Below, in pieces: positions 1 to 64,000 of a DNA stretch of 64,000 nucleotides. Below the pieces are notes generated by a model. The model had not been told where the DNA came from. It worked only from the letters and a program-made list of their open reading frames with translations, and made no database searches. A program made the position numbers and the translations under genes. The DNA comes from Sipunculus nudus (taxonomy: Eukaryota > Annelida > Sipuncula > Golfingiida > Sipunculidae), in contig CM049317.1 of the NCBI GenBank assembly GCA_026874595.1, forward strand, positions 12,626,882 through 12,690,881. The letters are read 5' to 3'. Position 1 is the stretch's first letter, and each line of letters starts with the position of its first letter.

Positions 1-307
1 CCAGTTTGCACAGATTTCTTCTCAAGAGATATTGCTGTTTAAGAATTATCAGTAAAGACATCTTTTCCCCACAATGATTTCGGGCTTCCAAATATTTCCA
101 TGTCACAGGTAAAAATAGAGTGAAGTGAGTAGGCCCTAGATGGAGTCCATGAAAATATGTTGGATCAGAATTGTTTCAAGGCAAAAGTACACCAACATAT
201 TGATGGTAAAGTTTCTTATAAAATAAATGTTTATTTAAAGGCCGTATGAAATTCATTATTATTTGAATTGTGACAATTTGATTTTAAGTTTGATATTTAG
301 TAAAGCG

Positions 308-334
308 AAGGAGATTACAGACTGTAATCTCCTT
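308..334. repeat. Perfect 13-bp palindrome with one-base centre
   Basis: The arms aaggagattacag and ctgtaatctcctt are exact inverse complements around a single A. It sits in the gene A intron, 111 bases before the TIR exon. Function unknown. Confidence 0.75.
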
Positions 335-445
335 GGTAAAGCCATCCAACAATCCTTAAATGAAAGAGGTATGTTTTTTGTAGGAACAACCCCTGGCTGA
401 AGGGTAATGTGACGCTTCTAATACATGTGTACGTTATTGTTTCAG

Positions 446-537
446 GTGTAAGCGAACAGTGATTGTGTTATCACCGGACTATATATTATCAGAACAGTGC
501 CAGTTTGAGATTAGATATGCTACAGCACTCACGTCAG
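446..537 (+). CDS. Gene A exon, middle of TIR domain (92 nt)
   Basis: The exon starts after a ttcag acceptor and ends at g|gtaatt. The first base completes a split codon, followed by 30 codons and one base (phase 2 in, phase 1 out), exactly as in gene B exon 6. It encodes the conserved IVLSP strand and the QCQFEIRYA segment. Confidence 0.88.
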
Positions 538-3500
538 GTAATTAAGATTTCAGAAAAAAAAGTTATTGATCTATGGATTGCCATCTCTATTCTCTGTGGG
601 TCATTTATATTTTGTCAGTTAGATCCTAGTCCTCAGTAATCTATATTATAATTGATGGTGGTCCCACATTTGTCAAGTAACACCTCAGTGACCACACCTC
701 TGATAATGATATACACATTTTTTATCTTGATTTGTCAGGAATGATGCCGGGTATGTACTTAGGGGAGTCAGATCCCATATTTCCCTCTAAATGGTGAAAA
801 TTATTTTTGAAGAGGCTATTGTAGCACCACCTATAAGTGACTGTGTTTGTTTATCAAGTGGATGAGCTTGCAGTGCCACCTGTCATAATTGTAATAAAGC
901 TAAACTGGTTTTCAAGTGCAAAATAATGAAAGGGTTATCAGCTATTGTTGCTCTTGCCCCAATCTCTTCAAAACAATCATAAATGTATCATAGACAGTGA
1001 CCATGAACTGTGTAGTATGTATATGCACTTTGACCAGTTCATTACAAGTTCTAGGTTTGTTCATATACTAGTATTCTTGAAACAAGGTGCTGCAATAGCC
1101 CCTCTGGAATTATCAGAAAATGTGGGAAATAACCCTCCTCCTTTAAAAACCTGCTTTCTCCCTCCCCAAGCATTTCCAAGTTTAGGCCATGGAGGAGAGA
1201 AGTGACCACTGTCAGTTATAGTGCAGATGAAGCACTTTTTTAGCTCAGCTGACTTTCAGTCATGCTGGGCTATAGCCATGGGTCTTTGTCCGGCGTCCTT
1301 CCGTCTGTCCGTCCAGCCGGCTGTCCGGGCCAGCCGGCCATTAGCAGGGTACAAATCGTAACCATAGGGGCTAGGGCTATGAACCCTATGCAGTCTTAGA
1401 GGTTCTAAAAAGATCTCCTTGCAAACCTGAAATTAGGTAACTGCGACCTATATTCTCGAAGTTATGGGGTGTGTTTGCACCTCCCAGAAATAATTCTTTT
1501 AGCCAAAATTTTCATCCCAAACCTTCCATCTTTCACATACAGCTCACCTACCAACAGAGGAAGAACCATAATTATTTTGAGGGCAAAGGTCAAGGTCACA
1601 GAACCAACTTCTTTGAAAAGCCTCAGGATGCATTTTAAGCCAAACCTTTCATCCCAATTCTTTGATCTTTCACATATAGCTCACCTACTAAGTGGGAGAA
1701 GAATCCTATAGATGTTGAGGTCACAAGGTCAAAGGTCAGGGTCACAGGATCCACTTCTTTGAAAAGGTTGTGGACACATTTCAAGCTAGACCTTTCATTC
1801 CAAACCTTTCAGCACTGATATCGCTTCTCTGCCAACAGGGAAAAAGACCTGTTGATTTTGAGGTCAAAGGTCAAGTTCACAGCACCCTCTTCTCTCGTGG
1901 AGTCATTTTCAGCAAACTTTTCAATCTATACTTTCCATCTGTCATATATGGCTTACCTACCAATAGGAGAAGAAGCCTATTGATGTTGAGTTCAAAAGGT
2001 CAAAGGTCAAGGTCACAATATTGTTCTAAATGCTTGTGAACATATTTCAAGTGAAACTCTTCAACCCAAACCTTCAGTCTTTCACATATTCCACATCTAT
2101 GCATCACTGAAATTGATTCAGACTTCATATTTATGGGTCTTTTTGCATGAAGAAATAACTAATTGATTTTGAGGTCAGCTGGTCAGGAGGTTAAAGGTGG
2201 CAGGTCTAAATTATTCACTCATTGGTTGCCAAGTAATTACACCCAGCCAGATGTAAGTGGTTAGTAGTTACCCATCATTTAGAAAGAATCCAGTTGATAT
2301 GTGGGCAAAAGGCCAAGGTCATAGGTCAGGGATGTTCACAATAACTTATTTTGTAGACCATCTCTATTTTTCTTGTTTTCTTGTATATATAACCATATGG
2401 CACTCACAACTGGAACATCTCACTATGTGCCCATAATTGTCAGTGACACTTGTGATATATGACTCCCTTTTGTATCAGCTCATGGAGTGATAAGTGCATA
2501 AAGAAAACACTGTTGCCGGAATGCTTTGGCCAGGCATTAAGACTATGAGAGTTAAGTGTTAAGTTTAGCTACTGATTTATAAAATGATGGGAACATTTTG
2601 CAGTTTATATCATGGAATCATAGCAATAAACTTAGTTTTCTAGATATCTGAATATTATTATACAAATCATCAGATATACTAGCAAGTGTTTGTTCTGATA
2701 ATATGTGGGTCTTTACCTGGATTTAGGATGGCTTTATTTGATTACAAGACTCTTAGTGATGCTTTCTGCATTTCTTAACTTTTAGGTTTTGCAGTTTACC
2801 TACCCTGCTGACCCCATTGAATAGCTGATAATTAAAACAAATTGGACTTGCACTCTTTACATTTGCATGTTCATTAATCTGATATGAGAGCTCTCCAACC
2901 TGATCATGCCTTTTGAATAGTTTTGGACATTTATAACTGTTACATTCTTTGAAGCAATTGCTACAAGTTTAGTGTCTTATTGGAGGATGTGTGACTTGTC
3001 AGAAAACCATTATGTTTGCCAGGTAGCCATTTTAGAAATCCTTTTGCCAGGACAGTTTCTGTGATTTTTTTATGATGTTTGGTCCCTTTTAGAGGATGTT
3101 TGTTCAATTTCCGACCTGTCAGAAATCCAATATGGCTCAGTACAGTTGGCTTGTATTGAATAAAAATTAATATGGAAGCACCCATTTCACAATAATTCTT
3201 GCATGGATTTCCTTATCTTTTGCTATATTTTGATCTTATATGTGGCCTGTGTGGTATTTCTTTTGAGACTGAAAGGTATCAAGCAAGCTGTGGGATTAGT
3301 TCCTGATAGCTCAACAACCATACATTTTGCCTCAGACCATCATTCACTATGTTTTAACCAGACATATATGATAAGAATTTATGGCAATGTAGAAAGTTTA
3401 AACAAAATTGGCATATAGGTTCTGCAACAATTTTACTAGAAGTTGTGAATTGCAGCCTATGATGTCGCAGGTCATGCTTGGCAGCTGAGCGTCATGACCC

Positions 3501-4723
3501 ATGGGTCACTTGTTTGTATTCTTCCTACAAGTTGGTAATATTTCACATATTTGATTTAGGAACTTCTTTGCCAAAGGGTGCTGCACAAAAGTTTAATTCT
3601 TTTTTTTTTTTGTATTACCCATTTCAAACAAATTTATGGTGTATATGTGACATGTGATAGCTTATTCCTAATCCCCTCATAGTTTCAAGGATACCATCCG
3701 CCTTTCTCAGGTTAGTGTAGTTTATGCATGGTTTGTTCTCTTCAAAATACAACCTCTCTCACATCAAGTGATCAGAGTGCATTTCTTTCAAAAAAAAAGC
3801 TCTCATCCACCCCAGTTTAGTTCTGAGTCTCACCAAAAGGAGGCAGCTCAAACAGGTGTCAGCCTTAATGGCATGCTGTTCTGAAATTTGCTAAAAGAAA
3901 ACACTTGCCCACAAGAAATTTTCTCAGTCATTTGAAAGAAAAAAGTCTAGATTGTGCTCTAGTCAAAGAGTGTTTCATTACAAACAGGCAACACAATTGA
4001 CAAGAAAAGATATTTTATGCATATTATATAGAGCCATTTTAGTTAAACTTTTCTTTCATTAAGAAAAATGTGGAATATTTATTTTTATAAATTATTTTTT
4101 GTCAGGTTAAATGTTTGTTTAGTAAACCCAAAGTGGCAGAATTATTAATATAGTTGATTATTTTATGATTATATTGTATTAATTTTATGTAATATTATTT
4201 AATATCATATTATTTTATATTATTATATTGTTTTATATCATATTATATATTTCTGTATGAAATGATAAAGATATTAAATTGAATTATACTTTTTTTAGTA
4301 TGATTTGCTATAATATTTATTGATAATAATTGCATAATAAATTATATTAAATGTCATGAAATTTTATTATATTGTATTTTATTATGTACTTCAGATGCTG
4401 GCAAGAAGAAGATAGTGCCAATATTATACAAAAAGTGTCAGATTCCTCACACGCTGCATTTTCTAACATTACTAGACTATACAAAGACTGCGTTTCAAAA
4501 TTGTTTCTGGGACCGGTTATATAAAACCCTGAAAAGTAAAGTATTGGAAGATTCATCATTTAATTCTGAATCAGACTTATCTTCCATATCATTCAGGCCA
4601 AAACGGCGGAATGCTATTCGTAGGAAAACGCAAAGTTCACTCAATGGGCTGTCGTCCTCTGTGTCAAGTAGTTCATCGTCTGAACTTGAAGTGAGTACGT
4701 CATCTCAAGGATCCAAGAGCTGA
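446..4723 (+). CDS. MyD88-like: MyD88-like adaptor, gene A, 3' part only (two last coding exons: 446-537, 4395-4723)
   Basis: This is the C-terminal half of a TIR domain and the tail of a MyD88-type adaptor; the 5' exons lie outside the window. Exon 446-537 (92 nt, after ttcag, before gtaatt) encodes the TIR segment with C-K-R-T-V-I-V-L-S-P and Q-C-Q-F-E-I-R-Y-A. Exon 4395-4723 (after cttcag) encodes D-A-G-K-K-K-I-V-P-I-L, the box 3 'FW' in QNCFWDRL, and ends at a TGA. The 92-nt exon has exactly the length and phase of exon 6 of gene B. The tail after the TIR is rich in serine and basic residues and shares a short patch (S/T-D-L-x-S-I, then N-A-I) with gene B. By family knowledge it would act in the cytoplasm, linking Toll-like receptors to IRAK kinases. 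The death domain is not visible here, so a TIR-only relative is possible, but the exon structure and sequence match MyD88. Confidence 0.88.
1236..3515 (+). mobile_element. Non-autonomous repeat element with agctcagctga / cagctgagc ends (copy 1)
   Basis: The left end, in a T-run, is ttttttagctcagctgact followed by a gtccgtc-type leader. The right end is cagctgagcgtcatgaccc then atgggtcacttgttt. The same two ends bound another element at 5059-8042, which supports a mobile family. The interior from about 1580 to 2330 is a diverged tandem array of about 140-bp period (aggtcaaaggtcaaggtcac...cctttcatcc...). There is no transposase ORF. It lies inside the last intron of gene A. Confidence 0.7.
1580..2335 (+). 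repeat. Diverged ~140-bp tandem repeat with AGGTCA half-sites
   Basis: Units restart near 1588, 1729, 1870, 2007 and 2310. Each has runs of aggtca; three contain the direct repeat AGGTCA-A-AGGTCA at 1726-1738, 1861-1873 and 1997-2009. This is part of the mobile element in the gene A intron. Confidence 0.65.
4395..4723 (+). CDS. Gene A terminal coding exon (TIR box 3 and tail)
   Basis: The acceptor is cttcag|AT, and G plus AT gives the split Asp codon. There are 108 further codons and then TGA at 4721-4723. It carries the last part of the TIR (VPILYKKC, then FWDRLYKTLKSK) and a tail of about 60 residues with long serine runs. I see no AATAAA close behind the stop; the 3' UTR length is unknown. 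Confidence 0.88.
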
Positions 4724-5058
4724 CTGGAATGTGGATGACCTTCACCTTTGAAAGGCAGACAGTGCTTTTAGGAAATTTGAAATTAATTAATACATTTATT
4801 TTTTATAATTGATTTTATGTAAAATTAGTTTATTAAGTGGTGCTTAGTTGAAATTGTTTTGATACAAGGATGGCTTAATTGATGCAAGTAATAACCTAAT
4901 CTACTTTAACTAAAACTGGAGACTTGGTTCACAATACAAAATTTTTGAATTTGCAATGTTATAAGGAGTGTCCTTATGTGATGTAATCAATAACCTTTAA
5001 TGAATCAAGCATGGACCTTCATTGGTATAAAAACCTACTTTATTTCTAAAGCATGGTG
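4724..5058. other. 3' flank / possible 3' UTR of gene A, AT-rich, nothing else seen
   Basis: AT-rich sequence follows the gene A stop. I see no open frame, no RNA gene and no clear polyadenylation hexamer. Confidence 0.5.
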
Positions 5059-5714
5059 TTTTTTTAGCTCAGCTGACTATAAGTCATCTGAGCTATAGTT
5101 GTGGTCCATTGTTTGTCGACCGTTCGTCTGTCTGTCCGTCAATGTGGCACATTTTGAAACCATAAGACCTAGGAATCTAAAATTTGGCATAATGTTAGAT
5201 GTCCCAAAGATCTCCTACCAAGCCGAAAACTGGGTCTTTGCGATTTCGTTCCTTTAAGAAATTAAGGAAAAACCTCAATGTTTTATTAAAAACCTATTTT
5301 CACTCTTTAGGACTGTATAATATCAAAACCAGTTGTCTGTTTTTCCTCATATTTAACCCTATGTACATGCCAGAAATTAAGTCTGTTAAGTATAATTTCT
5401 TTAAGTTATGGGCCCGAACTTAATGGACTTTGTAAAAAATCAGGAAAAATATTTACTCACTTAGCATGAAAAATTTTGAAACTAGAGTCTATTTTCCCAA
5501 GTATATAACTATGTTTAATTAAGATTCAATTGTTTACCCAAAATTAGATATGAATTTCGTAAATTTTTTTAAGTTATTAGAATAAAAATTAAATCAGTAC
5601 CTTAAATTTTGCCCAACTTTGACCATGGCACTTTTTATGCCCCCGCCACAAAGTGGCCGGGGCATATAGTTTTACCCATGTCCGTCATTCCGTCATTCAA
5701 AAATCAAACAGTTG

Positions 5715-6795
5715 TACGGACTTTTTTTCGCAATGCCTGCAGATATTGGCCTGATTTTTGGTGTGTGGGCAGATAATGACCAGTTACAGATCGAGTTCAC
5801 GTTTCGTCCCGATTGACCTACTTTTGACCGTTTTAAGGCTCCTAAACTTGGAAAATTTCATGAAAAATAGAAATTTTCATGACAAATACACATGTACGTA
5901 CTTTTTTTCGCAATGCCTGCAGATATTGGCCTGATTTTTGGTGTGTGGGCAGATAATGACCAGTTACAGATTGAGTTCGCGTTTCATCCCGATTGACCTA
6001 CTTTTGACCGTTTTACGGCTCCTAAACTTAGAAAATTTCATGAAAAATAGAAATTTTCATGACAAATATACATGTACGGACTTTTTTTCGCAATGCCTGC
6101 AGATATTGGCCTGATTTTTGGTGTGTGGGCAGATAATGACCAGGTACAGATCGAGTTCGCGTTTCATCCTGGTTGACCTACTTTTGACCGTTTTATGGCT
6201 CCTAAACTTGGAAAATTTCATGAAAAATAGAAATTTTCATGACAAATACACATGTACGGACTTTTTTTCCCAATGCCTGCAGATATTGGCCTGATTTTTG
6301 GTGTGTGGGCAGATAATGACCAGTTACAGATCGAGTTCGCGTTTCGTCCTGGTTGACCTACTTTTGACTGTTTTACGGCTCCTAAACTTGGAAAATTTCA
6401 TGAAAAATAGAAATTTTCATGACAAATACACATGTACGGACTTTTTTTCCCAGTGCCTGCAGATATTGGCCTGATTTTTGGTGTGTGGGCAGATAATGAC
6501 CAGTTACAGATCGAGTTCGCATTTTGTCCCGATTGACCTACTTTTGACGGTTTTACTGCTCCTAAACTTAGAAAAATTCATGAAAAATAGAAATTTTCAT
6601 GACAAATACACATGTACGGACTTTTTTTCGCAATGCCTGCAGATATTGGCCTGATTTTTGGTGTGTTGGCAGATAATGACCAGTTACAGATCGAGTTCGC
6701 GTTTAGTCCCGGTTGACCTACTTTTGACTGTTTTACAGCTCCTAAACTTAGAAAAATTCATGAAAAATAGAAATTTTCATGACAAATACACATGT
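5715..6795 (+). repeat. 180-bp tandem satellite, six near-identical units
   Basis: The marker ctttttttcg(c)caatgcctgc recurs at 5720, 5900, 6080, 6260, 6440 and 6620, exactly 180 bases apart. Each unit holds cagatattggcctgattttt, a cagttacagatcgagttcgc segment and gaaattttcatgacaaatac. Units differ by a few substitutions only. Two diverged units follow at 7487-7860. Confidence 0.95.
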
Positions 6796-6806
6796 ACAGC
6801 CGTTTT

Positions 6807-7487
6807 TAGCCCTTAGCTCATAGGCTGATGGGCTATTGTCGTCACCCAAGCTGTCTGTCTGTCCGTCCGTCCATCTGTCTGTCCAGTGTCTGTCCGTCCG
6901 TCTGTTCCACGTCTGTTAACTTTTACCTTGTGAGCGGGATATCTCTAAAAGGATTCACCGTTGGAATTTTATTTCAGCAGTGAAGATGTATATTGATAAA
7001 ATCTCGGTCAAGTTCAAAGATGGGTGACCTTGACCCATTTTTCTACATTTTAGAGCTGATTATAGAAAAACACTCAGAAGTTTATATCTCAGGAACAATT
7101 GTGTGGATTTTCACAAAACTTACTATGATCATTGGGACTGATGGTCTGTATGTGCTGCACAATTTTGGTAGCGCCACCTGCAATTTCTGATTTTTTAATG
7201 AAATTTTAGTGGATTTTTCCAATTTTGGCCTTTTGTGCAGGATATCTCCAAAGGTATTCAACACAGGAACTTCATTTCTTCAGTGCTATTGCATTATATT
7301 TACAAACTCTTGGTCAAGTTCAATGATGGGTGATCTTGACCTACTTTTCAAGGTCACAGAGCTTAGTATAGAAAAAAACTTAGGAGCTTATTTCTCAGGA
7401 AGCATTTGGTGGATTGTTATGAAACATGGTATATACCTGTCCAATTTAAATTTATAAATGATTATCAACTTTTGCTAATATTCTAGT
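6807..7487 (+). mobile_element. Third-level insertion inside the 180-bp satellite
   Basis: The satellite unit stops at catgtac(agccgttttt) and resumes at tcgcaatgc near 7488, in the same phase of the unit. The inserted DNA starts agcccttagctcataggctg with a gtctgtctgtccgtccgtcc leader. It contains two diverged copies of a ~300-bp segment (caagttcaaagatgggtgac / caagttcaatgatgggtgat). No coding region. Confidence 0.65.
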
Positions 7488-8042
7488 TTCGCAATGCAGT
7501 GCTTACAGATACTGTAATGTTTGGTCTGTGGGCGCATAATGACCCCTTACAGATCGAGTTTGCGTTTCATCCCAGTTAACCTATTTTTCACCATATGACA
7601 GATCCTGAACATAGAAATTTTCATGAAAGACAGAAGTTTTCATGAAAAATGCACATATATGGACTTTTTTTCACAATGCCTGCAGATACTGGCCTGATTT
7701 TTGGTGTGTTGCTTGATAATGACCCTTTACAGATCGAGTTTGCATTTTGCCCTTGTTGACCTACTTTTGACCATACAACACCTCCTGAACTTAAAAAATT
7801 TTACAAAATTTAACAAATGTTTCTAATTTGCCCCAGGTGGGGGCATTCGTGTCGTTCCGACACATCTAGTTTTTTTTCCTGTAAGTACCATTGATTTAAT
7901 TTTCACAGCATGTTAACATAAGTATTTAATTTGTTTAAATCTGAAATTTGAAATATCAATCATACAAACCAACCATGGCCGATATTACCTCTTCCTCTTA
8001 CACTTATTCAGCTGAGCACCGTGACCCATGGGTTTCTTGTTT

Positions 8043-9250
8043 GCTGATTGAAATATTCATCACCTTGGCTGATGGATAGTCATCTTGTATTGTTCTCAGC
8101 CTTGACCTTTATTGATGTAAGCACTGACTTTCATTAATGTAAAGTGACATTAACACTGATATTTTTTTTTACGTTAATGTGAATTCTTCTGTATATCACC
8201 ATTGATTTTATTGTTTGAGGCCTTGAGCTTCATAAACCTGAATTCCTTGATACAATAGTTGACATTTGATTAATAAGATTTATAAGCTTCATATTAGAAT
8301 GTATAGATCATGATAGATCTGTTTTTTCCTGTACCACCATGTACTTTATTTACATGTGTCTTTGTGGATATTTTTATTGAACAGTTATCAAATTGATTGA
8401 TCAGTACTGAGCTTCCATTGACCTCACGGTTGACCTTCATTGATGTAAGCTTTAACCTGCTTTAATGAAACTTGACATTGATGTAAGCTGCCTTTGATAT
8501 TTCATCTCCTGCAGTCTCTAAGTGATGAAACTTGGGTATCTTTTGTAAACTGAAATGTCAGAGGCATTATGTTGTTTTTGATTTCATATATTATTTTCCA
8601 TCACATTTTGTTTTCTCAAATAATGTGTATTATAATATAGATTATTAAATAATTTGTATTACAAAATAGAGAATTTTTGAAAAACCTGTTATACTATTGA
8701 TTCTGTGCTAAAATTACATATTTTACCTGGCAAAAATAAAAATGAAAAGGTCAGATGCTAGCCGTGTATGTACGACTTCTGCTGATCTAATTATTTACAG
8801 TCAGTTGACCAGTTTCATTTAATGCTCTTGGTCACATGTTGTGGATTATATGGGATATTCTTGAGGATTCATCCCTTCAGGCACTTTATTTCGAAGCAGA
8901 TGTAAGGGTTAGATGTTGTTCATTGTTTCTAGTCAATTTTCACATGTAATGCCTGTGTTATTATTAATACATGTTATAAACATGTAATACGTTATGTCAT
9001 TACGTCATTATAACATCATCACAACAAATCAGTCATCATCATATAAAAATAACATATCATCACATAATGTCTTTGTCATCAGGGTAGCCATCTAAATGGA
9101 GGTATCAGAATACTTTAATATTTTTTTCCAGCTTTTTAAAAACTTTTAATGAGATCCTTGTCTTTCAAAAAACCTGTGACATGACATGTACTTGTAAATC
9201 AATATCATAAATAAATCTATGAAAGAATGTGATTAACCTGTACATATTTC
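8043..9250. other. Intergenic AT-rich DNA, no gene seen
   Basis: AT-rich sequence with loose 'ttgacctt/cattgatgtaagc' repetitions at 8100-8490. There is no conserved protein, RNA or element end that I can support. Confidence 0.5.
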
Positions 9251-10036
9251 TTATGATGTGTCCCCTCGCATCGGGGGAGATATGTTGTGTTTGATCTGTC
9301 ATTGTCAGTGTCCGTAGTCGTTTGTGTCATATCTTGTCAATGCAATAACAGTTGAACCACTAACTATTTTATCATGAAATTTGACATTTAAATTTCTTCT
9401 AGCAATATCTTGATGAGATCAGAAACCAGTGACTTTGACCACCATCAAGGTGAAATAGGCCAAAATTAAATTTTCTGTGAACCTCATAATTTTTTTAAGT
9501 TTCACATCATCTGCCCCTCTCCCCAAAATTTGTACTGGACCTTCAAGGTCAAATCTGCGATATTATTACTCATTGTTTCAACAATGTCTTGTGAGTGTGG
9601 TAGCTTTTGAAGCACTGCAAATTCTTTCCTCAATTTTGACATGCGAGTTGTTTCAACAAGTTCTCGAAAAATTGGGGACCTTGCTCTTCAATGTCAAATC
9701 AGTCGGAACAGAAATCATCTGTGAATGCTATAACTATTGAACCACTCATTATATAATATCATGAAATTTAACCATGAAATGTTTCTACCAAAAACTGAGA
9801 GTTTGAAAACCAGTGACCTTGACCCATCTTTCAGGTCAAATCAGCTGGAATAAAATTTTTTTGTGAATGCTATAACTTGAGAACCATTCAGTATATTTTT
9901 ATGAACTTTGATTCATGGAATGCTTCTACCAATAGCTCGGAATTGTTCAAAAACCAGTGACCTTGACCATCTTCAAGAATAAATCAGCTGAAATATATTT
10001 TGTTAACACTAACTTTTGAGTTACTCAGTATATTTT

Positions 10037-12233
10037 TTTGTCACCCACTCTGCGGTGCGGGGGACATTGATTAGGGTCTGTCTGTCTGTGCGTCTGTCTG
10101 ACTTTTTGTCCATCCGTCAGGTTTCGTTTCCATGCGATAAATTTCCGAAGGCTAAATATTATCTGATTTCATTCAAATTTTGGTAGGTGATTCCTCCCAT
10201 GCTTACCTTGGTCGGGATTGGTTCTGGAGTGTCTGCCTTATGTCTGTCACTTTGCCTGTCTGTCAGGTTTTCTTTTCCGTCTGATAACTTTCTTAAATAT
10301 TATCCGATTTCATCCAAATATGAGTCATTGATTGCTCTCATGCATACCTTGGTTGGGATTGGTTTTGGAGTGTCTGGCTTCTGTCTGTCTGTCTGTCACT
10401 TTGTCTGTCTGGTTTTCATTTCTGTGTGATAACTTTCCTAAATATTATCCAATTTCATCCAAATTTGGGTCATTGATTGCTCTCATGCATACCTTGGTTA
10501 GGATTGGTTTTGGAGTGTCTGGCTTCTGTCTGTCTCTCCGTCTTTTTTTTCTGTCTGTCAGGTTTTCATTTCTGTGTGATAACTTTCCTAAATATTATCT
10601 GATTTCATTCAAATTTTGGTAACTGATTGCTCTCATGCATACCTTGGTTGGAATTGGTTTTGGAGTGTCTGGCTTTTGTCTGTCTGTCACTGTCTGTCTG
10701 TCAGGTTTTTGTTTCCGTGCGATAACTTTCCTAAATATTATCTGATTTCATCCAGATTTGGGTCACTGATTGCAATCTCTCATGCATACCTTGGTTGGGA
10801 TTGGTTTTGGAATGTCTGGCTTCTGTCCATCTGTCTGTCTTTCACTTTGTCTGTCTGTCTGTCAGGTTTTCATTTCTGTGTGATAACTTTCCTAAATATT
10901 ATCCAATTCATTCAAATCTTAGTCAGTGATTCCTCTCATGCTTACCTTGGTTGGGATTGGTTTTGGAGTGTCTGGCTTCTGTCTATCTGTCTGTCTGTCA
11001 CTTTGTCTGTCTGTCAGGTTTTCATTTCTGTGTGATAACTTTCCTAAATATCCGATTTCATCCAAATTTGAGTCATTGATTGCTCTCATGCATACCTTGG
11101 TTGGGATTGGTTTTGGAGTGTCTTGCTTCTGTCTGTCTGTCTGTCACTTTGTCTGTCTGTCAGGTTTTCATTTCTGTGTGATAACTTTCCTAAATATTAT
11201 CCAATTTCATCCAAATTTGGGTCATTGATTGCTCTCATGCATACCTTGGTTGGAATTGGTTTTGGAGTGTTTGGCTTCTGTCTGTCTGTCTGTCACTTTG
11301 TATGTCTGTCAGGTTTTCATTTCTGTGTGATAACTTTCCTAAATATTATCCGATTTCATTCAAATTTAGGTCATTGATTGTTCTCATGCATACCTTGTTT
11401 AGGATTGGATTTGGAGTGTCTGGCTTCTGTCTGTCTGTCCATCTTTTTTTTTCTGTCTGTCAGGTTTTCATTTCTGTGTGATAACTTTCCTAAATATTAT
11501 CAGATTTCATCCAAATTGAGTCATGGATTGCTCTCATGCATACCTTGGTTGGGATTGGTTTTGGAGTGTCTGGCTTCTGTCTGTCTGTCTGTCACTTTGT
11601 CTGTCTGTCTGGTTTTCATTTCTGTGTGATAACATTCCTAAATATTATCCAATTTCATCCAAATTTGGGTCATTGATTGTACTCATGCATACCTTGGTTG
11701 GGATTGGTTTTGAAGTGTCTGGCTTCTGTCTGTCTGTCTGTCACTTTGTCTGTCTGGTTTTCATTTCTGTGTGATAACATTCCTAAATATTATCCAATTT
11801 CATCCAAATTTGGGTCATTGATTGTACTCATGCATACCTTGGTTGGGATTGGTTTTGAAGTGTCTGGCTTCTGTCTGTCTGTCTGTCACTTTGTCTGTCT
11901 GGTTTTCATTTCTGTGTGATAACTTTCCTAAATATTATCCGATTTCATTCAAATTTAGGTCATTGATTGTTCTCATGCATACCTTGGTTAGGATTGGTTT
12001 TGGAGTGTCTGGCTTCCGCTGTCTGTCAGTCTTTTTTTTCTGCCTGTTAGGTTTTCATTTCTGTGTGATAACTTTTCTAAATATTATCCGATTTCATTCA
12101 AATTTTGGGCAGTGATTGCTCTCATGCATACCTTGGTTGGGATTAGTTTTGGAGTGTCTGTCTGTCAGTCCTTTATCAAGCATGAAAAACAAAATATCCC
12201 AAAGCGGGGGACATTAATTCAACGAATTTGCTT
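10037..12233 (+). mobile_element. Inserted element with gcgggggacatt terminal repeats and a ~147-bp satellite core
   Basis: The left end is gtcacccactctgcggtgcg then ggggacattgatt. The right end carries the direct repeat gcgggggacattaatt followed by caacgaatttgctt. It sits in the T-run of the host phrase: cagtatattttt stops on the left and tttttataaaatttgataac continues on the right. The open frames inside it (rich in CLSVCHFVC-type residues) are only the translated satellite. Confidence 0.8.
10170..12175 (+). repeat. ~147-bp tandem satellite, about 14 units
   Basis: The marker ataccttggttgggattggt recurs roughly every 145-152 bases from 10201 to 12130. Each unit has gtctgtctgtcactttgtct, a gttttcatttctgtgtgata segment and aactttcctaaatattatcc. 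Unit length varies with the number of gtct tetramers. Confidence 0.93.
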
Positions 12234-12776
12234 GTTTTTATAAAATTTGATAACTGAAATGTTTCTACCAAAATCTCAGAAGTGTTCATCTTCAAGGGCA
12301 AATCAGCAGCAAAAGAAATATTTTGTAAACGCTATCACTTTTGAACCACTCCATATATTTTTATGAAATCTGATACGTTAAATGTTTCTCGGATGTGTTC
12401 GTAAACCGATGACTGACCAAGTCATCAGAAATAGGAATATTATTTTACACAACCTTTGAACTAAACATTTCTTCGTGATATCCGATACACGTATTGTTTC
12501 TACCAAAATATCAGATGAGTGCAAAAACTGGTGACCTTGACCTTCATCATCACGGTAAATCTTCAGATATATTTGATTTTGTGAATGACAACAAGGAAAG
12601 AAACTGTCTACTTTCCTCTAGACTTCGTTTGAAACGACCACCTCAAAATACATACGACAACATTTTCACGGTCCCAATTCGTATGTGCTCTTTATGTCAG
12701 ACCTCGCTCAGACGACCACCTCGAAAAGGAGGCCGCTTTATCGAGGTCCCGTTTGTGGTCGTAATTTCCGTTATTT

Positions 12777-12904
12777 ATATATATATATATATATATAAGG
12801 TAGTGTTACCCTCCGTTGTAAAGTGCTCTATGGCCTACAGACTGTTCAAGCATCCCGTGAAACCGACTGTTGTGAATTTACAGTGTTGTTGTATTTCTTC
12901 AGAG

Positions 12905-12962
<58 letters not shown>
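12777..12962. repeat. Two (AT)n microsatellites followed by (GA)n and G-run
   Basis: AT runs at about 12777-12797 and 12905-12962, then a gagagagag and gggggggg tract to 12988. Translation of the AT tract gives meaningless Tyr-Ile runs. Confidence 0.95.
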
Positions 12963-12966
<4 letters not shown>

Positions 12967-12999
12967 AGAGAGAGAGAGGGGGGGGGGTTCTTCACTTAT

Positions 13000-14100
13000 T
13001 ATCTGCTTTCTAACAACACTTCTATTTGCTTCATTGCAACTTTTCTGAAGTGATATACCGGAACATAACAAAATCAATAATTGTGTCCTGGAATACGGCC
13101 GTCCTTTGCGTTCAATGTATAACAACACTTACATGAACAATATATACACAATATATAAAAAGCTCAAATAATTACGACTCCCTGACAAAAACATTGTACC
13201 GCCTATAAAGGTGTATTAATGCCCTTGAACATGAACCAGCGATAAACCCAGTACATCCATTTTACGCTGTGGACATGCAAGAATACTCTACGGGATAGTA
13301 ATGACCAAGAGCTATTTGCAAGGATTGTTCCATGATCTATTAAATAAGAATTTTTTTTTTGTTTTTGTTTAAAACACAGTTCCATTGATTAATATGCGCT
13401 TGTGTGAGTTGATGGTCTCAGAACAATTAAAAAAAGAACCTTGACATTAACGGGAGAAAAGGGTGTGACAGTGAAATCATTACTTTTTACGGGAATTCTT
13501 TTATATGGGTGGAACCCAGTGGATGCTGAAGGCTTCTCGAGTGTCAGTAAGACATTTGATAGCGAGAGGATAGGTTTTATAAATGGACAGGTTTATAATG
13601 TTTACAGCAATGCTATGAAGGAATTGTGGTGACAGCAACATGAAAATGAAAAGAGACCAAACAAAACTTTATGCACTTAAAATGTATCATAAGTCGGATA
13701 TAGCTCCTAGTTACTGTATTTCATTTGTAACCGTACCAAAATGACGGCATTTCCGAATAAATCCTTCCGAATGAAACCAGGTTTTATTTTACATATCGGC
13801 AAATTTATCATGGAATATTTTTTTAAAATAAACCGAAGAATTGAAGCTTTTTATACAAAATGTTCTTCATCTGCAGATTCCCCAAGCTCCAACATGTCCA
13901 TTTCCAAAGGTCTTTTTGGGATATATTTATTTTTTTTGCCTATACATAATGCTTTGCGACTATCAACCCATTTTAAAATCAAATTGCTTTTGGAAAGGTA
14001 CCAGGCTCCGTTCTGCACTAGGTAAATTTAATCGCCCTAAGAAATTCCAATAGTACAGAATAATCTTAAGATCCAGCGCCGTGTATCCCCAACCTCTACT
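13000..14100. other. Intergenic DNA upstream of the pseudogene 3' end, no gene seen
   Basis: Several short open frames of 60-94 codons occur (for example 13441-13632 and 13741-14025). None shows a recognisable domain or splice structure. Confidence 0.45.
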
Positions 14101-14104
14101 TTGT

Positions 14105-14241
14105 TCATTTGAGGGTTTCGTAAAAGCACTGCCAGAACCTCTTCTGATACTGTGGAACCATGTAGTACAGAATATCCGTGCACTCCAGTGATGCTGGCAC
14201 CCTGCATGGCTTGATTATCATAAGTATAATCTTCAGGTCAT
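14105..14241 (-). pseudogene. Pseudogene block equivalent to gene B exon 7
   Basis: After a tttttgcag acceptor it reads D-D-L-K-I-I-L-M-I-I-K-P-C-R-V-P, later RFWQCFYETLK, then TGA. It stops roughly where the TIR domain ends and lacks the long tail of genes A and B. Confidence 0.8.
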
Positions 14242-14497
14242 CTGCAAAAAAAAACAAAATCACGATAATATATTCATGATTTCGGAGGACTTTAGTTGAG
14301 GGGAAAATGCAATGACAGATATCACAGTGCCTTGAACAATATTATACACAGTTTGCACCAAACCAGCGACATCTTATCGACATCTCAAAGACATTTTAAA
14401 CTAAACTGAACCCAAATCCGCAGACCTCCAAGACTGCTCTAACGTCACTATTTAGGAACAACCGAAATGATTCTTAACATGCATGCATGATGTCAAC

Positions 14498-14498
<1 letters not shown>

Positions 14499-14571
<73 letters not shown>
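14499..14571. repeat. (AT)n microsatellite
   Basis: An uninterrupted run of about 36 AT units in the region between pseudogene blocks. Confidence 0.97.
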
Positions 14572-14574
<3 letters not shown>

Positions 14575-15388
14575 CACAGTCACTATTTGCTTATTTAACA
14601 TCTATATTGACATATGTTTCATTTTAATGATGTTTTGCAATATGCCTGGGACGTCACCTGATAATGTGGTTCTTATGCATACAGTACGTAGCTTGTTAAT
14701 TTTATGCAGGGCTCGCCACCTTTTAGCCCAATGCACTATACCGGGCTTTTACGCTTATGTCTGATACACCACAACAGTACTAACCAGGCTGCAATACGAC
14801 CGAGTTGTCTCGCGTCGTATCCCCTGGATCGAGGTTTTGAAATACATTTGATAACCTGCATTGTTGGTCAATAACAGGGATGGTTTCGAAAAGAGGATAT
14901 GACCATTGGCTCTCAGGGAATCAACAAACCCGTCCAAGTTAAATAGGCAAAGCAAATTTAATGGAAAGCCATGAAACTCCTGTTAATATGTTTAAGAACT
15001 GGTTAGACTGATTTAGTTCATACTTCACAGGATGGAAGGGATATGCCTCTCTGTACGGTACAACACTGGCGATGGATTCTAATAAAATCTTCTCGAACAG
15101 TGAATGACCAGGATTTTCAGAATGACCAGGAAATGGAGAAACCAGGAAATCGAACCAGCTTAAAACCGTAAAATATATGTTCTAAATGCATATCATTTTG
15201 GACATCTGTTTTAACATCTGGCTTGGAGCTGTGGAGGGATTGTGTACAATCAAGTTATTTGACTTTTGTGACAAGTTAGCGTTGATTGAATGTAAGATAT
15301 CGGCTAAAAATGTTATTAGTTTGGCGGAGGAATACTCTCTGAGAACTGTCTACTGTCACGATTTTCGGGATGAGAAAAAGTGACTCAC

Positions 15389-15484
15389 CTAACAATGAGC
15401 AGGCCTAGCGGATCTCAAATTGACAGCTTGGCGACCTGATCCACTCCGGCGACAAGACAACCGGAATAAACGGAAATCTGACAT
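15389..15484 (-). pseudogene. Pseudogene block equivalent to gene B exon 6
   Basis: The frame VVLSPEWIRSPSCQFEIR is followed by an in-frame TAG. The donor G|gtgagt is intact, but the acceptor has changed from ttccag to ttctta. Confidence 0.8.
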
Positions 15485-15527
15485 GTAAGAATATGTATTG
15501 TGATTGAAAAGGGTACAGAGAATTACT

Positions 15528-15775
15528 ATCTACCGCCACCAATAATGTTATAATTTCTTCAGCCTGTTTGTTACCTCAGCCAATAAGGTTATAGTTTCCT
15601 CGGGCCTGTTTTTTATCTCCTCCAATAAAGTAATAGTTTCCTCATGCCTGTTTTTACCTCCGCCAATAAGATTATAGTTTCCTCAACCTGTGCCTACGTT
15701 CACCAACAGAGTTATAATTTCCTCAGCCTGTTTTTTTACCTCCGCCAATAAGGCCATAGTTTCCACGTGCCTGTT
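15528..15775 (+). repeat. ~41-bp tandem repeat (ccaataaggttatagtttcc), six diverged units, in a pseudogene intron
   Basis: Units start near 15540, 15580, 15622, 15662, 15703 and 15744. Each reads like cctccgccaataaggttata then gtttcctcagcctgttttt. This resembles the 5' end of the cctccgcc...ggcggagg dispersed family seen at 54797-55046. Confidence 0.8.
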
Positions 15776-16107
15776 TGTTTCCCGCGACATGTTTTTGTCA
15801 CATTCTGTTAATTTGTATGTGTATTTATTGGTTTAGGTTCACTGTAAGAAGGACTATTCAGAACTAACGTCCTCAACAGAAATTTGTGGAGGGGTGAGGC
15901 ATGGTCCTTACATGTTAGGTGTAAATGATAGACGCCCAGTGAGCCCTTGGAAATACTACGTACAGTCTGGCCCGCGTACGAAACTATATAACGTTTCCTC
16001 TTAAACCATTATGTTTCGGCAGGTGGAAAATACTTTTACATATTATATTTATAAATTTATAACAAAATCTGTCTTTCTCAGATGTGTTATACATTTCATA
16101 AACTTAC

Positions 16108-16287
16108 CTTTTTTCCATGACTTGCGCAGTAATTTCGTTAGCTGAGACTCCAAAAATCAGGCCTAGTTCGGGGATCAGAAGTCTGAGTTTGTATTTCTTC
16201 TCCAGGACACGAATCATGCGCTCAACGAAGGGCAAGTCTCCTTCACATTAACTAACGTAGGTGTCCAATGTTCCCTCTCCCCGACTT
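16108..16287 (-). pseudogene. Pseudogene block equivalent to gene B exon 5
   Basis: Highly similar to 28216-28396 at base level (for example gcgctcaacgaagggcaagt on the + strand). A one-base deletion near the FDAY motif and a TAA right after Y-V-S break the frame. Confidence 0.85.
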
Positions 16288-16535
16288 CTGCATCAAAGAA
16301 TATTATAGGTACTACTTAATTAACCCTAGACATACACTTATGCGCATATAATGATTTTTATACGACTTATTCCGATATCTGACTTCTATTGACTAAAGAT
16401 AATCTCTTGAAACTTTTTATAAAGCATACAGGGTGTTCATGTTGTTTATAGGCATGTGTTTATAACATGTTGGGGCTTTGCTTAAAGTGTCTATTGATTC
16501 ATTTAACTTTCTTTATGTAACACAGAAAGTTTTAC

Positions 16536-16564
16536 TGTCCCTACAGTGAGCAGCTCTTCGGAAA
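16536..16564 (-). pseudogene. Pseudogene block equivalent to gene B micro-exon 4
   Basis: Bounded by tttttttag and gtaaaa. It reads close to the 30-nt exon at 34839-34868 but lacks one base in the gtaggagaca end. Confidence 0.7.
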
Positions 16565-17135
16565 CTAAAAAAAACACAAATAAATATTTGAAAAGGCTAG
16601 GTCTGTCCCTGCTGTATACACTTAATGAACAATTAATAGTATAAAAAAGCAGTGTACGTACATATAATTTCGTACTTTTGTTCATCATCGGATAACAAGA
16701 TTTCGGTTGTCCCTAATAATCTAATGATTTTTGGGTACTACAAGGAGTTTTCTTATAATGATCTTGCTAATAAAAACCAGCAGTGTGTCAGTTTCGGTTT
16801 ATTTAATCACCATTTCATCTTTAGGACTGAGTAAACTTCACAAATAAAAAATAAACCCTTTCTGTAACATTTCTGTCACGGAAACACGCTCTCTGGTTAA
16901 AGCAAAGAGTTGACTGGAAAAAACCGTACGGTACCTTTGGCCTCCAAACCTTGAACTTTGTATTTGTATGTCTGAAAATAAAATGAATGACGCTATTTGC
17001 GATTTGGTATGTCATTTGGTAAGGAGGACCGGAGAAGCATACATTTAAGTTTCTTTAACACAGACGGAAATACTTCAGGTATCCTCCCGGGACCTTCAAA
17101 ACAATTGAAAGTATCACAGCTAAGTCCGCTTCTAT

Positions 17136-18455
17136 AGTCAATGTTGAGACACATAAGACACTTGATCTAGTCAATGGTGAGACACATCAGACACCTGATC
17201 TAGTCAATGGTGAGACACATTAGACACCTGATCTAGTAATGGGTGAGACACATCAGACACCTGATCTAGTCATGGGTAAGAAACATCAGAAACCCGATGT
17301 AGTCATTGGTGAGACACATCAGACACCTGATCTAGTCATGGGTGAGACACATCAGAAACCCGATCTAGTCATTGATGAGACACATCAGACACCTGATCTT
17401 GTCCTGGGTGAGACACATCAGACACCTGATCTAGTCAATGGTGAGACACATCAGACACCTGATCTAGTCATGGGTGAAACACATCAGACACCTGATCTAG
17501 TCTTGGGTGAGACACATCAGACACCTGATCTAGTCATGGGTGAGACACATCAGACACCTGATCTAGTCACTGGTGAGACACATGAGACACCTGATCTAGT
17601 CATGGGTGAGACACATCAGCCACCTGATCTAATCACTGGTGAGACACATCAGACACCTGATCTAGTCATGGGTAAGACACATCAGACACCTGATCTAGTC
17701 ATGCGTGAGACACATCAGACACCTGATCTAGTCATGGATGAGAACATCAGACACCTGATCTAGTCACTGGTGAGACACATCAGACACCTGATCTAGTCAT
17801 GGATGAGACACATCAGACACCTGATCTAGTCATGGGTGAGACACATCAGACACCTGATCTAGTCATGGGTGAGACACATCAGACACCTGATCTAGTCAAT
17901 CATGAGACACATCAGACACCTGATCTAGTCATGGGTGAGAACATCAGACACCTGATCTAGTCACTGGTGAGACACATCAGACACCTAATTTAGTCATGGG
18001 TGAGACACATCAGACACCTGATCTCACTGGTGAGACACATCAGACACCTAATTTAGTCATGGGTGAGACACATCAGACACCTGATCTAGTCATGGGTGAG
18101 ACAAATCAGACACCTGATCAAGTCATGGGTGAGACACATCAGACACCTGATCTAGTCACTGGTGAGACACATCAGACACCTGATCTTGTAACTGGTGAGA
18201 CACATCAGACACCTGATCTAGTCAATCGTGAGACAAAATCAGACACCTGATCTAGTCAATCGTGAGACACATCAGACACCTGATCTAGTCATGGGTGAGA
18301 CACATCAGACGCCTGATCTAGTCATGGGTGAGACACATCAGACACCTGATCTAGTCACTGGTGAGACACATCAGACACCTGATCTAGTCATGGGTAAGAC
18401 ACATCAGACACCCGATCTAGTCATGCTTGAGACACATCAGACACCTGATCTAGTC
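17136..18455 (+). repeat. 33-bp minisatellite, about 40 units
   Basis: The unit is gagacacatcagacacctga then tctagtcatgggt. The array is about 1320 bases. One frame reads G-E-T-H-Q-T-P-D-L-V-x, so parts are open (17239-17763, 17996-18250, 18228-18482). One-base deletions at about 17743 and 17939, a one-base insertion at about 18236 and a TAG at 17221 break the frame. Unit variation is concentrated in the last codon position (ATG, AAT, ACT, TTG, CTG). There is no start context, splice site or flanking domain suggesting a real protein. Confidence 0.95.
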
Positions 18456-18489
18456 AAGGATAAAGTGTTTTTTGTCATATGACAGGTAA

Positions 18490-19680
18490 AATGCCCTTCT
18501 TGAACATGTCAATGAACGTGACGTTTCGATTATTGGCTTAATAGTTCTTCCAGTATATATTCAGCTAAATTTAATAACTGTAAGACAAAACGACACTTCC
18601 TGACAGCCATCTTGATGAAAGGACTACTATGAAAAGAAGTTTAACTTATTTAAATTGCTTTATAACTGACTGTATGTTGTGCGCGCTCGATCAAATTGCG
18701 CCAAGTAGTTTACTCTGTTTACATTTTACCTGTTATTGTCAAATAAAGAAACAGAGTCACGTTCATACATTGAAAAACTCTACTTTAAGATATAACGACT
18801 TTTCATAATGTTGGAGGATCCCATAATCAGCTGTGATAGAAGTGACTCCATACTGATGAGGTTGGCGCGCATGGTCTGAAATCTTAAATTAAACAACGAA
18901 GACATTAAATGAGGCACCGTTACCCGACCATCAATTGATCTCGTATAGCACGTGAACAGAATCCCCTTTTATCAAAGAGGGACTTTCGTGTTTTCTTAAT
19001 CCGTTTTTATTGCTCATGTGGTGAAAATTCGTGTTGACCCTGAGGGATGATATGGGAGTTATTAATTGCCCTCATGCTGTTGTTCAGATGAAACAATCTC
19101 AGCACCGTTATCACTCTACACCGGTACCTACAAGAAGAAGAAAAAAAAAACGGTGAGAGTGGTATTTAATTCAACATATGCAATACAGTTTTAGACTTAT
19201 TTGAAGCTACATATTTAAAACAACTGCGTATCATTTTTATGGCCGTTCTTATTTCATTAATGAGGTGCAATATTTCATTATTTTTCTTTATGCTTCGATT
19301 TTTTTCCTTTTTTTTAGTGTCAGGCTTCACCGACAGATGTCGCTGTCTTATTGGGACAGGTCTGTTATCTGACTGACTGCCTGAACAAGGTTCGCTTTAT
19401 CGAGCAGCTACAAGTTGCTGTGGTCAAGGCAACAGCCTGTTGCGCTCCTTGAGCATAATTTTGAGAGCCAGTGGATTTGATGCCACCAAACCAAGCAGGA
19501 ATCCGTGAGTGACCGCTACCGTTTTACCCGCACCGGAGACTTTTCAGAAAAGCACCCACCGCCACAAAGGCAAAAGCAGCATACATTCCCTCCACCGATC
19601 CCAGCATCGGAGACCCAGCCATGCCAATCGAGAGCCGAACCCGATCCGTGAAGCGACAGAGCTTCGAGACGAATGCCATT
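18490..19680. other. Intergenic, no gene seen
   Basis: Mixed-composition DNA with no supported gene. A frame at 19509-19706 is open but runs into the tandem duplication and has no recognisable domain. Confidence 0.45.
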
Positions 19681-19891
19681 TTAAACTTGCAGTTTCTGCC
19701 ATTTAGACAACCTTAGCAAGTTTTTTCGTCAAAAGCCAAGGTCTGTTATCAAAGCTTGACACTGAGGAATATTTTAATTTATTCTTTAAACTTGCAGTTT
19801 CTGCCATTTAGACAACCTTAGCAAGTTTTTTTCGTCAAAAGCCAAGGTCTGTTATCAAAGCTTGACACTGAGGAATATTTTAATTTATTCT
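19681..19891 (+). repeat. Recent 105-bp tandem duplication
   Basis: Copies at 19681-19785 and 19786-19891 are identical apart from one extra T in the second copy's T-run. The unit begins ttaaacttgcagtttctgcc. Confidence 0.95.
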
Positions 19892-22108
19892 AACCTACAC
19901 GAGTCTTCTTTGTTCGCTCACGTATACTTACAATGTAATGAATATTCTTTGCTATTGGGTTTTTAATAAAATCTTGTAACAAATCACGCATTTTAACTTT
20001 GAATTCTAAACAGAATGTGAACAATGCTGTTGATGTACTTTGAATTAAATTTATAATTATATTTTTCTGAACAATTTATGTGATTTTAAACTTAATATCT
20101 GTGCATCTTAGTTAGCTCAAGGAAATTTCTGCTAAGAATAGTTTTTACAACGCGTGTATAACAGATGTATGAGCTAGTTTATATACAAGAAGTATGTGAA
20201 CACGGTTGATCCGATGGTGGATGGTTGCATTAGAACAGAAGCTGAAAAGTGACCACTGTGGTTGTCTGACATGCCGCCAGATGTCCTTGTTGAAGGCGTT
20301 TACATTATTGAAGGACCCCACCTGTTATAAATCTAATACTTATAAAAGGAATTCGGTTCACGTTTATTCGCAATGTTGTCTAAAACCGCGTTGTGTACAA
20401 TATTGTGTCATACATCATTTTAAAGGTTATTATCCCCGCAGTGACATAGGCGATATGAAAATAAATAATTTTTAATATCCATATAATTTTGAGTGATTTC
20501 CCGTTATTCTACCGAGCACAGCCGAACTGCCTTCGGCAATCACCGGAATACGTGCATCGTGGTCACTTAACCTCTAACACTAAGGACTATTGTTCATATG
20601 AATAACGCTTGCTTTCAATGAGGGATTTGACCCACGTGCGTGGTCAGTAAAGTGAAAAACACATGTTTCTCGCTTTATGAAATGGAGAGTTCGACCCAGG
20701 AGGATTAATGACATAATCTAATTCAAGGTCCCAATTTCTGGAATAGGGCGGGGGTGGTGGCGGGGGTTTCAGGCCTCAAAATTTGTCTGATACGATGTAA
20801 AAAAGGTTATGGTGGCTGAAAATGGGATCCTGACCCACGCCATGGAGTCCCACTGGGTCCGCTTCTGCTACTTACGATGTATGCATATTTCTGTTTCCTT
20901 CTTCAGGGACAGTTTCCTTGCAACGTACATATAATTAATCTTTCATGTGTTCCTCACATCAACCTATTCTTTATACGTCCAACGATAAAAACCAGTCAAA
21001 TATCAACGAAACACTGTATGCCTCCGGGTCTCATTCCGGTTCGCAATGTAAACCATCACTGATCAGGTCTTCAAGGTAAACATACCGGGGTATGATTTTC
21101 CCACGAGCACAGCGCCACAAAATAACAGAAAAAAAATATTTGTACATATCGTATTCCGAAAATACCCCACTAAAAATCTATATTTTCTTTAAAATTTTAT
21201 AATGAAAAATGAGCCAACATTCAATATCTCAGTAAATATATCTCCCAAACCGCGGTAAAAAGCCCGGTATACCGGATTTATCAGCTAGTACATACATATA
21301 AACAAACGACAGCCTCTGTGCGGTGGGATGGGCGGTTTATGGTATAGTTTTATCAAAGGTTAAAGGGGTTAACTTCAGATATTATAGACGTCAGATATCG
21401 GAACAGAACTCTTGAAATTATGTTAACGATCTTTTCACATCATTACCAGAACCGAAATCCATTTTTGCACGTCAGAAGTCACAGGAAACAAATGAACAGT
21501 TAAACCGACATATAATCAATACAAATTGAGAAGACATCACGAACATTTTTGTCATTCATAATCATTTATTTACATGTTGTACAGACATATTTGGCTACAG
21601 TTCAAATGTTGGTGGAAGCTGCCTCATATTATACCAAACTTTAACAACCTTTATCATTCAAACATTTGACAAGTTCATGAAGCAAGAAATACGTGTAAGA
21701 AATACTTGTAATCTTCACACGTGTCCACCAAGGAAAACTCATTAGATATCAATAAAACCAATTTTTATATAAACAACAATATCGCTCGAACTAATATTAG
21801 CACTGCAATGTGTAGGACAGGGCCGATGGCTAAACAAATATCCTGAAAAGGCTGAAGGGTCATTATCCATAAAAGTCAGCAACGAAGGTATTTTTTTCAC
21901 GGTAAGGATGTTGAAACTATTAATCCCCTCTCTGGATCAGTCCCTTAAGCGAAATATATTTTCAAATCAGCTTTTGTTCACACATGTACAGAACAGGTAT
22001 ATTTTAAGCTAGGGTTTTGCCCATTTAAATAACATTGGTGTGATTAGGTATATCTTATTTACAATATTTATTCCGTATTTACACAATATGTCTAAGACAG
22101 CTTATCGA
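19892..22108. other. Intergenic, no gene seen
   Basis: No open frame with recognisable content. Frames at 20206-20475 and 20877-21062 look random. Confidence 0.45.
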
Positions 22109-22160
22109 TATATATATATAAATATATATATATGTATATATATGTGTATATATATATATA

Positions 22161-23458
22161 TACTGTAGATTCAGAAATATTAGTTGGGATTTTATTTTCG
22201 TGGTTTTCGTGGATCAAGATAATCCACGAATTCATGATTCCAACGATCAAAAAATCTCACGGTCAGAGGATATACGGTATCTCAACGGCAGCTGGTGGTC
22301 GACTTTATATTTATAATTGTTACCGCTGGCTGAATTTTCAATAAAGATACAAAAATTGTTTATTACTTTTTTATGATTGTTTTTGATACAATCATTAAAT
22401 GCACTGAATTGCTTTTCGTAAATTACTATAAAAATACGAGATTTATAAATATTCTTTTGTCAATTAAATTATTTCCCCTAATATCGTACGAACACGGCCC
22501 CCTGATATCTTTACAATAAAACAATACCAAAGTATAATTTAAACTGAAAACGTATTTTCCTCTTATCAGCATTTCGGATGAAAAATTCAAGAACAATACC
22601 ACATTTCTGTCGAGCAAAGCGGTAGTTCTGACACGCCAAGAACGGTACACAAGTTCCAATGTTCGTAACCATAGCTACCGAGGCACGGCTTTTTCGGAAC
22701 CGGCCTTTTCAACCTTCTTTCAATAGATATTAAACGAGACTTACGCTACCTATTGGTCCAAAAGACAAGGGCCGTGTAAACTCATTTGCATTACCGCGGG
22801 ACGCGAAAGAGCACTTATTCCGAATAAGGCGGTACTTTTCCGAAGATTGCCGATAGTGGTACATATATATGTTAGCGTAAGTAAGCGTCACCGAATACTA
22901 TTAGGCAAATTATTTCTTTATAATCTCCAAATATAGCTGACATGATGAATGACGAACGAACCGTGTCTCGTCTCACCGCCCCATCAGGGATTTACAGGCG
23001 CCACATGTGACTACCGCCTAGATAAAAAAAAGTTAAAAACCTTCATGTGGACGGTCCCGTTTATTTCTTTCCTCCGGTCAAGTGTTGATTTACGTTTTCT
23101 GTGAACGTGGTGTGATCGGGTGTTATAACTGATAGCCGATGTATCGGGTGTTACAACTAACAGCCGATATATCGCCCAGCACGTGTCGGTCACGGCTGAT
23201 TAATTCTTTGTTAGGCTCGCGTCGGGCGGAGCATGTTTGTTCAACACTGACCTGATTGACCGCGGTACAGGCGCACCGTGCGATAAGCATCTGAGCCAAA
23301 CCACCTGTGTACATCGGGCTCGTCTTCCTTGCGCATATGGAGGTATTAATAACCATAATTTTCTAAAGTTTTCTTTGTCTTTCCACGAATTCAAATACCC
23401 CACGATATGCGTTTTGTACAAAAACCACGAAATTTTAAGCCCACGATATTATCTGAAT

Positions 23459-23466
<8 letters not shown>
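22161..23466. mobile_element. TA-flanked inverted-repeat DNA element, 1.3 kb, non-autonomous
   Basis: The left end ctgtagattcagaaatatta and the inverse complement of the right end ctgtagattcagataatatc agree perfectly for 13 bases, then continue with conserved ttcgtggtttt about 30 bases in. Both ends abut TA-dinucleotide runs (22109-22161 and 23464-23533), as expected for a TA target-site duplication. The interior of about 1.2 kb has no transposase. Family placement (a Tc1/mariner-like TA-targeting MITE) is inferred. Confidence 0.78.

Positions 23467-23533
<67 letters not shown>
23464..23533. repeat. (TA)n microsatellite at the right end of the inverted-repeat element
   Basis: About 35 TA units. 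The open frames that cross it consist of Tyr-Ile runs and are not genes. Confidence 0.97.
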
Positions 23534-23536
<3 letters not shown>

Positions 23537-24177
23537 TGATGTACATCTTTGTCTCATATTACTTCTGCTCATATAGGTACATTTTATAATATGATTGTCA
23601 TCACACGATGGGGTAAAGGAACCCCGTTCAGTATGAACTGTATAATTATTAAAATGCCGAAGGTTGAGCATTGTGACCAAGCCAGGAGCAGAGCTGGCCT
23701 CACTCAATGAGCGCCGCCTCTTTTCGACCAAGAAAATTGGGAAATCGATTGCTTGTAGTATATGTTCAACACTGAAAACGGAGCCGGGATTTTGCGTCTT
23801 AACCATCTTCATTCCTAAACTTACATAAGGTTTCATTCGCTACTGAGGGCCGACGTTTCTTAACACCTTAAGAATTCGCAACTCTCGTATTAATCTTGTG
23901 TTCAATGTCTAATTAGGCCATACAAAAATGATTCGCCGTCAACATTTTTCGGGGATCATTATTTTCTACAAGAAGATCAGGTCCTTGTTAACGTTGCTAT
24001 TTATTGATAAAGCACAATTCCTATAAACAATTCTGAAAGGTATGGACAAAAAGACTAATTTTGGTGTTAATCACCACTTCAAGAATTTACGCAAATATTT
24101 GTATTTGCTAAGTATGAATGCAATACTCTACATATTGAGTCTAGATCTGTATAGAAAACAAGCGCACAACAAACGTG

Positions 24178-24745
24178 CATAATACGCCCGTCGTATGCCT
24201 TGTGACCTCTGACCTCATTATGTATGCATGAAATATGCTGAGAATTTAATTGAGGTTTAGAAGTAGGGAATCTTGTCACCTTGCACCATATGTTTTGTTC
24301 CAGAACCCGTACAACGCTATTTTTTTGCGTTGAGTTTCCTACAAGTTGTCCTCGGCGCTGCCGCTCTAGATTTTAAGACAGATACAACAGTGCGATAACC
24401 CATGACCTCATTAAATATGCGTCGATTTGGCTGGAAATCAAAATTAGTCGAGATATTTTACTGTTTAACATTTCTGTAGAGTTTTATCAAACTCCATCGT
24501 ATTCCTCTAAGTTATAGCGGTGACACCAAAAAGAAGCCTAGTGACTTCTGACCTGATTAAATATGCACGGATTTTGTCCATAATCAAACTCGGGCGAGGT
24601 AATCTATTAGTGAGTAGCTATTGTGAGTTCGTAAAAATGCATAAATGTAGGTTATCGCGGCGACACTAAAAGTAATCGGACGGACGGACGGCATGACGGA
24701 CGGTGGGTATACCATAATACGTCCCGTCATAGACGGGCGTATAAA
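24178..24745 (-). mobile_element. Dispersed element 'atacgcccgtctatgacggg' with ~150-bp tandem core
   Basis: Read on the - strand it begins tttttatacgcccgtctatg, has a gtccgtccgtccg leader, and contains three diverged units marked by ctgacctcattaaatatgc at about 24547, 24402 and 24205 (+ coordinates). The far end near 24178-24196 again contains ataatacgcccgtc. Same style as the other tandem-repeat elements here. Confidence 0.6.
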
Positions 24746-25925
24746 AATAAGTCTGCAAAATGGTGCAAGTTTTCGTTCTATGTCTCTGTAAGTAATGCTT
24801 TTAAATAAACATAATTTATGATATGTACAGATATATGGCAAGTTTTAGAATGAGTTCTCATATTTCAAGATTTTTTAATTGGATAGAAAACAGAAACAGA
24901 AAATGGCAGAAGAAAATACCAAAATCGATTGTTATGCACTCGGGTGAACGAAGGCACCCGATAAACATCCCCGTCCTAGAGGGAGGCTAAACCTGAAATA
25001 CCTATCGTCAAATGTTGAAATCAAGCGTTAGACGAGGCTTCCAATGTTACAAATATTATTTTATTTAAAGCTTCACGCCATCTACATTAGTAAATAGGGC
25101 AACATTAGTAAGTCACACCGGAAGACCCTAAAATCACAGAATAAAACATCATCAATTAAAACATGTCAGGTTGGAGGAACATAATAGCGGCTTACACTAG
25201 TATATCTCTTAATATTAAATATACTAAAAATACTAATACTAAAAATTGTATAACTTCAAACCAATCTTCAACATCGCTATTTTACTATTCATTTTGCTAC
25301 AGACCTATTTTCTAATCCTCCTTTATCCTCGATGTTCACAAAGCCCGTAGGAGCTGCCATACTTTATAATGAACCTGTATATGGAATGTATACTCTAAGC
25401 GTCAAATACATAATCGAGCAGGGACCCGTCTACATGGCGTCACCATAGTGACTGTCTCAAATGTAGCCTCTTCCACGTGTTCACTCACGCCACTGGGAAT
25501 AGGGTATGTACAAGAGACTGTCCCAAATGTCCCAAACGCACCAACTGTGCCACACGGATTCGAGCTTCTAACACAAGGAGCTTCTTAGTTGTGAATCCCG
25601 ACTTGACTTCTTGTATCTCACCTGCGTGTCCGTCCAGTAAGGTAAATGTTTTCCTCATAATATGATTTTTTTTTCATTAATATTCTTGTGTCGAAAGCTG
25701 ATACTCCCAGTAAACAAGCAAAATTTCAGAATTAAACAAGATGAATCGTTAGTTTAAATAAGATTTCCAATATGACAATTGCTCATAAGTGCGCTGTATA
25801 AAGAGTGTATGCTTGTTATTTTCCTTGTAGATGACATAAGAAAAAGTTGGGGTTTTAAATGAATGCTAATGTCATTGTTTTCGTGCATAATATTTTTCTT
25901 CTGTAAAAATTGTTATAGAAATCCA
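24746..25925. other. Region downstream of gene B, no gene seen
   Basis: No recognisable open frame or RNA. The frame at 25477-25665 is rich in Cys and Thr but short and without a known motif. Confidence 0.4.
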
Positions 25926-25931
25926 TAAGAG

Positions 25932-25937
25932 TTTATT
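25932..25937 (-). promoter_or_regulatory. Possible polyadenylation hexamer AATAAA of gene B
   Basis: The + strand reads tttatt, that is AATAAA on the - strand, 21 bases beyond the gene B stop. This would give a very short 3' UTR, so a more distal signal may be used instead. Confidence 0.3.
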
Positions 25938-25957
25938 TACTGAGGACGGTCACCAGT

Positions 25958-26268
25958 CTACACCGAAGAGATTGACGTCATCCTTGTCCAGGGCCTGTCA
26001 ATGTGAGGCTCGCTCATGCTCCGTTTAAGCGCCTTGATAGCGTTTTTGCCTCCAGTCGTAGAGAGGGCGATGGACCTGAGATCCGTCTGAGGCGACTCGT
26101 GTTCCCAACTTCCGGTGGAGTACTTGCTTTTGATGGTGTCACAAAGACGCTTCCAAAACCATCTCTGGAACTGTGGACGGGTGTAGTTGAGCATGGCCAT
26201 AAACTGAAGGATTCTCGGCACTCTGCACGGCTTGATTATGATTGGTATAATCTTCTGCTGCCCAGCAT
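25958..26268 (-). CDS. Gene B exon 7: end of TIR (box 3) and C-terminal tail
   Basis: The acceptor is catacag. It encodes DAGQQKIIPIIIKPCRVP, then RWFWKRLCDTIKSK, then a 54-residue tail ending TSISSV before the stop. The tail shares D-L-x-S-I and K/R-N-A-I with gene A. Confidence 0.92.
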
Positions 26269-29200
26269 CTGTATGATATAATATTATGATCATATATAAA
26301 GTATAAGCTAAATCATAGATGCACATCAGGCATCTGTCATTTGTACAAATAGAATATCATTAATTATATGAAGGATAATATAAACAATAGTTGCTCGACG
26401 TAGGTTAAAATATAAATAGAAGGTTTCGGCAGTGTCTTTAACCAGATAACAAACATTTTCCACGATACTGGCAACACCTGTTGGCGACATTTAACACTAG
26501 GAGTTCGGGTTGGATTAATCGATGAAGAAAGATCAGAATAAGTCGTATTTCAAATGCAAAAATAACGTCTTCTAAATAATTTTAATTGGCAAAATTACGT
26601 GGTCTGTAACTTGTTTTGGTTTAAAACTGCCACTGCAGGCGTCGATTTTGTTACGTGTCCGGAAGAGCAAGGCCATATTTTAATCATTTTATTATAGGAG
26701 GCTTTAGTTAAAAAGCTGATCACTGAATAATATATCATACTTATATGATTCATGACCTTTTGGTCAACTATACCTGAACATGTTATGCATTATACGTGCG
26801 AGATTAAGTCAAATCTGACATCCTGTAGAGGGATTTGGTAAAAGATATTTATTCCGTCTTGCGACAATGAAGCTTTTATTGATTTTGGAGTAATCCTAGT
26901 AACAGAAATCTAGTTTGGCTGTGGTATGTGCTCTCTCGGTACGAGCTCTCTCGTTTATATTTCTGAGATGACAAGGTGTCTCACCTGGCGACAATGAACT
27001 GGCGTAGCGGATCTCAAACTGACACTGCGGTGACCCGATGTACTCCGGCGATAAGACGATCAAAGTACGCCGACATCTGGAATGTAAAGGTACACGCCAT
27101 GTTTGTAAACGACACAAGGTTTTAGGATTCGCTATACCTAGTATATTTACTACTGATCGAAATAAACAGAATTCCAGAAAGCCTATGGCATGTTGATCAG
27201 CAACGGACATGTGCATAAATTACTTATTACTTACATTTATCATAGATGGATAAGGCAGGGGTTGAAATATGGTTATATATCAGAATGTAATATATGCGAT
27301 ATCTCGTCCTGCAGAGGTTGAAATTACATCAGGTTCAATAGCACACCGATAAGATACATTTTTCAGTTAAGTTGAACAATTTGCACAATTATGACTGTTT
27401 GTATTTAGGAAATATACATATGGTCAGATTTTACTTGATGGTAGGACTCCAAGAGAGCTTATGATTGGCTGGTGCAGGAATGACGTCATGCACAGAATTT
27501 AATGATGAATAAAATTTAGCAATACACGTTGGTTTATCCTCTGAAAACTTGAATACCGAAAGTGTCAGAAATACTACACGCTTTTAATGAGATCTAGAAT
27601 TGTTGGTTACAAGGTCTTCGTCATGGAAGAGTTGACATTGCCCAGGGATATACTGGCTGTGCTGCTAAAAGTTATATTTCGCGTTTATGATTCGGTCAAA
27701 TTATAGCAAAACTTGACTCACGCCTGCAGACTAGAAACGGAATCGCCGGTACGCGTTTGGAACCGGTTTATCGCACACCGGGCACAAGAAGAACGAACTA
27801 AGTACTGTAAACCATCTTTCAAGTGGACTAATATGAACCGAACTGATGCGGAATAAGGGCTTACTACCGACAAATTGATCCGATTCACCACCCGGATTAG
27901 TTACTATAGTGCGGATACCAACATAGAGGGATACTTAGGATCCATTGCGAAATTTCGAAATAATAATTCCTCAGGATGTATAGGATAATACAGAAAATTA
28001 CCCCCCTCCCCCTTCGCCCCCACTTCCATTCGAAACTTGGCTTCGGTCCCGACACTTCAAGGCCAAACATAGGCAGTTGCGTGACAACAGTTTACTCCCA
28101 ACTCAGTTATAATATAGACGTATACATCTTATTGCGGTAGGGTTTTCGTATACCATTGCTTTTTAAATGTAAGTAGGCACTACCTCTCTCAGCGCAATTA
28201 AAAAAAACGCCTTACCTCTCTTCAATGACCTGCGCAGTAATTTCGTAAGCAGAGTCTCCAAAAATCAGGTCTCGTTCTGGGATCAGGAGTTTGAGTTTGT
28301 ATTTCTTCTCCAGGACACGAATCATGCGCTCAACGAAGGGCAAGTCTTCTTCACAATAACTCACGTAGGCGTCGAATTGTTCCCTCTCACCGGCCTCTGA
28401 AACAAGAATCATTCATAACATGTACACATTTCCCTTTCATACATGGCTTCATGAAAGCTACAATTCCTTCAAATTTCGAATTTAAACAAAAATGTAGTTT
28501 TATTAGATAATAAGGTTTGATTCCAATGGTGGATACAGGAACTAAGGGTGTGTGTTTGGACTTTATACGTAGCTCTCATACCAGAAGTAAGTGAAAACCC
28601 GTGTGCGACGCATAATCCGGCGTCTCTTTTCCCTAACGAGCATGAACTTGCTAATTCAATTTTCAGATTTTTTTAGGGCCCAGATCAGGGGTTGAGCGTC
28701 CTCTGTGTCCCCTTCTAATTCCGTCCCTAGTTCCCGAGGGTGGCCTTGTCTGTTAAATGAGGCTGACGATAAACGATAAATTAAATTGTGACCCCTGTAC
28801 GTTGAACTCATGTACCGCTTTTTAAAAGCTAAACGTGTTATGTGACGTTAGTGCGTCTCCCCTTTTTGCCCCAAATCGCACGAATACGAATAATACCTCA
28901 CTTAAACTACTGGCCATCCCTGATGTCTTCACCCAACGATGTCAAATAAAAGCTAGCATTCTTGGTATTAAGTTTTAATAGAATATATGATATATACAAT
29001 CATTTATGGTTGAAAGGAATGACAACTTGTTAGCAGTTCAAAGTTGGACAGGATCACTAAAATCATGGCGATGAGGAGCGCTGATTCTGACAGGGGCGCA
29101 TATCAGGTTTTATACGGTATCAGTAGGGCGTAATGCTGGTATTATATATGAGTGGTCCTATACCCTATAAGCAGCGGTTCTGCGATGCTAAACTATTTGC

Positions 29201-32200
29201 TGCAATGAGCACTGCAAGAAACCGCGGTTGCCAGTGAAGTTTGGCCAACAGGCGCTGCTGTCTCTGTGGAATTCCCCTTGTCTAATATTTAACCAATCAT
29301 GAGTTAAGAGCGTAGAGTGGTCCTTGCGCGCATCTGATCATAGTCTCTTACACAGACACACGGTGGCGCTCCGCAAGCCCCCAGTGGGTCTGTAAACGGA
29401 GACCATTTTTGGCCTGGGATTCCGCCCGAATCTATTCAGATGAGTTCAAGCTGCGCATGCGTGGTACGCGATTCCGTTCAGGTAGAGCTGCAAGCGAGTC
29501 ATGGGCACGAAACACATTTTCGCTATCAAAAGTCACTCAAATTAGGATAACTGACGCTGTGTCATTGACGTACGGCATATACTCAGGTTATTGCAGCTTC
29601 TAAGTATCACTCATAAGGGTACCACATGTGCATTCATGATGACATACTGTATTAAACGTTGCACTTCCTGATATCGCTCAAGTCCATGTGATATGTGTGT
29701 ACGTTTTGCCTGCATGCTTCGTGTGCCAGACTGTTATCAATTAATAAATAAAATATCAAAGTACGACCATAATTTGCTTTTTATAAATAAAACTGTTTAA
29801 ATAGTACCATATAATCAGATGGGCTAGCATTAAACCTGTACTGCCAAAGTTTTTCTTCCAAGAAAATTTTCTTAGTGCCACGCCCCCTTTTCTTTGGTTG
29901 GTGTGTACGCGTGTGTGTGTGTGGGGGGGGGGGGGGGCGGAGTTTTTACACAGATGTAGGCATGTGAGAAAATGCCAAAGTTTTGAGCCGAATGAACATA
30001 TATTATTATGTGATATTTAGATACAACAAAATATTAATTATGATTTTCATTTTGTTTTTATTTTTGCACTGGATTAATTTTTTATGTATTTTAACAACAA
30101 ATTATTATTCAAATGTGGTTCCTTTACTGCTAAATGTGACATGTGTAACATCCTGATTACCTTAAATGTTTAAAGACAAATTCATTAAAACAATACATTA
30201 ACTGAAAATATAAAAATAATGCAGTTCAATCATAGATAGTATATATGCTTTTCCACCTTCTGATATAAAGATACATGCAATCAGCAATAATCAGTATGAC
30301 CCAATATATAAGCATTGTGTTCAACAAATAGCATGTGTTTATTAAAAAAACCCATTAAATCAGAGAAAACCCTGTTATGTTATAGTCATGCTGAGTTCAT
30401 AAATAAACTTTCCCAGATTTATTTCATTGTTTTATCATTGCAAGCATTTCATGAATACATTCTATTGATATCCCTATTTTTAACAAGACATGATAATCAT
30501 ACAATATAACCATATCTTATTTATGTTCTGTAATGCATTTGAACTTTAATATCATCTCTTACAGAATGAAAGGTCTTAAACTCTGAATGAGTTTTAATAA
30601 ATCTGCTGGCAGAACATGGCAGTGTTGTAGAATTCCAGTCTGGACTTGGACTCTAGTTCAGACTCAAGTTCACTTTTTAAGGACTCTGACTTGGACGCGA
30701 GGGTCCTGAACTTGGACATCTACTTAGACTCGCAGGTATAAGGACTCAAGAAATCAGCCAGAGTCCATCTCAAGCAGAAGCGGATTGAGGGGGGTCCTGA
30801 GGTCATATGCTGCAACCTTTTTTCAGGATTTCAGACAACATTTTGTGGCCTGGATCCCCCTTTTATCAGGCCTCGGGACCTTATTTTGACTGTTGAGTCC
30901 AATAAAAAAGAAAACTCACATATTATGTTCAGATTGTGCACATGGGTTAACTACTAATTGAATATTATAAAAAAATAAGACAAAACATACCAAGATTTAG
31001 CTCTGTATCAGGAGTTAAATCTAATTAAACATTTAAATAAAGCACACTTGAAAATTAATAAATTTGCATGATTATCTCAAATATCCTTTTCCAAGTTCTT
31101 TTAATAAGAAAATTTGTGTCAAACTTGGACTCTGCATGTACCAAATGACTCAGACTTGAAGAAGGTGGACTTGGACGTAAACCTTAAGGACTCAGATTTG
31201 GAATTGGACTCGAGTGACCTGGACTCTGACTTGCACTTGGACTTGGATGGGTTGGACTCAACTACATCACTGGACCATGAACCCTCATGGTAGGGAATGC
31301 AAATAATCTTTCCTTTAAGATCAACTTTTCAGTATATATCAAAAGAATACAGAATTACACAAGACTGAAGCAGTCAGATCTAAGGCAACAGCCTGGCATG
31401 TGACAGCTTATCTACTTATTACTTTATATCAGGTGCTTGATTTGAGAAAAAAAACTTATGTTTTTATGGTTAAAGCACAAAATTGTGTGAAATATAATGT
31501 AAAGTTACATAGACCTGGTATGGACTCTTTGTTTTTAGGCAAGTCTGGTCTTTATTATTGGTATCTCCTTTACTTTGATTTCCTATATTTGAATTAGTAT
31601 TTTTGTTGGACCTAGTGGACTTTCATAAGTATATATTTTACCATAGAAGAAGATCTGTGCTTGTATCCATGTTTTATTAAGGATTTGTTATATGTATTAA
31701 CATTATATAGATATCTAAATACAATGTAGTTATTCACATGACATGAATAGAATGATCATATGTCTGTGTGTCTGCATGCATAGTATTTGACCACTGTCTC
31801 ATTCAAATTTACAGTCATATACACGTAATTGGTACCATGTAAATGCTGTCCTTAAACAATTTTCTCCTTTATGTAAATTTATCTTAATTGCTTTTTTCCT
31901 ACAAAAATACAGGACTTTTTATTTCCACATGTTGTGGGTTAAGTAAGAATTTGATTTTTTTTTCACATGAAATCCACATTGAAAATTTATTAGTGTGCAA
32001 ATCAAGGTTTATAGGTTTCTGCTTTAACTTTCACCTCCAAAATGCAAGTAATTTATTAATGCAGCAGACCTTTACCTTAATATATGAATCACATAGACTA
32101 ACACGGAGCATGTATTCACCTATTTTTCATCCAATCTACCCCTAAGCATACACCCCTATAGAGACAGTGGGCTTTGTTTTGTCATGGACATAAGGGTGCT

Positions 32201-33900
32201 TCTTCAGTATCTTACTGGAACTAAAACTTTAAATTTTAGAACTGCACCCGTCCCACAATTACTAGTAGTACAACAGCATGTTCTTTATTTACAGCTGAAC
32301 ATAATATAGTGATCAGCTGTTGAGATGTACCCGGCTATATATGGGAGCATGTCAGTTGCAAAATAAAACCCAGTTTGAGTTACCGGTAAACAGTTTTAAC
32401 AAGGTATTCCTCAGAATTGGTTTTACCACTAATTTCTATTATTCAGAGTGATGTGCTTTGTACATGCAACCCAACATTAGTTAAAGTGCAAGTTGCAAAT
32501 GGGGTGTTAATAGCTTCCTTTAGACAGGGATGATGTGGTCAGAGCCACTTGGCTTAGCTACCTATGTTCACAAAATGTGTGCTAAACTTCTTTTGACCAA
32601 TTCAAAAGAAGCTAATCTTTAAAAAAATATTTTAATATGCTGGGCAAAACTCTGGGGTACATAATGGTTAATCCTGGATAAAATACTTTTAACCCAGGTT
32701 TTACCCACTGGATTGGGTAAAATAGGTTTCACCTTGGTCAAATAGCAACCCTGAATGTACTACTGCTTATTGTCCATAAATCAAATATGGAGTGTCAGGT
32801 GACTTTCCTTTTCAAACAATAATCCCCACTATACCATGTATATGTATATTTTATATCCTTAGGTATCACCTAGAGATCAAAACTATCAAAAGGACATGGA
32901 TATTACTGTGAATGCAATAAATTAAATTAAGTGAGCCTTTAAATGCTGGTTGACTGGCTTTGATTCAGTGAATTATTTGATGCATTGTTACATGCAGCCC
33001 TTATATATACTGATAGTCATATGTGAGAGAGAACATGTGGACAAATGTTAATTGAAGCAATGAAAGGTACTGACACTAGGTTGAACCTCAACTGATCTTT
33101 AATACTGAACATATATCATAAACATTACTAATATATTGCATTTCCCATCAAGAAACATATCTGACCAAAAATAATAAACAGAAATGATGCAACAGTGAAT
33201 GCAATTTTATCAAGCACATGCTAATAAATCTTTAGCATTATAGCCTTTAATCGATGACATTATGCCTATACATGTTAAACTGCAGTGCAACATTCCATAT
33301 CTGAGCACACCTCTATATCCAACTGGAGATGATCAAATACACACAAGCTAGTAATACACAGGGTAGCTGGTATTTTTTACAAAGATGTAACTGAACTGCG
33401 AGCATTAATGCCATATCTTTTCACATTAAAATTTAAGACATATTATCCTTTTAGGTAATTTTTACTCATACTTTTGGTCCTCAGACTTAATTGTCCCTGA
33501 GTTAAAATGTTATTCATAGTGGACCAGTCACAACTGGCATCTGTTTGACTTTTTTTAACCATTGAAAATCCAATTTAACCTTAAACAAAGGTCTCCCCCT
33601 TCATAAAACACAGTTGGGCAAACTCAAACTTTGTCAATTAATTTTATTTGCTGCAAACAAGTTCCATCATTTCTCTTTTAAAGTAACATGTCTTCATTTT
33701 TATTCAAGTTGAAGTATATTTATCTATCAAACGCCCTCTTTTCATTGATAAATCAGAAGTACTGCACATATTTATATGACAAATATATATTTTAATTTTG
33801 AATAATTTGTTATAAGGTTATGGCATGATACTTGGAATGTATATTACACAATGTATGACATATGAGTTAAAATATATGAATCTTTGTGCTGAATGTATAT

Positions 33901-33964
<64 letters not shown>

Positions 33965-36900
33965 CTAAGGCCCAGTAAAGTAACAACCGTTGAATATATT
34001 TATTAAGAACATGACACTATAAAAAATATATACAGGTATAATATAAAAAAAAGGATTATGCTTGAAATCTAATATGATTTGGGGTAAAATATGATAAATT
34101 TTGCTCTTTCTAAGTGCTTGGTTTTGGGAGAATGTTGTCCCACAAATTTTTGACAAACCTCAGGCAATGGGCAGTTTTCAGAAAAAAAAAAACACATCAA
34201 GACTTACCCTGACGACAAGCTTTGAGCTGAGGGGCACATCGACCTTCTGTATAGCCTTAGGTTTGACATGTATGCATATCCCACTTCGTGTCCTTTGCCC
34301 ATAAAACTGACATTATGCTTCCGTAATAATTAGCAGTTGTATTTACAATAAGTGTCTATTGTTCCCTCATCATGAAGCCCGATAGTAAAAAGATCCCGAT
34401 GAAGTACTCGTCAGCTGACAGCCAGCACCATGTGCGCTTGTTTATTGACAGAGTCAAGCGGGGGCTTTCCCGGGATTGGCCAATGAGAAAATTGAGTAAA
34501 TCTGGCCAATCAGCGAAAGCCTTTTATTCCCCTTCCACAGGCTCAATCGGAGCCTGTGGAAGAGGCTAATCTGATCACTACAACAATTGTTAGCATCACG
34601 GATAGGGAACGCTATGCCTTGGTGTCAGGACCGTGTTTTTTTTTCTCCAGGGACCTCACCAACCTTCATACTCTAAAGACAGCGCCAAACTCAGTTTACT
34701 GACCACCTGAATATAGGTTGTACGCTCGAATATGATTTGTACACATAGGATAAGAATAACGTACTTCGTAATAAATGTTTCTAACTTTTGATATGTAAAT
34801 CAAAATATCTTTTTTTACATAAATACAAACATACTTACTGTCTCCTACGGTCAGGAGCTCTCCGGAATCTGCAAAAAGGAATGACAGATATATTAATCTT
34901 TTTTAGCCCCCTTTCTTAGCAATAGTTTCGCATGAACAATCACTGTTTCTGCTTCTAATTTCATACCCTAATTTAAATTGTTCTTCCATGGTTAGAATCA
35001 TTATTGATAGAGAGTTTCTCTTTCAAATTACCGCTGGAGACGGAAAATGTGAATGTTTGCAACTTGCAATGAAGGATCCAAAAGTTTGCTTTAATTCTTA
35101 AAATGGTGTGAGTTTACAGAAATTACACATGGTGGCAATACGGCAGGCCAGGCCATTTCATGAAAATTTGTGGTATTACATAAAATATAAAAAGAAGACC
35201 CTTTTAAAGGCAACTGCTTTAGCATTCAACCTTTTTTAATATCAAAAGATGCTTAATTTACATACCTTGTCCTGCCTTGATATTCGAATGCCTTTGTACA
35301 TCTGCATCTGTTAACAATAATATAAATATGGATATAAATCTATGCAACATATTATGATAAACTGAAAAAAAAGATGCAATGAGGTTCAAAATCATAAATG
35401 AATTAAACGAAAAATCAAAATACATGTACTTCTATATCTTCTTTCAACAGAGTTGAATTTGCTCATTTATTTTTCATGTCAATATATACTTTTGACAGAA
35501 TATATAATATCTTCTTGACTAGTAAATATATACCGTATTTTCTCTAATGAGCGCTAACAATTGTAGGAAACATTAGGAATGGTAGTTTCCTTGCTTTGTG
35601 AGATCCCTGACATGAATAACTGACCAGGGTACAAGATGCGTCATTAATTTACTGTTTAATAATTAACAAAATGGTATCGTGTATCGACCCTGATTCTTTG
35701 TGCAATAATAGTGACTAAGATAATCAGTTATTCCTGAAAAGGATGGCCGCTTGGGATTGTGAACAATACACAGTTGTCATTAAGGGGCTGTTATTTGGGC
35801 AGGGGCGCTTATTAGGTTAAATTCGGTATTCACAGAAGATTCAAGTGTAGTTTGATTATGTTTTATCACCCAAACTACTAATCTATATGTTCGACAAGTG
35901 AAGTATCCTTGTTGGAAAAACAGGATTTACTATTTTAGGTAACAGTATAGATTTCGTCACATAGCCGCCATCATATGATCAGGTATAATTAACTCCGTAA
36001 ATATTGCGTGGGTGCACACTTGTAGCAATTCCGGTTCACGTTTTGACACAATCAGTGCAACCATCTGACCTGTACCAAATGATCCCAATGATCTATAGTA
36101 AATAATTAATGGTGATCATTTCAATTGTGGATGAAATATGTAATATGTAGGGGGAGGGGGTGTAACCGCGTCAGGGGGTCAAGTCTCGTGAATGAAAAGG
36201 TTAATTCCAACCAAATAAATACTGAAGCCGGAGTTTAAATTCATCAGTAGAAACAAAATAATTTGGTGCAGCAGTGAAGGGCTTCTTTGGCCAGAAAAAC
36301 AAAAAAAAACTCCATCGGATAACCCTGTTTTTTATCCATGTTAGACCTTAAAAGTGTTTATCTTTTTAAATTCCTAGCACAGAGTTCTGTCTCACGGTAT
36401 TTGCATCGATGAACTGTTTCTTAAAGATCTTTACAATTGTATTAGATAACTGATAAATATATTTGAATTATTCTAAACACCCAGTTAAAGTGAATCAATT
36501 TTATTATCAGTCATCTTTTTGTTTTCTGATCAATCTTTCCTTTATGCATTTATTATTAAATAAAACATCAAACGATGCTTAGTATTTGATTTTGAAATGG
36601 GAAAGTGGGCGCGAGAGCTATATTTGACGCAGCAAACGGCTGACCCACATGCATATACGTGAGCCAACGTTCCTACGTAATCTCATAAACTGGAACAGGA
36701 TTTGCCGTCTTAGGTACCAATTTAGGTTCCACCTCCTAGCCACCATCATATGATCAAGTATGATTGACCTAGTACAGGGTGCGTAGGTGAATACTTGCAT
36801 TACTTCCGCTTCACTTTTTGGCAAAATCTGACAAGGACCAAAATGACCGGAATATAATCCATGTCGTGAATTAAAAAGATATGGGTCCAACAAAGCAACA

Positions 36901-39848
36901 GACCTTTACCATCACATGAGCGACATCTGTTGGTGACAAGTGAGGTCACATCCACGTTTCATATTTGATATGTCTCAAATACAGATACGACCTGGTTCGC
37001 TGGACCCGCAGACAGGAGACGAAAATAGACGCAGTGCGCATGCTCGGGGAAAAGGTCTATTTTCACACTGCGCAGAATCGCACTCACAAGAGTTTGACTC
37101 TGCTGGTTAGGGTTTATGAGCTACAAGATTTTCCTCCCACAATACATGAGGAGCGTAAGTATAAAAGTAGTGAATAGGGTAATGCAGTCCGTTTAATTAT
37201 TTGGAAACAAGAATTGTTTTAGGCAATTTGCATAAACATGGTAGTTTTTGCGGTAAGCACTTTATAGAAAAGCAATATTTGTTTTTCCTTGAAATGTAAC
37301 AAATTTTGATTTCTGAGTTAGACAGTTGAGACAAGACCCGACGGACCCAGCTTTCCTGACAAGAAGAGGTTCGTTTATGTAGAAATTATGTAATCAGCAG
37401 ACTGTTAAATTAAAATATAATCATCTAACAAGATAAAATGCGCTGGTTTTCTGGTGGCACCAGAAGCAGATCCGTGGGGGGGGGGGAGCAAGGGGGTCCG
37501 GATCCTCCTTTTGCAGTCGCTGCAACCTTTTTTTTAAAGAGTTTGTTGCCTAAACCCGCTTTTCCTAACCCGGGGAACCTTTTTTAGGGTTTTCATTTAT
37601 CCGCCCGGGTTGCATCTTCACCCACCCCTTCCTAAACATCGGCCCCTATAACCGAAGAATTAGGGGCGTAAGACCTGCAACGCCGTCTGTAATTATGTTT
37701 TCCACCACAGTATGTATTAAAAATAAGACGTTATAATAGCTAGATAGACGTACAGTTCACCATGCAGAACATCTTCACTGGCTCTTACACTAATGTGCGA
37801 CGGTCAAGGAACTATAAATTAGTATTAAGATTTACCTATCCCAGTTTTTGCAATTGAGCCATATATACATAGAACCGGCGAGCCTTACAAGCATTACCGA
37901 CGACCCAAGTCTACTTGGGGCTTGTTGATACTTTATGAAACAGCAAACATAGTTGTTCGACAGAGAAGGTCTATGGAAATGTAGCTTCCCTTAAAGAAAA
38001 TGTGTAACGCCTGTGGTCGAAGAAATAAACTGGACATTACAAGCCATAGGATCGGTATCAGTTACTGTGGAATACTTGAGCGGACACAATTTGGGGACTT
38101 CAATCTGACTCACAGAAAAGCACAGCTTGTAATCTGGAGGCAGAATCTGAAGTAAATTTGACGCAGAAATAAGTGTTGCTGGCGTATGTATCTCTTTGTG
38201 GACCCCCCCCCCCAAAAAAAACAAAAACAAAACAAACTATACAAGCAACATATGAAAGAACACACAATACATTTGCACCTTCTTGAGTGTGAACATTCTT
38301 ATTTAATCCACCAACACCAGATGGCGCTGACAGACAACAAATGCAACTTTTTCTTTAAGACTATCCAAAAATAAACTCTTACCTAACGACGGTTTTATAT
38401 CTTCTATAACATCCCACCTCTGTAGCTCGTATAAACACTTGAGTAACAGAGACACGGTATTGAGTTGGTCCTTCGCAGCCCATTTCTTCAAAAATGATTC
38501 GAGGTTGGATTCGGACCCCTCACTTTGGTCTTTTTTATTCCTCCTCAGGAGATGTATCAGTCCCCTCCCGTCACAGGGGAGGTTTCCGTTAATCCTGATA
38601 GGAGAAGGTGCGGCTAAATCAACGCATAAAATATTCCATGTGGTAGAACTTAACGCCTGGGCCGGAGTGTTTCCATAAGCACTGTACAATGAGTCTATTT
38701 CTTTTTGATGTTGTTGTTCTATCAGTCTGTTGTGATATGAATCTGCAGCTTCCTCTGAAAAAAAAGACGAAAAAAATACATAATATATTAACTAGATGGC
38801 TTTGTTTTGACACATAACTCCCCCCCCCCCCCCCCTATAATGGGCCATTCACAATCATTAGGGGTATAAATACGCTTATCTCAAAACAATGATTATAGAT
38901 TTCAGCAGATTTGACCGGAGATCAAGATCAAGGTCACTAGTTTTCTGACTCCTTCTACATGTTACCGCGTTCATAAGATGATCCTGCAGACGATGCGGAC
39001 GACGACGAAAGATGATGACACTCAAAACAACGTCTCCCCGGGGGGGGGGGGGGGGGGATAATAAACTTGTTCTATCGACCTGTTCGTGTATTAACTACTT
39101 CCAATGAAAAAAAACACGAACACAATATGTATTATAATTAATGAGATTATGCGTTTTGACTGTCCCTTTTAAAAGATTATTTGATAGAGATAACCGCTTC
39201 TTATTTAAATTGATTTAAGTAGGCACATTCAGTTTGGGACAATATGAAAGGGCAATAGTAAACACTTCCTCCATTTTATATTTCAGTGTCACTCGGGCCA
39301 AGGGTCTACTGGAAATGTGTGCCCCCGGTGTGAAATCATACGCTATTTTTGGATTATAAGACAAAGGATCCAATACTCGTTTGTGAGAAATAGACGAACG
39401 TAAGTATGATTCCGCGTATACAGTGCAATTAATTTTGTCCCAATATTTATGAAATATTCATGTTAGATTTTGCATATACATTAATATTCAACAGCCAAAA
39501 TGTATGTATAAATAGCAGGGTCAAGTACTCACCAACCAATTGCATGATTTCCGTTAAGATATCTCTCCTTTCCAGCTCTTCTAGTTTCTCTAATATAATC
39601 CCCACGTTGCTGCCTGCTTTTGCACCATAAGCTGCCAGCAATGACCCAGTTGGGTCGTTGTGCTGCTCAAAGTTTTGAATTTCAAGAAAACAAAACCCCA
39701 GCAGCTCAGCCAGTCCCGTCCAGTCGGGTGCCATTTGGTTTTTGTTGACAATTATCTGTCGGGGATTCAAATTTAATACCAACGTCCTTTTTATTCGATT
39801 TGTTAATTCACTGACCGGAAGGTCGTAAAAGTTATTTCCGGCCGTCAT
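25958..39848 (-). CDS. MyD88-like: MyD88-like adaptor, gene B: death domain, second death-like domain, TIR (7 coding exons, 447 aa)
   Basis: Cytoplasmic adaptor of Toll-like/IL-1 receptor signalling; its death domain should assemble IRAK kinases and its TIR should bind receptor TIRs. Exons (- strand): 39533-39848, 38383-38754, 35266-35307, 34839-34868, 28216-28396, 26985-27076, 25958-26268. All have GT/AG borders and consistent phases (1,1,1,1,2,1), total 1344 nt. The ATG at 39848 is preceded in frame by TAG two codons upstream. Residues 21-105 form a canonical death domain (DWTGLAELLGF, then DPTGSLLAAY). Residues 106-130 resemble the MyD88 intermediate segment (EEAADSYHNRLIEQQ). Residues 145-229 form a second death-like fold (FLKKWAAKD, then LLLKCLYELQRWDV). 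The TIR is about 259-393: box 1 FDAYVSY, box 2 PERDLIFGD, box 3 W-F-W at 381-383. The tail is 394-447. The BB-loop Pro position is Phe299. The overall call is firm; the second death domain is inferred from pattern. Confidence 0.92.
26985..27076 (-). CDS. Gene B exon 6: middle of TIR (92 nt)
   Basis: The acceptor is cattccag and the donor G|gtgaga. It encodes CRRTLIVLSPEYIGSPQCQF followed by EIRYASSLSP. Same length and phase as the gene A exon. Confidence 0.93.
28216..28396 (-). CDS. Gene B exon 5: first half of TIR (boxes 1 and 2)
   Basis: The acceptor is tgtttcag and the donor AG|gtaagg. It encodes EQFDAYVSYCEED to ITAQVIEE. Box 2 reads ERDLIFGD. Confidence 0.93.
29430..29475. promoter_or_regulatory. 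Possible NRF1-type motif in gene B intron 4
   Basis: gctgcgcatgcgtgg at about 29451-29465 contains TGCGCATGCG, the core of the animal NRF1 consensus. It is a single weak hint of intronic promoter activity. Confidence 0.25.
30620..31265 (+). repeat. Degenerate hexamer repeat (ggactt/ggactc) in two blocks
   Basis: Blocks at about 30635-30790 and 31120-31262 repeat phrases such as gacttggactctgacttgga. They are separated by unrelated sequence and lie inside gene B intron 4. Confidence 0.75.
30777..30895 (+). repeat. Dispersed repeat, copy 1 of 2 in the window
   Basis: agaagcggattgaggggggt, then gctgcaaccttttttcagga and ggcctggatcccccttttat. It is similar in order and orientation to 37450-37600. 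Confidence 0.6.
31300..33900. other. Gene B intron 4, AT-rich, nothing else seen
   Basis: No open frame or RNA gene can be supported. Frames at 31400-31597 and 31888-32145 look random. Confidence 0.45.
33903..33959. repeat. (AT)n microsatellite in gene B intron 4
   Basis: About 28 AT units. Confidence 0.97.
34470..34562. promoter_or_regulatory. Paired CCAAT boxes plus perfect hairpin near micro-exon 4
   Basis: ggattggccaatgag (about 34477) and ctggccaatcagcg (about 34502) each carry a CCAAT box. They are followed by the perfect inverted repeat cttccacaggct / agcctgtggaag (34532-34543 and 34551-34562, 7-base loop). The block lies 277 bases downstream of exon 4 on the gene strand. It could be an internal promoter or part of a repeat; this is inference. 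Confidence 0.35.
34839..34868 (-). CDS. Gene B micro-exon 4 (30 nt)
   Basis: The acceptor is tttttgcag and the donor A|gtaagt. It encodes SGELLTVGD plus split codons. A decayed copy stands at the equivalent place in the pseudogene (16536-16564), which supports it as a real exon. Confidence 0.8.
35266..35307 (-). CDS. Gene B micro-exon 3 (42 nt)
   Basis: The acceptor is ttgttaacag and the donor G|gtatgt. It encodes ADVQRHSNIKAGQ plus split codons, a linker before the TIR. It is too short to find by open-frame search; frame and phase fit its neighbours. Confidence 0.7.
35925..36090 (+). repeat. Dispersed/duplicated repeat, copy 1 (gene B intron 2)
   Basis: aacaggatttactattttag, then agccgccatcatatgatcag and gcaattccggttcacgtttt. 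A diverged direct copy lies about 770 bases downstream at 36695-36860. Confidence 0.7.
36695..36860 (+). repeat. Dispersed/duplicated repeat, copy 2 (gene B intron 2)
   Basis: aacaggatttgccgtcttag, then agccaccatcatatgatcaa and gcattacttccgcttcactt. Its existence explains the open frame on the - strand at 36618-36893, which I do not regard as a gene. Confidence 0.7.
37450..37600 (+). repeat. Dispersed repeat, copy 2 of the family at 30777
   Basis: agaagcagatccgtgggggg, then gctgcaacctttttttt and a cctaacccggggaacctttt segment. It lies in gene B intron 2 and contains G- and C-runs. Confidence 0.6.
38383..38754 (-). CDS. Gene B exon 2: intermediate segment plus second death-like domain (372 nt)
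   Basis: The acceptor is tttttttcag and the donor G|gtaaga, phase 1 on both sides, 124 codons. The first third is charged and Gln-rich, like the vertebrate intermediate domain. The rest has the spacing and hydrophobic pattern of death-domain helices 2-6. Confidence 0.88.
39533..39848 (-). CDS. Gene B exon 1: start codon and first death domain
   Basis: It holds 105 codons plus one base and ends GTTG|gtgagt. The sequence from DWTGLAELL to RRDILTEIMQLV aligns with the vertebrate MyD88 death domain, including the DPTG turn. Confidence 0.92.
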
Positions 39849-40660
39849 GACCTAGCTTTCGTTTGGCAAACGTTAGTCCAGTATACTCCAGTCCTGGTTT
39901 CGAATATTTCCAAACCGTCATAAAATGGTCATCTCCGCAACAGGGTCACATGATCCAAGTTCTAAAATACAAAAATAAACTTATAAATAATATATCCAAT
40001 CAAAAAACGATATTTAGTCATGGGCTCCTCTCAAAGGCAAAAATCTTCGAGACGTTCAGAATGGTGGTACTACAAAGAAGAAATTGACACATTTTAAGGC
40101 CCTTTTCTTACCGGAAAGTGTACCAATTTGATTTCCAATTATTTATAAGATACACTTTCTTTATACTTAAACCTTTATCCCTCAAAGTCCACCTTATATT
40201 TTATGTATATATGATACACTCACTAATATTAATGATTCTTAACAATAAACGATTTCACTGAGCTTTAACCACTGTGAGTTTATTCAGAAGTACCTGTGAT
40301 GTGAAACGTAAATACACGGACACGATGCAAGGCCCCGTGATTTTAATGACTCTGCCGAGATAAGTATCTGGCGCGTGACGTGTATCAGGATGGGGGATCC
40401 GGGTCAAAGGTCACGACGTACATAATTTTAGTGAACATTCGGATCAATGGAGAGCAAACCAAATGCTCCCTCCTCCCTCCCGGGAAATACACTCACCCGA
40501 TTTCATTGAGCACGAACATTGAAAAATAGCGGAGGTTGTTACTAAGATACAATGTAAGATTTCCAAAAGGGGAACACCCTTATATAATGCACCAGTTGAA
40601 ACTAGCAGAAGGCGGTCCTTTAGCTGATATCTTCGCTTCTTCACCTCTTGGTTAAGGGTA
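39849..40660 (-). promoter_or_regulatory. Gene B upstream region (putative promoter), with a DR1 element
   Basis: The stretch upstream of the ATG has no TATA box that I trust. At 40401-40413 it carries gggtcaaaggtca, a direct repeat of AGGTCA-type half-sites spaced by one base, next to gtgacgtgt (about 40375) and tcacgacgta. The transcription start cannot be placed from sequence alone; a non-coding first exon is possible. Confidence 0.35.
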
Positions 40661-40664
40661 CAGG

Positions 40665-41990
40665 CCCACGTAGGTTACAGTGAAAGTTCAGGCAGCAACT
40701 ATGACCGTCTATATATTTAATATAGGCACTTAGAAAATGGAACTTAGATTTCAGTGTCCTTAAGGTCGTAATCTCGGGCAACTACGGTGGCACTTAAAAG
40801 GCCACAGCAACCGTCACTATATTTAACTAGAATACGGGAAGTCGACAAGCGTCGGTGTAACCGCCAAAATCAGAGTAGGACGTTTGAAGTGAGGCATGGA
40901 TTGAGTGGCAAGGGGAAATAGAGTAGGATGTTTTATATATTACCATGAATGTCTACCACGTAAACATGCGCCAGCTGTTATTTTAACGAGAAACTTCCCC
41001 AGATGTATACACATGCAAAATTTCAGGTAGAAAAATCAAACCACTGCCGAGATATAAGTGATTTTTTTCTGACCGCAGACAAACAGATGGACGCTATGCA
41101 AAAATGGTTGCAGGCGGCGCCACCAGTTTTGTGTGTGATAAAGAGCTATGAGAGATCCAAACACATGCAAAACCTCAGGAAGATGCGTCAAACCAGTCCG
41201 TAGATATTAGCATGGATGTCCGCAGCGTGAAAGTGAATGTAGGTGGCGCCACCTGTCATAAAATATAAAAAGCTATCCAAGATGTATACGCATGTCGAAT
41301 TTCAGGTGGACTAGTCAAACCACTGCAGAGATATGAGGGATTTTAACCCAAGTCAAACAAACAGATGGACGCTGTGCAGAAGTGGTTGCAGGTGGCGCCA
41401 CCAATTTTGTGTATGATAAAGAGCTATGTGAGATTTAAACACATGCAAATTTTCAGGAAGATACGCAAACCAATCCGGAGATATAAGCATGGATGTCTGC
41501 AGCGTGAACGTGAATGTAGGTGGCGCCACCTGTTACAAAATCAAGAAAGCTATCCAGGATGTATACGAATGCCAAATTTCATTTGAATTAGTCAAACCAC
41601 TGCAGAGATATGAGTGATTTTAACCCAAGACAGACGAACAGATGGACGCTGTGCAATAATGGTTGCAGGTGGCGCCGCCATTTTTGTGTATGTTATAAAG
41701 CTATCCAAGGGCTACATTTGTGCAAAAAAAATGCCTGATCGGTCAAACGGTATTGAGATATGTTGGTTTATGTGTGGAAACAGACGCACAAATGGACGCT
41801 GGGCGGAGAGGAAAGGTCAGAGGTCAACCAAAAAAGAGGGCGCAGCAGTTCACATGTTACCCGATCATTATTCAAAATTTTGAAAAATTCTGCCTATTGG
41901 TTACGGAGGAGTTCTCCGGAAACCTAATCGGCGGCGGCGGCGTGCAACTGAAAACATAGTATCCGCAAAACTCTGTTTTGGCGGATACAA
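40665..41990 (+). mobile_element. Tandem-repeat element with ~278-bp core and 3' terminal hairpin
   Basis: The core units begin gatgtatac(a/g)catgc at about 41002, 41280 and 41557. Each contains aacagatggacgctgtgcag, a ggttgcaggtggcgccacca segment and caaaccactgcagagatatg. The right end carries a near-perfect hairpin at 41959-41988 (gtatccgcaaaac / gttttggcggatac). Ends of this kind are typical of Helitron/Helentron-derived elements; the left boundary is uncertain. Confidence 0.65.
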
Positions 41991-42491
41991 TTAAGGCACC
42001 TGATCAACTCAGCTCCAGCACTCTTATCTTTGGAGTGGCAGTATGTAATGTCTTGTCTTAATAATGACAACTATTCAAAATTCAAACATTATCTCAGGGT
42101 TCTTGGTATTATAAAACCAAGTTCATGTGCTGTTTCATTTCTATTTTTAAAAGAAATCATACAACAGATCCCATGGTCAGAAATATAATTAAGGGAAAAG
42201 GGGAATCCCTAGATACACTATTATGTTAGAAGCCGAACCCGATACACAGTAACGTTATGCATGCATGAGCATTTAATCATCGCACCTAATAGCCGTGCAG
42301 CACCCCGTGGGGATTCCCCTGCATTATAGTTGGACACTCGCACAGTGTGTCAGCAAGCTATATGTATTGCTGTCAACGTTATCTCATCGGTGGATTCATG
42401 ATTACCCGACTGTCCTAATGGCTTACATGAGACCCAAATGCTTTGCGCGTGACAAACGTTACCTCAACACACGGGCCAAGCACAAACTTAT

Positions 42492-42499
<8 letters not shown>

Positions 42500-42531
<32 letters not shown>
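42500..42531. repeat. (CT)n microsatellite
   Basis: About 16 CT units inside a random open frame. Confidence 0.95.
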
Positions 42532-42534
<3 letters not shown>

Positions 42535-42742
42535 CTATCTCGCAAAATACTTCAAGTGTTTTGTGCTGATCCACACTAATTCTGTGGTTTGTGTGACATA
42601 ACACAACTTCGTTTTTACCACGCTATGTACAATGGTGCAAATGTTCATGGTTTCTTTGGTTATGGTAATCCATAAAGTATCATTTTATGAAATGTCTGTC
42701 GGTATAGTTACTTCGGGGACAATTTTTGGGCTAGTTTTTTAG

Positions 42743-44700
42743 TTTTTTTTTATTCAAGTAACATAAATATTACAAAACTGGTAACATCAACTAAAAGGTC
42801 TCAATATAATACACACACACAAACAAACATATATATATTTATTTATAGATATATATATAAATATAACTACACATAATTTACACAATACAAATTCAACTGC
42901 CCATAAGTATCAACATGAAAAAAATCAGTATGAATGTCCTAAAAAACTACCTTTCTGTTATTATTTTTCTTTTCCTTTTTTATGTTCCCATATATCACAG
43001 AATTCTTGCATTTTGTTCTGCTGCTTTGTCTATAGTTGCTCTATCAACCTTTAATTTAAATTGGTCCATCTTTGGTAGTTTCTCATTACATTTCATATGG
43101 TATAGATATAGTTTAGCCAAGAGCATAATAGTTCCTCCACGATCATATCTTTCTTGTAAAACATTGAAAGTATAACATTTATAGGATTGAATGTAGTCCT
43201 GTTGTGTTTTTTTATTATTCAACTTTGTTTCTAGTCCCTTCTAGAACACCCAGCTGTATTGACAGTCCACAAATAAATGCTCTACAGATTCTGTTATATT
43301 TACCACTCATTAGTGTTTTTGTTAAAATCTGATATTTTAAATTTTTGTATGTCTTATCTCTTGTGGTTTTTCTTGCCAACATGTAAATATCAAGCTAATG
43401 TACTTCTTATATAATATATGCTCTAACATAGTATTGTTTCGACTTGTTGTCCCCTATATAAACTTTATCTAAGAAATATTCATATATTTTTAATGTTAAG
43501 GTACTAAGTTCTGATATTATCTGATTGTTTCTACAACTTTTTTGAACAACTGGTAATGATCTGTGTATGGGTCCATTAATCTGTCCTGATTAGATCTTAT
43601 GCTCGCTATTATTCTCCGCCATAGACTGACAGGTGCTTTGGTGCTAATTTTTCGGCCCATGCATTAAATGCAATTATTGCTCTGGCTTCTTCATATAAAT
43701 ATATAAATATATATATACCATTTCTAACTGGAAAAGTGATTCGTTTTACACAGTTTTTCTATAGTAATATTGCTTTTGTTCCATATGGATATTGGACCTT
43801 CTGCTTAATATAATTCCCTCCATACTCTTAGAAGCGCTTTATATAAGTCAGGTATTTTATTCAAGGTTCAGTCGTTCAATTTACTGCACATTAAGGATAG
43901 TCCTTTCAACCATAAACACCTTTTGTGCATTAATTATGAATGGTATATATTCACCCACCTAATTCTTCATAGCTAAGACATAAAATCTCTCTCTTTATTC
44001 TACCTTTCTAATTCCCTTTCTATATAAACTTATATAAGAAATCGGTTGTTTCATTAATATACACATCAGGAATGTGCACTATGAAAATGTACTGTTATAC
44101 AGAAGACCTTTTTTTGCAAGCAGGATTCAGTTGATTGTGGTGTTTCATGGAAAGTAAAACCTTTGTTATTCTAGTTGCTCCAGCCGTAGATACAACTTCA
44201 TAATCTAGGTTTAGTAAAGATATTGGTCTCCAACTACTTATATATTATCTATCCTTGCCCTTTTTCCAACAGAGTAGAATCACTGATTGTTTATGAGATG
44301 GAGACATCTCTTGATATTGTTAAGCTTCATTAAAGGAGTTTACTAAAAATGACCGATCTTTGTCCCTAAAAAATTATAGAATTCTACATTTAACCCATAA
44401 TTTCCTGGAGCTTCATTTGGTTCCATAGTTTTTAAGGCAGCCTCACATTCTGCAAGTGAAAGCTGTCCTTCACATACTTGTAACTGATCATCCTTTAGTT
44501 TTGGAGAGTTGACCTGAAAATTTGATTCGGAGAGATTACTATTAACATCTTTACCCCGATGATGACCTCAATACCCTTATACATTTCTTAATAGAATTCC
44601 ACATTTTGTATTAATCATAAACGGTTACTAAATGTATCATGATCTTCTGTGTCACAATAATACACACCATCTATCATATAACATTATTTAAGTTCTAATT
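42743..44700 (-). mobile_element. Dead L1-like non-LTR retrotransposon (LINE), internally deleted
   Basis: Read on the - strand, fragments of an ORF2 reverse transcriptase appear in order. Near 44500-44400: LSLAECEAALKTMEPNEAPG, then GLNVEFY. Near 44320-44180: EMSPSHKQSVILL, then WKKGKDR and WRPISLLNLDYE. Near 43980: an EELGG start of the post-RT segment. Near 43640: WRRIIASIRSNQDRLMDPYT. Near 43280: VEHLFVDCQYSWVF. At 42995-43222: a terminal basic segment (IMLLAKLYLYHMKC). The copy ends in an A-tract (+ strand T-run 42743-42751). Many stops and frameshifts interrupt it, and the YADD catalytic region between WRPISLL and EELGG is missing, so it is inactive. The clade (L1/Tx1-like) is inferred from motif style. 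Confidence 0.82.
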
Positions 44701-45049
44701 AAGCACAGTCTTAGAATATTCACCTTATTTATTGCCACAGCAAATTATATAATAAGTCATGAATATCCCTGTCATTGATGACGGGTATATCCAAGGACTT
44801 TAGTCCCATGTTATTTATAACATCTATACATATATCAAGACAACCTACAATGCTATAAACATACTGTACAATGTACTATCTGTAGTTCACTAAGCAGAAT
44901 ATGGTTTAAGTCTTGCATTAACATTATATTGGCTGGTTGCGTGTGAAATATTTAAAAGAATATTTTATTTTTACAGAATTTGCTAAAAGTATATATAAAA
45001 GCTTAGAAGTGCGAATTTATTGTCCCAGGACAGTTAATCTTCTCCAATA

Positions 45050-46947
45050 TCGACTGAAAATGTTATTTAATGAAAACAAAATATTTGTATTCACATGAAA
45101 AAGCTAAGTTGGAATGTTGTCATATTATATTGTTAATAACAAGATGAGACAAGCAAATAATGCTAGAAATTTCCACCTCACCAAATATAAACCAAGATTG
45201 TGCATGTTGTGTTTAGACAGCCCGCGTGTAGTAGATAAATGTCAAGTTTAAGCAACCTTGAACAAACGAGGAAACAAAGTCTTTGGCCAGACTGCTGCAA
45301 GGAAGCTATAATCAGTCACTAAGTAATTGGTGTCGACACGTTTAAAGTCTATAAGTTTAATACGACTATACATATATATATATATACATATATATACTTG
45401 TATATATATACATGTGTGTGTATGCATGTGCGTGTATATGTAAGGTTTCAAAGAAAGCTGTTACATACCTTACCGGAACAGAATGTGTTGCAAAGAATGA
45501 AAACTCCTGTTGTGACGTCTAAAGGCACACGATCAGTCATTTATTACTTATAAATAGGCCCATCATGTCATGCGTTCAGCGTTCCCTCTCACTGTTAACA
45601 GTCACCTGTATTCACTAGACCATGACGGACAGTAAACCTTAGAAACGGATTGAATTGGCACGACAAAGCGTGGTTATTGTGCTTTTCCCTGAATATTACT
45701 CAATGAAAATAGACTGAAGGCACCGCTTGGCATGATCTGGATGAGAGAATTGTCCATAGTTTGCGTTAGACTGGTATCCAGCGTAAAATTCGGGCAATTA
45801 TATCGACTGGAAGCAGCGTGTCTAATTTAAGCTCCTTAGTCATACATATGATCATAGAGGTAACATGTATTGTACATGTTGTATCGTTTACGAATTAATC
45901 GAAATATTGAAAAAATAGATTTTTTCTCACGTCACTTGTGCCACCTGCCGGTAACGACTTACAATAACTGATCGGGTCCGTACAATTTTCCAGAAAGATC
46001 ATAAGATTGCATATTTCACCTAAAAAAAGTAAAATAAGAAATTTCTTCTTTTCTTTTCAACAAGAGTGTTGAAGCATTAAGCCTTGTAGTTGCTTTCAAT
46101 TGACAAAATCCTCAGTATCGGCTTATTTGACCCAAATATTGCAGACATTGTTTTCCTCCGTCATAAAACACAAGTGTCCTAATCGACAGCGGTTTCGTTG
46201 CTAGCAGGAGGTGGTCATTTCCTGTATTTTGCAGGTTCCCTTTTTACACATATACAGAGAAACCTGTCTACCCGGGTACCAGTCTATCTAGCCATGCCAT
46301 TATGGCACTCAGGCCTTCTATATAAACCGATAGGGGCCTGCGAGTCATGATGCAAGTCATAATAAGACATAATAGGGTCGGATAAAAAAATTTGCTGTAT
46401 GGTTGTATTTGACATCAGATGCTTATATGGTCGTGTTATATTTGCTAAATGACGAAAATAAATGTTGTTACAAAAAATTAATTACATTAATGATCCCCTT
46501 TCTTCTCTATGGCACCGATTCACACAAACTGTGAAGCCGTCATGAAGGACGCAGAGACAAACTTTCCGCGTGAAATCAGCCTCGTTAATAATGACTGTTG
46601 CATGAATATACACGTGTGAACAGTGAATGTAATATTTATCATTTCCCATCAGGATAACGCTACTATGTCTTACGTCAGAAAAAAATTACTGTTCAACAAG
46701 CAGATGAAAATGAAAAATACTGTTAATACTGTTCATGACAAAAAGACATGTACCTGTTCATTGTTCATGAAAAACATAACCAACTTCGGGTGTAGGTTAC
46801 TCCACCATGGGGCGCAGGAAATGGGCAGATCTGAAGATTACCAACAATGGCGGCAAGGAAAGAAGTGCCTACCCGCACTCAGAGTATTTATATTGATTCA
46901 ACTGACAGTTAAACATGTTATATGGGAGGGTATGCGTTCATTCCCTT

Positions 46948-46984
<37 letters not shown>

Positions 46985-47030
46985 TGTTTGTTCACACGAT
47001 AAGTGACGCATTCATTCACCGAATCCCATG
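45050..47030. other. Intergenic, no gene seen
   Basis: AT-rich DNA with a short AT/GT microsatellite near 45368-45440 and a (GT)n at about 46951-46980. Open frames such as 46623-47006 contain the GT repeat and no domain. Confidence 0.45.
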
Positions 47031-47035
47031 AATTT

Positions 47036-47312
47036 TAAGGGACACCTTGGGTATGGGTCAATGAAGCATCGATTAGATTTGGTGTGTGTCCGGCTAATGA
47101 TCCGGATCCAGGAAAGAGTTCATGAATATTCTCAAATGTGAAGTCACATATGCCGGATTGAACGAGGGTATTTGTGCCGAATAAGTGAAAGAAACCACGT
47201 TTTGGGGGAACATTTTCACTAATAAACCTTTGAATGTGGGAGAATGATTGAATGAAAACAATGGTTGCGGATTACCCCACATTAAGGACCGCTCACAAGG
47301 CGGAGGACTTTA
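47036..47312 (+). repeat. Copy of the cgattagatttggt...cggatccagga dispersed family
   Basis: gaagcatcgattagatttgg, then gctaatgatccggatccagg, ending at acaaggcggaggactttatt. The same phrases occur in order at 54797-55060. Confidence 0.65.
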
Positions 47313-47839
47313 TTCGTGAAAATGCATATTTCGAGTTTGCATTGCATCTCATTTGATCAACATCACTGAAATAAAGAGACTAACACTATTGACCGGTATT
47401 GTGTAGATACATGTATGTGTGTATGTGAACAACGCGTTTTGGTATCAATACAGGAACATGTTATACTGTTTGCATTGTTTTTATACGGACAGGAACTGGA
47501 ATGTGTTCGGAGAACGAAAACACGCAGCAGGTCTCGTCAGTGTTTCGACAATTCTGACGCGGATCGATTATCGATAGCATTTCTCCTTGAACTCATGAAT
47601 CCTATAAACGTGTATAACAATGCATCCCGCCGCCTACTGACGCGTTAATTATTTTATTTCCCGCTGGTGTTATTTTTAACTTGATTCAGATGTTATCAGC
47701 AGATTCACTGAAATCTGCGGGCTCCATGATAAGACGTTATCATCAGGACTGTCAAGCATCAAGGACTTGGTGATGTATGAAAATGTGTACATAAAGTTTA
47801 ACGTTAGATGATACCACACCCTCAAATAAGTAATAATTA

Positions 47840-47875
<36 letters not shown>

Positions 47876-47901
47876 TCATATGAAATAAATATCATTTTAG
47901 G

Positions 47902-47943
<42 letters not shown>

Positions 47944-47975
47944 GTTATGACTGCAGCGATAAGGGTTTGTATATG

Positions 47976-48005
<30 letters not shown>
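47840..48005. repeat. Cluster of three (AT)n microsatellites
   Basis: Runs at about 47840-47873, 47908-47941 and 47981-48005, the last touching the SINE inverted repeat. Confidence 0.95.
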
Positions 48006-48006
<1 letters not shown>

Positions 48007-48237
48007 GGAAAGGGTATACACAGAAAAGTGGTTCACTGCCAGTGGGATTCGAACCCACGATCTTCCGATTTCCGGTGCGGCTGCCTTAGTCCACTTGGCC
48101 ATGACAGATTCCCAACCTCACTATGTATTTGTACACTTTTATAGGAACCAGCGAAGTGACGTCATGTTAGTGACGTCATAGTCTCACTCACTATACGTGT
48201 CGGCACGGCGACTTTTGCATGCAGCAGGGAGAACTGA
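48006..48237 (-). mobile_element. tRNA-derived SINE, left arm of an inverted pair
   Basis: On the - strand a tRNA-like block (about 48036-48107) has an A box TGGCCAAGTGG (48091-48101) and a perfect B box GGTTCGAATCC (48045-48055). This is followed by gcagtgaaccacttttctgt and an AT-rich tail. Upstream of it lies a conserved segment with two tgacgtca motifs. It is the inverse complement of 48348-48580. It is not a functional tRNA: no standard folded length or anticodon arm is convincing. Confidence 0.8.
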
Positions 48238-48347
48238 CAGTGAACCACTTTTCTGTGTATACCCTTTCCATCTATAAAACAATGAACCAGCAGGGCTACT
48301 CATATATCTATATATATATAATATATGCCGTACACCAAATAAAGCCA
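48238..48347. other. Spacer between SINE arms, starting with a third SINE tail
   Basis: cagtgaaccacttttctgtg, then accctttccatctataaaac directly follows the left arm in + orientation, then (AT)n and a short unique segment. A partial third copy is therefore fused here. Confidence 0.7.
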
Positions 48348-48616
48348 TCAGTTCTCCCTGCTGCATTGCAAAAGTCGCCGTGCCGACACGTGTAGTGAGT
48401 GAGACTATGACGTCACTAACATGACGTCACTTCGCTGGTTCCCCTAAAAGTTTACAAATACATAGTGAGGTTGGGAATCTGTCATGGCCAAGTGGACTAA
48501 GGCAGCCGCACCGGAAATCGGAATATCGTGGGTTCGAATCCCACTGGCAGTGAACCACTTTTCTGTGTATACCCTTTCCATCTATAAAACAATGAACCAG
48601 CATGGCTACTCATACA

Positions 48617-48650
<34 letters not shown>
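48348..48650 (+). mobile_element. tRNA-derived SINE, right arm of the inverted pair
   Basis: A box TGGCCAAGTGG at 48485-48495 and B box GGTTCGAATCC at 48531-48541. The tail cactggcagtgaaccacttt, then tctataaaacaatgaaccag ends in (AT)n at 48619-48650. The open frame beginning M-A-K-W-T-K-A-A-A-P-E is just the translated tRNA block. Confidence 0.82.
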
Positions 48651-48651
<1 letters not shown>

Positions 48652-48655
48652 CACT

Positions 48656-48775
48656 TATCTATTACGGACAACATTCTATTACGTACAACACCAATCTGTT
48701 ACGGACAACACTTTTCTATTACGGACAACACCTGTCTGTTACGGAAAACACCTGTCTATTTCGGGCAACATTCTA
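48656..48775 (+). repeat. ~20-bp tandem repeat (tctattacggacaacacctg), six units
   Basis: Units vary at a few positions (tctgttacggacaacac, tctatttcgggcaacat). The array follows the SINE's AT tail directly. Confidence 0.88.
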
Positions 48776-48789
48776 TAGAAAGTGCTTTT

Positions 48790-50110
48790 TGAGACAGGTC
48801 ATGCGACCCTTATCCCCGCAAAGGAATGTAATAGTTCCGATCGATCTATATATGTTTAAAAGTAAATTTATATTTACTCTTATTGTTTCAACTAGTTCAT
48901 GTGAAAATATGAAGGAATAAGGATTTTTAACAGACGTGGAGCAACAGGCTTAGTTTCCTTGCAGCCCTACTTGTTGATGCTAGAATAAATCTAATTGTAA
49001 ATGAAAATCATGAGGCAGGCATTATTTCTCACTCAAACATGTCATATCAAATATCATCTCAATTGATGTACGAAAATGAAATAGGACTGCATTAATACAT
49101 GTCCAGGAGTGAGCTGAATGGGCATAAGTCTGTTTTACATAACTAAAAGAAATTCCGATTAACTCTTCTCTCCATGCCGACGTGTACGACGTATTAAGGT
49201 CTACATGTCTTGCATACACACACACTCACACAAACGCTAATATATATAATGTGTATAGTGAGTATGTGTGTTTGTATATATAATTGCATACTGATTCCAT
49301 TCAAGTTTGGAAATATTTTATTCTATTTATTAAATATCTTATAATAAAAGAGTTTTAAATAAATCTGATTTAATATCTTGGCCCGATCACGTTGTGGCGA
49401 TATGAGTTTTTCCAAGGAAACTTATACAGATTAGAATATAAACACGGAAAACAAACTGTTTGTTTTGTATTGTAATTATAGACATTATCAACTTTTGGGT
49501 TAAGCGGATAATAACCACGGTTAAATATCGTTTTTTCTTTATTGATGAATATATTTGAATCTTTAACTTTGCTGTAAAGATAATTAGCATTTAATTATAT
49601 AAAAAAACAGTGTGTAACCATGGTTTCCCAGTCAATACTGAATCTATTCAGGCTATATTTATTTCCGCAGTTTTAATGTAGCCATCACATTATTTTCACA
49701 TAAACATGTTTGTTTATTTAGAACAATATAAATCTTCCCCTGATAGAAGGTTTTACAGCGTCAAGCCTTAGTAACTGAATTTGCCAACGTAATGGATACC
49801 TAAATTCTTAAATACCACGCGTGTCTTATACTGATCGCGGAGTGGTTATACACGAAGTCGTTCCACATCTCCTCCGTTTTAACCGCTGTTTTGTATAACA
49901 AGTTTCTCCGGGTTGCATCACCAGGGTCAATACCAAAAATAAACAAACATATTCAGATATCACTCTGGTTCATTTGGAGTGATATGATGCCTTAAAACGT
50001 AGAGATATTGCATTAAATTGGGAAACGTTTTCTTTCCTCATTAAGGTTTTCACCACAGCTTACGACAGCTCGCTATGCCAATCAGCCTTGGTCTGTACAT
50101 TCTACTCTCA
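48790..50110. other. Intergenic, no gene seen
   Basis: AT-rich DNA; short open frames only. Confidence 0.45.
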
Positions 50111-50125
50111 AACAGTCAGAAGGGT

Positions 50126-50395
50126 AGGTCCATGGCCTGTTGGTGACAATATCTATACAATGTGGACGAAAAGACTGACAAGCTAATATTAAACCTACCA
50201 GGTTTAAGGTCTTGTATGGAGGGACTAAGAAATTAATGGTCATGCCTGTAGATAAGACATCAGAAGCAACCTATGAGGCTTTATATATTAAGATATTTAC
50301 CATTTTGCTTTCTGGTTACACTGGTGGGGTTTTAACCGGGAATCGACATTCAAATGCCTTAACCACATGGCCACATTATATTATACGAAGATATT
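50126..50395 (-). mobile_element. Degenerate tRNA-derived SINE
   Basis: The - strand head reads gtggccatgtggttaaggca (A-box-like, one mismatch), then gtcgattcccggtt (B-box-like). The 3' end attgtcaccaacaggccatg gaccta matches the 3' end of the SINE at 62464-62795 (caatgccatcaacaggccat ggaccta). Confidence 0.6.
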
Positions 50396-51225
50396 ATCCT
50401 GTAATTGTTGTATTACAACTAATTGACACAATGAGTGGTATTTATATGACAGTGCATGGAACGAACTTGAGCCACGTTGACAAACGCACTGTTTTAAAAT
50501 CTTCAAGCAAAGGTTGCAATTCGTAGCGTTTTACTGAAAAAAATATACTTACCTTTTAACGGTGTTCGCTTGAACAATTCGAGACACAGCCAGTCCCAAA
50601 TGCGCACTGATACACACTGTATAGTGTTTAAATCAAAATAATCGGCACATCTTATCCACAAAACCACGGGATTTTCCACAAACGACTCCTCTGCTATATG
50701 ACTTTCTTTTTCCGTAGCCTTATGTAGGCTGTTTTAAACGCTTTGCTACTCATGCCTGGGACTTAACTCTTTCCAATAGGTTCACTTTCACAACATATCA
50801 CATAAATGTGACACCATGAACGGCCTTTGAAGATCTGATGACGGTATCTTCGAACAGGAAGTTTAAAATAATCATTATACCCGCGAATTGAGTCAGATAA
50901 TGAGTTTTGTAACGAGATTGTTTTCTAGAAGTTAGAGCTACATTCGTTTAACACGACTCGTAACTGATCATTATTGGCTGATGGACCAAAATTTCTCACT
51001 TCTACTCAAACTGAGTACCTATGGGAGGTATATGATTTCAACCTATCACATCACTGCAGTGTTCTGTGTGTGTATGTGAAGGGAATGCCTATGCTGTATT
51101 CCACATAAATAAACACTGCCTTAACTTACAAACACACCCTAAAAAAGAAACTATAATTCCGTTGTGAACAAAGGAAATGTATTCCTCAAATGTTTTTTGC
51201 AGACCAATATTTAAAGTGAACGTAG

Positions 51226-51860
51226 ACATTTTTTATATATTAGTTTTTGCTGGTGATTTTCTAGACTTCTTGTCTTACTTTGTACCTTCGTCTGTCCGTC
51301 CGTCCGTCTGCCTGAGTATGCGAAATGTCCAATGTCATTATAATGTTTACTTTTAGGTGTTGAAACCTGTGTTTGTCGCTAAATTAAAAAAAAACACATG
51401 TCTTTTCTGGTTACTGCCAGGTCTTCACAGCATGCAGGTTTGAAATTCCTGGGCCGTAAAATTAGATTATTTCCTTGCTGAAGTTTAGGCGTAATCTGGC
51501 AAGATCAAAGTAGCAGTACAACTGTTTTACAGTTAGATTTAAGCAATAGAAAAAATGCAGATGGCACCACCAGTCAAATGAGTCAGGGTCAATTAGCAGA
51601 CTTAATTTCATAACAATCCATCGGACATACAGCCGTTATTTGGACAACTGGCCTTGATTTGTCATTATCAAGAAAATTATCCTCTGAGGTGTTCAAGCAC
51701 GTGTTTTCTCAAATAAGTCGGAGAAAATCGGTCACAGTGACCTTATTTTGGACTTCCACAGAGAACCCATTTGGAACTGATACCGTGAGCATATTTTAAA
51801 ACTTTTGCCCATGTCATAATTACCAATATACCCATTCGTCGATCTTCCTATTGGTCTCAA
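51226..51860 (+). mobile_element. Probable dispersed element with gtctgtccgtccgtccgtct leader
   Basis: The leader near 51289-51310 and phrases such as gatggcaccaccagtcaaat are of the style of the other tandem-repeat elements. The boundaries are not clear and it may be truncated. Confidence 0.35.
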
Positions 51861-51879
51861 ATTCAAAATCGCAATAAGC

Positions 51880-51881
<2 letters not shown>

Positions 51882-51937
<56 letters not shown>

Positions 51938-51962
51938 TCAGGACCTCAGAGAATAAGGATTT

Positions 51963-52004
<42 letters not shown>

Positions 52005-52124
52005 AATTAATGGTATAGCCGTGTTAGTCTCAATTCGAAGAGTAGATTAAGACTAAAAATGACGCCTTTTGGATAGACTGACATATTTATTATCCCATAT
52101 TTATTATCAGGATTCTTCGTCCGG

Positions 52125-52160
<36 letters not shown>
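51882..52160. repeat. Three (AT)n microsatellites
   Basis: Runs at about 51882-51933, 51969-51998 and 52127-52160. Confidence 0.95.
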
Positions 52161-52163
<3 letters not shown>

Positions 52164-52199
52164 CGCCTATACGATAGCTTGTGTGCTAATAAATAGGTT

Positions 52200-54790
52200 A
52201 GTCTGCCTAATCTACACTTTTATCTACACTTTACTTATATACAAGTCCACGCTTGTTGGAGGAAACACTACTCTGTTGGGGGTACCAACATGAACCTGTC
52301 ACGACTAATTTACTGGTTGATTGATTGGTGATTGTTCAGTCCGTAATAAGAAGCCTGGTCATGAACTACAGAACTTCCTGGTTGGTAACCAATTTAGAAC
52401 ATGTTCATTCATGTTAGATCGAATGCACGGCAACTTTTTGCTGAGGGTTTTGGCTACACAGCATTCTTAGATACCAGATATTTCACTTTAAGTAGCGCCA
52501 GAAAGCCGTTGTTACCTGTATGGCTGTTGCTCTATTTTTAGTGCATAAACTTTCAGTCTAAGCTGGACGCCATTGTTTAATTTATCCATGTATTCCATTT
52601 TTCATTTTTGTTACCTTCTCTATATTATCGTTTGTCTGTTATTTTTTATTTCAAATATAAACTGGTTGGGGTTATTCTATTGCTAATGCTTACATTACAC
52701 GGTGTAATATTATTGTGTCAAAAGCAGAAAAAAGTTTGTGTTACAGAGTAGACGGTATTGATATAGTTGTTATCGTCAGTGTAAATACTCTGTCAAATTC
52801 CTGATTTGCCCGGAATGATATGCATGTAATCATGTGTAACGTATGTTGCCGTGTTAAATATTAGATGTCTCCAAGGACCCTCACCCCCCCCCCCCCCCAT
52901 TATCCCCTACTCTCCCCCCCCCCAACCCTATCCCCCACCACCAAACCCCACAAGAGTAACTCATCCCCGGCCCACCCTCGGTCCATTTCAGGTTTATATC
53001 TGAGCGATAATGGGGAAACGGATCGGGAGTATGCGACCTTGGAAACAAGACCAAGGTCAAAAATAATTACCAGTTGCAAATTTGTCTTCTACTCTGGCTC
53101 AAATATCTTAATTAAAAATGTCCACTGTATTATAGAACAACGAACAAATCTGAGCGATAATAGGGAATTGGCTACGACTGCATAATACTGGAGAAGAAAA
53201 AAGATGCCATTTCGCAGATTCTTTGCATAAACTGAAGCACTTTTACGATAAAGTCTATTCAGTTTTAATGTGTAAGCTTCGAGCTTCGATGTCCATACAT
53301 CAAATGAACCTCCTGATTGGCAGTGATATCAGACCATTGTCCCGTAAAATGTTAACATGATCAGATAAACTGAACATTTAAGAATGACAAGTGGACAGGT
53401 GAAGCGTGAGCACGGTTACTTCAAAGGCACTTTGAAAGCAAAATACGGTGGTCGTGAGTAGGGGTAACACTTCAAAACCGCGTCCTTATTTGATATTTAC
53501 CACGCGCGTATATATTCGTGACCTCCATCAGCGGCATATTAGCACTCCGATACAAGAGTCCATTGAGGTGTCCGAGTGGCGTATTATTTAATGTGGATGA
53601 CAGCACTGTAAATTTTGATGAGGAAGTAACGAATATCGTCAGAGTCACAGTGGACAAAACCTGGCCCTGCCTGGGCTTTAGTATGTTTGCTACTAAAATG
53701 CCTAAAATAAAAACGTGGTTTCATGTACCGAAAACGTGACTTAATCCCAGCTCTTATCATTAAAGCTCTGTAAAGCCCGTATGGTGAACCCCTGATATAT
53801 GCATATTAGAGCGTCACAGGTCTCTTTGAGGACCTGACGATTCCCTCGAATTTGCATATCAGGCGGTCACGCCTCATGTGAATGGCAACTTTGCTATGAG
53901 AAAGCCAACAGCGGTCCCAAAGACAAAAGACAGCTCGACCCACTTGGTAACATTCGCACTGAAATAATGTATTCAGGTGGTCCATACATGGACCATCGTG
54001 TCCTATGATATATCACTGCTGTACGAATATTACGGTATATGGGCCAAATGTAAGTGCATTGTAGACACTATCGCAACGATTTTTGTTGCGATAGGTCCAG
54101 TTCCCTCTGCTCTGATGACAGGAACAGCTAGCAGCATTTGTGTGATTGTATATTGGTTTTCTAAGCCACTATAAAGTTGCCAACACGCGAATCGTTGTGA
54201 TCGTGTCAGCTAGCGGGTACATCTATTACATTGTGACTGCGTTCGTGGCGTGTACACTTGAATATCTCAGGCTGACAGGTTGAGCCAGAGCTTGTTACAT
54301 TTTTTTAAAGGCTCACTTTGAAGAGCGATGGTCTGATTAACGGTAAAACTGAGGAGTATAGTGTCAGTTTTGAAAGTCTCGCCCATCTCAATATAGACGA
54401 GGGCCGAAAAATATTTAGACTCATTAAATAGGAATATAAGTAGCCAAGAGGAAGACCACAATAGGCGATGACTGAAAGAACCTTGTCGGTTTTGAAAACA
54501 AAAATATAATGGAAAGACCACTAATTACTGCTGACGTCATTGGAAAAGTGAGGCCGTGATGTGTGGCGCTGACCGTCCCATAACCGGTGGAATTTACCGG
54601 TCGATGCAATAGTCGGCTAGAGAGATGTTTTTACCATTGTATCGATTGGGCCAGTCTAAACAATACCTCACGGCCTACAAGTAAGCTGTGCCTTAAAATA
54701 AATCAGAACAACGTATCAATTCTTCTCTACTGAAATCGCCATTATGTGTGAAACGTGTCTGAGCTCAGCATGTGGTAAAACACCTGCGTG
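52200..54790. other. Intergenic, no gene seen
   Basis: A C-rich stretch at 52885-52945 gives a Pro-rich frame (52865-53185) with no domain. A perfect 10-bp stem (ctatcgcaac / gttgcgatag, 7-base loop) sits at 54068-54094. Nothing else was recognised. Confidence 0.45.
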
Positions 54791-54796
54791 TGCATT

Positions 54797-55046
54797 GCCT
54801 CCGCCAGGAGGGTATGCTCTCTTTCCTGTTCGTGAGTTTCTGTTTCTGTCACACGAATATAAACCTAATCTCATGAAATTTTCAGGGCAATTTGAAATTT
54901 GGAAATCAGGAATCGATTAGATTTTGGTTTGGATCCGGCACATGATCCGGATCCAGGAACATTATCAAGGATAGTTTACAAATGCACAGTCACTTATGCA
55001 CGAATAAACATGGGGGTACGGGCCGAATCAGTGAATGGCGGAGGAT
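54797..55046 (+). mobile_element. Dispersed element bounded by cctccgcc and ggcggagg
   Basis: It begins cctccgccaggagggtatgc and ends gtgaatggcggaggattgca; the eight-base termini are inverse complements. The interior contains tcaggaatcgattagatttt and gatccggatccaggaacatt, as in the copy at 47036-47312. Confidence 0.65.
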
Positions 55047-55079
55047 TGCATTCATGAAGCTGCCGATTTGTCGATCATG

Positions 55080-58000
55080 TGATTGACAGCCAAGGCATGC
55101 GAGGCACAGTAAATAACGAGGTTTACCTACTTACTATAGAGATGGGGTGTACATTTTAATCAGTAGTTTCAAACGATATTCTTGCGTTAATTCCTTACTT
55201 ATAGCTTAATGTTGAGATGGCCCGCTCTGTGTCATTGCATGAGAAGGGATTGTCATAGCAGTGCAGTTGTTCATATGACTGGTGTCAAGACAGTAAGCCT
55301 TATTACTCCAGTAAAAATATCCACTGAATCGTGAATTCACGGCTAGGCCTGTACATGAACGGTCGTAATCTTTCCAGTGTGGAAGCATCTAAATCTGCGT
55401 CATCAGCCGAGGACTGACGAAAACAGGGCGGGAGTTCCGAATTCATGTTACTCCATATAAACGCGTTATTTTCTGTCTAAGCGCGTACCATATATGCGGG
55501 TCATAAGGACACATTGCGGATGTAAGCATGGTTTTGTGCGGTCTCGCAGTAGGTTAGGTCTAATCTTCCCTTTAATGAGTAATCACATAATTTCCGCTTG
55601 TGCAGAAATTGACACGAATGTCATTTAATGTTGTCTTTATGTATGAAGAGGAATTCTAAGTTGCTCATACATATAAAATCTATCTCTGAATATACCCCAT
55701 ATCTGTCTGGCGTTTGTCACAAACACCATTAAAAAAAAACCAAACTGGAAAGCAGTCGTTGACCACATATGCCTCCGCCACGATATTGCTCAGACGTTGG
55801 TGTGTGCTTTACAAGCGCATGGACCATATCATTACGGGAAAAAAAAACAAATTATCCTACCCCTCAATGGAGAAGATATATCTGAATAAAACATATCATG
55901 GAGATCAAGACTGCCTCCAAAATCCAAATGATTGTTCCTTTTGTGTTATCCCAACCCTCTCCATGAAGGTAATGGGGACCTGTCTAATAAAAATTACTTG
56001 CCAATAAGTAAAATATGCGACAGATCGGGATATATATATATATGCCGTATTTTTAATTTAAAAAAACTGCTAGAAAGCTCTTTAGTAAGGGACCAGAGCT
56101 GCATGGCTATAAAAATAAAGAAGATAAATTTATGTCAGACATTTTTACAAGATGTTGTTGCACTCATCAGGTAAGACTGTCTCTTGATTGTTATGAACCA
56201 TATATAATAAATAAATTTATATTATAGTGACTCAGATCCTTCATGCAACTAGGTATATATATATATATATTAATATTTTATATAATTTATGTATAAAAGG
56301 TTTTTACACCCCATCCCCACATACACACGCACTAACACACTCGTTTTGGCCCAAGGGTGGAGGTCAGTGTAACCTTTCTTTGAGAAATTGCGTAAATTCC
56401 ATCAGTTTGCATGAAATCCATTGTATTTCTTCTCACTCTACATGTCTGCTTCACGTGAAAACAACTGGGATTTCATTTCTTAACTGAGTGTGTTTAGTAA
56501 AAAGGTCAGTATTGTGTAATTTTTAGAGCTACGGGAATTGAATAAAATGTTATTCATTTTGTGTAAAATGGTTGGAAATATATCTACTTGTATGCATTAT
56601 AATTAAACTTACAACCTTGCTGAGAGGTCTGCTTTAAAATATAACATTTTTTGGTATTGTTCACTGTGTTATTATGTATGAATGAAATCAAGACATTTTC
56701 TTTAAATTTATTGTTCATGGTAATATTTACATATCATGGTAATGTTCATGGTGATAATTACAACTTACTACTTGTACACCACTGAGAGGCATCCTTTGCC
56801 TCTCATTAAGCCCTCATTTGTTTCGCGCTTTATACCCTGCACGCCTATGGTTTAGAGTAAAATTATAACACAGTAACGGACCTGAAGTTTTATTAAGATT
56901 TGAAAAATAGTATATTAGGGTATAAATATTATCAATTTGGTATACACGATTCTGTATTCTGATTCATTATTTAATATTTGTAATTTTTTTGTGGTGCTGC
57001 AGATGATTAAAAAGTAGGATATTAGATAAAATATTGCATTGAAAATGCATATTTTATGGGGGTTTTTTTCTGTAAATATTCCAAACCGTGTCTGGGCGAT
57101 ACCCCCACCTACCCCTTACAGGGGGCTCTTACGCGCCCTCAATCAGAATGCAACTTTCAAAAACGCCTGAAAGCCCAATATATATATATATACCCCTACT
57201 TTTAAAATCGCTCCAAAGCCTTTACATCTGTTAACGAGGAAGATTTTTTTAACCACAATTATATATAAACGCAATTATGTAACCTTATTGATCTTTGACC
57301 ATAAATGTAGACTGTTGTCAGTTGTATATAAATACTTACGATACGAGTACACAGATACCTGGTATATATAGAGGCACATTATATATAGAGTTTAAACAGT
57401 CCAAATATATATATGTATGTGTTTGCATATAAAGGTGTGGTAGACTGCGACCTTAGATAGTTCGTGAATGCGTTTTTGTTTGTGATAAGGTATTTGCATG
57501 ACATAGTTCAGTGCTAAGGCGGAAAAGTAATGATACAAATCGCAGGCTCTGTGTGTGCGAATGCGCACTCGTATGAGTGTCTAAGGGTGGGTGTGTGTAT
57601 GAGAGTATGTCGGGTGTGTGTGGTAGTGGTTTGCGTCTTACCTTACACAGAATATATACCTTGTAAGCCCCTACACGGGCCTCCCCGACCCAGCGACAAC
57701 CATAGTGCGGTACTTCCACGTGTCCTAGTAAGCTTGACTATGGAAGCCCAGAGCGCCCGGCACTGTGAAATCACGACTTGAGCGCTGTGCGGGTATCAAG
57801 TGTGACATCTTGAACCCGGAAGATATCATAAAACTTCCCTGCCACCAAGCGACTAAAATACAGAGGGGCTATGGTTTATTACGGAAAGCGGTAAAGACAT
57901 TAAACTGTGGAGAGTTAAGGAATGTGACATGATATAAAAGTAAAAATTATAAATAGGATTTAACATTAAGTAAAACGTAAAAATATAATTCAAGTATTAC

Positions 58001-58950
58001 ATACAGTATCATATAATTCATGTTTTATTATATGGTATTACATAATATTTGATACTATGAAATATATTATGATTTATTTAAATATACGATAAGGTATGAT
58101 TATGCCATATTGCAATGTAAAATATAATGGTTATATTATAAGATATAGAAAGTACATGCATGTAGTTTTCTTTACCATGTACTTGTTTTTTATTTTTGTT
58201 TATGATAAAATTGTCACGTGTTGTACAATAAATCCCCTGGCCCACCTGTTAAAGCCTGATATGCTCATTTTTGTGTGTTTGTGGGCTTTCAAAGACCTCT
58301 TCGGGTCTATTTATTAAACAAAAGTCAACACTTTCGTTTTCATGGTTACAAAATACTGAAAAAATGTTGATGCTCAAGATTAATTATATTTATTTCTGTT
58401 TCCAATAATAGTTTCACTAGAATCTATTTTGGGCATACCGGGCAAAGTCAAGCGGATGTGGTTTATATGATTCGACCCATAACCCAAAGTAGATGAAAAT
58501 TACCTGTATTACTGAGGCTCAATCATAAAATCAATTGCCAGTTACATGAATGGAACGTTTGCATTTACTTTTAATAATTCTTTTTTAAATTACTTCCATG
58601 ACCTCCTGTTGACGCGGCCTAACCTAGCAAAACGGATGTTGTTATAATATATTATGATTCATTATAATCATATAATAAGAATGATATACTATTGTTTAAC
58701 CTTCCGGAGTTAATGGTTTCTATGCAACGGGTTTTAGCTCTGTAAGTGGGTATGGGTGCGTGTGTGAATTGCGCTGAGTCCGACTTTCGGAGAATAGGGG
58801 ATATATGAATACTATTTATTATTTGTTATTATCATTATTATTATTGGTAGAAGCAGTAGTGGCAGTAGTAATGGAATAATCCAGAGTTCATAAGCCTGTG
58901 TTACGTCGTTAGAGAAATCCAGGAGGTTTCATCAAGGGCGGTTCCAGAAG
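55080..58950. other. Intergenic, no gene seen
   Basis: AT-rich with short AT runs (56034-56042, 56252-56270, 57178-57190). No frame here has a recognisable domain. Confidence 0.45.
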
Positions 58951-58952
58951 GA

Positions 58953-59120
58953 GGCCACACTCTAAGAAAAAAGGGTTCTTGTGGGTTCTTCTTGGAACCA
59001 CATGGTTCTGGTTAGTACCATGGTTCCAGAAGGAACCATTTTCTCAGTGAAAAGGAGGAGCTTGGAGGTTCTTGCGGTGATCATAACTAATAATAAGGTT
59101 CCAGATGGAACCCGTGTTGT
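58953..59120. mobile_element. Short inverted-repeat (MITE-like) sequence, ggttcc/ggaacc-rich
   Basis: It starts cacactctaagaaaaaaggg and contains repeated ggttctt and inverse ggaacc blocks (cttggaaccacatggttctg, ccatggttccagaaggaacc). The palindromic design suggests a small non-autonomous DNA transposon; the right boundary is unclear. Confidence 0.45.
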
Positions 59121-60196
59121 CACTGGCGTCAATTTATCTTTAAGGGTGGGGATGAGTCACAGGCATGTGACGGAAGTCAAAGTTGGGACAATTTTTTTTA
59201 TTAATGACACATTTCATAAATATTACAATTAAGTATTAGGTTTTTAAAAAAGGTATATTTCCAGTTTAGGTTAATTTTAACCCATCTTTAGAGATATAAT
59301 ATTTCATAGTAATCTTAGAAATATTGCCCGCCCTGGTATAGGTAAACAAATGTACCGGGAGTGTAAGTATAGATTTTATGCATAAAAATCGCATGCAGAA
59401 GTATAGGAATAATCATGGCGCTGCTTTTAGGTATCAAGTGTGTATTATCCTGTATCCAAGATTTAGAAATAAAAAAAAACAGGGGCCCTCACACGTTCCC
59501 TTTTTGAACCCGCCCCTATTAATCTTGGCCTTTTATCTTCTTTGGATTTGGATATCCACTGCATTGTTTAGTGTTGGATATTGAAAATTTCATTCATTAG
59601 GACTATCGTGCTACTTGTTCGATTCAATGCAAATAAATATGTTTAAACCAAACAGGATTATATAAAACTAATATATAGCTATAACCATTTACATAATAAA
59701 ATCTTAAGATACAGAATAATCATATGGGATGTCTGTATATACAGGTCAATGAAACATATAGCACGGCCACGAAACATAAATACGGGAAATATTGTAACCG
59801 CCGAGATTGCATTTACTTAATAAATAATATGTTTAATTTCAGAAACCAGGTTATTACCTAGTCACGTTTTTTTAACCATTTATATTAGCATACATTCTGA
59901 AATCCATATCAAGGTCACGGTTAGTAAACAATAAACTTTTAATGGCCAGTATCTGTTAAATCTTGGTGACTGTGAAAAAAAGGGAGTCAGTTAAAAAAAA
60001 TTATTAATTAGCAATACAAATTTAGATTTGTCCGAAGCTTTTGTCCATTATAAAAATATATCTAGAGACATATAGAAATAAGGGACGAGCAACTCCTAAA
60101 TATCTTGTATCAAATAACGGGTCTTTTGCATACGAATATGTTATACCTAAACGGTAAAAAAAATGCTTATTTTACTTCAGTGATTAATGCTGGAAA

Positions 60197-60692
60197 CAGA
60201 CGAACCACCGAAACCACAAAATGGTGAATTCTAAATGACGATTCCCATCTCATAATAACTCATGCTACAGAAGCCTCCAGCGACAAGAGAAAATTTACCC
60301 CAAGATATAATTACCCCCAAGAAATGTATCATTTAAGGCAATTACCCCCGGAAAATTCCCTCCAGACAATTAATCACCCCCCCCCCCTCCGACAATTACC
60401 CCTCGGACAATAACCCCGTGGTATATTAAGTATACATTTTAAAGTACACATTATCCAAAGTAAAGTACCGTAAAATATATTGCACAAATTCTGTAGTGCG
60501 TGGGAGTAGTATAACATGCCAGACGTTGAAATAAAAATACTTAAATTCGCAAAACATAAAGGCATTGCCTTCAACTTGCTTCTATTATGGAAATGTAATG
60601 TAAGTGATCTTTAAAATATGTTGATATTTTTGGGTAATTGTCGGAGGGGGGGGGGGGGGGGGGGCTAATTGTCTGTGGTTTCGGTGGTACAA
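60197..60692. mobile_element. Inverted-repeat element with accaccgaaaccac ends
   Basis: Outer arms accaccgaaaccac (60205) and gtggtttcggtggt (60676), plus an inner pair ctccgacaattaccc (60387) and gggtaattgtcggag (60632). Interior phrases (caattacccccgg) are repetitive and end in C- and G-runs. No coding region. Confidence 0.65.
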
Positions 60693-61164
60693 ACGCTAGC
60701 CATTGTAGTTTCATGCGCAGTCGTCACTTTCGGCCTCTAGAGTTTCACAGAGGAATCTTTTATCCTGGCAAAATCCGTAGTAAACAATGGAATTTATGCA
60801 TAAATTAATATTAATCTAGCCTTGTTGACCTTCCAAATTATACAGGGTTTACCATAATAGTGAAACTGAACAAAATGTTGGGCTATATGCCACCGATATT
60901 TTTCCCCACAACAAAAACGATTTTGGTGAAATCGCTGTAACTGTCAGTCTCCTCCACAACGCCTCCCACCCACACACACTCACTCACGAACAGGATGAAG
61001 ATCGTGACGTTACATGCGGACATAGGCATGCAGATCATAGCTCCTTTCCATCCAACAAACTTTACAAAACACCAACAGTGGAAATTTTGTTACTGTTTGT
61101 AACAAGTAGTTCTTAAATAAGAATCTTGATTGTGGCGTGTTTACAGTAGTTTTTACGGTAGTTA

Positions 61165-61320
61165 CAGGTCACACGTTTACCTCCGCTAATATCCTGGATC
61201 ACCGGATCCGGAATACTACCAGGATCCGGGTCAAGCATTTGTGTGTAAGCGAAGTTATTGTATGGATCCAAACTGAGACAAATTTGTGTTCGGGTTAATC
61301 AACTCGATGGCTGCATCACA
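61165..61320 (+). repeat. Possible third relative of the ggatccgg dispersed family
   Basis: acctccgctaatatcctgga, then atcaccggatccggaatact and aggatccgggtcaagc recall the elements at 47036 and 54797, but similarity is partial. Confidence 0.35.
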
Positions 61321-61329
61321 GGTTAGGTC

Positions 61330-62460
61330 TGCTTGTCAGAGCAAAGGCATCCCAAATACCAGTGAATGAAGACGGCCTCGCCTTCAACAGGGATAAATAA
61401 ATTGTTTACACGATAAAACAACTAAAATCCAAAAAAACGACGATAAAAGCATAATATTTCCTGTTGGACGAATAAATACTAACGGTTACAATTACGTGTT
61501 TGTATAAAAAAACAAGCACTGTAGGATTTAATACATTGACAATAGATTGATTATTATAACATTGTATTGGTATAATGTCAAATGGGTCATTCACGTTCAC
61601 ATTGTGTGTTTGAAATAAGCTCTTGTTAATTGAACCACACGAGTACACTGCGTGGTTTCTGGTTTCCATCCTAACATACTTCGATTTATGTTCAAGCAAG
61701 TGTCGCAGGGTTATTCTTGGAGAAAAACGGTACTGGCGAATTTCCTCCAATTTATTACCCCAAAGAAAAATGCTGTTTGAATATATATCAAATAGTGTCA
61801 CTTAAATTAAAAACGTAATTCATAGTATATATTGAGAGAGTTGAACACAGTCATCACATTTGGCAAAAACTGATGGCAGAGTGTGTGATGGTTGACCAGA
61901 GCATTTCTACGTTATGTATAGCTGAATACGATATCAAATAATTGTAAATAATGGGAGAATAAAATTTAGTATTTGAGTACAAAATAATTATTGTGGTTTT
62001 ACTTTTAGCATGTATGTGTCTGTATTTTGTGTATAACTGGACTTTGGTGTGGTTTCGGGGAAACCCATATAAAATGGATGATTTACTATCCCTGACACAT
62101 TTCATGACCGAACATGATAGATGTCTCTAATCTATGACACTGTAACCTTAAAATATATTTATACACTTACCAAAACACTTAACACGGACCGTAATGTAAC
62201 TTTTACCTGATGCAATATTATTCCAAGCAACCTCAGATACACAATGTCATAACCACAGTGGTTTACAAAGTGCTTCGCGGATTATATATTCTAATGATTA
62301 CGTCAGATGATGACGTGTCCTGGTTATGTCATGCATTCCGGCTTGGCTAATGAAATCCGTCCTGGTTTATGGCCAGGTCAATATACATGTATTATTTGGA
62401 TACACGATTGATGATTTTGTATGATTCTTTAATGAATGTGTCGTCATTCCAAACCGTTTA
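61330..62460. other. Intergenic, no gene seen
   Basis: A 131-codon frame on the - strand (61406-61801) is the longest here. It shows no domain, no signal peptide and no splice context, so I leave it as unsupported. Confidence 0.4.
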
Positions 62461-62463
62461 TTT

Positions 62464-62795
62464 AAAAGATTAGGTCCATGGCCTGTTGATGGCATTGTCT
62501 ATTGAATTAATATGACGGTAAACGTGACCATATAAAATATAAACTTAATTTATTGTCTATTGGTTGTGTACAAGTAGTTGTAATGACTATTTTGAAACAC
62601 GCTCCGTTGCTCAAATTGTGGCGTTCGGCAGTTAGGACGTGGAGGGATGGAGGAAAAACGGAGGGCCCGGAGAAAACCACCGGCCTTGGACAGGCCACTA
62701 TACAACCGACTCTCATGGCCAGGCCAGGGATCGAACCCGGGTCTCCAGCAGAGAGAGCAGAGCGTTTTACCCCTCTACTATAAAGGCCCCAATGA
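62464..62795 (-). mobile_element. tRNA-derived SINE with conserved core
   Basis: On the - strand the head carries A box TAGTAGAGGGG and B box GGGTTCGATCC (about 62727-62782). The body has ggtggttttctccgggccct then ccgtttttcctcc, a core that I recall from conserved-domain SINEs of molluscs and other invertebrates. The 3' part ends caatgccatcaacaggccat. Open frames that cross it (R-P-G-I-E-P-G-S) are translated SINE. Confidence 0.8.
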
Positions 62796-62829
62796 AAAGA
62801 ATCATAAATGTGATAAGCCTTTTCTTACA

Positions 62830-64000
62830 TGATCTTATATGACTTACGTCACATGTACAGTGAATGGTCACATGACCATACATTTAAAGAAAAACAATGG
62901 TACAATGGCGGAAGGGTAAAGACGGGTTCCCCTTCACATTGTGTAGAAAAATTTGGAAAGTTAGGATGTAATGTTGAAATCTTGGGTATTTTAAAATGAA
63001 CAATTATGTAAAATCCGCTCATTAAGCGCCAATTTGACTGTTTCTAAGATTTTTAGGTCTAATAAGGCCCCCTCCCTGTGCCTCGCTCAACCCGGCCCAG
63101 GAAAAACATTACGTAGCTGTGGTATCACTGATTTCTAATTTGCTCAAATCACATTGAGTGCCTTGCCCATTTTCAAAATCCGGCCGACATCCGAATATTT
63201 TTACAGATTTATTAACGGGTCCCACCAAGTCAAATTATTCAGCGACAGAAAATAATTTTTCTTGAATGTGAAGGGGACGACAACCAGCCTCGTCGGAGCA
63301 TCTCTCCGAACACTCTTATGATTTCTTATGAGACTCCTTTATATATCTCGAGGCGTAACAGAGAGTGGGCCAGGAGGCCCAACAAAGCCCAGACCATCCG
63401 ATTAAAATTCTGCACAAATCTCGTACAATCAAACGATAGTCGGCCAAGCATGAGGCAGTACTTTAGGAATGCCCGTCTGAGGGTATATATAGCGCGCATC
63501 GTTGGGCCCCGCGGGCCACGCTTGGATCCGGGGGTATTTTACTCGGGAAATACTAGTTTAATATATGCTTGCTATTGTCCCAAATGCTATATATAAGCAG
63601 CAGCATATACACACTACGCAGAGAATGATATTTCTCCAAAATTGTGGATTATGGGTAAGCTTCCTGTTGTTTTAGGAAGGGAACAAGTCCAGCGGAAAGT
63701 GTCCTTAAAACAAGATAAGTAGTCCAGTATTTCAGTACGTCCTACCGTAGATTAAGGTAGGTTAACCGCAGGGGCCCATGGGAAAAGGCAAAGGCTTCCC
63801 ATGACAGCAGTACAATGGCACTTTTTAAAGGGAACTTACTTGCCGGAAGTTTCTTGCACTTAAGTTATGATAACTAGTCATATTCAGATGAAACACCTGG
63901 AATATCGTGTAATAAATCAAATTATTTATAGAAATATCGAGTTGACTGATAATTCCTTTTGTGAAAGTCGACACAAATCAATAGCCAATCGGAACTCTTC
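62830..64000. other. Right end of window, no gene seen
   Basis: A 92-codon frame at 63318-63596 has no recognisable motif. No element ends were identified. Confidence 0.4.

Follow-up and report, generated by a model that had tools for sequence, protein, structure and literature searches.

The stretch of DNA analysed here, a window of 64,000 nucleotides from Sipunculus nudus, overlaps a cluster of MyD88-family genes on contig C12 that holds gene C (minus strand), gene A (plus strand), a broken TIR copy and gene B. The window also contains a tandem array at 17224-18482 (plus strand), whose open frames repeat the motif TPDLVMGETHQ, and two more tandem arrays with recurring open frames, at 5600-6800 and 10187-12243.

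Structure of gene B

Gene B is a predicted gene model on the minus strand (window 39848-25958), in which five exons bounded by GT-AG introns join into a 1272-nt frame, stop codon included, that encodes 423 aa, with fitting splice sites and phases throughout. Exon 1 (39533..39848), defined by Pfam and PDB matches and by its splice signals, supplies the start codon and a first death domain (DD1, residues 1-105) and ends in phase 1. Exon 2 (38383..38754; 372 nt, phase 1-1), defined by splice signals and frame, opens with an intermediate-domain-like stretch, EEAADSYHNRLIEQQHQKEID (residues 106-126, 38693..38754; placed by the frame, the acceptor and a low-confidence structure model), and continues with a putative second death domain (DD2, residues 127-229, 38384..38692; recognized by Pfam Death, a DD1 profile and a tree). 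The joined frame then runs through exon 3 (28216..28396, 181 nt, first part of the TIR, with a PDB TIR match), exon 4 (26985..27076, 92 nt, second part) and exon 5 (25958..26268, third part, C-terminal tail and stop). The preliminary description had given the feature as 38383..39848, which is right to the base, exon 1 being 39848-39533 and exon 2 being 38754-38383 on the minus strand, and the peptides it cited are present. Its main claim, that two consecutive death domains precede the TIR, is borne out by sequence profiles, by homology via gene A and by the gene structure. The domain order DD1, short intermediate stretch, DD2, TIR, with approximately 130 residues between DD1 and the TIR, is confirmed at the level of the predicted gene model.

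The splice signals of exon 2 are strong (acceptor TTTTTTTTCAG, donor G|GTAAGAG), and the end of exon 1, in matching phase, lies 778 nt upstream. By codon score exon 2 does best in its own frame, but the value is modest (training used ten pieces, one of them dropped for a frame slip): among 7005 overlapping open windows taken from DNA presumed to be non-coding, 29 score at least as high as DD2. Exon 2 could be a cassette exon that is mostly skipped, or part of another transcript, the main product then having one death domain: its 1-1 phase means that skipping keeps the frame, intron 2, with its 9986 nt, leaves space for other exons or starts, and the splicing of exon 2 is a prediction from genomic sequence. 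However, both splice sites of exon 2 fit the consensus, and the exon lacks an in-frame Met codon and must therefore be spliced to an upstream exon, while the homologous exon of gene A ends in the phase in which the following TIR exon begins and could be joined to it directly. We consider the cassette reading improbable.

A MyD88-type death domain and TIR frame the protein

The N-terminal and C-terminal modules of gene B are both of MyD88 type. Exon 1 matches Pfam Death at E 4.7e-11, and the best PDB matches of DD1 are MyD88 structures (6i3n at 5.3e-15, 3mop at 6.3e-15), the next family being p75 at 0.0017, which upholds the earlier assignment of this exon as a MyD88 death domain. DD1 is 47.1% identical to human MyD88 over 87 columns and retains human W47, E52, R98 and D100, with V in place of S34 and E in place of K95. 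The joined TIR matches the MyD88 TIR in PDB at E 1e-34, the next family (TLR) following at 5.9e-9; Pfam TIR_2 and TIR are both above cut-off, and identity to human MyD88 is 43.5% over 131 columns. At the BB-loop position, which we take to be Pro in the human MyD88 TIR, gene B has Phe, gene A has Ala and gene C has Gly.

Between these modules, the stretch that begins exon 2 is helix-prone and forms a long helix in the low-confidence exon 2 model. Its description as intermediate-domain-like is plausible by eye, and we presume that it resembles the intermediate domain (ID) of human MyD88; a search with it returned only a 6-residue chance match, so the likeness is without statistical support. In a plain MyD88 a short ID joins the death domain directly to the TIR, whereas in gene B DD2 intervenes after the ID-like stretch, and because of this separation we file gene B as a MyD88 variant and not as a plain member of the family.

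DD2 is by sequence a diverged death domain

The preliminary description had proposed an HMM search of exon 2 against the Pfam Death family. That search does find exon 2 (E 9.2e-4), at 19.7 bits, below the curated cut-off of 22.6; trimming to DD2 raises the score to 20.7 bits (E 4.7e-4), still under 22.6, so that DD2 does not qualify for PF00531 at the curated cut-off. Run on the joined gene B protein, the model hits two stretches, the match in DD2 being limited to its C-terminal half. Homology to proven death domains comes from two other comparisons. First, a profile of B DD1, C DD1 and the human MyD88 death domain, built without DD2, matches DD2 at E 0.0072 (15.0 bits), ranking it fourth of 6354 ORFs in 257 kb; only B DD1, C DD1 and gene A's domain score better, and the ORF after DD2 stands at 1.4. 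Second, DD2 matches gene A's death domain with 31.4-33% identity (E 6e-13 in a local search, 1.2e-7 genome-wide), and gene A's domain itself exceeds the Pfam cut-off with 29.1 bits and matches PDB MyD88 at 5e-5. A profile of DD2 and gene A's domain, to which the latter contributes much, retrieves 13 PDB matches, all 13 of them death-domain proteins, six at E 0.0013-0.0036 (p75, MyD88) and seven at 0.23-1.7. The direct BLASTP alignment of DD1 and DD2 covers 34 residues only (E 2e-4, as a single comparison).

Chance likeness is one reading of the sub-threshold Pfam score and of the search of PDB with exon 2 alone, which gave 0 matches at E 10. Yet among shuffled versions of trimmed DD2 (5000 made, 4298 scored) none reaches the 16.4 bits of DD2 itself and the maximum is 8.4, and both the independently built DD1 profile and the match to gene A's domain speak against it; we regard chance as an explanation that can hardly be right. 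The alignment places FLKKWAAKD opposite human LLDAWQGRP, and LLLKCLYELQRWDV opposite LLELLTKLGRDDV, a small correction to the correspondence previously drawn between this stretch and the LLDAW region of the vertebrate domain. On this sequence evidence, DD2 belongs to the death domains as a diverged member, and its type is that of the single death domain in gene A.

Under another reading, DD2 is a death domain in decay that has lost its fold or its contacts and has become a linker, which would make gene B an ordinary one-death-domain MyD88 with a long spacer. Its branch, at 1.26, is the longest among the five domains, the equivalents of W47 and E52 are absent (G and H stand in their place), the domain is gapped at human I61-R62, and the Pfam coverage of one half would also fit. 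So would the poor structure models: AlphaFold gave a pLDDT of 42.9 for exon 2 alone and of 47.3 for DD2 with DD1 as a second row, an arrangement biased towards DD1. In Foldseek the DD1-biased two-row model returned four matches, all death-fold proteins (E 3.7-7.7), and the single-sequence exon 2 model also returned four, all unrelated proteins, neither low-confidence model giving a significant match. The structure prediction proposed in the preliminary description as a check for a six-helix death fold thereby yielded no usable fold for DD2, which also counts against the main reading. However, DD2 contains no stop or frameshift though only 31% identical to gene A's domain, and it retains the R98 and D100 equivalents and several core leucines. 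We judge the decaying-linker reading rather unlikely.

Genes A and C and the broken TIR copy

The relatives of DD2 and DD1 lie close by. When exon 2, DD1 and gene A's domain were each used as a protein query against the whole 1.43 Gb genome, in searches that score only their best candidates and so give lower bounds, at least four MyD88-type death-domain exons were recovered: B DD1, C DD1, that of gene A and B DD2. A match to exon 2 on contig C10 (E 0.09) has two internal stops and was set aside.

Gene A (plus strand) begins left of the window, with its death-domain exon at C12:12603502 and its first TIR exon at C12:12625577, and extends into it with TIR exon 4 (matched stretch 444..533) and its last exon (third TIR part and tail, matched stretch to the stop 4394..4723), both located by sequence match. 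No DD1 exon was found for it on its strand between gene A and gene C, and among the matches listed in the genome-wide DD1 search there are only B DD1, C DD1 and gene A's own domain. The death-domain exon of gene A has an in-frame ATG, but two bases ahead of this there is an acceptor compatible with phase 1, and gene A may therefore have a diverged exon further upstream.

Gene C (minus strand) looks like a canonical MyD88. A sequence search locates its DD1-type exon (C12:12546755-12546437), and a candidate linker exon of 22 aa and phase 1-1 (C12:12530941-12530876) was picked, on splice sites and by eye, from three candidates that passed the splice filter; no second-death-domain exon was found in the stretches of gene C examined. 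Outside the window, the last TIR exon of gene C occurs in two similar versions, at C12:12523722-12523585 and C12:12516762-12516625 (minus strand), which are possibly alternative or duplicated ends. The broken copy repeats the three TIR exons of gene B at window 16265-16107, 15461-15393 and 14245-14108 (minus strand) with in-frame stops, its first exon being 81% identical to gene B over 53 residues; no death-domain exon was found beside it.

Origin of DD2

In a tree of the death domains, B DD2 pairs with gene A's death domain with 98% bootstrap, and the pair appears in each half of the domain (ultrafast bootstrap 97 for the N-terminal and 88 for the C-terminal half). The AU test rejects 12 of the 15 topologies, those that separate DD2 from gene A's domain (p at most 0.032); the SH test leaves two of these 12 at 0.0508. 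When short p75 and p100 fragments are added, p75 (a fragment of 66 residues) adjoins DD2 with a support of 52 in a weakly resolved tree, so that gene A's domain and DD2 are not secure as an exclusive pair; the split between the DD2 group and the DD1s keeps a support of 92 in this enlarged tree.

The preliminary description had presented DD2 as a repeat of the death-domain pattern, which stands as far as homology is concerned and fails if a fresh copy is meant. A recent tandem duplication of exon 1 would account for the fact that both exons end at the same domain position and in the same phase. However, DD1 and DD2 share 22.5% identity, less than the 31.4% between DD2 and the gene A domain. Moreover, each of the three topologies in which DD1 and DD2 form a pair is rejected by the AU test (p at most 0.017), and we hold such a duplication to be very improbable. 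By these comparisons DD2 is no fresh copy of DD1 and is an older domain of a different type. The TIRs of genes A and B also pair with each other (99%). Taken together, the two pairings indicate that the common ancestor of genes A and B most likely carried DD2-TIR already. This ancestor may itself have been a double form, with DD1 later lost from gene A; alternatively, DD1 may have been a gain of gene B. In its make-up gene B resembles its two neighbours combined, with DD1-ID as in gene C and DD2-TIR as in gene A.

Discussion

MyD88 is generally regarded as an adaptor with one death domain, in which the size of the assembly sets the number of kinases recruited. We think it probable that gene B encodes a MyD88-family adaptor in which DD1 and the intermediate stretch form the core of a Myddosome while DD2 provides a second, different contact. 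In this arrangement, the TIR of gene B would dock on Toll-like receptors, DD1 and the intermediate stretch would build the Myddosome core and recruit IRAK kinases, and DD2 would add a death-domain contact of another specificity, either to a different partner or to the product of gene A, instead of a second IRAK4 site. The G and H at the W47 and E52 positions make a second IRAK4 site unlikely and another specificity more likely. Human MyD88 requires its death domain together with its ID for filaments and NF-kB activation, according to passages of one report (PMC13424689), and in passages of another, E52del is a disease allele and the MyD88-IRAK4 interaction is impaired by R98C and S34Y (PMC12754000).

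The phase symmetry of exon 2 has a further consequence, namely that skipping it yields an in-frame DD1-TIR form without the intermediate stretch. Mammalian MyD88 has an inhibitory short form, to which this product might be comparable, and the exon that follows the death-domain exon of human MyD88 is presumably phase-symmetric as in gene B. More tentatively, gene B could be a fused double adaptor (C-like DD1-ID and A-like DD2-TIR) bridging two death-domain assemblies, with the skipping of exon 2 as an off switch, a doubtful but possible proposal in which DD2 would co-assemble with the product of gene A or recruit a partner other than IRAK4. Whichever contact DD2 makes, the presence in one cluster of a predicted DD1-ID-DD2-TIR gene beside DD2-TIR and DD1-ID-TIR paralogues is a natural test case, and could be used to test whether the number and type of death domains set Myddosome size and partner choice.

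Comparison with known systems highlights similarities and differences. In human MyD88 (PDB 3mop, 6i3n, 8w8m), as in gene B, an ID-like stretch follows the death domain; unlike human MyD88, gene B has a second death domain of approximately 100 residues between this stretch and the TIR, and Phe in place of the BB-loop Pro. Gene A is closer, its only death domain grouping with DD2 and its TIR with that of gene B, but differs from gene B in that no DD1 exon was found for it. The preliminary description had also suggested a survey of bivalve MyD88 sequences, and two published proteins are informative in this respect. As given in passages of the respective papers, MyD88 of the scallop 'Hongmo No. 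1' has a death domain at 30-118 and a TIR at 164-299 (PMC10854496), and that of Tridacna crocea has them at 24-123 and 179-316 (PMC7148125). Both share the order of death domain and TIR with gene B, but their gaps of 45 and 55 residues, compared with approximately 130 in gene B, leave no room for a DD2. Oyster MyD88-like genes are described in passages of two papers as Death-TIR or TIR-only (PMC4346834, PMC7381170). For Anodonta MyD88, of 474 aa, SMART is reported to recognize a single Death domain and a single TIR domain (PMC9226314); this protein may hide a second death domain, as no domain positions are given in the passages.

Literature phrase searches, with most subscription papers outside their scope, found no two-death-domain MyD88 by title. 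A Culicoides paper was rejected as a candidate because the passage in which 'two death' occurs concerns Imd and FADD. Predicted MyD88s with two death domains may exist elsewhere. Signalling proteins with tandem death-fold modules are known, caspase-8 and cFLIP having two DEDs and RIG-I two CARDs. Like gene B, these proteins carry two death-fold modules per chain for assembly; unlike gene B, their modules belong to different subfamilies and are not accompanied by a TIR.
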